Positions 1 to 58,439 of a DNA stretch of 58,439 bases are shown piece by piece. Under the pieces are notes generated by a model. That model was not told where the DNA came from and did no database searches. It saw only the letters and a program-made list of their open reading frames with translations. Every line of letters starts with the position of its first letter. Position 1 is the first letter of the stretch. A program made the position numbers and the translations under genes. The stretch comes from Verrucomicrobiota bacterium (lineage in GTDB: Bacteria; Verrucomicrobiota; Verrucomicrobiia; Limisphaerales; J093), in assembly GCA_012517065.1 (NCBI GenBank), contig JAAYVR010000090.1:1-58439 (forward strand), given 5' to 3'.

Positions 1-714
1 ACTGCATCCGCGGCGGTGCGTCAGAAACCAGTGGCATCAGCGGCGGGATCGAATGAGGCTATACGGGGACAGACACACAGTTTGCGCATCCCAGCCGGTG
101 AATGTTCGGGCGGCGGATATGAGTGATCTAAACTGGGCATACGGTCGGTCGTCGGGTTGATGCGGCCGAGGACGGCCGCGCGCCCGACCGTCGGTGTTTG
201 CTCCAACGCGCCGGCAGGAGCGCGGCGATTCTTCGCCGGACCCAGCCGGTGTATGTTCGGTGGTCCGATTTGCGTGATCGAAACGTGTCCTATGATCGAT
301 CGTCAGGCTGGCGGCCGAAATGTGGGGACAGACACGTTGTTGGTTCGGAGCGGCGCGGGTCGCCCCTTGGCGTAGGTGCCGATATGGGGACAGACACGTT
401 GTTTGTGCATAAGGCAAAGCGGCAGCAAGCTGCCGCACTCCAAGCGCTTCGCGCCTTCCAACGCCCACTGCATCCGCGGCAGCGCGTAGGAAACCATTGG
501 GATCAGCGGCGCGATCGACTGATGCCATATGGGGACAGACACGTTGTTTTCTACGTCATGCCTATATGGTTCCAGGCACGTTGGTTGCGCATAAAACAAA
601 GCGGCAGCAAGCTGCCGCACTCCAAGCGCTTCGCGCCTACCAACGCTCACTGCATCCGCAGCAGCGCGTGGGAAACCATCGGGATCAACGCGCCCTTCCT
701 TGCGACGGAGTCGC
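1..714. repeat. Mosaic repeat block I (no gene)
   Basis: This stretch holds no convincing gene; its open frames translate repeat DNA. It carries four copies of GGGGACAGACAC (near 65, 324, 386 and 531), the reverse complement of GTGTCTGTCCCC. It also has two copies of a roughly 100-base module containing the palindrome GCGGCAGCAAGCTGCCGC (near 420 and 600), and one copy of a module with GAGCGCGGC and GAATCGCCGCGCTCC-like arms. The same modules recur in the blocks at 3.9, 11.3, 36.7, 45.2 and 58.1 kb. The block ends at a long inverted repeat next to the first deaminase gene. Confidence 0.8.
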
Positions 715-826
715 AGGGCACATTTTCCAGCCCGGCGTGGCTGAAGGTCCGGGGGGGTTAAGAGCCGGGGGCGTTGCCCGTCAGGCAACTTTGGTTCCGG
801 CTACGCCGGGCTGCGGACAATGCGGG
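715..826 (-). repeat. Gene-end inverted repeat, family B copy 1
   Basis: Read on the minus strand it begins CCCGCATTGTCCGCAGCCCGG directly after the TAA of the deaminase homologue that ends at 827, and closes with an inverted copy (GCCACGCCGGGCTGGAAAATGTG-like). The interior holds GCCGGAACCAAAGTTGCCTGACGGGCA-like sequence, shared with the copies at 3.5, 4.7, 36.6 and 46.0 kb. It could fold into a long hairpin in the 3' region of the upstream transcript. No U-tract follows, so a simple intrinsic terminator is not shown. Confidence 0.7.
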
Positions 827-1618
827 TTATTGGGCCTGCAGCAACGACGCTGATTCAGCGTCAAGGTAAAGTGTGCAATGACTTTGCCGTCGCAAAATGG
901 ATGCGGGACAAAGAGTTGTTATGGGGCCTTTCAAGGCTTTTTGAACTGCCTCTGCTTTGCGGCGTTCCGGCACAACACAAATCATCTTCTTCGCCGAACA
1001 CAACGTCGGAATGGTCAGCGTGTAAGCATACTGCGGGACGTCGGCCAGCTTGGGGAAACAACCCTCGCCCACTTGTTGGCGGCGGCAGGCTTCGTCAAGC
1101 TTAACCAGCTTGATCTTGAACGGGTCATTGAAATCGGCCACAGGCGGATCATTGAAAGCTACGTGACCGTTCTCGCCAATTCCCAGACAGCAAAGATCGA
1201 TCGGTTGACGCGACAAAAGGTCTCCGTATCTCTGGCATTCTTTCAACGGTTCGTCCGCGTCCCCCTGAATGTAATGGAAAGCAAGTGGAGACACCTTGGC
1301 CTCAACGCGCTCTCGGAGAAACCGACGGAAGCTCGCAGGGTGATCCGCACTTATCCCAAGGTATTCATCCATATGGAACAGAATCACGCGCGACCATTCG
1401 ATGTCGCGAAACGACGTCAAACAATCAAGGAACCGAACCTGTGACGTCGCTGATGCCAGGATGACCGCCGCGGTCGCCTGATTCGCCAGCACGGTAACCA
1501 AACACTCCCGGGCTGCTCTTGCGGCGTCTGCCGCCATCGAGTCTTCCGTGGGATGTATTCTGATTTCGAGTGAGTCGATCACCCGCTCGGTAAAAGGCTT
1601 GTCCGAGTTGTCTTGCAT
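827..1618 (-). CDS. Glucosamine-6-phosphate deaminase/isomerase homologue
   Basis: A 263-residue NagB-fold sugar isomerase. The family converts glucosamine 6-phosphate to fructose 6-phosphate and ammonia in the cytoplasm. HMDEYLG near residue 82 holds the aspartate equivalent to E. coli Asp72. GIGENGHVAFNDP near 147-158 holds the catalytic histidine (His152), with Asn at the Asp141 position and Asp157 at the Glu148 position. The phosphate loop reads LASATSQ instead of the classical LATGSTP. These features fit a deaminase-like subfamily seen in planctomycetes, Bacteroidota and verrucomicrobia, so the exact substrate is uncertain. It follows a second NagB homologue by 12 bases and is probably cotranscribed with it. 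The stop abuts a family B inverted repeat. Confidence 0.88.
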   Translation of the reverse strand: MQDNSDKPFTERVIDSLEIRIHPTEDSMAADAARAARECLVTVLANQATAAVILASATSQVRFLDCLTSFRDIEWSRVILFHMDEYLGISADHPASFRRFLRERVEAKVSPLAFHYIQGDADEPLKECQRYGDLLSRQPIDLCCLGIGENGHVAFNDPPVADFNDPFKIKLVKLDEACRRQQVGEGCFPKLADVPQYAYTLTIPTLCSAKKMICVVPERRKAEAVQKALKGPITTLCPASILRRQSHCTLYLDAESASLLQAQ

Positions 1619-1630
1619 GGTTTTGTCAGG

Positions 1631-2449
1631 TTAACTCTCACCTCTCGATTCCCGGCCGGTCCGGAACGGTTCCCACTCGGGTTCGTTTTCGAACATCCAG
1701 CGGTAATAGTCGGTGCCCTGCAGTTTGGCAGCGGCTTCTTCGTCCACCACAACCGTGCATCGCGGATGCAACTGAAGTGCTGTTGCCGAAATCATGGCCG
1801 TGATTGGTCCTTCGACGGCCTTCGACACAATGTCTGCCTTGTGACTGCCGGTCGCCAACACAAGGCATCGCCGGCATTCAAGTATCGTCCCAACCCCCAT
1901 CGTGATTGCCCGACGCGGCATTTTGCTAGGGTCCGGAAACAACGGCGCGTTCTGTGCAAGCGTGACTGGCGACAACGCTTTGACCCGCGTTCTCGACCTC
2001 AGCGCTGAGAGCGGTTCATTGAATCCGATATGACCCGCGCTGCCGATGCCCAGCAACTGAAGGTCAATGCCATTACATTGCCGGATTCGGTCCTCGTATC
2101 GTTGACACTCGGCGTCTAGATCCGCCGCAAGACCGTTTGGAAGATGCGTGTTTCGCCTGTCGATGTTGACCTTGCTGAACAGGTGATAATTCATGTAGTA
2201 GCGGTAAGAACAGGGATCATCAGGACCAAGCCCGACGTACTCGTCGAGGTTAAAAGTGCGGCACAAAGAGAAATCCAATGGGTCTTCTGCGCGCCGATGC
2301 ATCTCGACAAGCCGCGCGTACACCGTCTCCATCGTCCGCCCCGTAGCAAGGCCAAGCACAATATGCGGATTGGCTCGAATCTCCTGCGCTATGATCTGCG
2401 CCACCAGATCAGCAGCAGCGCCCGCATTTGGTCTGATGATAACTTCCAC
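1631..2449 (-). CDS. nagB: Glucosamine-6-phosphate deaminase (NagB family)
   Basis: NagB-fold protein with the canonical LGLATGRT phosphate loop, FNLDEYVG (catalytic-site aspartate) and GIGSAGHIGFNEP (histidine and glutamate retained). The residue equivalent to E. coli Asp141 is alanine here. E. coli has Asp and Bacillus-type enzymes have Asn, so ring-opening chemistry or specificity may differ. A GTG start at 2449 is preferred because it aligns with the family N-terminus. The frame continues upstream to an ATG at 2545, which would add 32 residues of unlikely sequence. It lies upstream of the other deaminase homologue in a two-gene unit. The expected role is amino-sugar catabolism or supply to peptidoglycan precursors. 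Confidence 0.85.
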   Translation of the reverse strand: MEVIIRPNAGAAADLVAQIIAQEIRANPHIVLGLATGRTMETVYARLVEMHRRAEDPLDFSLCRTFNLDEYVGLGPDDPCSYRYYMNYHLFSKVNIDRRNTHLPNGLAADLDAECQRYEDRIRQCNGIDLQLLGIGSAGHIGFNEPLSALRSRTRVKALSPVTLAQNAPLFPDPSKMPRRAITMGVGTILECRRCLVLATGSHKADIVSKAVEGPITAMISATALQLHPRCTVVVDEEAAAKLQGTDYYRWMFENEPEWEPFRTGRESRGES

Positions 2450-2561
2450 AGGCGCACTTAAACATGGAGAATCGCCACTTGCAAGTTCTCCCCGCGAACA
2501 GAGTGTTGGCCCCGAAACCTCACCGGCTTGAACGCAGGTGTGCATCAGGAAAGTCGGCCAG

Positions 2562-2620
2562 AGAATATTGTGTCTGTCACCCTATTGGCCCAGCCTGAAT
2601 ACCGTGTCTGTCACCCTCTT
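2562..2620 (+). repeat. Two copies of the word GTGTCTGTCACC
   Basis: Two GTGTCTGTCACCCT-type words lie 33 bases apart between the SRPBCC gene and the nagB gene. They are the 'CACC' variant of the GTGTCTGTCCCC word that fills the large repeat blocks elsewhere in the window. Confidence 0.6.
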
Positions 2621-2643
2621 CCGAACGTAAACGGATTTCCAAA

Positions 2644-3135
2644 TCAGCTTGCGGCTGCAACGCGTTGCGCGGTTGAACTTGCCGGGGCGTTTGCCTTGAA
2701 CAATTCGAGAAGCTTGTCGCGCCGGAACGCAAATATGCGGTCGAGGTCCCTGCGCACAAACAGGTTGTCAATCAAAGCTCCGCCCCAGACGGCGTATTGC
2801 ACATGGTCCACCACTTGGGTATGCCCTTGTTGCTCGGCAAAGCGATGGTCGTGAATCCATGCTCTGTACGGGCCGCGTCGCTGCTCATCGACAAAGCGCG
2901 ATGGCGGCTCCCACACGGTAATTTCGCTTCGCCAACGAAATGGCACGCCGTGAAGCCGAAGGCGATAATCAATCAGACGTCCGACTTTCATTTCGATGGG
3001 CAAAGATGTGAGGATCTCGAACTTCAACCATGAAGGCGTGAGCACTTCGAGGTTCCGCGCGTCGGCAAAAAATGCAAAGACCTCTTCAAGCGGTCGTGGC
3101 AGCCAAACCTCGGCGTGCAAATGTCGGAAGCGCAT
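2644..3135 (-). CDS. SRPBCC (START-like) family protein
   Basis: A 163-residue cytoplasmic protein of the SRPBCC/polyketide-cyclase fold. The N-terminus (LHAEVWLPRPLEEVFAFFADARNLEVLTP style) matches the helix-grip opening of this family, with WLKFEI, a central beta sheet (IDYRLRLHG, FRWRSEITVWEPP) and HDHRF...DHVQYAV toward the end. Proteins of this type bind hydrophobic ligands and are often encoded beside SDR oxidoreductases or photolyases; neither is adjacent here. No ligand can be assigned. The last 20 residues look like a disordered tail. It lies about 200 bases downstream of the divergent DUF2892 gene start and shares the strand of the nagB pair. Confidence 0.8.
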   Translation of the reverse strand: MRFRHLHAEVWLPRPLEEVFAFFADARNLEVLTPSWLKFEILTSLPIEMKVGRLIDYRLRLHGVPFRWRSEITVWEPPSRFVDEQRRGPYRAWIHDHRFAEQQGHTQVVDHVQYAVWGGALIDNLFVRRDLDRIFAFRRDKLLELFKANAPASSTAQRVAAAS

Positions 3136-3281
3136 GCCTTAAATGTGGACGCGGAGGGATTCACGCGCAAGCGCCGACTCAACAAAACTCGAACCGGGCC
3201 AATGACAGGGCAACAGCCGCTCAACAGCGTGCGTGGCGACCGGGTTTGCAACAGTCCGGGAACGAGCTATACTGAGGCAGA

Positions 3282-3488
3282 ATGCAGTTTTTCGCGCCCA
3301 ATCTTGATCGTAAAGGCAGGATCATCCGCGGTGTGTTGGGTGTGTTGCTTGTCGCGGCGGGCCTGTCGGTGCACGGATACTCAGTGTGGGTCTGTCTGGC
3401 GCTCGTATTGTCTGGGGGGTTCTCGCTGTTCCAAGCTGCGCGTGGGTGGTGTTTCGCCAGAGCCTGTGGAATAAAGACCAAGGTTTAG
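3282..3488 (+). CDS. DUF2892 (YgaP-like) inner-membrane protein
   Basis: A 68-residue protein opening with FAPNLDRKGRIIRGVLGVLL, followed by two hydrophobic segments (about residues 15-33 and 36-53). It matches the small YgaP transmembrane domain family (DUF2892) in size and topology. Members occur free or fused to rhodanese domains; no rhodanese is present here. The ATG lies divergent from the SRPBCC gene. The TAG stop is the first codon of a family B inverted repeat (TAGCCCGCATATTCC). Confidence 0.75.
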   Translation: MQFFAPNLDRKGRIIRGVLGVLLVAAGLSVHGYSVWVCLALVLSGGFSLFQAARGWCFARACGIKTKV

Positions 3489-3617
3489 CCCGCATATTCC
3501 CCAGCCCGGCGTAGCCGGAACCAAAGTTACCTGCCGGGCACTGCCCCGGCTCCTGCGCCCCCCTGTGGCCACAGGCCACGCCGGGCTGGGAAATATGGCC
3601 TGCGACTCCATCGCCGG
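3486..3617 (+). repeat. Gene-end inverted repeat, family B copy 2
   Basis: It starts with TAGCCCGCATATTCCCCAGC, whose TAG is the stop codon of the DUF2892 gene, and closes with GCCGGGCTGGGAAATATGGC. The arms pair over about 20 bases. The interior contains GCCGGAACCAAAGTTACCTG and a TGTGGCCACA palindrome. It is nearly the same element as the one at the end of the GT4 gene at 36.6 kb. Confidence 0.8.
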
Positions 3618-3676
3618 GAAAAGCACGTTGATCAAGCCTCCACTGGACGCGGCGCTGCCAGCTTAACTCCCAACTA

Positions 3677-3926
3677 CATGAAACTCTTCCGCCCCAACCC
3701 GGGACTCTAATAGCCGCGGTGTTGGCTTCGCCCGACGCACCGAACAACCCATCGCCGTTAGAGCTCCGCGTTTACGCGGAACACAGGCAGTTCACCGAAC
3801 AGTGCTCATGCTCAGTTTCATGAAACTGTTCCGCCTAAAGGCGGGACTCTAACGGCCGTGGGCGTGGCATCGTGCAACGTGCGGAACAACCCATCGCTGC
3901 CAGACTTCCGCGTTTACGCTGAAAAC
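3677..3926 (+). repeat. Tandem imperfect repeat, period about 142
   Basis: Two units begin CATGAAACT(C/G)TTCCGCC at 3677 and 3819 and both end near TCCGCGTTTACGC. Each contains GGGACTCTAA and GAACAACCCATCGC. The units carry short palindromes, for example TTCCGCGTTTACGCGGAA in unit 1 and CCGCCTAAAGGCGG in unit 2. No coding function is apparent. Confidence 0.7.
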
Positions 3927-4709
3927 CGAAAGCTTTCTTGTCCTGATTGTGGTACCCCAGCGCTTTCCGCCTGCGCCAAGGGACGAGTTGTGGCCCTCCG
4001 AACCAATTACGTGTCTGTCCCCATTTCGCCCCATTCGATCGTGCCGCTGATCCCAATGGTTTCCTACGCGCTGCCGCGGATGCAGTGAGCGTTGGTAGGC
4101 GCGAAGCGTTTGGAGTGCGGCGGCTTGCCGCCGCTTTGTTCTTATGCACAAACAGCGTGCCTGTCCCCATAATGGCCCCATTCGATCGCGCCGCTGATCC
4201 CAACGGTTTCTCACGCGCTGCTGCAGGTGCCGTGAGCGTTGGCAGGCGCGAAGCGCTTGGAGTGCGGCAGCTTGCTGCCGCTTTGTTCTTCTGCACAAAC
4301 AACGTGTCTGTCCCCATATCGCATATTCCCCATCAGTCCGATGACCGGTCATACGACCCGTTTCGATCCCGCAAATCGGGCCACCGAACATACACCGGCT
4401 GGATGCGGCGAAGAATCGCCGCGCTCCTGCCAGCGCGTTAGAAGAAACACCGACGGCTGGGAGCGCGGCCGTCCTCGGCCGCATCAACGAGACGACCGAC
4501 CCTGCGACCCGTTTGGATCACGCAAATACGGCGCCCGAACATTCACCGGCTGGGGATGCGCAAACAACGTGCCTGTCACCTTATCCTACTCTCGCCAGAA
4601 GGCGGTCCTGTTGTGACTGCCTTACTTGCTGTCATAGAATAAGACACAGAAAAACTGACGGACCTCGCGGCGCGAAAATCTTCGCGAATATGAATGACTT
4701 CTCAATATA
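3927..4709 (+). repeat. Mosaic repeat block II (no gene)
   Basis: It carries (G)TGTCTGTCCCCAT-type words near 4011, 4157 and 4304 and a CACC variant near 4568, all pointing to the plus strand. Two copies of the GCTTGCTGCCGC palindrome module lie between them. The last 120 bases, read in frame from 4566, encode a decayed C-terminus (LLSPEGGPVVTALLAVIE, then a TAA, then DTEKLTDLAA) that matches the 3' ends of blocks IV and V. No intact gene is present. Confidence 0.8.
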
Positions 4710-4822
4710 ACAATGCGGCCCGGCGTAGCCGGAACCAAAGCTGCCAAGAGGGCGCTGCCCTGGCTCCTCCGCTCCCTGGTGAAAGCTGTCGGCTACGCCG
4801 GGCTGAGGAATATGCGGGCTGG
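4710..4822 (-). repeat. Gene-end inverted repeat, family B copy 3
   Basis: On the minus strand it opens AGCCCGCATATTCCTCAGCC about 12 bases after the stop of the CoA-binding gene that ends at 4832. It closes with GGCTACGCCGGGCCGCAT. It is again placed immediately behind a stop codon, as in the other family B copies. Confidence 0.7.
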
Positions 4823-4831
4823 CATCCGCAC

Positions 4832-5260
4832 TCAGACGGAATTCTGCGGAGCCTTGGCGCCGCCCGGCCCCGTCTTAGCCCCTGGGGTATCGGCGCCTTT
4901 CGCGAATTGTCCTGTTGTTAACAGCACCAGAGTACAGGCGTGCTGGACTTCCTTTCCCCGCTGGCGGAGTTGAGTGGCGAGGTCGGAATTCTCAGTGCCG
5001 GGATTGAAAATCACCCGACGCGCACTGCTACTCAACAACTCATCGGCGATATGCTTTTGGTTTTTTGGTGATAGATAAACCGTGACCGTGTCCAGCGGCA
5101 CCGGGATTGCACTTAACGAAGGCCACACGCGCAAACCGTCCACCTCGGCCAGGGCCGGATGCACCGGATAAACCGCATGTCCTTTTTGGCGCAGCAATTG
5201 CACCGCTTTGAAGCTGTAACGGTCTGGTTTGTTGCTGGCGCCCAATACTGCGACGTTCAT
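4832..5260 (-). CDS. CoA-binding domain protein (YccU-like)
   Basis: A 142-residue single-domain Rossmann protein. AVLGASNKPDRYSFKAVQ at the N-terminus is the nucleotide-binding glycine-rich loop of the CoA_binding family. Further family marks are AVYPVHP near residue 35, VTVYLSPK near 58 and VIFNPGTEN near 84. Family members bind CoA or its adducts, but no enzymatic role is established. The C-terminal 20 residues (GADTPGAKTGPGG and onward) look disordered. It follows the peroxiredoxin gene on the same strand after about 100 bases, which makes a redox or thiol link possible but unproven. Confidence 0.85.
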   Translation of the reverse strand: MNVAVLGASNKPDRYSFKAVQLLRQKGHAVYPVHPALAEVDGLRVWPSLSAIPVPLDTVTVYLSPKNQKHIADELLSSSARRVIFNPGTENSDLATQLRQRGKEVQHACTLVLLTTGQFAKGADTPGAKTGPGGAKAPQNSV

Positions 5261-5363
5261 TGGTTGTTTTCGTGTTCTTCGGCGTCAAGCTCCACGGGAC
5301 AATGCAACACCCTTTCGCCGTCACGGCTTTGCACTCACGGAATCCGCGGGCAGATCAGATTGA

Positions 5364-6098
5364 TCAGATATTTGCCGCGGGCGGTATGTTGAGCTTTTCC
5401 TTCGGGAGTTTCTTGAACGTGATGAACCAATCCATGGCATAGGCATCCGGATCTGGTTTTTCCATTCGTTCCTTGGCTGTGCCACATGAGCCAGGGGGCG
5501 GGACAATAACATCGTCACCGGGCTGCCAATCAGCGGGCGTTGCAACTCCGAACCTGTCGCTTGTTTGCATCGCGACGAGCAACCGCTTGAGTTCCTGGAA
5601 ATTCCGGCCGTTCGAGAGCGGGTAATAGAGAATGGCACGAATTGTGGATTTGGGATCGATGACAAACACGGCGCGGACCGCCTGGGTATCGCTTGCGCCC
5701 GGCTGCAGCATGCCGTACGTCTTTGCCACATCCATCTTGATGTCGGCAATGACCGGGAACGTAACCTCGACGTTGGACATGCCCTTGTATTTGATTTTTT
5801 CCTTGATGGTCCGGAGCCATGCGATGTGCGCGTAATGGCTGTCAATGGAGAGGCCAACCAGCTCGCAATTCAGTGCTTTGAATTCCGGCTGCATTTTGGC
5901 GAACGTCATGAATTCGGTCGTGCATACCGGAGTGAAGTCTGCCGGGTGACTGAACAGAATGACCCATTTCCCCTTGTAATCCTTTGGGAAATCGATTGGG
6001 CCCTGGGTTGTGTTTGCTTTGAAAGCCGGCGCGGGTTCGCCGATCAACGGGATCCGCGCTGCCGGAGTTGTTTCGGGAGTAGGTTGTGTCGTGTTCAT
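5364..6098 (-). CDS. Peroxiredoxin, Prx6/archaeal-type AhpC/TSA
   Basis: A 244-residue thiol peroxidase that reduces H2O2 and organic peroxides in the cytoplasm. The peroxidatic cysteine is Cys59 in FTPVCTTEF. The full-length 1-Cys fold with the long C-terminal arm is present, through DAYAMDWFITFKKLPKEK. A second cysteine, Cys205 in PPGSCGTAKERM, lies where archaeal Prx6-group enzymes carry a resolving cysteine, so a 2-Cys mechanism is possible. The N-terminus (about 17 residues, rich in Thr/Pro) precedes the domain. A TATAAT hexamer lies about 50 bases upstream on the minus strand (6151-6156), but no good -35 is visible. Confidence 0.92.
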   Translation of the reverse strand: MNTTQPTPETTPAARIPLIGEPAPAFKANTTQGPIDFPKDYKGKWVILFSHPADFTPVCTTEFMTFAKMQPEFKALNCELVGLSIDSHYAHIAWLRTIKEKIKYKGMSNVEVTFPVIADIKMDVAKTYGMLQPGASDTQAVRAVFVIDPKSTIRAILYYPLSNGRNFQELKRLLVAMQTSDRFGVATPADWQPGDDVIVPPPGSCGTAKERMEKPDPDAYAMDWFITFKKLPKEKLNIPPAANI

Positions 6099-6150
6099 GT
6101 TGTTCTATTTGCTATTAGGTTGACTGGTTTTGGCATTGCCTTGCTTTGCA

Positions 6151-6156
6151 ATTATA
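6151..6156 (-). promoter_or_regulatory. Possible -10 box for the peroxiredoxin gene
   Basis: The minus strand reads GACACTATAATTGC about 50 bases before the peroxiredoxin ATG. It is a perfect TATAAT in an AT-richer patch. The -35 spacing gives no strong TTGACA-like hexamer, so this is a weak prediction. Confidence 0.3.
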
Positions 6157-6287
6157 GTGTCACAAGCCGCGAAGAAGTTACAGAACATTTAATTCGCGGT
6201 GGGTTCGCTGACGTGCTCGGGCTGCATTGTGGAAGCAGCCTTTTCAACAACGGCCAGGTTTTTCAGGCCCGCCCGGAACGGCGAGTC

Positions 6288-6404
6288 TTATCGGGCGTCA
6301 CCGGGTTTGTCGGTTTGATTTGATGCTTCTTGTGGCGTCAATTGATCTATGCGTTGCCGAATTGCGCGCAGCATCCGTTCAAGGAATCCGGCTTGCCGGC
6401 GCAA
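6288..6404 (-). CDS. Small coiled-coil ORF, DUF5320-like
   Basis: A 38-codon frame immediately downstream of the first NifX-like gene encodes a charged amphipathic helix (LRRQAGFLERMLRAIRQRID) and a short hydrophilic tail. This resembles the C-terminal coiled coil of DUF5320 proteins, which are typical neighbours of NifX/NifB-like genes. The start is unclear. An ATG at 6425 overlaps the nifX-like stop as ATGA, but after five codons (MNHST) an in-frame TGA interrupts it. A TTG at 6404 gives the uninterrupted frame shown. It may be a decayed gene, a sequencing difference, or a real TTG-initiated peptide. Confidence 0.4.
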   Translation of the reverse strand: MRRQAGFLERMLRAIRQRIDQLTPQEASNQTDKPGDAR

Positions 6405-6421
6405 TTCTCATGTGGAATGGT

Positions 6422-6811
6422 TCATTGCCCCTGGTGATGACAACCATGGCCGTGTGTCTGGCCGCTCCCGTGGTCGCACTTCGGAGTTCCGCCAGCCAGC
6501 TTTCCATCAAGAAATGCTTGCGCAAGGTTTTCGGCAGTCTCATCTGCGGAGCCCACGTGAACTGCAATGCCTTGTTGTGCGAACAGGTCGAGCGCACGCG
6601 GTCCCATGCCGCCAGCAATGACAACTTCGACACCCTGTTCATGAAGCCAACGAGGCAAGACTCCTGGCGCATGCGGTGGAGGAACAACCTTGGTTTGGCT
6701 AAGGATTTGCTTCGATACAGGGTCAGCTAATATAAGGGCGAATTCCTCGCAGTGGCCAAAGTGCCCCGACAGGCGTCCCCCAGTCAACGGAATGGCGATT
6801 TTCATGATCAA
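6422..6811 (-). CDS. NifB/NifX-family FeMo-cofactor-type protein
   Basis: A 129-residue member of the dinitrogenase iron-molybdenum cofactor biosynthesis domain family (NifX/NafY/VnfX-like, RNase H-like fold). Characteristic segments are KIAIPLTGGRLSGHFGHCEEF at the start and EVVIAGGMGPRALDLFAQQGIAV in the middle. The C-terminus is rich in His, Cys and Gly (PKCDHGSGQTHGHGCHHQG), suggesting metal or Fe-S cluster handling. No nitrogenase gene is in the window. Stand-alone members occur in many non-fixing anaerobes. The start overlaps the stop of the upstream paralogue by four bases (ATGA), so the pair is translationally coupled. Confidence 0.87.
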   Translation of the reverse strand: MIMKIAIPLTGGRLSGHFGHCEEFALILADPVSKQILSQTKVVPPPHAPGVLPRWLHEQGVEVVIAGGMGPRALDLFAQQGIAVHVGSADETAENLAQAFLDGKLAGGTPKCDHGSGQTHGHGCHHQGQ

Positions 6812-7263
6812 ATCAAACTGTCTTGCTTCAGCTCGTTATGTTTACTCAACACTCTCTCGGCTCCCTCCGGATTTACATGACCCCGACGCAGGCGGTGCCG
6901 CCGACAACAACCACGGCCACCCATCCCGCTCCAACAACCAGGCATGCGAAACTCGGATTGCCAGAGCCTGCCACAGGAAAACGCTTTCAATACTTCATCG
7001 ATATCCCCGCACAAGTGCCGCTCAACCCGCACACCATTCGCTTCCAGCTCCCGCAGCAGGGGTTCAGACACCGCAGCGCAGAGAAGCACGTCCACTCCCA
7101 GCTCGGCGATTTTGCGTGCCAGCTCGCCAGTCGAAAGCTGGCCCAGCAAAAGCTCGGTTCGCCCGATCTCTTCCCCGCGGCGGCGGGTAACGACCAGCAG
7201 ACGCACCGCGGTATCGAGCACCGGCGAGATGCGGCCGTTCGAGACTGGCAGGGCAATCGTCAC
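6808..7263 (-). CDS. NifB/NifX-family protein, second copy
   Basis: A 151-residue paralogue of the downstream gene. TIALPVSNGRISPVLDTA is the family N-terminus and ELGVDVLLCAAVSEPLLRELEANGV the central motif. Toward the end FRMPGC followed by GCC and Arg-rich sequence forms the cysteine-containing tail typical of these proteins. The initiation codon is GTG, overlapping the stop of a short upstream frame as GTGA. That upstream frame (about 24 residues from an ATG near 7332) could be a leader peptide or chance. The pair is likely one operon with the small coiled-coil ORF. Confidence 0.82.
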   Translation of the reverse strand: MTIALPVSNGRISPVLDTAVRLLVVTRRRGEEIGRTELLLGQLSTGELARKIAELGVDVLLCAAVSEPLLRELEANGVRVERHLCGDIDEVLKAFSCGRLWQSEFRMPGCWSGMGGRGCCRRHRLRRGHVNPEGAERVLSKHNELKQDSLI

Positions 7264-7530
7264 GCCAGTTTATTGGGCAAGACCCATGCCAACCGGCAGA
7301 CCGCGGACTTAATGTCGCGGACCGAGCCCCGCATCTTGATGATGTATGATCTTGGCGCGCAATGTCTTTCTGAACAAACATGCACTTGATTTAGCGCGAT
7401 TGCCTGAAAGAAACAGCAATGTGAATGCTTCGCTGGCAACTTGCGTTTTGCTTCTGCGATTCCGCCAAACAGTTGCAATATGCCATGAATGAGCTTGCAG
7501 GCGCATTCGGGTTGGACGATTCTGCCGGGC
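7264..7530. other. Divergent intergenic region
   Basis: This gap separates the minus-strand NifX-like pair from the plus-strand GH172 gene and must carry promoters for both. I see no confident promoter hexamers or operator. The frames crossing it have no recognisable protein content. Confidence 0.5.
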
Positions 7531-17033: not shown

Positions 17034-18455
17034 TCAGGCGGGTTCCCAGCCGGCACGGTACGTGTTGTGCAAGAACCGATCTGCTTCAGGCGCGTTTGTG
17101 ACTTTCATTGCTGCAGAATCCCAATGGATCGGTTTGCCCACTCGCAAAGCGACGGTTCCCAGCAACACTACCTCGGTCAACTTAGCGCCGTACTCGAAGT
17201 TGGCGCTGGCGGGCTTGCCACCTTTGCATGCGTCGAGCCAGTCGCGGTGATGCCCTTTGACGCGCGGAATTGTTTTCGGGGGGCGCTCGTAAGAATCCAT
17301 CAAAGTGAGCGGCACGAGCGTTGGGTCTCCCCCCCAGCCGGGGCACATGATCTTGCCTTTGTCGCCAATGAACAGGATACCGTTCGCGCCTCCGCCGAAT
17401 TGAACATCCGGGTCGAGGTCTTCTGGGCGTGGCGGGCGCAATCCGCCATCGTACCATTTCACCGTAACGGGCGGCATGTCACCGCGCGCCGGATATCGGT
17501 AGGTGTAAAGCGAGCCGACAGGGACGACCTCGGAATCGACGCCTCCGGCGGCGGTGGCTTCGATGGTTTCGGGAACAGCAAGGTCGAGCGCCCAAAATGC
17601 TGGATCGAGGTTGTGGCAGGCCATGTCGCCAATCGGTGCAGTCCCAAAAGCCCAGAAATCTCGCCACGTAACAGGTGTATAAGCGGGGCTGTAAGGTCTT
17701 GGGTTTCGAGGACCGAGCCAGAGATCCCAATTTACACCCGATGGCACTGGCGCTTCCGGTGGCCGACCGCGCAATTGGCTGCCCCACAAACCCGCGCCTG
17801 TCCATGCATGAACCTCGCGCACAGGGCCGATTGCCCCGGCACGAATCCATTCCACCGTTGCACGAATGCCCTCGCCGGAGTGCCCCTGGTTACCCATTTG
17901 AGTGGCGACGCCTGTCTCGCGCGCCACACGAGCCATGAGCCTCACCTCTTCGACACAGTGCGCGAGCGGTTTTTCGCAATAAACATGTTTGCCAAGCCGC
18001 ATCGCACGCACACACACGCACACATGCAAATGATCCGGAGTCGCGCAAAGTACGGCGTCGATCGACTTTTCCTTGTCGAACATGACGCGAAAATCCTCGT
18101 ACTCGGCGCACTTGTAGTTGGGGTTGGAAGAGGAATAACGTTTCTCGATTTCGGCCTTCACGGGTTTACGTCCCGCCACGCCTTTGTAATAGAACCGGTC
18201 AAGATTGTGGTGTTCGATCGGGTCTGCCACGGCAATGATGCGAACGTCGGGCTCATTGAAGAGGGCGCGAACATTGGTTCGTCCCTGGCCGCCGCATCCG
18301 ATTACTGCGATGTTCACCGTTTCGCTTGGGGGCACGAATCGGGCGCCACCCAACACGTGCCTTGGCAAGACGGTGACGGTGACGGCCGCGGAACCTGCGG
18401 TTGCGAGAAACTTGCGCCTGCTAAAGGCACGGTTGTTTTGGGTATTCGGTTTCAT
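17034..18455 (-). CDS. Tat-exported Gfo/Idh/MocA oxidoreductase, second copy
   Basis: A 473-residue paralogue family member. The Tat signal is SRRKFLATAGSAAVTVTVLP. The nucleotide loop is NIAVIGCGGQGRTNV and the EKP motif is in HVYCEKPLAHC. GNQGHSGEGIRATVEWIRAGAIGPVREVHAWT is the block typical of the large exported subfamily in verrucomicrobia. The C-terminal domain carries GWGGDPTLVPL and FLHNTYRAGWEP. Substrate is unknown; a sugar or sugar acid is expected. It is the first gene of a minus-strand run leading to the lipoprotein, the second oxidoreductase and the GH71/99-like protein. Confidence 0.92.
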   Translation of the reverse strand: MKPNTQNNRAFSRRKFLATAGSAAVTVTVLPRHVLGGARFVPPSETVNIAVIGCGGQGRTNVRALFNEPDVRIIAVADPIEHHNLDRFYYKGVAGRKPVKAEIEKRYSSSNPNYKCAEYEDFRVMFDKEKSIDAVLCATPDHLHVCVCVRAMRLGKHVYCEKPLAHCVEEVRLMARVARETGVATQMGNQGHSGEGIRATVEWIRAGAIGPVREVHAWTGAGLWGSQLRGRPPEAPVPSGVNWDLWLGPRNPRPYSPAYTPVTWRDFWAFGTAPIGDMACHNLDPAFWALDLAVPETIEATAAGGVDSEVVPVGSLYTYRYPARGDMPPVTVKWYDGGLRPPRPEDLDPDVQFGGGANGILFIGDKGKIMCPGWGGDPTLVPLTLMDSYERPPKTIPRVKGHHRDWLDACKGGKPASANFEYGAKLTEVVLLGTVALRVGKPIHWDSAAMKVTNAPEADRFLHNTYRAGWEPA

Positions 18456-18467
18456 CTCATGCGCTGG

Positions 18468-18737
18468 CTAATTTGAATCCCTCGGATACCGTTTGAGTCC
18501 GACTTTGTGTGCTATTTCCTCGAATTCTTCGCTGCTGACATCTTCGAGTGCCTTGCCGCGCGCGTTAAGATGCTCGTTTATCTTGACGGCTTTCTCGGTC
18601 ATTTCCTGATGCGTTTCCTCCGACCCGCCGATGAGGGCGAAGTTGGGCCCGGTGGTGATGCGCTTGTGACCGTCAGAGTCAAGACCAACGCCGAGCAATA
18701 TCGCGCGCCGTTTTCTGTTGCCTTTGGGGTGAGGCAT
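18468..18737 (-). CDS. Conserved hypothetical small protein
   Basis: An 89-residue soluble protein with the pattern KRRAILLGVGLDSDGHKRIT, GPNFALIGGSEETHQEMTEKA and an acidic helical C-terminus (EDVSSEEFEEIAHKVG). I recognise this as a small conserved hypothetical family of planctomycetes and verrucomicrobia, without assigned function. It lies 43 bases downstream of the rRNA methyltransferase gene and 12 bases upstream of the oxidoreductase start, so it is likely cotranscribed. Confidence 0.75.
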   Translation of the reverse strand: MPHPKGNRKRRAILLGVGLDSDGHKRITTGPNFALIGGSEETHQEMTEKAVKINEHLNARGKALEDVSSEEFEEIAHKVGLKRYPRDSN

Positions 18738-18780
18738 GAATTCAACCTACGTTTCTTCGGGCGGCATTCCAAGTCAAAAG

Positions 18781-19602
18781 TCAGACAAAACCCCGCTGGC
18801 GGTTTGCTTCGAACAGGAAAACTGCAACCGCACTGGCGACGTTGAGCGAATCAACATGAGCCGGCATGGGGATCGCCACATGCTCACTGCACGCGGCCAG
18901 AGTGGTTTCTGCGAGTCCCTGGCCCTCGCTGCCGAACACAATGCAACAGTCGTCGCTCAGATCGGCCTGGGCAAGAGTTGTGCCGCTGGCATGCGGATGA
19001 GCCGCGATACATCGTACACCCATCCTGGCCAACTGCCGAAGCGCGGCAGAAAGACAATGCGTTTCAACAACCTGAAGACGCAGGACGGTTCCCATTGAAC
19101 TCCGTACCGCCCGCCGCAGGAATGGGCTAGCCGAGGTTTCTCCCACCAGGAGCGCTTGCACATTGAAGGCTGTGCAGTTGCGCACAATGGCACCGACATT
19201 CTCGGAGTTCGCAAGCCCGTCTATGGCCACCCAGAGTCTGGGACGGGGACTGCGCTGGTGGGCCACCTCGAGCGGCAATGGTTCCGGCATCCGAGCCACG
19301 GCCATCAGCCCTTGATACATCGTGAATCCAGTCAGCCGTTCCAGCACCTTCTTGTCTGCCGTAAAAACCCGGATTTGTTCCGGCCTGGATTCGATCAAGG
19401 GAATGAACTGATCAAGCCACCTGCTTGGGAGAACAACTGAAAGAACTTCGAGCGTGCTTTCAAGCAGGCGACGCACGACCTTTTCACCCTCAGCGACAAA
19501 AATCCGATTTGCAAGATGCTCGTGTTCCAACCGCATCGTGCGGTAAGGAGCAAGTTCAGGCAAATCGAGCGACTCGATCTGTTGGAGGGATTGAATTGCC
19601 AC
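18781..19602 (-). CDS. TrmH/SpoU family RNA 2'-O-methyltransferase
   Basis: A 273-residue SPOUT-class enzyme that methylates ribose 2'-OH in rRNA or tRNA using SAM. The N-terminal substrate-binding domain spans roughly residues 1-105 (FVAEGEKVVRRLLES). The knotted catalytic domain shows the three SpoU motifs: DGLANSENVGAIVRNCTAF, CIVFGSEGQGL and IPMPAHVDSLNVASAVAVFLFE. The exact modified nucleotide cannot be told. It sits alone between the hybrid kinase (48-base gap) and the small conserved hypothetical. Confidence 0.92.
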   Translation of the reverse strand: MAIQSLQQIESLDLPELAPYRTMRLEHEHLANRIFVAEGEKVVRRLLESTLEVLSVVLPSRWLDQFIPLIESRPEQIRVFTADKKVLERLTGFTMYQGLMAVARMPEPLPLEVAHQRSPRPRLWVAIDGLANSENVGAIVRNCTAFNVQALLVGETSASPFLRRAVRSSMGTVLRLQVVETHCLSAALRQLARMGVRCIAAHPHASGTTLAQADLSDDCCIVFGSEGQGLAETTLAACSEHVAIPMPAHVDSLNVASAVAVFLFEANRQRGFV

Positions 19603-19650
19603 CTTCGAGTCGGCCGGCTGGGCGAATAACCAGCCGGCTTGCGGAAGATT

Positions 19651-22035
19651 TTACCGGGCGTCGAGCGCTTCGCGGACTGCCTGGGCAAGGGCTTCAGGAA
19701 CGTACGGCTTTTCCAAAAGCCGCCACCGCAAGAACCATGAGGACCGTGATTTTGCCCAATCAAATCTGTAACCGCTCGTCAAAACAATCTTGAGTTTGGA
19801 AGATCTGCTGGCCAGGGACTGCGCCAATTCCCAGCCGTCCATCCCGCCGGGCATGATCACGTCGGTAACAACCAAATCAATGTTTCCTTCGCGCCTTTCC
19901 CAGATCCGAAGCGCTTCCTGGCCGTTTGCCGCGGTGAGCACCTTGTATCCGCAACGTTGCAACACTTCACGACACAACTCTCTCAGTTCATCTTCGTCTT
20001 CGACGATCATGACGGTCTCATGCCCGGCGGGCATAACCGTTGATTGTCCCTTGTCGTTTGCATGCGGGCAGGCGCTGCGGACTGCCGGTATGAACACTCG
20101 GAACGTGGTGCCGCGGCCGATTTCACTCGTGACATCAATCCAGCCCTTGTGTTGATTGACGATGCTTCGAACTGTTGCAAGGCCCAGACCGGTTCCTTTG
20201 CCCGGTTCTTTGGTGGTGAAAAATGGCTCGAAAATCCGCGGCAGAACATCCGGCGGAATTCCCTCGCCAGAATCTTCCACGGCCAAACACACATACATGC
20301 CGGGCGCACATTCGCGCGGGCGGTTTGGCGCCGTTTCCGAAATGTCCAGCGCCGAGGTTGAGATCACCAGCCGACCGCCTTTTGGCATGGCATCGCGCGC
20401 ATTTATTGCCAGATTGACGATTACCTGTTCCATCATCGCCACATCCGCCATTATCGGCAAGAGCGGTTCCGTCGAATTGAATTCGAGCGCGATATCTTCG
20501 CCAATCGACCGGCGCAGCATTTGTGTCACGCTCTGAATTGTCTCGTTAAGATTGAGAAGCTGCGGCTGCATTGGGTGGCGGCGCCCAAACGCAAGGAGCT
20601 GTCTGGTAAGATTGGCCGCGCGTTGTGCAGCTTCCTCGATTTGCTTGATGGATTCCAAAGCGCTTGGGGAGACGCCGTTCTGCATTCGTATGAGGCGCGT
20701 GTGACCGTGAATTATGGTCAGGATATTGTTGAAATCATGCGCCACGCCCCGGGCGAGCAACCCGATAGCCTCGACTTTCTGCGACTCGCGAAGCTGCTCT
20801 TCCAATTGTATGCGGTCAGTTATGTCCAACGCAGCAAACAACAAGCACGGCCCCACCGAGAAACGCACTGATTCAACCGACAAAATCACATGTCTGACCC
20901 GGCCTGTCTTGTGCACAAACTGTGCTTCGAAACCGTGGACCGCCCCCTGTTCGCTCACCATGTCGCACAGCTTCTTCCATTCCTCGATCTTGCTCCATAT
21001 CCCAACGTCCTTGGTCGTTCGCCCAAGGATTTCGTCCTGCTCGTACCCGAGCATTTGCAGAAAGACGTCGTTCACGTCGATGAACCTGCCCTCGCCAACC
21101 GTCGCAAGCCACATCGCTGCCGGCCCGGAACGGAAAATCTTTTCGAATCGGGCTCTCGACTGCTCCAGTGCGTTGGACAACTTCTTGGTTACCGTGATGT
21201 CCCGCGCTATGACCTGCACTGCAGGTTTCCCGTCAAACTCGAACGGAATCGAGATTTCCTCGACGTCCACCTTGGTCCCATCCAAACGCACAAACTGTGA
21301 CTCGTGAAACGGTGTGCGTGCACCCAGTTCGAGCACCTCGCTAATGCGCTCCTTCGCAGTCTTAAGGAATTCTGCCGGAACAAAATCCAAATACGACATC
21401 CCGATGAGTTCTTCCCGCCTGCGTGCACCAAGCAACTCAACGCCCGATGTGTTCGCAAATACTATGCGCCCCCCCTCGTGAACGAACACGCCATACGGCA
21501 ATAGCTCGACCAACTGACGATATCGCTCCTCGCTCTCGCGCAGTGCGCGTTCAGTGTGCTTGCGAACCGTCAAATCACGCGCAACGCCCAGCACTGCAAC
21601 AATGTTCCCGTGCTCGTCGCGCAAAGGCGCAAACCACGTACCGATCCATCGGTCTCCGTGCGCAAACCGCCACATGCTCTCGTGGTACCCCGCCTGTCCC
21701 GTGGCAACAACATGAGCAAGATGGCCGACTTGTTCGCCTGCCCCGTCCGGTGGAAAGAAAGCCGCCAGCGGAGAGCCAACGAGATTAGCTCCCTCCTGCT
21801 GAATCTGTGCCGCTCCCGCTTTGTTCATGTATTTGATGATGCCATCTCGCCCGACCACAAAAACAATGTCCGGCGACCCCTCTGTGAGCGCAAACAACAC
21901 CTCTTGTTGCAACGTCGAGCCGGTACTAATCAACGGCGTTAAATCGACGCTATCATGGCCGGCTTTCAAGCCAGCTCCGTGTTGCGAGCCATCGGTGGAA
22001 ACGCTCGATGCGATATGCATTCTTGTAGTTTTCAT
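19651..22035 (-). CDS. Multi-PAS hybrid histidine kinase/response regulator
   Basis: A 794-residue soluble sensor kinase without transmembrane segments. Three PAS domains lie at about residues 48-165, 168-285 and 293-415. Then come HisKA ([19 protein letters not shown], phospho-His in VAHD), HATPase_c ([42 protein letters not shown]) and a C-terminal receiver with phospho-Asp in [10 protein letters not shown] and EKPY. This is the NtrB-like hybrid class common in environmental bacteria. No separate DNA-binding regulator is adjacent. The ATG overlaps the stop of the URO-D-family gene by four bases, so its translation is coupled to that gene. Confidence 0.95.
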
Positions 22036-23060
22036 GATGAATGCAACTGAGGCTTGTGTGACCGGGCGTATTGGGTCAGCACGCGGACATTCTCAATCGG
22101 CGTCCCACGCGCGACTTCACAGCCCGCACCCACAATGTAGCGGGGAGCGGCTTCACGATGGCATTGTTCAAGGGCGCCCCAAACCATTTCGGGCGTGCCA
22201 TCTTTCAACAGTTTTACCGGGTTAAGATTGCCAAGCAACATCTGAGACGTTCCCATTTTGGCCCTGCCGTCGGCCAGTGACACGGGATAATCCAGGTCCA
22301 CAATGTCACATCCCAGACGGCCCATGCCATGCAGAATCTTGTTTGTGTTGCCGCAGATGTGGAGCCTTACGCGTGTTCCCAACGCGCGCAAACCTTCCAC
22401 CAGCTTCTGCTCGTAAGGCCACACCAGTTCTTCGTAAATCCGCGGCCCAACAAGCGATGCGGCGGCGTCACCGACGCCAATAATGTCAACGCCCGCTTCA
22501 ACCTGAGCGCGCGCAAAACGCAATTCCATCTCGACCACAAACTCGAAAAGGTCGCGGACGAAACTCGTATCATCTACCAGGTCGGTCATCAAGGTATTTA
22601 TGCCGCGGAGATCGGCAGCCTCAGCGCACGGGCCCTCGATCCAACCTTCAATTAGCTTGCTTGATCCGACCTTCTGTCTGAAAAGCGCTGCCGCATGCAC
22701 CCGGTCCGTCATTCGCCCGCCGCCGAGCGGATCGGGAATTCTTAGCCGGAGAAGCTCTGTTTTGTCGGCCAAACGGGCGTCCTCCTCGACAATGGCAGGC
22801 GGTTGGTTCTCGAAAAACTCGATGTGAGCTCCGCAATCCGCGGCTTCGCGAGCCGGATCGGATATGCACGAGACGTAATCGAAGTCGAACTCCTCGGCGA
22901 CCCGTATTTGGGTGTCAACCAACACCCGATAATCCGTAACATAATCCCGGTATTTCACCCCGGCACGGTCGGCGGCAAACATCATCGTAATCGGCATCAA
23001 GGGCAGGCTGTCAACCGGCTGGCCCTCTAAATGCCCCAAAACTCGTTCCCGTCCAGTCAT
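22032..23060 (-). CDS. URO-D family Zn-site methyltransferase (MtaA/CmuA-like)
   Basis: A 342-residue member of the uroporphyrinogen decarboxylase superfamily, in the methyltransferase branch. His234-x-Cys236 in LHICGNTNKIL, together with Cys314 in VGAGCEV, matches the zinc ligands of corrinoid-dependent methyltransferases. True HemE arginine patches are not evident. Such enzymes transfer methyl groups between a corrinoid protein and a thiol or other acceptor; no corrinoid protein is adjacent. It is translationally coupled to the downstream hybrid kinase (ATGA overlap). Alternatively it could be an uncharacterised URO-D-like enzyme. Confidence 0.82.
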   Translation of the reverse strand: MTGRERVLGHLEGQPVDSLPLMPITMMFAADRAGVKYRDYVTDYRVLVDTQIRVAEEFDFDYVSCISDPAREAADCGAHIEFFENQPPAIVEEDARLADKTELLRLRIPDPLGGGRMTDRVHAAALFRQKVGSSKLIEGWIEGPCAEAADLRGINTLMTDLVDDTSFVRDLFEFVVEMELRFARAQVEAGVDIIGVGDAAASLVGPRIYEELVWPYEQKLVEGLRALGTRVRLHICGNTNKILHGMGRLGCDIVDLDYPVSLADGRAKMGTSQMLLGNLNPVKLLKDGTPEMVWGALEQCHREAAPRYIVGAGCEVARGTPIENVRVLTQYARSHKPQLHSS

Positions 23061-23355
23061 GACCGTTCACCGAAAAACTGGTATCTCCGCCGACACATGC
23101 TGTCAATCTAACAGGCGCCGCGCTCGAATGTGGCCAGATTTAGCCAGTTTGTTGGACAGATTTCCAGAAAAATCTTCACTTTTCGCTTTTTATTCACCGG
23201 CCTACCAACAGCTAATTAACACATTGTTCACAGGCTGAATAAACCCCCAGTTGCAAGCCCAAACATAACCCCCTGTAAATAAAGGGTATAGGGTCAACAG
23301 CAATTCTTGCGCCTAAAACGTTCATCCCAATGCCGGCGTCTATTCTCCTGCACCA
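23061..23355. other. AT-richer promoter-like gap
   Basis: This stretch is clearly A+T richer than its surroundings (for example TTAATTAGCTG and GTGAATAAAAAGCG on the minus strand). It separates the end of the secreted HExxH gene from the start of the URO-D/kinase pair, so it is the likely promoter region of that pair. No specific operator was recognised. Confidence 0.4.
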
Positions 23356-26244
23356 TCAATTCCCAAGCTCGACAGTGAAAAACGTGTGAGGCTCGAACAC
23401 CGTCAAGGCACCGTGTTCGTTTGGCCGACCGTTGCCGCCTTCCGGATTAATTGCGATGAGAATGCCAATTTTCTTGCCTTCGCGCAGGTCCAGTCCGCGC
23501 GAAGGGTTCTTTGGAATGCGGATTTCGACCGAGTACTTCGCATGGGTGTTGGTTTCAACGGCATCGAAGCCCGAATCAGGCTGCCAATCCGGGTCGTAGA
23601 ACGGCCATTTCCCTTTGACACTGCAATTGTGGAATGCGACTGCGAATGTTTTTTTGGCGTTGGCGTGCCATTCTCCGCCTGCAGGAGCATCGCCGTTTGG
23701 ATGGAGACGCAGGTCGTAGTTGTCACCGCCAACATACCAACCGTTGTCATTGGCATCGAGATAAATGCGCATGTTGGCCGGAGGTGTTCGAGCAGACATT
23801 TCGATGACAAAGTAGTCGTCGTTCCACGCTAGTCGGAAGTCCGCCTCGTACGCGAAGTCGCGGAATTTCACGAACGGCCGGAAACTGGTTTGCGGGATTG
23901 GCCCGGACGGATTGTCGGCTTTCTTGACGAGCGGGTTAACAGGGTAAACAGGGTAGGGATCGGCGCCGTCCAGCACGCCGTCTTTGTCAGAATCAGGGTC
24001 GCGTGGATTGCAGTAATGTGCGCGTTTGTCACCGCCCCAGATCTCGTCCAAGCCGAACTCGAGCCACCGGCATGCCATTACTTCCATCATGTCACTGAGC
24101 CCATCGTTGTCAGTATCAACCTTGGTCGGGTCGCTGCCAAACCGCTTTTCATCCAAAGGCACCTCTGGTGCGTCATCTGGAATACCGTCGTTGTCGGCGT
24201 CGGTTGTTTGGATGACTTCGCCCCAGCGACACGTGAAGTACCTGAACCCGAGTTTGGGTTCGAGCAGCGGATACCACTGATGGTCGCGGGTCACGTAGCC
24301 GGCCCATTCCCAGAAAATCCAGCCGTTGCCATCCCAATGTTCGCCGTGCCTGTGGGCGGTGTCGTCCCACGATTGAAAATGATTGAACAGGTGCTCGGGG
24401 CCCATCGACCAATGGTAAAGGGCATCGAGCTGGTGCTGAAACTCGTGGCAGAACAACCATGCGCTGTTCGAAGTGCTGCCTCCGCGCCATGCGCTTTTGC
24501 CATAACCTGGATATTCTTCGGGGCCAATAGTTCCACCGCCGCCGAACGGATAATGCCATGCGCCCGCCCCGGACCCGGCGTTCGGATCCCATTGCTTCAC
24601 TATCGAGATGAAGATTCGGCCGTCGTAGTCGCTGACCTTGTGTCCGTTGCGTGGCAGCAGTTCTTCCAGAGCCGCCTCGTCTTTGCCGCTGTACCCAATG
24701 GCATAAACAGCGTCGTCAATCGCGTAGAACCGGTCGTCAACTATGTAGTCAACTTCAAGGTCCAATCGCATTCCGCTGTTCACCCAGTAAAAAAGCCGGG
24801 TCAGGCGCATTTCCCATTTGATCTTCTCAATTTCAGAAGTGGGCGCAGGTTCCCGCGCGCCCGGTGCAGTCAGGCTGTCGTCCCTGGTCACATTCGAGAA
24901 TATGATGCAGATCAGCCGCAGTTTCAGGAACTGCGTAAGACCTTCCGGTGGCGCCGTGTAAAAGCTCAATCTTTCGCTCTCGGTGCCTCCGCATGCAGGA
25001 TCAACACTGACCAGATACCGCGTGCCGGGTTGAAGGCCGGTGACTGTTGCTTTGTGCCGGGTTGTGTAGTCGGTGGTTTGGATAATGATGGGTGCAGCGG
25101 CCGGGTCTGATTTCACCATTTCACTCTTGGGGACATCGCCCCAGACCGGCAATGCTCTGCCTTGGAGCGCCTTGCGGACAATCACACGTGGCACATTGGG
25201 CACATCACTCTCCCATCTCAAAGACGCGCTAGTCCTGGCTACCTCAGTGAGTCGCAACACCGGGTCCGTAATAGTGACCTGCGAGATGCCGGTCCATTGG
25301 CGCAGATTCTGCAAAGGTGCCCCGTCGCGATTTTGAATATCGAAGAAAAAGCCCCAATCACCGCCGCCATCGCAGACTTTGACAAGGAATGTGTTTGTTC
25401 CTTTTGTCAAGGTGACATTGACAATGTCTTGGCCAGGTTCTGCGGACCGCGTAACCACCTTATCGTGAACAAGCTTGCCGTTGTGCCAGACTTTGATGGA
25501 ATCGTCACTGCCCAATGCGAGCCGCGCGGGCATGTCGTCCATGGCAAGGACTTCGCAAGAGGCGTACGCCGTTGCTTCATCGGGTTTTCCGAGAGCTTCA
25601 TCGAGATTGAAAAAGCCATTTTCCTGCTGCGCCGTTGCCGGGAACCGCTGCCACCGGACGGACGCACCGCCTTTGCCGGGATGTGTGGCCGCCAAGTCTA
25701 TGCCCTGTTCGGGCGGAAAGACTGCGTTGTGCGCGGTGTCGGGACCGCCCTCAAACGGCCCGATGAGATGCCAGACTGGCGCGCGTGTAACGCGCACGTC
25801 CATCGTCACGTAGTTTTCGGAACCCACAACAATGTTAACCGGATACACAACGCGCCCGTTGCGCTCCATGGGCGGAACGGTGAGACGGGCGTGGACAGTG
25901 GCAGAGTTGGTCTTCGTCAAATCGAATCCGAGCTCTTGGAAACCCGCGCGGGGTTTAGTCTGATCCGCCGGACTGCCAATCCGAATTACGCCATTCACTG
26001 GCGTCGAGGTCTTCCTTGTGAGGGTTATACTTGCCGTAGCGGTGACACGCTCTGACGGCATGGCAAAAACGGGAGTTTCGTCCAAGGCAACAGAAACATC
26101 GATGTCTCCCGGCTTGAGGGGAGAACCCGCTGCTGCACAACCTGTTTCACCCAACAGACCGCTTCCGACAACAACGGACAGCGATAAAAGAATCCCGCGG
26201 AGAAATTCAAGGCGGCACGAAATATTCTGCTTCAGGGAAAAACG
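23356..26244 (-). CDS. Large secreted HExxH putative metallopeptidase with TSP3-like repeats
   Basis: A protein of about 962 residues with an N-terminal signal segment (FLRGILLSLSVVVGSGLLG). Counted from the longer frame start at 26277, the layout is: a beta-rich region (50-170); a PA14/discoidin-like region (RLALGSDDSIKVWHNGKLV, about 255-330); a fibronectin III-like domain (340-450); and a central domain with HEFQH at 611-615 (CHEFQHQLDALYH), a zincin-type zinc motif. Three calcium-binding thrombospondin type 3-like repeats follow (DADNDGIPDD, DTDNDGLSD, DSDKDGVLDGADPYP). The C-terminus is a CBM9-like domain (IYLDANDNGWYVGGDNYDLRLHPNG). Function is inferred as a cell-surface or secreted peptidase acting on glycoprotein. 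Confidence 0.7.
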   Translation of the reverse strand, partial: RFSLKQNISCRLEFLRGILLSLSVVVGSGLLGETGCAAAGSPLKPGDIDVSVALDETPVFAMPSERVTATASITLTRKTSTPVNGVIRIGSPADQTKPRAGFQELGFDLTKTNSATVHARLTVPPMERNGRVVYPVNIVVGSENYVTMDVRVTRAPVWHLIGPFEGGPDTAHNAVFPPEQGIDLAATHPGKGGASVRWQRFPATAQQENGFFNLDEALGKPDEATAYASCEVLAMDDMPARLALGSDDSIKVWHNGKLVHDKVVTRSAEPGQDIVNVTLTKGTNTFLVKVCDGGGDWGFFFDIQNRDGAPLQNLRQWTGISQVTITDPVLRLTEVARTSASLRWESDVPNVPRVIVRKALQGRALPVWGDVPKSEMVKSDPAAAPIIIQTTDYTTRHKATVTGLQPGTRYLVSVDPACGGTESERLSFYTAPPEGLTQFLKLRLICIIFSNVTRDDSLTAPGAREPAPTSEIEKIKWEMRLTRLFYWVNSGMRLDLEVDYIVDDRFYAIDDAVYAIGYSGKDEAALEELLPRNGHKVSDYDGRIFISIVKQWDPNAGSGAGAWHYPFGGGGTIGPEEYPGYGKSAWRGGSTSNSAWLFCHEFQHQLDALYHWSMGPEHLFNHFQSWDDTAHRHGEHWDGNGWIFWEWAGYVTRDHQWYPLLEPKLGFRYFTCRWGEVIQTTDADNDGIPDDAPEVPLDEKRFGSDPTKVDTDNDGLSDMMEVMACRWLEFGLDEIWGGDKRAHYCNPRDPDSDKDGVLDGADPYPVYPVNPLVKKADNPSGPIPQTSFRPFVKFRDFAYEADFRLAWNDDYFVIEMSARTPPANMRIYLDANDNGWYVGGDNYDLRLHPNGDAPAGGEWHANAKKTFAVAFHNCSVKGKWPFYDPDWQPDSGFDAVETNTHAKYSVEIRIPKNPSRGLDLREGKKIGILIAINPEGGNGRPNEHGALTVFEPHTFFTVELGN

Positions 26245-26310
26245 CATGGCCGAAAGGGTGCGGAAATGGCACAGCACTGTTCAAGCCCAAACCGGGGACG
26301 AACCGGATCC

Positions 26311-26814
26311 TCAACCCGCGTATGTCCTTCTCAGAACGTCAAAGAGAAACAACCCAATCATCGACAGGCAACAGGCCACTTTGCCCACTGCCCCAGCCAG
26401 CAGCCCAATAAACGCACCCGCGCCGGCTCGGCTGGCAGACTCAATGTCTCGGCCACTGAGCATTTCGAGCGCTGTCGCACCCACAAAAGGCCCCACCAAT
26501 AAACCAGCCGGACCGAATACTAGCCCGACCAGTGTTCCAATGGCGGCGCCCACCATTCCACGCCATGTTGCGCCGAGTTTCTTGGCGCCGATCACGGTGG
26601 CCAAATAATCAAGCCCGATCGAAAGCAGTGTAAGCCCCGCCAAAAGTCCCAGAACAAGCGTGCTCGGTCCAGCATGGCCGAAGTAAAGCCGATGCCCAAC
26701 CGCCGCGGCGAGAATCAGCGGCGCCCCGGGAATCCCCGGCAAAACGCTGCCCGCAAGCCCAACCAGCATCACCACGATGGCAATCGACAAACCCACTATT
26801 TGTTCGATCGACAT
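26311..26814 (-). CDS. DUF456 membrane protein
   Basis: A 167-residue inner-membrane protein with four or five hydrophobic segments and glycine-rich turns. LAGSVLPGIPGAPLILAAA near residue 20 and LDYLATVIGAKKLGATWRGMVGAAIGTLVG near 70-98 are DUF456 signatures. FGPAGLLVGPFVGATALE follows. Function is unknown. It ends 66 bases upstream of the secreted HExxH protein start on the same strand. Confidence 0.88.
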   Translation of the reverse strand: MSIEQIVGLSIAIVVMLVGLAGSVLPGIPGAPLILAAAVGHRLYFGHAGPSTLVLGLLAGLTLLSIGLDYLATVIGAKKLGATWRGMVGAAIGTLVGLVFGPAGLLVGPFVGATALEMLSGRDIESASRAGAGAFIGLLAGAVGKVACCLSMIGLFLFDVLRRTYAG

Positions 26815-27000
26815 GCGGAAACAATAACTTCACGGCTCACGGACATGCAACATGCCTCGCACACACAACGCAGACAATTTCGGTGCGGGCCGAGCCTTGC
26901 TTCGCGAGAAAAAGGTGATACGCTGAGCGCTTGGCAATGGAGTTTGCCATCCTCGGGCAGCGCCCCGCGGTAAACCGCCTGAACTCTTTTTTCAGGGCTG

Positions 27001-27324
27001 ATGACTCCTGCCGAAGTAAACTTTGACACCGGCAGTAAGTCATGGAAACGAGAATTTCAAGTGGTCCTCGCGACTGGCCACCAGCACACCAACAGCCGCC
27101 GTTGCCATTTGTGGGCCGTCAATCAGAGATCGCCCAGCTACCGGTTGCGCTTGCGTCAATGGCATGCTGATGCTCTGACCGAATTACGCGCCGCGTTCCA
27201 TGCACGAGCCGGTCTGCTACGGCCGCAGTTGGAGAAGCAAGCGAATGCGACCGAAACCGAATACGACAGTGCGCGCCTGGCTGCAGACCTTGAACTGCTG
27301 CGGGGATGGACGGCGTCGGTTTAG
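27001..27324 (+). CDS. Doubtful ORF, uncharacterised
   Basis: A 107-codon frame in a 736-base gap. The C-terminal half (LRQWHADALTELRAAFHARAGLLRPQLEKQANATETEYDSARLAADLELLRGW) reads as a plausible helical protein, while the N-terminus looks random. No family is recognised and no ribosome-binding site is seen. It may be a relic, a real small gene or chance. The rest of the gap (26815-27000 and 27325-27471) shows nothing further. Confidence 0.25.
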   Translation: MTPAEVNFDTGSKSWKREFQVVLATGHQHTNSRRCHLWAVNQRSPSYRLRLRQWHADALTELRAAFHARAGLLRPQLEKQANATETEYDSARLAADLELLRGWTASV

Positions 27325-27473
27325 CCAGCATACTTGTTTGCGCCAGCCCGGCCGATGCGCTGCATCGCTCTCCTAATCCTGACTCAAACACCGTGGCCGC
27401 ATTCCAATCGGAGGGAATCCTCGAATCAAGGATCGCTAATTCAAAAGACGGCTCGGTGATGCAACTCATTCCC

Positions 27474-27543
27474 AGCCCGCAAATCTCACCGCCTTACCAG
27501 ACCACGACACCCAAAGCTTCATTCCGGTCAGATTTCCGGGCTA
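27474..27543. repeat. Gene-end palindrome, family A copy 2
   Basis: Read on the minus strand it opens TAGCCCGGAAATCTGACCGG, eight bases after the TGA stop of the NAD(P)H oxidoreductase gene that ends at 27551. It closes with an inverted copy (GGTGAGATTTGCGGGCT). Arm length and spacing equal those of the copy at 9.2 kb, while the central 32 bases differ. Confidence 0.8.
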
Positions 27544-27550
27544 CGCTGCA

Positions 27551-28153
27551 TCACCTGGTCACAGTGTTGAAACACCGATCAACAGCCTCGTTTACCATGC
27601 TGAGCCATGTCTGACGCTGCGCCAATGTGCTCGTTATAACAGGGGTAAAAACAAGCCGCTCGACAACCGACACGCCGCACAGACCGAACACGACCTTGCG
27701 CCACAAAATGTCCAGCGGATCACCATACAGTTCGACCTCCTTTTCCTGTGGCGTGTTCGCAGTGTTGATTACCAAAGCCGCACGCGCCTTGAGAAGGCCG
27801 ACCGGTTTGCCGCCGCCTTTCCCATCAGGCACAAATGTGTAAGCCCGGCCGGCTCGCAAAACGCGGTCAACCCAGCCGCACAGGATCGCCGGCGGCCGGC
27901 TCCAGTAATTCGGATGCACGATGACGATGCCGTCTGCTGTGGTAATTTCCTCGATGTGTCTGGCAATGTTATGTGGGAGGGGCGCTTCCCGCGGAATCTC
28001 GCTTGCTGGAAGGCATGGATCGAATCCTTCGGCGTACAGGTCATGCCACCAGACATTGCAGCCAAGTGCCATAAGCCTTGCGCGCGCGATTGCCGCAATC
28101 GCGTGATTGAAACTGCCCGGTGAGGGGTGAGCCAGAATAATCGATACGTTCAT
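27551..28153 (-). CDS. NAD(P)H-dependent oxidoreductase, flavodoxin-like fold
   Basis: A 200-residue protein of the MdaB/KefF/NQO1-like family, which carry FMN or FAD and reduce quinones or azo compounds. ILAHPSPGSFNHAIAAIAR is the phosphate-binding N-terminus. ITTADGIVIVHPNYWSRPPAILCGWVDRVLRAGRAYTF is the diagnostic central block, and NTANTPQEKEVELYGDPLDILW the late one. It is cytoplasmic. No neighbouring potassium channel or regulator suggests a special role. Confidence 0.92.
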   Translation of the reverse strand: MNVSIILAHPSPGSFNHAIAAIARARLMALGCNVWWHDLYAEGFDPCLPASEIPREAPLPHNIARHIEEITTADGIVIVHPNYWSRPPAILCGWVDRVLRAGRAYTFVPDGKGGGKPVGLLKARAALVINTANTPQEKEVELYGDPLDILWRKVVFGLCGVSVVERLVFTPVITSTLAQRQTWLSMVNEAVDRCFNTVTR

Positions 28154-28372
28154 GGCACGACTACAGTTCGGTGCTTTTGGTCTGTGTTATATGGATTCTC
28201 CTGCCAAAGTCACTCCCAAATCAAACCCTGGACAACGAGCCTGGCACTCTATTTGCGTCTTTGTTGGATGGGCGTGGGCGGAATGCGCCGGTTCAACGCT
28301 CGACCAGCTATGATCCGGGTCCAGAATATGCCGGTCTTTGAGTTTCAGTGACGGGTTGGACGTTGGTAAGCG
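28154..28372. other. Intergenic with one GAGCCTGGCACTC word
   Basis: A single copy of the dispersed word variant GAGCCTGGCACTCTATTTGCG lies near 28221-28241. The rest shows no gene or RNA. Confidence 0.5.
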
Positions 28373-29638
28373 TCATTCGGTCGCAGTCTTAAGGAATTCC
28401 TCGAACGCGCCGCCGAGGAGTTGTTTGACGTCGCGCTCGACTTCTGCTGCGGTTGGTTCCCAGCCGGCAGCGGCGATATCGGAGTATTTGTCCAGCAGCA
28501 CTTTGGCGAGGACTTTGCGGCTGTGTTCCCACTTGTAGATCAACTGATCAATGACGCGGGCGTCGGAATGTTGTGCGGTGAAGCTTGTGCCGATAAGTTC
28601 GAGCCGCATGCGGGTTGTTTCTTCGATTAACACGGGCACATTTGTGAACCACCAACAGCCGAAGACATGCAGATTGCGAAACTTCCGGGCAAGCACGCAG
28701 AGTTCGTGCTGGTTCTCGCGTGAGAGGACGGTGACGAGGAAACGGTTTTCGGGGTAATTGGCGCAGAGGTGGGCGAGCGTTGAAAGGTCGCTGCGACCCA
28801 TGGCGTCGCCTGCGAGTTGGAGGCCTGGGTTAACGGCGCGTTTGACACCGAGCATGAGTGCGAAAGGCATGTTGAAATCACGGCAGTGTGGTAGCACAGC
28901 GCCGCGAATCAGCGAGGCGCAGTCTGAGGTTTCGTCGCAGGTGAATTCTGGCGGCAGTGAGACCATCATGTACCTGGCCTTGATGCGATGTGACCAGTCG
29001 GCTAGGAACCGGCGAATTTCGCTGATTGTATGTCTTGAGAAACCCTCGCTGACCTCGTATCCCCACTGGCGCAATTTGGCGCCGGCCTCGGGCCAATTGA
29101 CGAGGATCGGGTCCACACGTAGCGCGGCCACGAAACGTTCGTCGCGCAGAAACCCTTTTTGCCACACACTGTGTTCTGCGTCATCGAACGGCGAGTTTGT
29201 CATGTAAACGGTTCGGACGTTGGCCAGTTCAAGGCAACGATTGACGTAGCGTTCCTGGTCCCACTGTGCAAACCACTTGCGGAGTAATGCGAGGTCGCGT
29301 TGTCTGGGATCAAGCCCGAGTCGGTGCAATGTGGTGAGAACTCCGCGGCAAGCCTCGGAAATGGGGGAGTGTTTGACGAACAGTTCATTCCAAACGATGT
29401 CAGCTTGTTCGGTCTTGGTAAGACGCCAGAAATTCTCGTACGGCGTTTCGATGCGGCGGAACGCTTCGGCAACGAGGTAGTGATAGACCAGCAACTCGTC
29501 GATTCCCCACAACAATAGTCCGCCCATGAGAGGATCATAGAGGTGTGTGTGGATATCGATTACGGGTGTGTTCCAGACGACCCTGTCGAGCAGGGCTGTG
29601 AGAGCCGTTCTGCGGAATTCGGTAACCTGCGTGTGCAT
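28373..29638 (-). CDS. Glucuronate isomerase-like (UxaC family) protein
   Basis: A 421-residue member of the amidohydrolase superfamily close to uronate isomerase. The family interconverts D-glucuronate/fructuronate and D-galacturonate/tagaturonate. PVIDIHTHLYDP carries the paired metal-binding histidines (His30, His32). LWGIDELLVYHYLVAEAFRR and YENFWRLTKTEQADIVWNELF fit the UxaC architecture, and NYPENRFLVTVLSRENQHELCVLARKFRNLHVFGCWWF is the late barrel block. It is shorter than E. coli UxaC (about 470) and typical of planctomycete/verrucomicrobial homologues, so the substrate could differ. Confidence 0.8.
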   Translation of the reverse strand: MHTQVTEFRRTALTALLDRVVWNTPVIDIHTHLYDPLMGGLLLWGIDELLVYHYLVAEAFRRIETPYENFWRLTKTEQADIVWNELFVKHSPISEACRGVLTTLHRLGLDPRQRDLALLRKWFAQWDQERYVNRCLELANVRTVYMTNSPFDDAEHSVWQKGFLRDERFVAALRVDPILVNWPEAGAKLRQWGYEVSEGFSRHTISEIRRFLADWSHRIKARYMMVSLPPEFTCDETSDCASLIRGAVLPHCRDFNMPFALMLGVKRAVNPGLQLAGDAMGRSDLSTLAHLCANYPENRFLVTVLSRENQHELCVLARKFRNLHVFGCWWFTNVPVLIEETTRMRLELIGTSFTAQHSDARVIDQLIYKWEHSRKVLAKVLLDKYSDIAAAGWEPTAAEVERDVKQLLGGAFEEFLKTATE

Positions 29639-29711
29639 TTCAGTTGCTCTGGTTTGCGATTGTCAACCAAGACCAGCATGTTGGTCCTGGCTAAACAATT
29701 GCACATGTGGT

Positions 29712-30848
29712 TCAGCGCAACGACAGATGCTTTGTCAACCAGTTGGTTGTCTTACTCCACATCTCGGGGGTATAGACATGTCCCACGTTCGGGTAGATGA
29801 TGCTTTGGAAATTGTCGGGTGCGCCGAACAATTTGTAGAGTTTTGAGACCTTTGACTCGATTATGTGAATTCCGTCCACGGGCGATCCAGGGTCTTTTTC
29901 TCCGCTTTGGAAGAGCAACGGCCGGGGCGCTGCCATGGCTACCACCGCTTCTGTATCAAAGTGGTTTAACATGCCCGGGACGAAGTAATAGATGCCGTGC
30001 TCGCGCAGGCTCTCCGAGGCGATCAAGTTCTGATACCGGGTCAGGCAACAGACGGCTGCGCCGACTTTCAGGCGGTCGTCGAGTGCCATCAGCCACCATG
30101 TTCTTGTGGCCCCCATGCTGATGCCAGTGACACCGATGCGGTTGCCGTCGATCTCCGGCCGTGAACGCAAATAGTCGAGTGCGATCAGATCGTCACGGAG
30201 TATCATGCCCCACAAAGTGCGCCCGAACCACAGGTTGAACTTGCTGGCGGTCATTTCGCCTGCGCTCCCTTTTTCCCGTGGGCCGCCCGGGCCTTTGCCG
30301 TTTCTTTCGCCGAAGCAGCAGGCGTCAACGGCGATGACCGCGAACCCGAGTTTTGCGAGTGCGGGTCCCGGGGGGACAGGCGTCGCGTTTGTGCCGAAGA
30401 GCTCTTCTTTACCGACGTCGTATTGGCCCCCATGCCAATGGCAGTACAGTATGGCTGGCGATTTCTCCTGGCCGTTCTTTGGCAGTAAGAGATAGCAAGG
30501 GACCAGATCACCAGCGCCATTGTCGAGCTCGAGTTTTTCCAGGGTGAAATCGGCGTGTTCGGTGCGGGACACGACGCAAACGCTGACCGGGTTGGGACGC
30601 GGCGGCAGTTTGCCGAGAAGGTCCCAGAGTTTGGCGCGGACTTGCTCTCGTTGTTTGAGCCATGCGTCGAGCGTGTCAGCAGGCTGAAAATCGGGGGTGG
30701 GTGGAGCGGCTGCAAGCCACTTCTGCCAGGTTGGGGGCGTTTTGGATTGTGACATGGCTGTTGCGGTTAGGAGCACCAAGGCAATCAAACACAAAGTAAT
30801 TTTCAGAGTTCTGACACGACGGAGCATGATTGACAAGCACACTTTCAT
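29712..30848 (-). CDS. Secreted alpha/beta hydrolase (dienelactone hydrolase-like)
   Basis: An exported esterase-type protein of about 378 residues. A signal peptide occupies the first 30 or so residues (TLCLIALVLLTATAMS). SPAILYCHWHGG precedes the fold core, GVTGISMGATRTWW holds the nucleophile serine, SGEKDPGSPVDG the acid and PNVGHVYTPEMW the histidine, so the triad looks complete. Homologues are annotated as acetyl-xylan-esterase or dienelactone-hydrolase-like, and plant cell-wall deacylation is plausible. The start is uncertain (30866, 30848 or 30827). It lies about 70 bases downstream of the uronate-isomerase-like gene start on the same strand. Confidence 0.85.
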   Translation of the reverse strand: MKVCLSIMLRRVRTLKITLCLIALVLLTATAMSQSKTPPTWQKWLAAAPPTPDFQPADTLDAWLKQREQVRAKLWDLLGKLPPRPNPVSVCVVSRTEHADFTLEKLELDNGAGDLVPCYLLLPKNGQEKSPAILYCHWHGGQYDVGKEELFGTNATPVPPGPALAKLGFAVIAVDACCFGERNGKGPGGPREKGSAGEMTASKFNLWFGRTLWGMILRDDLIALDYLRSRPEIDGNRIGVTGISMGATRTWWLMALDDRLKVGAAVCCLTRYQNLIASESLREHGIYYFVPGMLNHFDTEAVVAMAAPRPLLFQSGEKDPGSPVDGIHIIESKVSKLYKLFGAPDNFQSIIYPNVGHVYTPEMWSKTTNWLTKHLSLR

Positions 30849-30866
30849 ACTCATTTCTTGGAGCAT

Positions 30867-31233
30867 CTGCGCAGCAGTCCCAGCTTATCAGGTCATTCAA
30901 GACCTTTGCATTAAATTTGTTCAGTCAGCGATCCCAATTCGCTCATACACTGGGCTGCGACACTGGGCTGCGAATTTGCACCGGCCAGGTCGGCCCAGAC
31001 CGGAGTTTTGGAGTTACTGGATTTCAGCGCGGCACAGGGCGTTTTGGTGTCGCTTCTGTTTGGGACGCCGTGAGCCGATTCGTCTGCTGACTCCTGAAAC
31101 CTGTTTCCTGGCTGCTGGCCATGGTCCATGGTCCAGCGTCTCTGGTCTTTGGTGTATGATCTATGGTCCGCGGTTCTCAGCTTCTCGTGGGGATATTCTC
31201 TTTGAGAATTGGCTGCGGCTACGCCGTGCTGAG
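30867..31233. other. Intergenic with short tandem repeats
   Basis: There is no gene. A perfect 13-base tandem ACACTGGGCTGCG occupies 30947-30972. Further along, repeated (A)TGGTC words lie near 31120-31170 (CCATGGTCCATGGTCC and variants). No terminator hairpin with a T-run was seen. Confidence 0.5.
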
Positions 31234-33558
31234 TCACTGTGGTTTGGATCGCCCATAGCTGCTGGGACCGGACCTGCTGGGGCCGCTGGCCGGGCTCGAA
31301 GGAGCAGCCGGAGCTGCAGGTGCAAACTTTGGCTGTGAACCAAGCGACGGCGATGTTCCCGACATCGGCGTGGCCGACGCGCGCGGCACTGACACAGAAG
31401 GCACAGCAACGGTCGGCATCGAGGGTGTATTCATTGGCGATGAAAAACGGGGTGCGCTTGCTGGCGGAACCGATACCGGCTGCGAATAGGCACGCGTGAC
31501 TGGCGGCTGTGAACTGATTGGTCCGGGCATTGTAACAGCCGGAGCCGAAGAACGGCTTGTTGGCTGTATTGACGACGCCGGCACCGGGGTCGAAGGAGCG
31601 GAAGTCTTGGGCCTCGATGTAACACTCGGCGAACCGGCGGGAGCTGTGATCGAGCTTTGGTTGAACGGCCTGCTGACGGGAGCTGGCGGCGTCGGCCTCG
31701 GAGGAGTTGTAGTTGAAGAAGGCGAAACTGTTGATCGAGGAACAGAAACGCGGTTGTCCGTTTGAGCAGGCGTTGTGACCGGGGCTGGGGAAGATGTTCC
31801 TATTCTGCGAGGTTCGGTTCTTGTGACCGGCGGCTTGGCAGTTTCGACCGATTGACCAGCGGGCTTGCGCGTAAGGGGCGCATTTTCGGATCGAACGACA
31901 GTCGAGCGCTGGTTTGTCGGCGGGGTGGCAGGCGCCGCAGACCCGTCGCTCGCTTGGCGGGGCGCCAGCGCGCCGGGTTTCGCAGTTGGCGATGATAGGC
32001 CGGGCCGTGAATTGTTAACAGTGGTTTCCGCCGAGGTGCGCACTGGCTGTCGCGTTGTGGTTGTAGTGCGTTCTGCTACTGGTTTGGTGGGCGACATGCC
32101 TGCGGCACTGGAGCGGACAGGCTGGCCGCTCGATGTGCTGGACGGAGAGCGTCGCTCGCTGAAACCGGCAGTCGTCGGCAGCGAAGCCGCGGGCGATGTA
32201 CGATTGACGGTGCTGGTTCTGATGGGTCGTGGTTGCGGTGGCGCGGCGTCCGGGGCAGCTTTTGGCCTGTACACTGCGAGCTGCTTGTCTCTGGGCTCGA
32301 AACGACCGGCGCGGCGCATTCCGTCAGGCGCAGAGGTGACATCGCGGAGTTGGACTTTTGGGATTTCACGGCGTGTGACCGCGCTGATGCGCTTGGGCGG
32401 GATACCTTCGTTCACGATGGTGTTGTTGTTTCCGACGACGTAATTGTTGATGACGGTGGAATTGTTGTAAACGACGGTGGTTTGATGTCTTGGCAGGCGA
32501 TGATGGTGCACATATCGATCGCAAAAATGGTGATAACTGACGAACGTGAAGCAATCCCAGCCGAGGCCGAAGCTGAAACCGAAGCTGACGTTGCTGCCGT
32601 ACCAAGTAAGCCCGATGCCGGCTGACCATCCGCACCCTGGCGGCAGAGGCGCCCAACCGCAGTACATGTCCGAGTATCGCCACGTAACCCATGCTGGTGC
32701 CCATTCATATCCCGGAACCCAAACCCATCCTACGTGATGATGCCGGTACCAACGACCGTAATGGAACGGTGCCCAGCCCCATGAGTACATTGAGTGCCAG
32801 TACCATCCGGCGTCGGTGTAAACCCAATAACCGCCGTGGCAATAAGGTTGCCAGTCAGCGACAACCACGGCGCAAGCAGGTTGCCATACCCAACCGTAAG
32901 ACGGGAGTTCGATCCACGTACCGTAAGGCGCCAAACTGGAATAGAAGTAATTGTTAACCTGCGTCACAGGCTGAGTGTACACCGGAGGTGGCGACGAAAC
33001 GCTGGGCTGAGGTTGACTTGCCGCTGTTGATTCGGCGGGTTCGGTCTGTCTTGGAGGTTCAGGCGTTGCAGGTGCGGCGGTCGAAGCCACAGAAGAGGTT
33101 GACTCGGTGGACGTTGGCTGTGCTGGAGCTTGGGCGGGTACGGTTTCGGTCTTGGTGGGTTCCTGCGCCAGCGTGCTCTTGTGCTTGAGCATCTCAGCGA
33201 TAACTTCTTCAGACACACCAATGTCTTTGAGATAAAGGATTTCGTCGGCGCTGAGGTCAAAGCCTTGGGCGGATTTCTTCACGTACTCGACCAGGACAGT
33301 ATCACCAACGCCCTTTTGGGCGAGCTCGACGATATCTGCGACTCCGGGTGAAAGCTGCGGCGGCTGGAGCGGGATTTTAGCTGTTGGTTCTGAAGCTTCT
33401 GCCGAATTACCTGCCGCTGCGTCGGTTGCCGGGGAAAGCGCCGCAGGCGCGTTTGTCCCAGTGGTGGATGGGACGTTATCGCCTTGGCAGATTGACAAGG
33501 CGGCGACTGTTACTCCCAGCATGGCGCCCCAAGAGCCCCTTTGATATGCCGTTTTCAT
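31234..33558 (-). CDS. DUF6600-type secreted protein with long disordered tail
   Basis: An exported protein of about 774 residues starting MKTAYQRGSWGAMLGVTVAALSICQG (signal peptide). Residues about 30-120 contain a helical segment (VADIVELAQKGVGDTVLVEYVKKS) resembling a small repeat found near DUF6600 domains, then a Pro/Ser/Thr linker. The core is the DUF6600 aromatic repeat region: NNYFYSSLAPYGTWIELPSYGWVWQP, YWVYTDAGWYWHSMYSWGWAPFHYGRW and GWVWVPGYEWAPAWVTWR, very rich in Trp, Tyr and Gly. The final 350 residues are Pro/Ser/Thr/Arg-rich and low-complexity, ending SYGRSKPQ. Function is unknown; surface or matrix attachment is an inference. An earlier ATG at 33657 is unlikely. Confidence 0.85.
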   Translation of the reverse strand: MKTAYQRGSWGAMLGVTVAALSICQGDNVPSTTGTNAPAALSPATDAAAGNSAEASEPTAKIPLQPPQLSPGVADIVELAQKGVGDTVLVEYVKKSAQGFDLSADEILYLKDIGVSEEVIAEMLKHKSTLAQEPTKTETVPAQAPAQPTSTESTSSVASTAAPATPEPPRQTEPAESTAASQPQPSVSSPPPVYTQPVTQVNNYFYSSLAPYGTWIELPSYGWVWQPACAVVVADWQPYCHGGYWVYTDAGWYWHSMYSWGWAPFHYGRWYRHHHVGWVWVPGYEWAPAWVTWRYSDMYCGWAPLPPGCGWSAGIGLTWYGSNVSFGFSFGLGWDCFTFVSYHHFCDRYVHHHRLPRHQTTVVYNNSTVINNYVVGNNNTIVNEGIPPKRISAVTRREIPKVQLRDVTSAPDGMRRAGRFEPRDKQLAVYRPKAAPDAAPPQPRPIRTSTVNRTSPAASLPTTAGFSERRSPSSTSSGQPVRSSAAGMSPTKPVAERTTTTTRQPVRTSAETTVNNSRPGLSSPTAKPGALAPRQASDGSAAPATPPTNQRSTVVRSENAPLTRKPAGQSVETAKPPVTRTEPRRIGTSSPAPVTTPAQTDNRVSVPRSTVSPSSTTTPPRPTPPAPVSRPFNQSSITAPAGSPSVTSRPKTSAPSTPVPASSIQPTSRSSAPAVTMPGPISSQPPVTRAYSQPVSVPPASAPRFSSPMNTPSMPTVAVPSVSVPRASATPMSGTSPSLGSQPKFAPAAPAAPSSPASGPSRSGPSSYGRSKPQ

Positions 33559-33814
33559 AAAATCTGTTTGTTCGAGTTTCTTTTTTGAGCGGTCCGGGCG
33601 GGGCTGCTGGCTCACGACCTGACCGTTCCAACCATATTGACATCGGGGCTGATGCAACTATTCATCGCACACCACAGCCCAGCCGCAACCGAATGCTCTT
33701 GTTTTCACCAAACCAACACCAACATTGTGCCTTGGTTCGACAATAGCAAGGCAGATTTCGTAGTTGCCGAACCGGAGATGATGCTGCAAAGTATGGACGC
33801 GGATTTGGCCGCGC

Positions 33815-33905
33815 GGAGAGATGGCAGAGTGGTTTAATGCGCACGCCTGGAGAGCGTGAGTGGGCTAATACCCCACCGGGAGTTCGAATCTCCCTCTCTC
33901 CGCCA
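33815..33905 (+). tRNA. tRNA-Ser (anticodon GGA)
   Basis: A 91-base class II tRNA. The acceptor stem GGAGAGA pairs with TCTCTCC, followed by discriminator G and encoded CCA. The anticodon stem CACGC/GCGTG carries loop CTGGAGA, with the anticodon GGA at 33849-33851 decoding UCC and UCU. A long variable arm (GTGGGCTAATACCCCAC) and the T loop TTCGAAT are present. It resembles E. coli tRNA-Ser(GGA). It lies just upstream of the O-antigen ligase-like gene on the same strand. Confidence 0.97.
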
Positions 33906-33976
33906 GTTTTGTTACGGGCAGTTTGATTGTGGTGCATGGGTTTTGTTTTGCCACGAGAGTTGGGCTCATATAAGAG

Positions 33977-35491
33977 ATGAACGGTAGTGTTGTTGACGTT
34001 AGACTGCGCTTTCACCTGTTTTTGTGGTATGGGATGATGGCGCTGGCGGTTTTGTTCCTGGCGTTTTTCCTTGCAGCGAGCCCTTTCTTTGTAGCCTTTA
34101 TGGTGACCGGGCTTGCGTGGTTGGTGCTCTTGCCGTATCACGCGCAAGTCTCTTTTTTCCTCGCGCTCAGCACCTTCAGCTCAGCGCTCATATTGCCGTT
34201 CATACCGGGTCGCCCCTATTTCTGGGAATTCGCGGCGGTGTTGGCGTGGACTGGCATTGTGATAACCATGTGGTTGCGCCGGTACAGACCGGAGTTTCCC
34301 CGATTGTTGAGGGAAAACAGGGCTCTTTTTGTGGCATCGCTCGCATACTGCATCGTGTTGATCATTACGATGCTGGTACGCGGATTTGGTTTGCGGGTGC
34401 TTGGATCAGGCCAAGTGGGCGGCCGTCTGTACATTCAACAACTGTTGTGCGCCGTATTCCCGCTGCTGATGATCATGGTCCGTGTTGATGAGCGGACGGT
34501 GGTGCGATTGTTCACTTTGCAGTATTTGCTTTCGGCCACGTACCTGATTTCGGACTTCGTGTTCGCGTTTGCTCCCCAACCGCTGGTTGGGCTCTTGTAT
34601 TTCTTGGAAATCCCAAATGACGCTTTGAATTTTGAGATTCAAAGCCTGCGTTTTGGCATCCGCCGGTTCCAATCGCTTTCGTATTTTGGCCAGGCGTTTA
34701 TTTATCTGGTGCTGATGTATTATGGGCTGAAAGATTTGATTTCGCGGCGCGGACTGATTGTTTTTCCCGTGACGCTTGCGGTATTTGCGGTGAGCTTGCT
34801 GAGCGGTCATCGTTGGGTAATAGCGATTGTGGGCATCACGGTCCTCTTTGTGGCTTACGCGCAAAGGTTCTACAATCTGCGAAACATGCTCGTGAGCGCC
34901 GGCGTTGCAGCAATCTTACTGGCGCTGACCTACGGGTTTGCAGACCGGATGCCGCAGGCTTTTCAGCGGGCCGTTTCAAATCTGCCCGGCATCAAGCTCG
35001 ATTATCAGGCTCGCCTCGATGCTGAAAACACGATGTACATGCGGCGTATCTTGTTCAGGATCGGGCTCGGGCTCATACCAGATTACTTCTGGATTGGGCG
35101 CGGTTTTGCACGGTTCCTTGACGAATACTCGGCGTATTGGGACCCGACGGTGGTGACGTTCCATGTGAACCAAGGCGCGTTCTACAACGGATTCATTGGT
35201 TTGATGGTAAACACCGGCGTCTTTGGGACCGCGGCAATGTTGTCCTTCTTGTTTCTTGGCTCGCGCAAGGCGTGGCAAATCATGCAGCACCTTCGCACCT
35301 ACGGGTGCGAAGACGTGTTCTCACGCCTTTGCAGTGTGGTAGCCGGGCTCTGGATGGCGAACGTCTTGGCGTTTCTGTTCCTGCACGGGGACAGTGAGTT
35401 TGCCATGAAAACGTTCTCGTTGCAGGCGGGTGCAATCCTGCTTTGCCATCATCTGTTGCGCAAACGACTCGAATCCGCAGCGGCGGCATGA
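33977..35491 (+). CDS. O-antigen ligase/polymerase-like membrane protein
   Basis: A 504-residue polytopic inner-membrane protein with ten or more hydrophobic segments. The Wzy_C/O-antigen-ligase pattern is visible: a large loop after residue 310 (NLPGIKLDYQARLDAENTMYMRRILF), then IGRGFARFLDEYSAYWD before the last membrane helices. Such proteins polymerise or transfer surface polysaccharide from a lipid carrier. Its stop overlaps the start of the glycosyltransferase gene (ATGA), forming an operon with it. Confidence 0.85.
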   Translation: MNGSVVDVRLRFHLFLWYGMMALAVLFLAFFLAASPFFVAFMVTGLAWLVLLPYHAQVSFFLALSTFSSALILPFIPGRPYFWEFAAVLAWTGIVITMWLRRYRPEFPRLLRENRALFVASLAYCIVLIITMLVRGFGLRVLGSGQVGGRLYIQQLLCAVFPLLMIMVRVDERTVVRLFTLQYLLSATYLISDFVFAFAPQPLVGLLYFLEIPNDALNFEIQSLRFGIRRFQSLSYFGQAFIYLVLMYYGLKDLISRRGLIVFPVTLAVFAVSLLSGHRWVIAIVGITVLFVAYAQRFYNLRNMLVSAGVAAILLALTYGFADRMPQAFQRAVSNLPGIKLDYQARLDAENTMYMRRILFRIGLGLIPDYFWIGRGFARFLDEYSAYWDPTVVTFHVNQGAFYNGFIGLMVNTGVFGTAAMLSFLFLGSRKAWQIMQHLRTYGCEDVFSRLCSVVAGLWMANVLAFLFLHGDSEFAMKTFSLQAGAILLCHHLLRKRLESAAAA

Positions 35492-36621
35492 CCGTTCTAC
35501 ATCTGCTGGGAGCGGATGAAGACACCGGCGGCATCTTGTCGGTGATCCGCAATCTTCAGAATGCAACTGCGGAGAAGGGGTGCACACATGCAGTTTTGGT
35601 TAACAGCTCCTACAAGGAGACGCGCAAACCCGCTCTGTCATACAGGCAAAGCCGATATCTGTTGGCCGAATCACCGGCGCACCTTTCTTTGCTCGCACGG
35701 GCAATAGCCACAATCCCGGGTCTATTGAGGCTGCTCAGGGACGAGCCGGTTGACGTCGTGCATGCGCATTCGCGAGGCGCGTTTCCACTGGCTTGCTTTT
35801 TGGCAATGAGCGGGCATGGGGTCGTTTTCACCAACCACGCTTATGCGCGAAGGACAGGCATGTACAGGAACGCTGTGCGCCTTCGGCATTTTCACATGGT
35901 TTGCCTGACACCGAATATGGCCAGGCACTATGGGATGGCGCCTGACTTGGATCGGCTTCACATTATTTCGGCTTGTTGTGCAGATCGATTCTTTGAGTTG
36001 CCTTTGGTTGAGCGACGAGCTGCCGCCAGCGATCGTCCTGTGGTTCGGCTTGTCGGCATCGGAAACATAGTCCGGTGGAAGAACTGGCACCTTGTGCTTG
36101 AAGCCATTGGATTGCTGGGCGAAACGGATCGGGCGCGACTTCAGTTTGATCACTGGGGACCGGTTTCATCGGATGCGGACTCGCAAATGTATCGAAACGA
36201 GCTCAACAAAACGGTCCGAAAGCTCGGCTTGGAGGAACGCTGCAGATTTCACGGCCCACTGCAAGACGTCGAAAGAGCGTTGAGTGAGGCCGATTGCTTT
36301 GTAATTCCATCGACCAATGAGCCATGCTCGGTTGCCCTCATTGAAGCGTTGGCAATGGGTGTACCTGCGATTGCCTCGGCCAGTGGCGGGAACGTGGATA
36401 TTGTTCAAGCAGAGCGAAGCGGGCTGCTCTTCGAGCCGGAGAACGCAATGTCCCTGGCAGAATGCTTCAGGCGTGTACTGCGAAATGAGGTCGGATTTGG
36501 CGATGGCAAGGCTTTGCGCGAGTCGGTGCGGGAAAGGAGCGCATCGAGCGTGGGCGCGAAGTACCTGGAATTGTACGGGCGACTGGTCCGCCCGCATATT
36601 TCCCAGCCCGGCTTAGCCTGA
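35488..36621 (+). CDS. GT4-family glycosyltransferase
   Basis: A protein of about 377 residues of the GT-B fold. The N-terminal domain (VLHLLGADEDTGGILSVIRNL, VDVVHAHSRGAFPLA) binds acceptor. The C-terminal domain shows LVGIGNIVRWKNWHLVLEA, FHGPLQDVERALSEADCFVIPSTNEPCSVALIEALAMGVPAIAS and GLLFEPEN, the retaining GT4 EX7E-like nucleotide-sugar region. The ATG at 35488 overlaps the ligase stop. An earlier ATG at 35443 lies inside that gene. The last nine residues (PHISQPGLA) and the stop are encoded by a family B inverted repeat, so the natural C-terminus has probably been replaced. Confidence 0.9.
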   Translation: MTVLHLLGADEDTGGILSVIRNLQNATAEKGCTHAVLVNSSYKETRKPALSYRQSRYLLAESPAHLSLLARAIATIPGLLRLLRDEPVDVVHAHSRGAFPLACFLAMSGHGVVFTNHAYARRTGMYRNAVRLRHFHMVCLTPNMARHYGMAPDLDRLHIISACCADRFFELPLVERRAAASDRPVVRLVGIGNIVRWKNWHLVLEAIGLLGETDRARLQFDHWGPVSSDADSQMYRNELNKTVRKLGLEERCRFHGPLQDVERALSEADCFVIPSTNEPCSVALIEALAMGVPAIASASGGNVDIVQAERSGLLFEPENAMSLAECFRRVLRNEVGFGDGKALRESVRERSASSVGAKYLELYGRLVRPHISQPGLA

Positions 36622-36724
36622 ACCAAAGTCGCCTGACGGGCACTGCCCAAGCTCCTGCGCCCCCCGGGGCTCCCTGCCACGCCGGGCTGGGAAATATGCC
36701 CTGCGACTCCCTCGCCGTCGCAAG
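36591..36724 (+). repeat. Gene-end inverted repeat, family B copy 4
   Basis: It begins CCCGCATATTTCCCAGCCCG inside the 3' end of the GT4 gene and closes with GCCGGGCTGGGAAATATG, pairing over about 18 bases. The gene reads through the left arm to a TGA at 36619. It is followed by GCGACTCCCTCGCCGTCGC, also shared with the copy at 3.5 kb. Confidence 0.8.
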
Positions 36725-37412
36725 GAAGAACGCGCTGATCCCGATGGTTTTTCACGCGCTGTCGCGGATGCAGTGGGCGTTGCTGGGCGCGAAGCGCTTG
36801 GATGCAGTGGGCGTTTGCAGGCGCGAAGCGTTTGGAGTGCGGCAGCTTGCTGCCGCTTTGTTTCTATGCCCAAACAACGTGTCTGTCCCCATATCGCATT
36901 TTCCCCATCAGCCCGATGACAGGTCATGCGACGCGTTTCGATCCCGCAAACCGGGTCACCGAACATACACCGGCTGGGTGCGGCGAAGAATCGCCGCGCT
37001 CCTGCCAACGCGTTGGAGAAAACACCGGCGGTCGGGAGCGCGGCCCTCCTCGGCCGAATCAATCCGACGTCCCGATCTCACACCGGTTTCGATAATCCCA
37101 ATCCGGCGCCCGGACCTTGAACGGCTGGGGATGCGCAAACAACGTGTCTGTCCCCATATCGGCATCCGAGGGGTTCCTCTACAGACTTCGGCAACCGCCG
37201 ATTGGAACAAGGGGCAATTTGAGAGCCACGCCGCAATCAGGGGGCAAAACCCGAACAACGAGCCTGTCACCTTATCCGGCTCACCGCCAAAGGCCGTACC
37301 ATTGTGACCCGCCTTACTGGCGGCCAGAGAAGCAGATACAGATAAACTGACCAAACTCGTAGCGTGAAAACCTTCGCGAATATGAATGGTTTTTGAATAT
37401 AACAATGCAGCC
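36725..37412 (+). repeat. Mosaic repeat block IV (no gene)
   Basis: It contains GTGTCTGTCCCCATATCG words near 36880 and 37144, a GAGCCTGTCACC word near 37260 and the GCTTGCTGCCGC module. It also has the module that reads DWNKGQFESHAAIRGQN. The final part encodes RLTAKGRTIVT, then after a one-base insertion ALLAAREADTDKLTKLVA and a stop: a decayed protein C-terminus shared with blocks II and V. The remaining bases to 37524 show nothing more. Confidence 0.8.
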
Positions 37413-37524
37413 CGAGTAGTCGCGAAACCAGAGTGTTCAAGAGATTCAGCAATATGCTGGCGCCCGGAACCCCCGCCGGAATAGCGCTTTAGGTGTGTTT
37501 GGCCGGTGAACCGCGATTTCCGGG

Positions 37525-38526
37525 TTAGCCAGGATGATCAGAACTTCCCGGGGATCGGACCTGAAGACCTGCGTGCGTGCGCTGTTGCACTGCTGGCACA
37601 TGCTCTTTATTTGCGCCGAGTCCGCTGAACGCCCAGTAGAGTCGGTTGGCAAGGGGAATCAACACCGCTGCTGCCACCGCGCCGCCAGCCACATCAACGG
37701 CATAGTGGTACCTGCAGTACACGGTCGATAGACAAAGCAAGATCACGTCGATCAAGTGAATGTATCGGATTCGCGGCAGGTACCGGAAGGAGAACCAAAG
37801 CGTGCAAAGTGCTATGACTACATGGCTACTGGGAAACGCGGCGCCCGGCCCTTCGAAATTGCGATAAATCCACGCCATGATTTGGAAAAAGAGCCCGCTC
37901 TGCACCGCCGGAGGATAAAACGGTGCCCCCGCATATGCCTGAATCTCATCGGGTAGCCGAAATCCGTCGATTTCGCGGAAAAACGCACGCGGCCCCATTA
38001 CGGGCAGACAAATATAAATCAGGTAACAAATGTAAAAGACGAATGAAACAACGGAGACGTAATGGAAAAACTGTCGCTTGTCGCGCAGGTACAAAGCCAG
38101 TCCTATCCCCGAAATCATGATGTAGTAAGTGAAATAGGCCGCATAGAATATCTCGCTCACCCAAAGACGAGGCAGTGCATACATGAACTCGAGACAGGGC
38201 TGAAAACCGAATATCCGCTCGTCCAACTGGATAAAAAATGCATCGAGATAATCCGGGAAAAACAACCGGTTCAACAAGCCTGTCTCTCTGTAAAACCCGA
38301 TGTACATCGGGATCGGGTAATAATGCCTGAGGAAATCCAGCCAACGGACCGATGGTTTCCTGCTGTGTGCCTGAATCAGAAAGCGCACAAATGCAATGCC
38401 AGCCACATGTGCCAAAAGAAGCCAGGGCCACCACGGCGTGGTCTGATTGTGAAAAAGCAGTATCACAATGGCCACCACAGCCATGTAACCTTGCGTGGCA
38501 TAATCGATGAAAAGGTAGTGTTTCAT
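37525..38526 (-). CDS. PAP2-family membrane protein, Aur1/IPC-synthase-like
   Basis: A 333-residue polytopic membrane protein with about six or seven hydrophobic segments. The PAP2 catalytic motifs are GPGAAFPSSHVVIALC (PSxH box, about residues 227-242) and YCRYHYAVDVAGG (late His-Asp box). FLPDYLD-like and LPVMGPRAFF segments precede them, as in the inositolphosphotransferase/Aur1 branch. It is the last gene of a three-gene unit with a serine-palmitoyltransferase-like and a CerR-like gene. A role in adding a phospho-headgroup to ceramide, or in lipid phosphate removal, is therefore likely (inference). The last 40 residues are non-conserved. Confidence 0.83.
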   Translation of the reverse strand: MKHYLFIDYATQGYMAVVAIVILLFHNQTTPWWPWLLLAHVAGIAFVRFLIQAHSRKPSVRWLDFLRHYYPIPMYIGFYRETGLLNRLFFPDYLDAFFIQLDERIFGFQPCLEFMYALPRLWVSEIFYAAYFTYYIMISGIGLALYLRDKRQFFHYVSVVSFVFYICYLIYICLPVMGPRAFFREIDGFRLPDEIQAYAGAPFYPPAVQSGLFFQIMAWIYRNFEGPGAAFPSSHVVIALCTLWFSFRYLPRIRYIHLIDVILLCLSTVYCRYHYAVDVAGGAVAAAVLIPLANRLYWAFSGLGANKEHVPAVQQRTHAGLQVRSPGSSDHPG

Positions 38527-38553
38527 GCCGTTGCTGGCTGCGCCGACACACCC

Positions 38554-39537
38554 TTAGACCCATCCATGCTCACGGTACCACTTTGCTGTTGCACGTATCC
38601 CATCATGCAATCGCGTTGGACATTCCAATCGCAGTTCCCGAGTGAGTCGTGTGGTGTCGCATACCCACCCCGGAGCGGTAAGCTCCCGATACTTGTCCAA
38701 CCCAAAGATACTTGGACGTCGCGTGACCACCGATGCTGCAGTGGCAAGCCAACAAACAAGCCTGACCACGGCCAAGGGAATGGTCAGTTCCCGAAAGCGC
38801 ACACCAAGAACAGAGGCGATCGCTTCACACAACTGATCGCTGGTCACAACCTCGGGAGACGCCACGTTAACCGTCAAACCGCTCGCCCCGGCATGCGAAA
38901 GTAGTGCCACAACGATCTCCGCAAGGTCCCGCACATATACAAGGTTCAACTCCTGTCTGCGCCGCCCGAATCTTGGCGCAATGCCACGGTTCACAGCCTT
39001 GAAAAGCGATAGAAAAGAGGTGTCGCGCGGACCATATACAGCTGCCGGGCGAACAATGACGTATTCCGCGCTGCATGCTCGGGACACTTCCAGCTCCGAA
39101 GCGAGCTTGCTTCTGCCGTAGGCAGAAACCGGCCGGGGGTCATTCGTTTCCGTCATGGGCGCCGAGGAAGTCCCAGGCCCGCCCGCAGCCACACTCGAAA
39201 TGTACACCAACCGGCGCGCACTGGTTTGGTGTGCATTGACTGCCTCAACGATCCGCCGTGTTCCGCCGACGTTAACGTGGTCAAACTCACTGCGATGCCG
39301 CGCCTTTACAATCCCAGCGCAATGAATGACATGAGTCACATCCGCCAAAGCGGTTTTCAGGCCCTGAACGTCTTCCAGCGATCCGAAGCGCACCTCGACG
39401 CGCGCGAGACGTGATTCAATGAAACGTCTGCTGCTCGAGTTTCTCAGCAGCACCACGGTCGGCACTTCACGCTCACACAGCACATCGAGGATATGGCTGC
39501 CCACAAACCCGCTTGCGCCAGTGAGCAACACCTTCAT
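38554..39537 (-). CDS. Extended SDR epimerase/reductase, CerR-like
   Basis: A 327-residue NAD(P)-dependent extended short-chain reductase. The glycine loop is LLTGASGFVGSHI, the active-site serine region is YISSVAAGG and the catalytic pair is Tyr/Lys in AYGRSKLASE. VIVRPAAVYGPRDTSF follows, as in the nucleoside-sugar epimerase superfamily. In Caulobacter an NAD-dependent epimerase-family protein (CerR) reduces the keto group during sphingolipid synthesis. The position here, 21 bases after the serine-palmitoyltransferase-like gene, suggests the same step. A sugar or sterol reductase is the alternative. Confidence 0.85.
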   Translation of the reverse strand: MKVLLTGASGFVGSHILDVLCEREVPTVVLLRNSSSRRFIESRLARVEVRFGSLEDVQGLKTALADVTHVIHCAGIVKARHRSEFDHVNVGGTRRIVEAVNAHQTSARRLVYISSVAAGGPGTSSAPMTETNDPRPVSAYGRSKLASELEVSRACSAEYVIVRPAAVYGPRDTSFLSLFKAVNRGIAPRFGRRRQELNLVYVRDLAEIVVALLSHAGASGLTVNVASPEVVTSDQLCEAIASVLGVRFRELTIPLAVVRLVCWLATAASVVTRRPSIFGLDKYRELTAPGWVCDTTRLTRELRLECPTRLHDGIRATAKWYREHGWV

Positions 39538-39558
39538 CTGACGTGTCCTCGGGAAGCC

Positions 39559-40884
39559 TCAGATGATGCCGAGCTCGCGCCCCACCTTCGCGAACTTGTC
39601 CAGTGCGAAATCGATCTGGGCGTCGGTGTGCGTTGCCATCAGGCTCACCCGCAACAATTCCTGTCCGGGAGGCACGCCGGGCGACACAACCGGGTTGACG
39701 AAAACGCCTTCTTCTTCGAGCCGCTTGCAGAACTTAAAGGTCACCAGCAAATCCCGACAATACACCGGCAGAATTGGCGTCTGAGACGCGCCAAGATCAA
39801 AACCCAGTGACATGAGCCCGTGCTTCATGCGTTCTGTGTTGTGCCACAGCCTTTGGATGCGATCGGGCTCGTTTTGCATGATTTTCAAAGCGGCAAGAGC
39901 CGCAGCGGCATTAGCAGGGCTCATGCTGGCGCTGAAAATCAATGGCTTCGAGTGATGCTTGAGATAGTCGATTGTGGCATGGTCTGACGCAATGAACCCC
40001 CCGAGGCTCGCCAGTGACTTGCTGAAAGTGCCCATTATCAAATGCACCCTGTCGGTTAGCCCGAAATGGTCGCTGGTCCCAGAACCGTTCTTGCCCAGAA
40101 CGCCTATTGCGTGTGCGTCATCGACCATGACCACTGCTTTGTGCTCGTGCGCAAGCCTGCAAAGTTCGGGCAATTGGATTATGTCCCCTTCCATGCTGAA
40201 CACGCCGTCAACCACAATCAACTTGCCGGCATCCCGGTCAATCATTCGCAGCCGGTTCTCGAGCGCTGCCATGTCGCGGTGGGCAAACCTCAGGAACTTC
40301 CCTTGCGTCAGGAGGCATCCTTCCACGATGCTGGCATGATCACTCTTGTCGGCAATCACGTACTCGCCTTTTCCGACAAGGGCACTGATGACGCCCAGAT
40401 TCACCTGGAACCCGGTGCTGTACAGAAGGACAGCTTCTTTCCCCACCAATCGTGCCAGCGCCTGTTCGAGTTCGAGGTGAATATCCAAAGTCCCGTTAAG
40501 GAATCTCGAACCGGCACAGCCGGTCCCGTATTTCTCGATCGCGGCCTTGGCCGCTTCTTTTATTTTGGGGTGGTTTGTCAGGCCAAGATAGCTGTTGGAC
40601 CCCAACATCAACACCCGCTTTTCATTTATCGTCACCTCCGTGTCCTGAGCGGTGGAGATGGTCCGGAAATAAGGGTAGAGCCCCATGGCTCTTACCTGGG
40701 TCGCACTCCGGAAATTCCGGGTTTTGTCCAGCAGCGACGGCAGTGAATCCCCGGTTCGGTCTGACCGCATCCCAGAACGTTCGGTCTCGCCTGTCGGCGA
40801 GACCGTTGCGCCAGGCAAATCTCCATCGTCAGAAGCACCATTAGGGTGCTTTGATTTGGTTGTAATCTGTTCAGCTCTCTTCAT
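39559..40884 (-). CDS. spt: Serine palmitoyltransferase-like alpha-oxoamine synthase
   Basis: A PLP-dependent fold-type I enzyme of the AONS/KBL/SPT family, condensing an amino acid with an acyl thioester. Visible motifs are [54 protein letters not shown] and [13 protein letters not shown] with the Schiff-base lysine (codon at 40018-40020). TFSKS is typical of serine palmitoyltransferase, whereas AONS and KBL usually have GT(L/F)xKAxG. It heads an operon with the CerR-like and PAP2-like genes, supporting sphingolipid synthesis. The N-terminus is uncertain: ATGs at 40947, 40884 and 40770; the last gives about 403 residues, the usual family length. Confidence 0.88.
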
Positions 40885-41151
40885 ACTCAAGGCTAGGAAG
40901 GCCAGTGCGCAGCTAGACCGTCCCGTCACCAGCCCACCCAACGACAAACGGCCTTCTCCGAAGCTCTCTCAAGCCCTCGAGACCGCTGCCTTTATCCGAC
41001 CCAATAAAACTCAAGCGTCAAGCGAACCGGTTCGAGTGTCAAGCGTTTATGCGCGACGCTGAGAGCGGCGAAAACCAGTCGGGCATCATGACACCGCCGC
41101 AAGACTTGTTGGGCCCGACGCCGAGCCCATGATTTCAGATCGGTTGGGGGG
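40885..41151. other. Leader region of the spt operon
   Basis: This gap precedes the putative sphingolipid operon on the minus strand and should contain its promoter. No ORF is supported and no hexamer pair is convincing. Confidence 0.4.
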
Positions 41152-41230
41152 AAGGGCGGCCCTGCAATCGGGTGGCGTACCGCCGTTTTGTGTGTGTGGC
41201 GACTTGGGGGGATGATCGCAGGGCCGCCTT
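41152..41230. repeat. Inverted repeat between PEP-CTERM gene and spt operon
   Basis: The arms AAGGGCGGCCCTGC and GCAGGGCCGCCTT pair almost perfectly across about 52 bases. TTGGGGGGA-like motifs lie beside both arms and inside the loop (near 41144, 41203 and 41229), and the loop has a smaller GGCGTACCGCC hairpin. It lies 44 bases after the PEP-CTERM stop. No U-run is present, so terminator function is unproven. Confidence 0.6.
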
Positions 41231-41273
41231 GGGGGGTTCTAGTTGAGCACGAGTGAGGTTTGGTCCAGAAAAC

Positions 41274-41900
41274 TTATCTTCGCGGGCACCTGACTCTTCG
41301 ATGGATCGCCAAAGCCAAGAGCCCCCCTGCCGCGGCAGCGGCAAGCGCACTCGGTTCGGGCACGGGGGTCACTTGACCAAAACCCGAGACGTTGTCGAGG
41401 CGGAGGTTGCCCGTGCTTGCAGCATTCCAGCCGTAGAACCTGAATTCGAGTGTTTCCCAATCTCGGACCGTGACGTCAGAAAAGTCGAACGTGCGACCGG
41501 TCATGGCTGTGTCGATTGTGTAATCGACGCTGCTTTCGATAACGCTGCCGTCCTTCAAGACTGACACTCGACCTGATTGAGGGCCGCTGGTGCTGCGTGA
41601 GACGTCATATTGAAGACTCTCGAGGCGCAGGCTATACCCGGTCTCAGGCTTGAGCGTGAATGAAACGTATTCGGAAAGATCAACCTGCCCAGTGTTCCAG
41701 TGCGAACTCGAAAACATATCGGACTGACTGACCGCGCCAACGTTAACCCTCGTAAACGGGCTTAATGTCAGGTGTTCCACTGACGGCACCAACGCGTCCC
41801 CAGCCGGGTCCGCACCGGCGAAATCGTAAGTAAACAAAACTTGGCCGTTCAATTGCGGCAGAATACCCACAACAGCTATTGCAGTTACGAACTCTTTCAT
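41274..41900 (-). CDS. PEP-CTERM sorting domain protein
   Basis: A 208-residue exported protein. A signal peptide (KEFVTAIAVVGILPQLNG) is followed by a beta-rich domain with LDNVSGFG near the end. The C-terminus is a canonical PEP-CTERM tripartite signal: TPVPEPSALA, a hydrophobic helix (AAAAGGLLALAI) and a basic tail (HRRVRCPRR). Such proteins are processed by an exosortase, which is not in this window. AAGGAGG lies four bases before the ATG, an unusually strong ribosome-binding site here. Confidence 0.92.
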   Translation of the reverse strand: MKEFVTAIAVVGILPQLNGQVLFTYDFAGADPAGDALVPSVEHLTLSPFTRVNVGAVSQSDMFSSSHWNTGQVDLSEYVSFTLKPETGYSLRLESLQYDVSRSTSGPQSGRVSVLKDGSVIESSVDYTIDTAMTGRTFDFSDVTVRDWETLEFRFYGWNAASTGNLRLDNVSGFGQVTPVPEPSALAAAAAGGLLALAIHRRVRCPRR

Positions 41901-41904
41901 GTTT

Positions 41905-41911
41905 CCTCCTT
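41905..41911 (-). promoter_or_regulatory. Strong Shine-Dalgarno AAGGAGG
   Basis: The minus strand reads AAGGAGGAAACATG before the PEP-CTERM gene. It is the best match to the anti-SD in the window and suggests high expression of this surface protein. Confidence 0.7.
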
Positions 41912-42199
41912 GTTCCTGCTTTGTTCAGGACAAACCCGGTTCACCGCACAAGTCTATGATAACAAACGCAGTTCACCGGCCTGCCCATGTCTATTTTTCT
42001 CCTTGAGCGGCACAGCAGCGATTATCATGCCAAAGTTTGTCTCAATGCAGCTAAAAACCACATTTATCGCTCAAGTCCTTCAATGACAATGATATATGAC
42101 TAGCAGCCAAATTGTGTCGGGACCGAGCCAAGAGAAATCATCGGTGTAGGAGAATGTCCCACTCCAAGACGGCCTGTCTTGTTTATTACATGACACTGA
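41912..42199. other. Intergenic, A+T-rich promoter-like
   Basis: The stretch has patches such as GATATATGACTAG and GATAACAAACG and separates the GT9 gene end from the PEP-CTERM start. It is probably the PEP-CTERM promoter region. No element is assigned. Confidence 0.4.
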
Positions 42200-43225
42200 T
42201 CATTGTTGGCAGGCGACGCGAGCGCCCCAAATCTCCTCTGCGGCTTTGATGACGGTTTCGGTTGTGAGGTTCTCGAGGCACTCACGGTTGAACGGGCACG
42301 TCTTCCTGAAACACGGGCTGCAGCCCAAACCTAACCGGACGATGGCATGGCCTTGCCCTTGCGGCCCGGTCAAACTCGGATCCGTGGGACCGAATATTGC
42401 CACGCAAGGAGTCGCCATGGCCGCAGCCAGATGCATAAGACCCGAATCGACACCGACAAACAGAATGGCGCGTTTGAGGATGGCCGCTGCCTGGCGCAGA
42501 GTCGTGCGCCCGGACAAATCGGTCATGGGCGCCCGGGCAGCCATGTGAATCTGCGGATCGGGTTGCGCCCCGAGAATTAGTACCTGTGCGCTCTTGTTGG
42601 TGGCGAGGTGATCAGCTACAGCAGCGAACCTTTCTGACGGCCATTCCTTGATCGTCCGGCGGCGGGAAGTCCCAGGCCCAAGAACGACCAGCGGACGTCC
42701 CGGGCTGACATCGGCCTTGATGAGCAATTCCTGAGCGTCGTTCAGATCATCCTGAGTGAGCTTGACCAGCCCAACGTATGTGTCTTGAACCACCGGACAA
42801 CCGAGAGCTCGAACCAGGCGGAGGTTGTTCATGGTTGAGGGCGGCCCTGCCTTTTCGGTTCGAATCGTAAACGCGCTTGAGAAATGCCCGCCATCGAACC
42901 CGGCGCGCACTGCTGCGCCGGAGAATCGCGACAACAACACGCACTCCTCGGCTTGTGAAAACGACACCGCGATATGGAACTTTTCCCGGCGCAAACGCCA
43001 GATCAAACGCCCCTTCGCCAACAGACCGCCGCGAGCTCTTTCAATTATCGAATCAACTAGATCGCTTGGTCTGAGCAAGCTGGTAAGCGAAGGACGGACA
43101 ACGGCTGTGATGTGTGCCCCCGGGAACCCGGCACGCAGAGACGCCAAGGCTGGCAGCGAGAAAAGGAGATCGCCCACCTGATTCAGGTGGAATGTGACGA
43201 TCCGCAATGGCTCCGTAGGCACCAT
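42200..43225 (-). CDS. GT9-family glycosyltransferase (heptosyltransferase-like)
   Basis: A protein of about 341 residues of the ADP-heptose:LPS heptosyltransferase family, GT-B fold. LRIVTFHLNQVGDLLFSLPALASLR is the family N-terminus. LVVLGPGTSRRRTIKEWPSERFAAVADHL and FVGVDSGLMHLAAAMATPCVAIFGPTDP are the donor-site blocks. The tail CSPCFRKTCPFNRECL is the four-cysteine motif common in GT9 proteins. It probably adds a sugar to a lipopolysaccharide or related core on the cytoplasmic face. The Met at 43225 fits the domain start; the frame extends to 43270. Confidence 0.9.
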   Translation of the reverse strand: MVPTEPLRIVTFHLNQVGDLLFSLPALASLRAGFPGAHITAVVRPSLTSLLRPSDLVDSIIERARGGLLAKGRLIWRLRREKFHIAVSFSQAEECVLLSRFSGAAVRAGFDGGHFSSAFTIRTEKAGPPSTMNNLRLVRALGCPVVQDTYVGLVKLTQDDLNDAQELLIKADVSPGRPLVVLGPGTSRRRTIKEWPSERFAAVADHLATNKSAQVLILGAQPDPQIHMAARAPMTDLSGRTTLRQAAAILKRAILFVGVDSGLMHLAAAMATPCVAIFGPTDPSLTGPQGQGHAIVRLGLGCSPCFRKTCPFNRECLENLTTETVIKAAEEIWGARVACQQ

Positions 43226-43270
43226 GTTCAGCGAGTCTTTTACCCCCGACCCGTCCACTGCAGCAAGCAC

Positions 43271-43420
43271 GGCATGCGAATAGAGTGCCAGACACGATAT
43301 TCAACGCCTCCGTGGCATGCGAATAGAGTGCCAGACACTATGTTCAGGGCGTCAGGTGGCGGTCTGATCTGCCGCCGATTGGCGGATCGGGAAATAGAGT
43401 GCCAGACACGATGTCTTCTG
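43271..43420 (-). repeat. Three copies of the word GTGTCTGGCACTCTATT
   Basis: On the plus strand AATAGAGTGCCAGACAC occurs three times within 140 bases (near 43280, 43320 and 43392). The first two follow GGCATGCG. This is the GGCACT variant of the dispersed word in the large blocks, here without the other modules. It sits directly upstream of the GT9 gene. Confidence 0.75.
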
Positions 43421-43638
43421 TTTCGATTTTGGCTTGCATCGCTTTGCGCGAGAGTCCGGTGAAACGGAGTGGGCACCGTGCCTCTCACGAAATCTGGCTG
43501 TTTTGACAGTAAATCATGGCGTCTTGGGAGTCGGACGTGTTAGTATGCGCTGGTGTTCGGCCGTGGCTGGCGAGAGTTCCTGGCTAGAAGAACTGAGAGG
43601 CTATGTTACATGTTGCTAGGGTAGAGTGAGTTGCAAGC

Positions 43639-43776
43639 ATGGGTTGTGTCATGGGAGAGAACAATTTCGGCAAGAGCCGTTTTCTCGACGCATGGGCTCG
43701 GCGAATCAGGCGGCGGGGCACGATTCTGATCATGGGCGACTGCGAGGGCACGGCTTGTAGGTCAACAGAACAGTGA
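43639..43776 (+). CDS. Doubtful 45-residue ORF ahead of RlmI-like gene
   Basis: The frame begins MGCVMGENNFGKSRF and ends ACRSTEQ. Its TGA overlaps the GTG start of the next gene (GTGA), a typical coupling geometry. The product is basic with no recognised domain. It may be a leader peptide or chance. The preceding 43421-43638 stretch holds nothing recognised. Confidence 0.25.
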   Translation: MGCVMGENNFGKSRFLDAWARRIRRRGTILIMGDCEGTACRSTEQ

Positions 43777-45035
43777 ATGGCAAATCGCAATCCGACCAGG
43801 TGTCGGCTGAGGCCGGACCGAGTGTAGTTCTCAAGAGAGGCGAGGAAGATCGGATTATCGCCGGTCATCCGTGGGTTTACGCGGGTGCAGTGCAACGCGT
43901 GAGCCCGGAAGCGACTGACGGTTGTGTGGTGCGGGTTTTGGATCATCGGCGCCGTTTTCTGGGGGTGGGCTTTTACAATTCTCGTTCCAAGATCAACGTA
44001 CGGATGCTTGCCTTCGACGAAGTTCGGATTGACGCGGTTTTTTTTGAGAGCCGGGTGCGTGATGCGCTTGCCCTGAGGGAACGCTACATGCCGGGGGCCA
44101 ACTCGTTCAGGGTTGTGAATGCCGAAGGTGATTTTCTGAGCGGCTTGATCGTTGACAAGTACGACGATGTGCTGGTGATTCAGACGTCGGCTCTTGGGAT
44201 GGACCAACGTCAGGGAACGATAGTTGAAGCTCTTTGTTCGGCCATGTCGCCCAGGGCTGTCATTGCTCGTAATGACATAGCGACGCGGAAGCTTGAGGGC
44301 CTGCCAGAAACGCGTGGTGTGGTTTGGGGCACAAACCCGGGCGAAATCAGCGTCAGACTGAACAAACTGCTCTTCACGGTTGACCTTCTGTCCGGTCACA
44401 AAACCGGGCTGTACCTTGATCAACAGGTCAATTATGCGCTGGTTGCCGATCTGGTTGCAAAGCGACCCGGAGCGCGGGTGTTGGATTGTTTTTGTTTCAT
44501 GGGGGGCTTTGGACTTCACGCAGCAGCAGCGGGCGCATCTCAGGTGCATTTCATTGACCAGAGCGAAGAAGCGATTGTGTTGGCGCGGCGGCACGCCGAG
44601 TTGAACGGTTTGACAGCCCGATGCTCGTTTGAAGCAGGCAATCTTTTCGACTGGTTCAAGGCGCATGCGACTCAACCCGGGCGCCAAACCGATTCATCTG
44701 ATGCGGCTTCGCACGGGCAATACGATGTCATTGTGCTCGACCCGCCGTCGTTCACTCGGAACCGCGCATCTGTCCCGGACGCGCTTCGTGGGTACAAGGA
44801 GATACACCTGAGAGCGTTTCGCTTGCTGGCTGCAGGGGGCTTGCTTGCGACGTTTTGTTGTTCTCACCATGTGGACGCGCGGACGTTCCTTGACGTCATA
44901 CTGTCCGCTGCTTTCGACACCCGGCGGGTGGTGCGACGTGTGGCAACGTTCACTCAGGCACCTGACCACCCGGTAATACCTTCGATTCCTGAGACCGAGT
45001 ACCTGAAGGGTTACGCGGTCGAGGTTGTCCGCTGA
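43773..45035 (+). CDS. Class I rRNA methyltransferase (RlmI-like)
   Basis: A 420-residue SAM-dependent 5-methylcytosine 23S rRNA methyltransferase of the RlmI/YccW family. An N-terminal PUA domain lies at about residues 17-95 (LKRGEEDRIIAGHPWVYAGAV). A linking domain contains SGLIVDKYDDVLVIQ. The Rossmann methyltransferase has LDCFCFMGGFGLHAAAAGA (SAM loop), DVIVLDPPSFTRNR and CCSHHVDARTF with the catalytic cysteine region. The start codon is GTG. It is monocistronic or coupled to the small upstream frame. Confidence 0.93.
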   Translation: MNGKSQSDQVSAEAGPSVVLKRGEEDRIIAGHPWVYAGAVQRVSPEATDGCVVRVLDHRRRFLGVGFYNSRSKINVRMLAFDEVRIDAVFFESRVRDALALRERYMPGANSFRVVNAEGDFLSGLIVDKYDDVLVIQTSALGMDQRQGTIVEALCSAMSPRAVIARNDIATRKLEGLPETRGVVWGTNPGEISVRLNKLLFTVDLLSGHKTGLYLDQQVNYALVADLVAKRPGARVLDCFCFMGGFGLHAAAAGASQVHFIDQSEEAIVLARRHAELNGLTARCSFEAGNLFDWFKAHATQPGRQTDSSDAASHGQYDVIVLDPPSFTRNRASVPDALRGYKEIHLRAFRLLAAGGLLATFCCSHHVDARTFLDVILSAAFDTRRVVRRVATFTQAPDHPVIPSIPETEYLKGYAVEVVR

Positions 45036-45167
45036 ACGGATGGTTCGGGTAGCCGGTGCGATTTCCGGGGCCCGCATCTTCCTTACTCCCTTGAAGACAT
45101 CCGTTTCGCGGACTGCTCAGGGTATATGATTTTATTGGAAAGTCCTTCATATTCCCGAAGATTTTCA
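45036..45167. other. Short intergenic spacer
   Basis: A sequence GCCGGTGCGATTTCCGGGGCCCGC behind the rRNA methyltransferase stop is reminiscent of one arm of the family A palindrome, without a partner. Nothing else was recognised. Confidence 0.35.
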
Positions 45168-46009
45168 GGCTGCGAGTTTGGTCAATTCCTTCGTATCAGT
45201 CTCCATGGCAGCCAGTAAGGCGGTCACAATGGTGCGACCTTTGGGAATGAGTCGGATAAAGGGACAGGCTCGTTGTCTGGGTTTGGGTCGAAATAGAGTG
45301 ACAGGCTCGATGTTTGGGTTTTGCCCCCTGATTGCGGCGTGGCCCGCAAATTGCCCCTTGTTCCAATCCGCGGCTGCCGAAGTCTGTAGAGGAACCCCTC
45401 GGATGCCGATATGGGGACAGACACGCTGTTTGCGCATCCCCAGCCGGTGAATGTTCGGGCGCGGCATTTGCGTGATTCAAACGGGTCATAGGGTCGTCAC
45501 GTTGATGCGGCCGAGGACGGCCGCGCTCCCGAGCGTCGGTGTTTCTTCTAACGCGCCGGCGGGAGCGCGGCGATTCTTCGCCGCACCCAAGCCGGTGTAT
45601 GTTCGGTGGCCCGATTTGCGGGATCGAAGAGCGTCGCATGACCGGTGATCGGGCTGATGGGGAATATGGGATATGGGGACAGACACGTTGCTTGTGCATG
45701 AAAACAAAGCGGCAGCAAGCTGCCGCACTCCAAGCGCTTCGCGCCTACCACGGCCCACTGCGTCCGCGGCAGCGCGTGAGAAGCCGTTGGGATCAGCGGC
45801 GCGATCGAATGAGGCCATATGGGGACAGACACCTTGTTTGCGGCCTCATGCGGATGCGGTTCCAGGCACGTTGTTTGCGCATACGAACAAAGCGGCGGCA
45901 AGCCGCCGCACTCCAAACGCTTCGCGCCTGCCAACGCCCACTGCATCCGCGCCGGCGCGTGAGAAACCATCGGGATCAGCGCGCTGTTCCTTGCGACGGA
46001 GTCGCAGGG
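45168..46009 (-). repeat. Mosaic repeat block V (no gene)
   Basis: It is in minus orientation: GGGGACAGACAC words near 45414, 45675 and 45821, AGTGACAGGCTC near 45297 and a GGCAC variant near 45853. Two GCAGCAAGCTGCCGC-type modules and the DWNKGQF-x-x-HAAIRGQ module are present. The low-coordinate end, read on the minus strand, encodes the intact-looking C-terminus IRLIPKGRTIVTALLAAMETDTKELTKLAA in pieces shared with blocks II and IV. No intact gene is present. Confidence 0.8.
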
Positions 46010-46120
46010 GATATTTCGCAGCCCGGCGTAGCTGAAAATCGGGGGGGTGCAAGAGCCGGGGGCGTTGCCCGTCAGGCGACTTTGGTTCCGGCCACGCCGG
46101 GCTGGGAAACATGCGGGCTA
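46010..46120 (-). repeat. Gene-end inverted repeat, family B copy 5
   Basis: On the minus strand it opens TAGCCCGCATGTTTCCCAGC, 28 bases after the TAA of the FG-GAP protein gene, and closes with GCCGGGCTGCGAAATAT. The interior GCCGGAACCAAAGTCGCCTGACGGGCA-like part matches the copies at 0.8 and 36.6 kb. Confidence 0.75.
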
Positions 46121-46148
46121 TCCGGTCTGAGGCGGAGCCTCGCCAACG

Positions 46149-48521
46149 TTATTCCTGGGGATAAACAATGACCCGGTCGTGGACAAGAATCGCAAGGTCA
46201 TTGCGGCCGTCACCGGTCAGATCGACCACGACAGCTTCGCGGGGTTCGGGGATGTCCGGGCGGCGGCCTTTGAAGGTTCGTTCTTCGAACACCTGCCAGC
46301 GGTTTGCGGGAACGAGCTGGTGCGGCGGTTGGTAAATCACGATGTCGAGGTGGTTTTTGGCGGTTTCGAGGAACACGAGGTCTTTGCGGCCGTCGTGGTC
46401 GAGGTCCCCGGAAGTCACGTCGTGAAGGTAGCCGTCCTTGATGGGTGTCTCGTAATCGTCGAGGCGGGTGAGTTCCCAGACGTCGCCGAACAACGGGAGC
46501 CATGCTGCAGTATTAAGGCCGAAGCACGCGACTGTGTTGGCGTTGGTGCCTGCGAGGGCGATTGTCGAGATTGCGGTGAAATCGGAGACTGGCAATTCGA
46601 TGGTGCGGACGGTATGCCAGACGGCTGTTGAATTGCGGCTGCAGAGTGTCAGTGCCCGTCGATCTGCATCGAGCAGAAACAGGTGTGGGACGTCATTGGT
46701 TTGGGTCTTGAGTTGTGCGGCGCCAATTATGCGTGAGCTGCTCGATACACCATTGATTTGTTCTTTTACCCTGAAGGTGTGAGAGGGTTTGTTTGTGGAA
46801 CCTTTTAAGGATGCGTCCTGTTGGAGGACGACGGCTCGGACGAAGTTCTTTTGAGCCAACAGAAGCTCATCAAGTCCATCGCCGTCCACATCTGCAGTTG
46901 AAACCCACGGTTGTTCGGAGCTGCCACCGGGTGGTGAAACGTCATGTTCCTCGAACTGGCCGTCGTCGGTTTGGAGCAAGACCTTCATTTTCTCATACGG
47001 AATGAGCACGACGAGGTCTTTGCGGTTGTCCTGGTTGATGTCGTGGAGGACGAGGCTGGTTGGATTTGCCTTAAACGAATCGCTGAGCTTCTGGCGCTTG
47101 GCGGTGCCGTCTGCGTGCCGCACCTGCAATTCACGTTTGCCGTCAATATCGACAATTACGGCCAAAACTGGTTGTTCGCGCTGAAACAGTTGGCCTACGG
47201 CCATGGCAAGGGGGCGTCCTTCCAAGGGCAGAATGTCGGGAAACGGCATGCGACCGGTTTCATCGAACCTGCTCACGCCGAGCTGCCGTTCGTCTATGCT
47301 GAGGAGGAACACTTCAGGAATGCCATCACTGTCCCAATCGCACACTGCGATTTCGGCCACGCCGGTGAAAGTGGGGAAAGTGCGGGCGGCGGAAAGCGAT
47401 CCGTTGGGTTGTTGGACGAAGACGCTGAGCTGTCCGCTGTCTGGTTCGGCGACCAGCAAATCGGCCAGGCTGTCGCGGTTGGTGTCAGCCCATGCCATGC
47501 CGCGGCGGCTTTTGGTTGTTTTGATGAAAGGCAGGATGTTGAACTGGCCCTGAAGGAAAGTTGAGTTGATGGGGTCGGCCTTGCGCCTGACGAAGTGGGA
47601 GACCTGGGCGCGCCCTGATTTTGCGGCGACGGTGATGACTTCGGTTTTGCGGTCGCCGTCGAGATCGTCCATCCAATACGACCGAATTGGCGTCAGTGGG
47701 AAATGGAATTCGGGGCCGAGCTGACCTGAAGGCCCTTGGAGGCGGAATCGGAACGGGTAGGCGTGTTCCCAATTGACCAGCATGAGGTCGGACCGGCCAT
47801 CACCGTCGATGTCGAGTATCTGGACCGCTTTTACGCTGCCCGAATATGGGATTTTTTCTGGCTCGGCGAGCGTGCCGTCGGGTTTTTGGGCGAGGAAGTA
47901 GATGACGTTTTCTGCGAGCATGACGAGGTCTTCGCGGGCGTCGCCGTTAAGGTCGCCGTTGGCGAGGGCGTTTGGATCAAGCAGGCCATCGTCCATGGTC
48001 CAACGGCGAGGAGTGCTCCATGATCCGTCTTTTTGGTTGTATTGGACGAGCAGTTCCTTTGGAACACCGAAATAGGCGATGTCGGGCCGGTTATCTCCGT
48101 TCAGGTCTGCGACGGCAAGGGCCGATATTGTTTTTTCGGAGGCGATGGACTCGATGCGGAACCGGGCGTCGGGCGGCAACTCATTCAAGTCGCGCTTGAT
48201 CTGGCGGGCTGGGGCGGCGTTGGTTTTGCCGGTCTGGTTGTAGAGGATGTTGATTCTTGACCTTGCGTTGTTGACGACAATGAGGTCTGTCAAACCGTCA
48301 CCGTCGATGTCGGCCGCACGCAGTTGGCTGATCAGGTTGTCGATGGGGAAAATCTCGGGTCCTAAAAACCCGAAGCGATTGGTTTCATCAGCTCGGAGAG
48401 AAACCCCGGAGAAGATGAGCATTCCGACTATGCTCGAAATGAACTGAGAAATCAGGCGCGCAGGAGGTGTGGTTGCCGCTTTTTCTGGCGTGTTCAAGCC
48501 TGATCGCCGATGAATGGCCAT
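46149..48521 (-). CDS. FG-GAP/VCBS repeat secreted protein
   Basis: A 790-residue exported protein with a signal segment at about 22-44 (ISQFISSIVGMLIFSGVSLRA). About eleven calcium-binding FG-GAP-type repeats follow: ADIDGDGLTDLIVV, ADLNGDNRPDIAYF, GDLNGDAREDLVML, LDIDGDGRSDLMLV and so on to VDLTGDGRNDLAIL. They form a predicted integrin-like beta propeller. Function is unknown; ligand binding at the cell surface is likely. It is the third gene of a minus-strand run with the TPR protein (34-base gap) and the SurA-N protein. Confidence 0.9.
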   Translation of the reverse strand: MAIHRRSGLNTPEKAATTPPARLISQFISSIVGMLIFSGVSLRADETNRFGFLGPEIFPIDNLISQLRAADIDGDGLTDLIVVNNARSRINILYNQTGKTNAAPARQIKRDLNELPPDARFRIESIASEKTISALAVADLNGDNRPDIAYFGVPKELLVQYNQKDGSWSTPRRWTMDDGLLDPNALANGDLNGDAREDLVMLAENVIYFLAQKPDGTLAEPEKIPYSGSVKAVQILDIDGDGRSDLMLVNWEHAYPFRFRLQGPSGQLGPEFHFPLTPIRSYWMDDLDGDRKTEVITVAAKSGRAQVSHFVRRKADPINSTFLQGQFNILPFIKTTKSRRGMAWADTNRDSLADLLVAEPDSGQLSVFVQQPNGSLSAARTFPTFTGVAEIAVCDWDSDGIPEVFLLSIDERQLGVSRFDETGRMPFPDILPLEGRPLAMAVGQLFQREQPVLAVIVDIDGKRELQVRHADGTAKRQKLSDSFKANPTSLVLHDINQDNRKDLVVLIPYEKMKVLLQTDDGQFEEHDVSPPGGSSEQPWVSTADVDGDGLDELLLAQKNFVRAVVLQQDASLKGSTNKPSHTFRVKEQINGVSSSSRIIGAAQLKTQTNDVPHLFLLDADRRALTLCSRNSTAVWHTVRTIELPVSDFTAISTIALAGTNANTVACFGLNTAAWLPLFGDVWELTRLDDYETPIKDGYLHDVTSGDLDHDGRKDLVFLETAKNHLDIVIYQPPHQLVPANRWQVFEERTFKGRRPDIPEPREAVVVDLTGDGRNDLAILVHDRVIVYPQE

Positions 48522-48555
48522 AACAATCTTTTCATGCGCCGAGTGTAGTCAGAGG

Positions 48556-50697
48556 CTATCTGGTGGCACCTGAAGCACCCCGGGTTTGGAGCATTTTTTC
48601 AAGGTCTGGATTGGCTGGTTGACCGGCTTGGCGCGCCCTGTCGTAGTGATACTTTGCGAGCTCGATGTAAGGGGGTGTTTGTGTGGCGTAAACAATGGCA
48701 AGGTTGTGGTGTGCTTCGGCGTAATTGGGGTCGAGCTGCACTGCCCGGCGCAGTGCCGCTTCTGCGGGAGCGCGCTGGCCTTTTTGGCTGAGCGTCACAC
48801 CAAGGTAGTTCTGTGTTTGTGCATTGTCCGGGTCAAGCTGCGCGGCGCGGCTGAGGATATCAAGGGCTTCATCGTATCTGCCCTGGCGAAACCGCAGCAG
48901 ACCCTGCAGTGACAATGTCTGGGCGTCGTTTGGATCGACGGCAAGGGCGCGCGCCAGAATCGCGTCGGCGTCGTCGAGTCGGTTGGCATCGATGTATGTG
49001 GCAGCAAGGTTGCCAAGGAGGATGAGATTTTTCTCGTCTTGAGCGAGGGCTTGTTTGAATTTCTGCTCTGCTTCGTCGAATCGGCGGTTTTGCACGGCGC
49101 GCTGGGCTTCCGCAACAAGCGGCGCGGCAGATGCTGGTATTTGGCGCACGGACTTGGACGGGGAGGCTGCCTGCTGTTTCTGTGAGGAAGCGGTTTGCTT
49201 GAACAATGCCATTTCCTCGGGCGTGTATGGCACGGCGCGGGCCTCGTAAACCTGAAGGCGAGCGCGCAGTATCGACAGTTCTTCTGCCACCTGTTCCTTG
49301 GCGGTGGGGCTCTTGCTTTTCCTCAAGTTCTCCAGTTCACGGCTCAGAACATTGACGCGTTTTCGCAGATCGTCGCGTTCGCGCTCGAGGATGCGCAGTT
49401 TTTCTCTATCGGCAGCGCGGGCGAGTTTTGTTTCTGACGCTTTGGGTTTGGGGGCGGGCTCAGCCGATGCTGCAACAGTTGGTGTTGCAGCGGGTGTTGC
49501 GGCGGGTGTAGCGGTGGGTGCGGTGGTGGACGCAGGCGCGCTCTGAAAGGACAGTTCAGCGAGCCTTTTTTGCAGGGTCTCCTTCTCGGCTCGGAGCGCT
49601 TCGGAACGGGATTGTTCGGCGGCCAACGCGCGTTGGGCTTCGTCGAGGGTCCGTTTTAGCACGGCCATCTGCTCTTGAAGTGCAGCGTTGGCTGCGGCGG
49701 GTTTGGTTTCGGCCGGTGCTGGTGCAGATTTCAGTGTGCGTTCAGCCCGTGCACTGGATCGTTCGCGGGCTTTTCGCAACTCCTGTTCCAAATCCGCTCT
49801 TTCCCGAGTCAGTCTTGCGACCATGTTAGACTGTCGTTCGAGGGATTTTTGGGCGTCGCGGAGGGCTTTTTGAGCGGATTCGAGCAAAGCGGGATCGACA
49901 GCGCGTTGCATTTGTTGTTGGCGCGTTGCGATGTCCTGATGGAGCTTGGCGTTCTCGGCTTCGAGTTCCTTGATTCGGGCCTCGGCGCGTGCCAGCTCAC
50001 GCGGGTCTGCGGCTGCGGGTTGGACAGCCAGAGCCTCTCTGAGCTTTGCTTGTAGGACGTCACGTTCGCGTCTCAGCTCCTGAAGCTGGATTTCCAGCGC
50101 AGCGATTTGCTGAGCTTGCACAGGAGTTGCGACTGCGACTTCGGACGGTTTTTCGGGCGTGGGGGTTGGCTGGGAAGGCGGTGGCGTGGTTGGCGGGGGC
50201 GTTGGCGAAGGTGGAGGCGTGGGCGTTGGCGTTGGTTCTGTTGGTTGCGGGGTTGGCGTGGGCGATTCTTTAGGTGGAGCGGCGGGCTGTGTGGTTGGCG
50301 TCGTGGGTTCCTTGGCGGGCGGGGCGGGCTGCGGGGTTGGAGTGGGTGGGGTTCCGGGTTGATCAGTTTTGGTGGTCTGTGGGGCAGTTGCGGGTTTGGT
50401 TTCTGCGGGTTTTTTTTCTTCTGGCAACGGGCCGATTTGCTCGGCGATGTAGCCGAGCCGGTAATCCAGTATTTTCGGATTCCAATATGGGTATTCGGAC
50501 TTGATGCGGAGCAGTATGTTCCGGGCTTGTTCGTACTTTTCCCGCGCCTCGAGTCGGCGACCTGTATCCCGTAGAACATCTGCCTGCTGGATCAAGCTGT
50601 AGAAATCGATGAAAAGATCGTCCGGGTTCTGGCCGCGCACGGTCAGTGTGCCGGCGATCAAAGTCAATCCGACCACCAGAAATATCAAGCGTCGCAT
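48556..50697 (-). CDS. TPR/coiled-coil envelope protein
   Basis: A 713-residue protein with a signal peptide (LIFLVVGLTLIAGTLTVRG). An N-terminal TPR-like helical region covers about 27-90. A Pro/Thr-rich linker follows at about 95-185 (PTPTPQP-like repeats), and a long coiled coil at about 195-460 (QQIAALEIQLQELRRERDVLQAKL and similar). A C-terminal run of TPRs begins at about 535 (AQRAVQNRRFDEAEQKFKQALAQDEKN). It probably spans or scaffolds the periplasm. It lies between the SurA-N protein and the FG-GAP protein in one operon. Confidence 0.88.
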   Translation of the reverse strand: MRRLIFLVVGLTLIAGTLTVRGQNPDDLFIDFYSLIQQADVLRDTGRRLEAREKYEQARNILLRIKSEYPYWNPKILDYRLGYIAEQIGPLPEEKKPAETKPATAPQTTKTDQPGTPPTPTPQPAPPAKEPTTPTTQPAAPPKESPTPTPQPTEPTPTPTPPPSPTPPPTTPPPSQPTPTPEKPSEVAVATPVQAQQIAALEIQLQELRRERDVLQAKLREALAVQPAAADPRELARAEARIKELEAENAKLHQDIATRQQQMQRAVDPALLESAQKALRDAQKSLERQSNMVARLTRERADLEQELRKARERSSARAERTLKSAPAPAETKPAAANAALQEQMAVLKRTLDEAQRALAAEQSRSEALRAEKETLQKRLAELSFQSAPASTTAPTATPAATPAATPTVAASAEPAPKPKASETKLARAADREKLRILERERDDLRKRVNVLSRELENLRKSKSPTAKEQVAEELSILRARLQVYEARAVPYTPEEMALFKQTASSQKQQAASPSKSVRQIPASAAPLVAEAQRAVQNRRFDEAEQKFKQALAQDEKNLILLGNLAATYIDANRLDDADAILARALAVDPNDAQTLSLQGLLRFRQGRYDEALDILSRAAQLDPDNAQTQNYLGVTLSQKGQRAPAEAALRRAVQLDPNYAEAHHNLAIVYATQTPPYIELAKYHYDRARQAGQPANPDLEKMLQTRGASGATR

Positions 50698-50751
50698 GGT
50701 GTATATTCTAGCGCTTCCAGCAGGGGTTTTGCAACCTGATTGCCTGGTCCT

Positions 50752-52425
50752 TTATTCCTCTCGGTCGCGCCCGAGGTAGGTAACAATCTTTGTGACTTCA
50801 ACCTGGTGTTGGAACCAATCGCTGAAAGCCCGGTACTGCTCTGAATCGCGCATGCTGGCAAGGAATTTGGGCAGTTCCTGTTTGAGTTCCTCCTGGCTGG
50901 CCTGCACGCGCTGCCGCACGTACAACACAAGAGCGCCATCACGAGATGGAACCACCCGGCTGGCTTTGCCGGCTTCGACACCCATGGCAGCGGACTTTGC
51001 CAGGTTGAGGTCAATGCGCCGGTCCCAATTCGTAACTGTTTGGCTGGACATGGAAAAGGGCGGCAACTTGACTGGCGTGACTTGCTCTTCTGAGCACACG
51101 GTTTCAAATGTCTTGCCCTGGGCGAGGCTGTTGGTGAGTTTAGCGACGAAATTGGTGGCTGCTTCCCGCGCAAGCCGCATGGATTCATCCCGGCGGAAAT
51201 CCTGTTCGACCTGGGCACGGATGCTGTCCAGTGACGGCACATGACTTGGGAAACGCTCTTTGAGTGCAATAATATAGACCGCGTCGTCTCCGCGGATGGG
51301 CGAAATAGCTATTGGCTCTTCGGGTGTCAGTTTGAAAGCGACATCGACGAAGCCCTGCCGGACTTTGAGTCCTGCGGGGCCCTGATTTTCAGAGAAAGGC
51401 TCGGTTTGGCCCACAATGAGCCCTTTTTCACCGGCAAATTTCACGAGTTTTTCGACGGAAAGCGGCCTCATGCTGTCCAGTTCTGTGGCGAATTTTGCGG
51501 CGGCCTTGTGGGCTTCGGTCAGCGCCTGGCGATCGCGCAATGACTCACGCAGTTTGGCCTTGGCGGCTTCGGGTGACAGGACCTGCCCGTTGGTATCTGT
51601 GAAACTGGCAGGATTATTGGCCAGATAAACCCGGTCAATTTCCGCGGCCAGATTGGTGCGTTTGGCCAGTTCAGCTTCAGCGTCAGCGAGATAGTTTGTG
51701 AGTGGAAACAGGACGTACTGGAGCTGAACGCGTTCGGGGATTCGGTAGATGCTTTGTCGGTTTGTGTAATACTGCGTCAACTTCGCCGGGTCCATCTGAA
51801 TCGAGAGCAGATAATTCGTCGCCGAGAACTGGACCGCCTCGGCCTCGATCAGCTCTTTCGACTCACGGAGGAGATCCTCGGCGGCGCGTGGCGGAATCAA
51901 GCGGCCGGTCACGCCCGCGATGGACGCGAGATGGTTGATGGCGATCTCATGCTTGATGAATAGGTGGAGGTCTTCTTCTGTGACACGATGGCGTTTCAAC
52001 TGACGGAGAAGGTCTTCGTATTTGGCTTTTGCGGCGGCACTCGAACTGCCGCCGCCCAGGTTTTCCAGAATCCATGCTGCCACGGCGGACTCGTCGGGGT
52101 TGATCTTGAGTTCGCGGATTCTGTCGAGCAGAACGAGGCGGTTTCTGGTTTCGCGTTCGACGGAGAAACCGGCTTGCCGGGCTTCGACGGTTCCGGGCCA
52201 GGCGCCATGGCGCAAGAAGAACCCGAGCTGGGATTCAAAATAAGCTTGGGCGTATTCCTTGTGGGTGATGGGGCGTCCATGGATGGAGCCGAGGTCCGAT
52301 TGCCGGAAGCCGACTCTGTCGGATCGACGTGCTGTCGGCGTGAAATAGATTACAAAACTTACGATGACTGCGGCGATAATGAACGCCCACAGCCAGGTCT
52401 GGTGTTTCCGAATCGTTGCAAACAT
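50752..52425 (-). CDS. SurA-N/PpiD-like peptidylprolyl isomerase family protein
   Basis: A 557-residue membrane-anchored periplasmic protein. One N-terminal transmembrane helix (LWAFIIAAVIVSFVIYFT) lies after MFATIRKHQT, the PpiD topology. A SurA_N-like helical domain spans about 40-180 (HGRPITHKEYAQAYFESQLG). A region about 190-390 contains the parvulin-type insert in degenerate form, and a C-terminal helical part ends YLGRDREE. The chaperone role for outer-membrane proteins is inferred; isomerase activity is doubtful. It is divergent from the ACT-domain gene and first in an operon with the TPR and FG-GAP proteins. Confidence 0.85.
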   Translation of the reverse strand: MFATIRKHQTWLWAFIIAAVIVSFVIYFTPTARRSDRVGFRQSDLGSIHGRPITHKEYAQAYFESQLGFFLRHGAWPGTVEARQAGFSVERETRNRLVLLDRIRELKINPDESAVAAWILENLGGGSSSAAAKAKYEDLLRQLKRHRVTEEDLHLFIKHEIAINHLASIAGVTGRLIPPRAAEDLLRESKELIEAEAVQFSATNYLLSIQMDPAKLTQYYTNRQSIYRIPERVQLQYVLFPLTNYLADAEAELAKRTNLAAEIDRVYLANNPASFTDTNGQVLSPEAAKAKLRESLRDRQALTEAHKAAAKFATELDSMRPLSVEKLVKFAGEKGLIVGQTEPFSENQGPAGLKVRQGFVDVAFKLTPEEPIAISPIRGDDAVYIIALKERFPSHVPSLDSIRAQVEQDFRRDESMRLAREAATNFVAKLTNSLAQGKTFETVCSEEQVTPVKLPPFSMSSQTVTNWDRRIDLNLAKSAAMGVEAGKASRVVPSRDGALVLYVRQRVQASQEELKQELPKFLASMRDSEQYRAFSDWFQHQVEVTKIVTYLGRDREE

Positions 52426-52506
52426 GGCTCAAACAAAGCCCAGACCTTAATGTGCGGCATCCAAGCGGGTCAAATGCAAAAAGCGGCGCCAAAGGAATCG
52501 CTTGCC
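52426..52506. promoter_or_regulatory. Divergent promoter region (SurA-N operon / ACT-GH116 operon)
   Basis: An 81-base gap between two divergent starts must hold both promoters. AAAGGA lies 10 bases before the plus-strand ATG. No clear -10/-35 pair was identified. Confidence 0.35.
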
Positions 52507-53067
52507 ATGCCCGAGTTGTCGCTTTACCAATTCTGCATGCAAATCCCGCTTGTGATGACCGTGGTTGGCCAGGACAGACCCGGGTTGATTGAAGCCGTCG
52601 CGCGCCTTGTACGACACCACGGTGGCAACTGGCTCGAAAGCCGGATGTGCAGGTTGGGGGGTGAGTTCGCAGGCATTCTACGCGTCAATGTCCCGACTGA
52701 AAACAAGGAGAAGTTCGTACAGTCTCTGGGAGAGCTGAAGAGCGAAGGCTTGACAGTGGTTGTGCAGCCGGATGTGGCCACGCCGCAGAAGGCCGGCAGC
52801 GTAGCATTACTAACGCTGGTAGGGCAGGACAGACCTGGGATTGTGCGTGAGATATCGCATGTGATTGCGCGGCACGGCGTAAACATCGAGGAGCTGGAAA
52901 CCGAGTGTTCCAGCGCGCCGATGTCAGGTGAAACGCTGTTTTCGGCAAACGCGCGTCTGTTTATCCCGCAGGACTGTGATGTTGCCAACCTGCGGGCCGA
53001 TTTGGAGCTGATCGCGGCAGACCTGCAGGTCGAAATTCGCTTCGAAAAAACAAGAGAAATCAAATGA
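52507..53067 (+). CDS. Two-ACT-domain protein (GcvR-like)
   Basis: A 186-residue cytoplasmic protein with two ACT domains: LVMTVVGQDRPGLIEAVARLVRHHGGNWLESRMCRLGGEFAG (about residues 14-60) and VALLTLVGQDRPGIVREISHVIARHGVNIEELETECSSAPMSGE (about 98-145). It matches the glycine-cleavage repressor GcvR/ACT-only regulator architecture, which binds an amino acid and acts through partner regulators. I chose the ATG with AAAGGA upstream; the longer frame to 51964 overlaps the divergent gene and is shadow. It overlaps the GH116 start by four bases, so it is translated together with a secreted glycosidase. Confidence 0.85.
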   Translation: MPELSLYQFCMQIPLVMTVVGQDRPGLIEAVARLVRHHGGNWLESRMCRLGGEFAGILRVNVPTENKEKFVQSLGELKSEGLTVVVQPDVATPQKAGSVALLTLVGQDRPGIVREISHVIARHGVNIEELETECSSAPMSGETLFSANARLFIPQDCDVANLRADLELIAADLQVEIRFEKTREIK

Positions 53068-55655
53068 CAGCGATGAAATCTGATCCAGGCAATTATCTTC
53101 CACGAAGGAGCTTCCTGAAACTGTCTGTAGCGAGTGCCGGTGCCCTTGCCACAAGCGGCACGAAAACAGCCAGTGCAGCAGACAAAAGCGGCGCAGTCGA
53201 GCAGCCACGGCCGAAAAGCAAATCCTTCGGGTTCGGCAAACACGCGTATGCCGGGCCGTACACGGGTTCTTTTCTGGATCGGGTGGCTTTTCCCATGGGT
53301 GGCATGGGAGCCGGCATGATCTGCCTTGAAGGCACAGGCGCTCTTTCACATTTCTCTTTGCGGCATAAGCCAGAGGTTTTCAATGAGCCTTGCGTGTTCG
53401 CCGCAATATGTGTGAAGGGAAAGCCGAACGTGGCGCGGGTGTTGGAAGGGCCGGTGCCGGGCTGGAAACTGTTCGGTCGGCCGAACAGCGGCAACGGCGC
53501 GCCGGGAACCACCCTCGGTCTTCCACGCTTCAGAAAGGCTGAGTTTGTTGCCCGATTTCCTTTTGGGACAGTGACGCTGGAAGACAATTCGGTGCCGCTG
53601 GCGGTCGAGATCACAGGATGGAGTCCGTTTGAACCCGGCAATGCCGACGCAGCGAGCCTTCCCGTTGCCGGCCTTGAATACAAATTCACGAACAAAAGCC
53701 GCCGGCCAATCGAAGCTGTGTTCTCATTCAATGCAAAGAATTTCATGGCAATCGGCGGCAACCCGCAGGCGGTCAAGCCCGTTCAATCGGGTTTCATGCT
53801 TTGGGCAGGACCGGGCACCGACAAGCCGTGGGAAGAAGGCGCGTTTACTGCAACCGTCTCTGAGGCGGACGCAAAGGTAAACCACGCGTGGTTCCGCGGA
53901 GGATGGTGGGATCCGCTGACGATGGCGTGGCGCGACGTCGCGAACGGCGCGTGCTATGACCGGCCGCCGGTGAGCGAAGGCGGTCCTTCGCCGGGCGCAA
54001 CGTTGTTTGTGCCCATCACATTGCGGCCGGGCCAGAGCAAAACGATCGTGCTGCGGCTGGCATGGTACGTGGGGTCAACCAACTTGAGGATCGGCAAAGA
54101 CCCAAAGAACGGGGAGGCGGCTCCGGACCAATACAAGCCGTGGTACGCAGGGAAGTTCCCCAACGTCGAGGCTGTGACCGATTACTGGCGGGAAAATTAT
54201 GCAGAACTACGCTCGCGCAGCCTCAGGTTCAGCGACTGTTTTTACAGCTCAACTCTCCCGCCCGAGGTGATCGAAGCGGTCGCTGCCAATCTGACAATTC
54301 TCAAATCGCCGACGGTGCTTCGCCAGGCCGATGGCAGGCTCTGGGGTTGGGAGGGGTGCAGCGACAACTCGGGGTGTTGTCATGGTTCGTGCACTCACGT
54401 TTGGAACTACGCACAGGCGATACCGCATCTATTTCCGGCGCTCGAACGCACATTGCGCGAGACTGAATTTGGCCCCTCACAGGACGAGCGCGGGCATCAG
54501 CAGTTCAGGAGTTCGCTGCCGATCCGGCCGGTCGTTCATGATTTCCACGCAGCGGCTGATGGTCAACTCGGCGGCATAATGAAAGTCCATCGCGATTGGC
54601 GAATCAGCGGCGACACCGAATGGTTGCGCAAGCTGTGGCCGCAGGTCAAAAAGAGCCTCGATTACTGCATCAACGAGTGGGACCCCGACCGCAAAGGCTG
54701 GCTCGAGGAGCCTCACCATAACACATACGACATTGAATTCTGGGGACCGGACGGGATGTGCACCAGTTTTTACATGGGCGCATTGAAAGCCGCCGTAGCC
54801 ATGGGCCGCGCACTGGGCGACGATGTCTCCGGTTACGAAACGTTGCTCGAGCGCGGATTGAAACGGATGGAACAGGAGCTGTTCGACGGCGAGTATTTCA
54901 TTCAGAAAATCCAATGGCAGGGTCTGCGCGCAAAAAACCCCGTCGAAGTGCAAAGCTTCGGCGGCGGGTATTCTCCCGAAGCGCTTGCGCTCATGCAAAA
55001 GGAGGGGCCCAAATACCAATACGGCAAAGGCTGCTTGTCTGATGGCGTGCTTGGGGCGTGGCTGGCCATGGTGTGCGGGGTTGGCCATGTCCTTGATGCG
55101 CGCAAGGTGACCAGCCATCTCGAATCTGTTCATCGTTACAATTTCAAGACGGACCTTTCAGAGCACGCAAACCCGCAGCGGCCTTCGTATGCCTGCGGCG
55201 CAGAAGGCGGGCTGTTGCTGTGCACATGGCCAAAAGGCGGCGAACCGTCGCTCCCGTTTGTTTATTCCAATGAAGTGTGGACGGGCATTGAATACCAGGT
55301 TGCGTCGCACCTGATGATGTTGGGCAAAATCAAGGAGGGCTTGGAAATCGTCAGGGCTTGCCGAGATCGGTACGATGGCCGAATCCGCAATCCCTTCAAC
55401 GAATACGAGTGCGGTCACTGGTACGCGCGGGCAATGTCGAGCTATGCGTTGTTGCAGGGGCTCTCCGGGGCTCGTTACGATGCCCTCGAAAAGGTTCTGT
55501 ATCTGGAGCCATCGGTGAAAGGCGATTTCCGTTGTTTCATTTCCACTGCGACAGGCTATGGCGCGGTCGGCGTCCGCAATGGCAAGCCGTTCGTCGAGGT
55601 TGCGTCGGGCACAATACCAATCACTCGCATTGAATATAGGGCTGCGGGCAAGTGA
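53064..55655 (+). CDS. Tat-exported GH116 glycosidase (DUF608)
   Basis: An 863-residue protein. A Tat signal (PRRSFLKLSVASAGALATSG) is followed by the GH116 N-terminal beta domain from about residue 75 (FPMGGMGAGMICLEGTGALSHFSLRH). The (alpha/alpha)6 catalytic DUF608 domain begins near residue 400. GWLEEPHHNTYDIEFWGPDGMC carries the nucleophile-region glutamate, and GKGCLSDGVLGAWLAMV the acid/base aspartate region of the family. Family enzymes cleave beta-glucosides and beta-xylosides; the animal relative is bile-acid glucosylceramidase GBA2. The start overlaps the ACT gene stop. It is followed after 38 bases by a LamG protein gene. Confidence 0.9.
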   Translation: MTAMKSDPGNYLPRRSFLKLSVASAGALATSGTKTASAADKSGAVEQPRPKSKSFGFGKHAYAGPYTGSFLDRVAFPMGGMGAGMICLEGTGALSHFSLRHKPEVFNEPCVFAAICVKGKPNVARVLEGPVPGWKLFGRPNSGNGAPGTTLGLPRFRKAEFVARFPFGTVTLEDNSVPLAVEITGWSPFEPGNADAASLPVAGLEYKFTNKSRRPIEAVFSFNAKNFMAIGGNPQAVKPVQSGFMLWAGPGTDKPWEEGAFTATVSEADAKVNHAWFRGGWWDPLTMAWRDVANGACYDRPPVSEGGPSPGATLFVPITLRPGQSKTIVLRLAWYVGSTNLRIGKDPKNGEAAPDQYKPWYAGKFPNVEAVTDYWRENYAELRSRSLRFSDCFYSSTLPPEVIEAVAANLTILKSPTVLRQADGRLWGWEGCSDNSGCCHGSCTHVWNYAQAIPHLFPALERTLRETEFGPSQDERGHQQFRSSLPIRPVVHDFHAAADGQLGGIMKVHRDWRISGDTEWLRKLWPQVKKSLDYCINEWDPDRKGWLEEPHHNTYDIEFWGPDGMCTSFYMGALKAAVAMGRALGDDVSGYETLLERGLKRMEQELFDGEYFIQKIQWQGLRAKNPVEVQSFGGGYSPEALALMQKEGPKYQYGKGCLSDGVLGAWLAMVCGVGHVLDARKVTSHLESVHRYNFKTDLSEHANPQRPSYACGAEGGLLLCTWPKGGEPSLPFVYSNEVWTGIEYQVASHLMMLGKIKEGLEIVRACRDRYDGRIRNPFNEYECGHWYARAMSSYALLQGLSGARYDALEKVLYLEPSVKGDFRCFISTATGYGAVGVRNGKPFVEVASGTIPITRIEYRAAGK

Positions 55656-55693
55656 GGAATTGAAATTGGCCGAGACAAGGGCATTCTACAGCC

Positions 55694-58009
55694 ATGCGGA
55701 ACCGAATTTGTCCGGCCGTCCTGCCGTTGATCGCGTTGGTTGAACTGAGCGCGTCTGTTTTTGGCGAAATCGACGTTTCCCCTGGTTCAGCCGAGCTGCA
55801 AAACCCGGTCGCACGGGACACGCAACAGTCGCGTCAAAACGCCGGGATTTTGCCAGGCCGCCTGTATGCATCAACTGCTCCGCCGACATTCGTCCAAGCG
55901 CCGGTTTCGCTCGTGCGGTTCTTGAATGGGACGGCCCATTTCAGAGCAGTCGCTGCAGGGGCCGAACCGCTCGCGTTTCAATGGTCGCACGGCACCGAAA
56001 TCATTCCGGGCGCGACCGGTCCTGAACTCGAGCTGACAGACCTTCAGTGGTCTGACGCCGGCACCTACACCGTCGAGGTTTCAAATCGGTACGGCAGAAC
56101 AGAAGCCACGGTAAGTCTGACATTGACCACTCCGACGAAGCTCGCCAGCGTGGCAGTCGGATTTGGACCGCTTGGCTACTGGCGCTTCAACGAAGCCAAC
56201 CAAGCTGTCGTGTACGATTACTGGGGCAGCAGGGATGGCAACGCGAACGCAGGGGTCTCGACCGGTTTGCCTGGCCCCGTCCCCAACGCCGCCAAGGGTT
56301 TCGAGGACAACAACACCGCTTTTGGTTTCGACGGCACAAATGGTGTGGTCGAAATCCCGCCGCTGAACATCAGCAGGGCTGAAATAACAATCGTGGCGTG
56401 GATCAAACCCGACGGGTCCCAGGATGATTATGACCCAATCGTTGTCTGTCACGGCGGCAATACTGCTGCGGGTCTGACCTTCCAGCGCGGCGGACAGCTC
56501 GGGTACTGGTGGAACAACGCCGCCAACACCTACAATTGGGCTTCAGCCTTATACCCGGCCATTAACAGTTGGAATTTCGTTGCGCTTGTCGTTGAAGCCC
56601 GAAAGGCCACAGTCTATCTCGACGATCTCTCCGGCTTCGGACTGCACTCGGCCGTGAACGCCATTCATCACCCGCCGGAAGAATTCGACGCGGTTCTCAA
56701 CATCGGCGCCGACGTCAGCACCGGCAAATTCTTCAAAGGCGCAATCGACGACGTCCTAATCTATGACCGCGCGTTGACTGACACCGAGATACGCGCGATA
56801 CGCGATGCGGGTGTGAAAGGAACCTTGCCCCAAACCCAGGTCGCAATCGTCGAACAGCCAAAGAGCCAGACCATCCTGACCGGCACCAGCCATGCTTTGC
56901 GACCAAAAGTCGTCGGCTCACAGCCGCTCTCTTTTCAATGGAAAAAGGATGGCCAACCCATCTCCTCAGCAATCAGAAGCTGCCTTGTTTTCAACCGCGC
57001 CACAGAGTCCGATACCGGCACGTACCAACTCTTCGTCACCCAAGGCACCGCAACCATTGCGACCGACCCGGTCAATCTCACAGTGAAACCTGTGTCCCCG
57101 TGCCTGAATCTCGCCCAAGAGCTGGTCCTCCACCTGAAATTCGATGGCGATTACAGAGATTCTTCCGGTCGCTCGAATCATGGCTCGCCACGGGGAAACC
57201 CCGAAATTGTCCCGGGCAGAATCGGCAGTGGCGCACTGCGTTGCAGCACCATCGTCCAAGACAGCATCATCACCGCAGCCAACTATGTGTCCCTGGGCAC
57301 TCCAAGGGACCTTGATTTCGGCCCCGGACAGGATTTTTCAGTGGCGTTCTGGGTGAAATTCACCGGCAATCCCGGCGACCTGCCCTTCCTCGCCAACAAC
57401 AGTTTTTCAACCGGCGACCTCGGTGTAACCATCGCCCCGTCGTTTCAACACGCCTCATGGTCATGGGGGTTCAACAACGCGCTCGTGCCTCAACCATGGC
57501 CGGGGATAGCCATCAGCGGCCCTCCCTCGAGTGAGTTGAACGACGGTAACTGGCACCACATCGTCCATGTGTTCAATCGCGCCGGCGACGCCATCACATG
57601 GCTGGACGGCGTGAAAGCAAATGCAACCCCGATTGCCACGGCTGCCGATTGGGATTTCAAAACCAGAATGGAATGGACCATCGGCCAGGCAGGTGGCCAT
57701 TACGCTCAACAAGGGACATTCGTTATCGACGACATCGGCATTTGGCGAAGACCGCTCACCGACCTTGAATGCCAAAGCATTTACATTTTCGGTGAAATAC
57801 TTGGCGCGAGCTTTGACAACGTTACCCCGCCAAAGGTCACGATACGAATCCAAGCCACAACCGGTGGAGTTGCGATCGAGTGGCCCTTCGGAACCCTCGA
57901 GTCTGCAGCCAGCCCGGAAGGACCCTGGTCAACCGTGCCCGGCGCTTTCCCTCCCGCCCTGCAACTGCCGCCATCCGACACCGCGCGATTCTATCGCGTG
58001 CGCTTCTAG
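55694..58009 (+). CDS. Secreted Ig-like/LamG protein
   Basis: A 771-residue exported protein with a signal peptide (residues 1-24). An Ig-like domain spans about 65-145 (GAEPLAFQWSHGTEIIPGATG, DAGTYTVEVSN). The first LamG/concanavalin domain is at 165-380 (GYWRFNEANQAVVYDYWGSRDGN, GAIDDVLIYDRALTDTEIRAI). A second Ig-like domain is at 385-470 (FQWKKDGQPIS, DTGTYQLFV), and a second LamG domain at 480-695 (LHLKFDGDYRDSSGRSNHGSPRG, IDDIGIWRRPLTDLE). The last 70 residues form the beta domain ending RFYRVRF, like that of the discoidin-like protein at 10 kb. Polysaccharide binding is likely. The TAG stop is the first codon of a family A palindrome. Confidence 0.9.
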   Translation: MRNRICPAVLPLIALVELSASVFGEIDVSPGSAELQNPVARDTQQSRQNAGILPGRLYASTAPPTFVQAPVSLVRFLNGTAHFRAVAAGAEPLAFQWSHGTEIIPGATGPELELTDLQWSDAGTYTVEVSNRYGRTEATVSLTLTTPTKLASVAVGFGPLGYWRFNEANQAVVYDYWGSRDGNANAGVSTGLPGPVPNAAKGFEDNNTAFGFDGTNGVVEIPPLNISRAEITIVAWIKPDGSQDDYDPIVVCHGGNTAAGLTFQRGGQLGYWWNNAANTYNWASALYPAINSWNFVALVVEARKATVYLDDLSGFGLHSAVNAIHHPPEEFDAVLNIGADVSTGKFFKGAIDDVLIYDRALTDTEIRAIRDAGVKGTLPQTQVAIVEQPKSQTILTGTSHALRPKVVGSQPLSFQWKKDGQPISSAIRSCLVFNRATESDTGTYQLFVTQGTATIATDPVNLTVKPVSPCLNLAQELVLHLKFDGDYRDSSGRSNHGSPRGNPEIVPGRIGSGALRCSTIVQDSIITAANYVSLGTPRDLDFGPGQDFSVAFWVKFTGNPGDLPFLANNSFSTGDLGVTIAPSFQHASWSWGFNNALVPQPWPGIAISGPPSSELNDGNWHHIVHVFNRAGDAITWLDGVKANATPIATAADWDFKTRMEWTIGQAGGHYAQQGTFVIDDIGIWRRPLTDLECQSIYIFGEILGASFDNVTPPKVTIRIQATTGGVAIEWPFGTLESAASPEGPWSTVPGAFPPALQLPPSDTARFYRVRF

Positions 58010-58075
58010 CCCGAAAATCTCCGGCCACTCCCCCAGACTCACCCATGACTGCAGCCCGGTGAGATTTCCCGGCTA
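58007..58075. repeat. Gene-end palindrome, family A copy 3
   Basis: It begins TAGCCCGAAAATCTCCGGCC, the TAG being the stop of the LamG protein gene, and ends CCCGGTGAGATTTCCCGGCTA. The length (69 bases) and arms match the copies at 9.2 and 27.5 kb. There is no gene on the far side within the window. Confidence 0.8.
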
Positions 58076-58439
58076 GCTTGGCCCGGTTTCGGTCCCGCAA
58101 CTCCTTTGCCCGGACGTTGGTCAGTTTTGGGGGGAACTATGTGCCTGTCCCCATGTTGCATTCCAAGAATCGCTGCGCTCCTGTGAGCCTTGGAAAAAGC
58201 AATGACGGTCAGGAGCGCGGCCGTCCCCGGCCGCATCAACCCGACAACCGATCTTGCACCCGCTTCGTTCACACAAATCCGACGCCCGAACTTTCACCGG
58301 CTGGGGGCGGGCAAGAATGCCCGCGCTCCCGCAGCGATTCGGAAAAACCCAACGGCGCCAGGAGCGCGGCCGTCCCCGGCCGCATCAACCCGACAACCGA
58401 TCTTGCACCCGTTTGGTTCACGCAAATCCGACGCCAGAA
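58076..58439 (+). repeat. Mosaic repeat block VI (no gene, runs off the window)
   Basis: It contains GTGCCTGTCCCCATG near 58141 and two roughly 130-base copies of the GAGCGCGGCCGTCCCCGGCC / CCGCATCAACCCGAC module (near 58215 and 58361) with AAGAATCGC/GCCCGCGCTCC-type palindromes. The block continues past the window edge. Confidence 0.75.

What the first reader, a model, noticed from the sequence alone, without database searches (positions are those of the whole stretch)
37525..40884. Compact three-gene putative sphingolipid operon (SPT-like, CerR-like, PAP2/Aur1-like)
Seen: three minus-strand genes with 21- and 27-base gaps encode an alpha-oxoamine synthase with the SPT-type TFSKS lysine motif, an extended SDR with YxxxK, and a PAP2 protein with PSSH and RxxxAVD boxes. 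Known: bacterial sphingolipid pathways use serine palmitoyltransferase and an epimerase-family reductase (CerR in Caulobacter), and Bacteroides uses a PAP2-like inositol phosphorylceramide synthase. Inference: this lineage makes a phosphosphingolipid from an unusually short locus without an adjacent ceramide synthase or inositol-phosphate synthase. It is flanked by O-antigen ligase, GT4 and GT9 genes, hinting at a mixed sphingolipid/LPS outer membrane.
Basis: partly seen in the sequence, partly recalled or inferred. Interest (0 to 1): 0.75.

Follow-up and report, generated by a model that had tools for sequence, protein, structure and literature searches.

The report
Bacterial sphingolipid operon with Aur1-like enzyme
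A bacterium, probably a Verrucomicrobiota, carries a conserved three-gene cluster that very probably makes sphingolipids, with a last enzyme that looks like the yeast ceramide-headgroup enzyme Aur1 although no inositol-making genes were found, so it most likely attaches a different headgroup.

Summary
In detail: three minus-strand genes at 37525-40884 encode a serine palmitoyltransferase (SPT), a CerR-like reductase and a PAP2 membrane protein. The order is kept in 17 of 20 PAP2-bearing genomes of the same taxonomic order (window included). In 8 of 80 named loci, labelled with other phyla, the operon has four genes, SPT-bCerS-CerR-PAP2; in 29 of 80, bCerS lies convergently after PAP2. A pathway without ceramide synthase is not: a bCerS homologue lies on another contig, and bCerS co-occurs with PAP2 across relatives. 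Inositol is unlikely: MIPS is absent in 20 of 20 PAP2 genomes and no PI synthase was found here, while PssA and PSD (phosphatidylethanolamine) are present. PAP2 has the Aur1 fold and His-His-Asp residues but does not match the BT_1522-type IPC synthase model. Best reading: an Aur1-like ceramide-headgroup transferase using PE (or PG) on the periplasmic side. Side result: 13 of 14 genomes with an unlinked PAP2-bCerS pair have no detectable SPT or CerR, which hints at salvage or another substrate. Reactions, headgroup and salvage are inferred, not shown.

The parts
39559..40884 (-). Serine palmitoyltransferase (SPT), 441 aa as called; the first ~50 aa are a variable leader
   Evidence: NF047600 608 bits (cut-off 640) vs 414 for the next family; 483 bits to solved SPTs 8guh/3a2b vs 291 for KBL 1fc4; SPT side of the tree, 100/99
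38554..39537 (-). CerR-like extended SDR (predicted 3-keto-ceramide / 3-ketosphinganine reductase), 327 aa
   Evidence: 30% identity over 306 columns to the E. coli BL21 CerR homologue, E 8e-32; best hit of that protein in this genome; lies between bCerS and PAP2 in four-gene operons
37525..38526 (-). Aur1-like PAP2 (PAP2_3) membrane protein, probable ceramide-headgroup transferase, 333 aa
   Evidence: PF14378 66 bits; AlphaFold pLDDT 88.6; Aur1 chains rank first, Z 18.3/18.1 over 270/266 residues; His235/His274/Asp278 align with His/His/Asp of Aur1

Best explanation
The three genes are the SPT, reductase and headgroup steps of a sphingolipid pathway. SPT condenses serine with an acyl thioester in the cytoplasm. 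A bCerS encoded elsewhere in the genome (contig C81) N-acylates the product. The CerR-like SDR reduces the 3-keto group. The Aur1-like PAP2 enzyme then moves a phospho-headgroup from a phospholipid, most likely phosphatidylethanolamine (phosphatidylglycerol next), onto ceramide on the periplasmic leaflet, with its conserved histidines and aspartate as catalysts. Shown by sequence: gene identities, conserved operon, presence of bCerS, PE and lipid A genes, no inositol genes found, Aur1 fold. Inferred: the reactions, their order, the headgroup, the side of the membrane, and delivery to the outer membrane.
For: SPT. CerR. Triad together in 17 of 20 PAP2-bearing genomes of the order; SPT adjacent in 42, SDR in 49 and bCerS in 39 of 80 named loci. 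SPT-bCerS-CerR-PAP2 operon in 8 of 80, with 4-base overlaps in some. bCerS homologue in own genome, 36% identity, query residues 16-379 of 380; of 58 genomes 16 have PAP2 and bCerS, 4 PAP2 only, 3 bCerS only, 35 neither, Fisher p 4.4e-8. Aur1 fold and residues. MIPS in 0 of 20 PAP2 genomes, while the same search rings in the Bacteroides control; PgsA and PssA above cut-off and no PI synthase in this genome; PSD present. Loop charges fit catalytic residues outside the cytoplasm (helices assigned by hand).
Against: No biochemistry or lipidomics. P0001 scores 608 bits, under NF047600's cut-off of 640, as do all 58 genomes searched. 4 of 20 PAP2 genomes have no bCerS hit (G001 89%, G004 93%, G008 80%, G009 88% complete). 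G037 and G047 have PAP2 and bCerS but no SPT or CerR hit, so PAP2 is not strictly tied to SPT. PAP2 phosphatases share the core fold (LpxE Z 13.7, G6PC1 14.0) and weak PgpB-model matches occur in 10 of 20 members, so hydrolysis is not excluded. The Fisher test ignores relatedness. Scavenged inositol is not excluded. The E. coli CerR and bCerS used as probes are themselves predicted homologues of Caulobacter genes.
Confidence: 0.68

Rival explanations
1. The PAP2 protein is an inositol phosphorylceramide synthase like BT_1522 or Aur1.
For: Closest solved structures by sequence profile and fold are Aur1; 4 of 20 family members match NF052609, phosphoinositol dihydroceramide synthase, best E 2.7e-7.
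Against: MIPS absent in all 20 PAP2-bearing genomes of the order; no PI synthase among the four CDP-alcohol transferases found in this genome; P0003 itself does not match NF052609 at E<=1.
Confidence: 0.1
2. The PAP2 protein is a lipid phosphatase (for example of ceramide-1-phosphate, long-chain-base phosphate, lipid A or undecaprenyl diphosphate) and not a transferase.
For: Many PAP2 proteins are phosphatases (recalled); G6PC1 Z 14.0, LpxE 13.7, Bacillus PgpB-type 13.0; weak matches to the PgpB model in 10 of 20 members.
Against: Aur1 chains score clearly higher (Z 18.3/18.1) with 266-270 aligned residues against 162-192 for the phosphatases listed. Linkage to ceramide genes in loci labelled with several phyla fits headgroup addition. 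A ceramide kinase was not looked for in the genome.
Confidence: 0.2
3. The alpha-oxoamine synthase is not an SPT but a KBL, BioF, ALAS or cysteate acyltransferase, and the cluster makes another lipid such as a sulfonolipid.
For: All belong to one enzyme family; a cysteate acyltransferase (28eh) is matched at 225 bits.
Against: SPT 483 bits vs 291 KBL, 225 cysteate acyltransferase, 191 BioF; SPT side of the tree 100/99 (ALAS and cysteate acyltransferase were not in the tree); the genome has its own KBL- and BioF-clade proteins; the neighbour is CerR-like.
Confidence: 0.03

Closest known systems
Caulobacter / E. coli BL21 ceramide cluster (spt, cerR, bcerS, acpR, aasR; PMC9386255 and PMC11324152, passages and introduction read)
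   Same: SPT, CerR-like SDR and bCerS homologues
   Different: SPT here scores best with the Bacteroidota-type model; no acyl carrier protein or acyl-ACP synthetase among the neighbours seen (not searched genome-wide); an Aur1-like PAP2 stands in the operon
Bacteroides thetaiotaomicron SPT BT_0870 and IPC synthase BT_1522 (PMC9246714, PMC8791184, PMC9278070, passages read)
   Same: SPT type; an Aur1-homologous PAP2 acting on ceramide
   Different: BT_1522 sits with MIPS and a PI synthase, neither found here; P0003 does not match NF052609; in Bacteroides the SPT and reductase genes are not clustered
Yeast Aur1 (9ivc, 9vj4)
   Same: Fold over most of the chain, aligned His/His/Asp
   Different: 15% identity; the donor PI is not made here as far as found; no Kei1 partner was looked for
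Human SMSr (8ijq), which makes ceramide phosphoethanolamine from PE (abstract start of PMC7988496)
   Same: The reaction proposed here
   Different: Weaker fold match (Z 10.9, 208 residues)

Membership tests
Serine palmitoyltransferase | PLP lysine and active-site His/Asp/His/Arg | tested here: met
   Lys289, His183, Asp255, His258, Arg412 invariant in 13 aligned SPTs incl. E. coli SPT; their roles are recalled
Serine palmitoyltransferase | Groups with known SPTs, apart from KBL and BioF | tested here: met
   Branch support 100/99; ALAS and cysteate acyltransferase not in the tree, only scored
NF047600 SerpalmtaseCFB equivalog | Score above curated cut-off of 640 bits | tested here: not met
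   608.3 bits; 0 of 58 genomes pass
Serine palmitoyltransferase | Serine + palmitoyl-CoA activity | not testable with these tools
   needs an enzyme assay
Bacterial ceramide reductase CerR | Orthology to CerR | tested here: inconclusive
   E. coli CerR homologue's best hit in this genome is P0002 (90.1 bits, next 67.4), 30% identity; Caulobacter CerR was not at hand
Bacterial ceramide reductase CerR | Rossmann GxxGxxG and YxxxK | tested here: met
   GASGFVG at 7-13; YGRSK at 140
Bacterial ceramide reductase CerR | Periplasmic location (PMC11087976, passages read) | not tested
   no signal-peptide test run
Aur1-type PAP2 ceramide-headgroup transferase | PAP2_3 domain, Aur1 fold, His/His/Asp | tested here: met
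   20 of 20 members PF14378; Z 18.3, 270 residues, rmsd 4.9; residues aligned
Inositol phosphorylceramide synthase (BT_1522 type) | Match to NF052609 PhinosDhcerSyn | tested here: not met
   P0003 no match at E<=1; 4 of 20 members match, best E 2.7e-7
Inositol phosphorylceramide synthase (BT_1522 type) | Inositol supply: MIPS and PI synthase in the genome | tested here: not met
   MIPS 0 of 20 PAP2 genomes; no PI synthase among 4 CDP-alcohol transferases of this genome
Ceramide phosphoethanolamine synthase | Transfers phosphoethanolamine from PE to ceramide | not testable with these tools
   PssA and PSD present; activity unknown
Bacterial ceramide synthase bCerS (off-window, G000:C81) | Full-length homology to E. 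coli YghO, homologue of Caulobacter CC_1154 | tested here: met
   240.8 bits, residues 16-379 of 380, 36% identity; GNAT model PF00583 in 17 of 19 aligned members at E<=0.01

The most novel reading that the evidence does not exclude
This PAP2 family is a new bacterial ceramide-headgroup synthase, most likely making ethanolamine phosphoceramide, a step for which no enzyme was found in Bacteroides (whether Bacteroides has a homologue was not tested). It is linked with SPT, bCerS and CerR in loci labelled with at least five phyla. In several Verrucomicrobiota lineages the bCerS-PAP2 half stands alone without SPT and CerR and works as a salvage pathway that acylates and decorates long-chain bases taken from neighbours.
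Probability: 0.3. Interest if true: 0.78.

Novelty: new variant of a known kind. Interest (0 to 1): 0.58.

Why it matters
It ties sphingolipid synthesis in Verrucomicrobiota of the subdivision 3 kind, and in loci labelled with several other phyla, to a compact, recognisable operon that includes a headgroup enzyme; the environmental survey I could read in part (PMC11334938) looked for SPT, bCerS and CerR. It gives a concrete candidate for a bacterial ethanolamine-type ceramide synthase. The bCerS-PAP2 pairs in genomes without SPT make the open question of bacterial sphingolipid salvage (raised in the introduction of PMC11324152) directly testable.

Tried and rejected
Sequence search of P0003 alone against PDB gave nothing; a profile was needed. 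Looking for further conserved genes beside the triad in 20 neighbourhoods: none shared widely apart from bCerS; a first gene caller was misled by antisense ORFs and was replaced. Looking for a conserved third gene beside SPT-less PAP2-bCerS pairs: none. A BT_1522 sequence for direct comparison was not at hand; the NF052609 model was used instead. Stankeviciute et al. 2022 (recalled) is not held. Nine paper searches found no paper that describes this operon, judged from titles and abstract starts; most subscription papers are not in that library, so absence from print is not shown. In the fold list a family that does not appear is not excluded.
Full report
WHAT IS THERE. The window is contig C228 of a 5.26 Mb, 298-contig genome (95.4% complete). 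Three ORFs on the minus strand encode an alpha-oxoamine synthase (39559-40884), an extended SDR (38554-39537) and a PAP2 protein (37525-38526), separated by 21 and 27 bases. The closest named relative, with PAP2 95% identical, is a Verrucomicrobiota MAG (L120), and most of the 80 named loci are labelled Verrucomicrobiota, several of them Limisphaerales, Pedosphaera(les) or subdivision 3. That the window belongs to that group is inferred from these names.

THE FIRST GENE IS AN SPT. NCBIfam's SPT model NF047600 scores 608 bits (cut-off 640, so under the curated line), the next family 414. Among solved structures, SPT 8guh/3a2b (Sphingobacterium multivorum, name recalled) scores 483 bits, KBL 1fc4 291, cysteate fatty acyltransferase 28eh 225 and BioF 1bs0 191. 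In a tree of 32 sequences P0001 falls on the SPT side (100/99) with 3a2b, 2x8u and the E. coli BL21 SPT, while E. coli KBL and BioF, two paralogues of this genome (C9, C272) and the best hits of six relatives without this SPT type fall on the other side. The program flagged long branches (E. coli BioF, 7poa, E. coli SPT, 2x8u). Five active-site residues are invariant in 13 aligned SPTs.

THE SECOND GENE IS CerR-LIKE. PMC9386255 (passages read) names the E. coli BL21 homologues of the Caulobacter genes: spt, epi (cerR) and yghO (bCerS); the E. coli reductase and acyltransferase functions are themselves predictions. I fetched that cluster. The E. coli CerR homologue is 30% identical to P0002 over 306 columns (E 8e-32), and P0002 is its best hit in this genome (90.1 bits; next 67.4). 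Both have HpnA as best NCBIfam match, far below its cut-off. PDB hits of P0002 are epimerase-type SDRs plus NDUFA9-type subunits; a NDUFA9 relation was reported for CerR (PMC11087976, passages).

A CERAMIDE SYNTHASE HOMOLOGUE EXISTS IN THE GENOME. E. coli YghO finds a near full-length homologue at C81:4703-5791 (36% identity, 240.8 bits). Of 58 genomes searched, 19 have such a gene and 20 have the PAP2 (the 47.7-bit hit of G050 not counted); both occur in 16, PAP2 only in 4 (G001, G004, G008, G009), bCerS only in 3 (G002, G003, G014), neither in 35 (Fisher p 4.4e-8, which ignores kinship). In three genomes it sits next to PAP2 (G023, G030, G037).

THE OPERON IS CONSERVED AND HAS A FOUR-GENE FORM. 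SPT-SDR-PAP2 stand together in 17 of the 20 PAP2-bearing genomes, the window's included (exceptions G008 near a contig end, G037, G047). A scan of named genomes with the PAP2 profile confirmed 378 stretches and kept the best 80 loci; the others were not seen. Of the 80, each counted once: SPT-SDR-PAP2 without bCerS 20; SPT-SDR-PAP2 plus convergent bCerS 14; SPT-bCerS-SDR-PAP2 on one strand 8; PAP2 plus convergent bCerS 15; PAP2 alone 16; SDR-PAP2 cut at a contig end 5; two other orders. So SPT is adjacent in 42, SDR in 49, bCerS in 39, and a convergent bCerS in 29, of which 28 are labelled Verrucomicrobiota or a group within it. The eight four-gene loci are labelled Planctomycetota or planctomycete (2), Deltaproteobacteria or Desulfobacteraceae (2), Gemmatimonadota (2), Lentisphaerae (1) and uncultured bacterium (1); these are MAG labels and binning errors cannot be excluded. 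In several of them neighbouring genes overlap by 4 bases (own gene caller, starts approximate). PMC11324152 (introduction read) states that bacterial cerS always lies in another operon than the de novo genes; these loci are counter-examples. The triad in the window is thus one form of a ceramide operon whose bCerS lies elsewhere.

THE PAP2 PROTEIN IS AUR1-LIKE. All 20 family members match PF14378. A profile of them finds Aur1 as best solved chain (E 3.8e-5; best non-Aur1 chain a Bacillus phosphatase at 0.007), aligning His235, His274 and Asp278 with His, His and Asp of Aur1 (that these are catalytic there is recalled). AlphaFold gives pLDDT 88.6, pTM 0.86. Foldseek ranks Aur1 chains 9vj4 and 9ivc first (E 7e-5, 6e-4) and no other chain under 0.001; VIA-align gives Z 18.3 for 9ivc and 18.1 for 9vj4 over 270 and 266 residues, against 14.0 for G6PC1, 13.7 for LpxE and 10.9 for human SMSr. 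Loop charges fit catalytic residues outside the cytoplasm, with helices assigned by hand.

THE HEADGROUP IS PROBABLY NOT INOSITOL. MIPS (PF01658) is missing in all 20 PAP2 genomes and present in 2 of 58 (G018, G031, both without PAP2), while the same search rings in the Bacteroides control. The four CDP-alcohol transferases found in this genome are a PgsA and a PssA above cut-off and two PgsA/ClsA-like proteins below it; every inositol-type model scores 40.1 bits or less, against cut-offs of 170 or more. PssA and a PS decarboxylase stand side by side on C230. NF052609, the phosphoinositol dihydroceramide synthase model, does not match P0003 at E<=1; 4 of 20 members match it (best E 2.7e-7), and 10 of 20 weakly match PgpB. 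PE is therefore the likeliest donor, PG the next; this is inference. PMC8791184 (passages) reports that ethanolamine phosphoceramide is a main Bacteroides sphingolipid and that a search with the fly EPC synthase found no match there.

AN UNEXPLAINED HALF-PATHWAY. Of 14 genomes with a convergent PAP2-bCerS pair and no SPT beside it (15 loci; L186 is from the same assembly as L185), 13 have no SPT-grade hit (best 323 bits, 42% identity, in G061; hits of 244-301 bits from other genomes fell with KBL or BioF) and no CerR hit at E<=1e-30 anywhere; the exception, G059, has both, side by side. G037 (96% complete) and G047 (93%) behave alike. The 13 are not all independent: L168/L169 and L188/L191 are near-copies. 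Completeness of G058-G089 is not given. On the PAP2 tree the SPT-less state needs 7 changes (at least 6 forced by well-supported branches) and includes one clade of 8 rows from at most 7 assemblies, which missing data alone would hardly give. So SPT and CerR come and go together in these genomes, while bCerS and PAP2 can stay. Salvage of outside long-chain bases is one reading; another N-acylated substrate is the other. It also weakens a strict link between PAP2 and de novo synthesis.

LITERATURE. PMC11334938 (passages) lists 22 Verrucomicrobiota and 138 Planctomycetota MAGs with Spt-like proteins, so SPT in these phyla is known; the words PAP2 and Aur1 do not occur in it. No paper found by the nine searches describes the SPT-bCerS-CerR-PAP2 operon, judged from listings, but the library lacks most subscription papers.

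VERDICT. A real, conserved operon, very probably for sphingolipids; a new variant of a known kind. The most interesting parts are the Aur1-like headgroup enzyme in genomes without inositol synthesis and the SPT-less bCerS-PAP2 pairs; neither is functionally proven.

Noticed in passing
L138, L162, L163, L167-L169, L183, L185, L187, L188, L191, L192, L198: Convergent PAP2-bCerS pairs in genomes with no detectable SPT or CerR (13 of 14 such genomes); no conserved third gene beside them.
   Followed up: partly
L158, L159, L176, L178, L189, L190, L195, L199: SPT-bCerS-CerR-PAP2 operons in loci not labelled Verrucomicrobiota; in the two Gemmatimonadota a sigma-factor-like and an anti-sigma-like protein follow (named by eye, not tested).
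   Followed up: partly
L176 7902-10591: A Planctomycetota locus holds a second SDR and a second, divergent PAP2 close behind the four-gene operon.
   Followed up: no
window 36866-37277 and 43271-43424: Two sets of imperfect direct repeats (three copies of 31 nt and three of 40 nt), one on each side of the region; kind unknown.
   Followed up: no
window 41274-41900 (-): A protein with a PEP-CTERM motif lies just upstream of the operon.
   Followed up: no
window 33977-35491 (+): The supposed O-antigen ligase, a 504-aa multi-pass-looking protein, matches no Pfam model at E<=10; it is conserved in the same-genus relative.
   Followed up: partly
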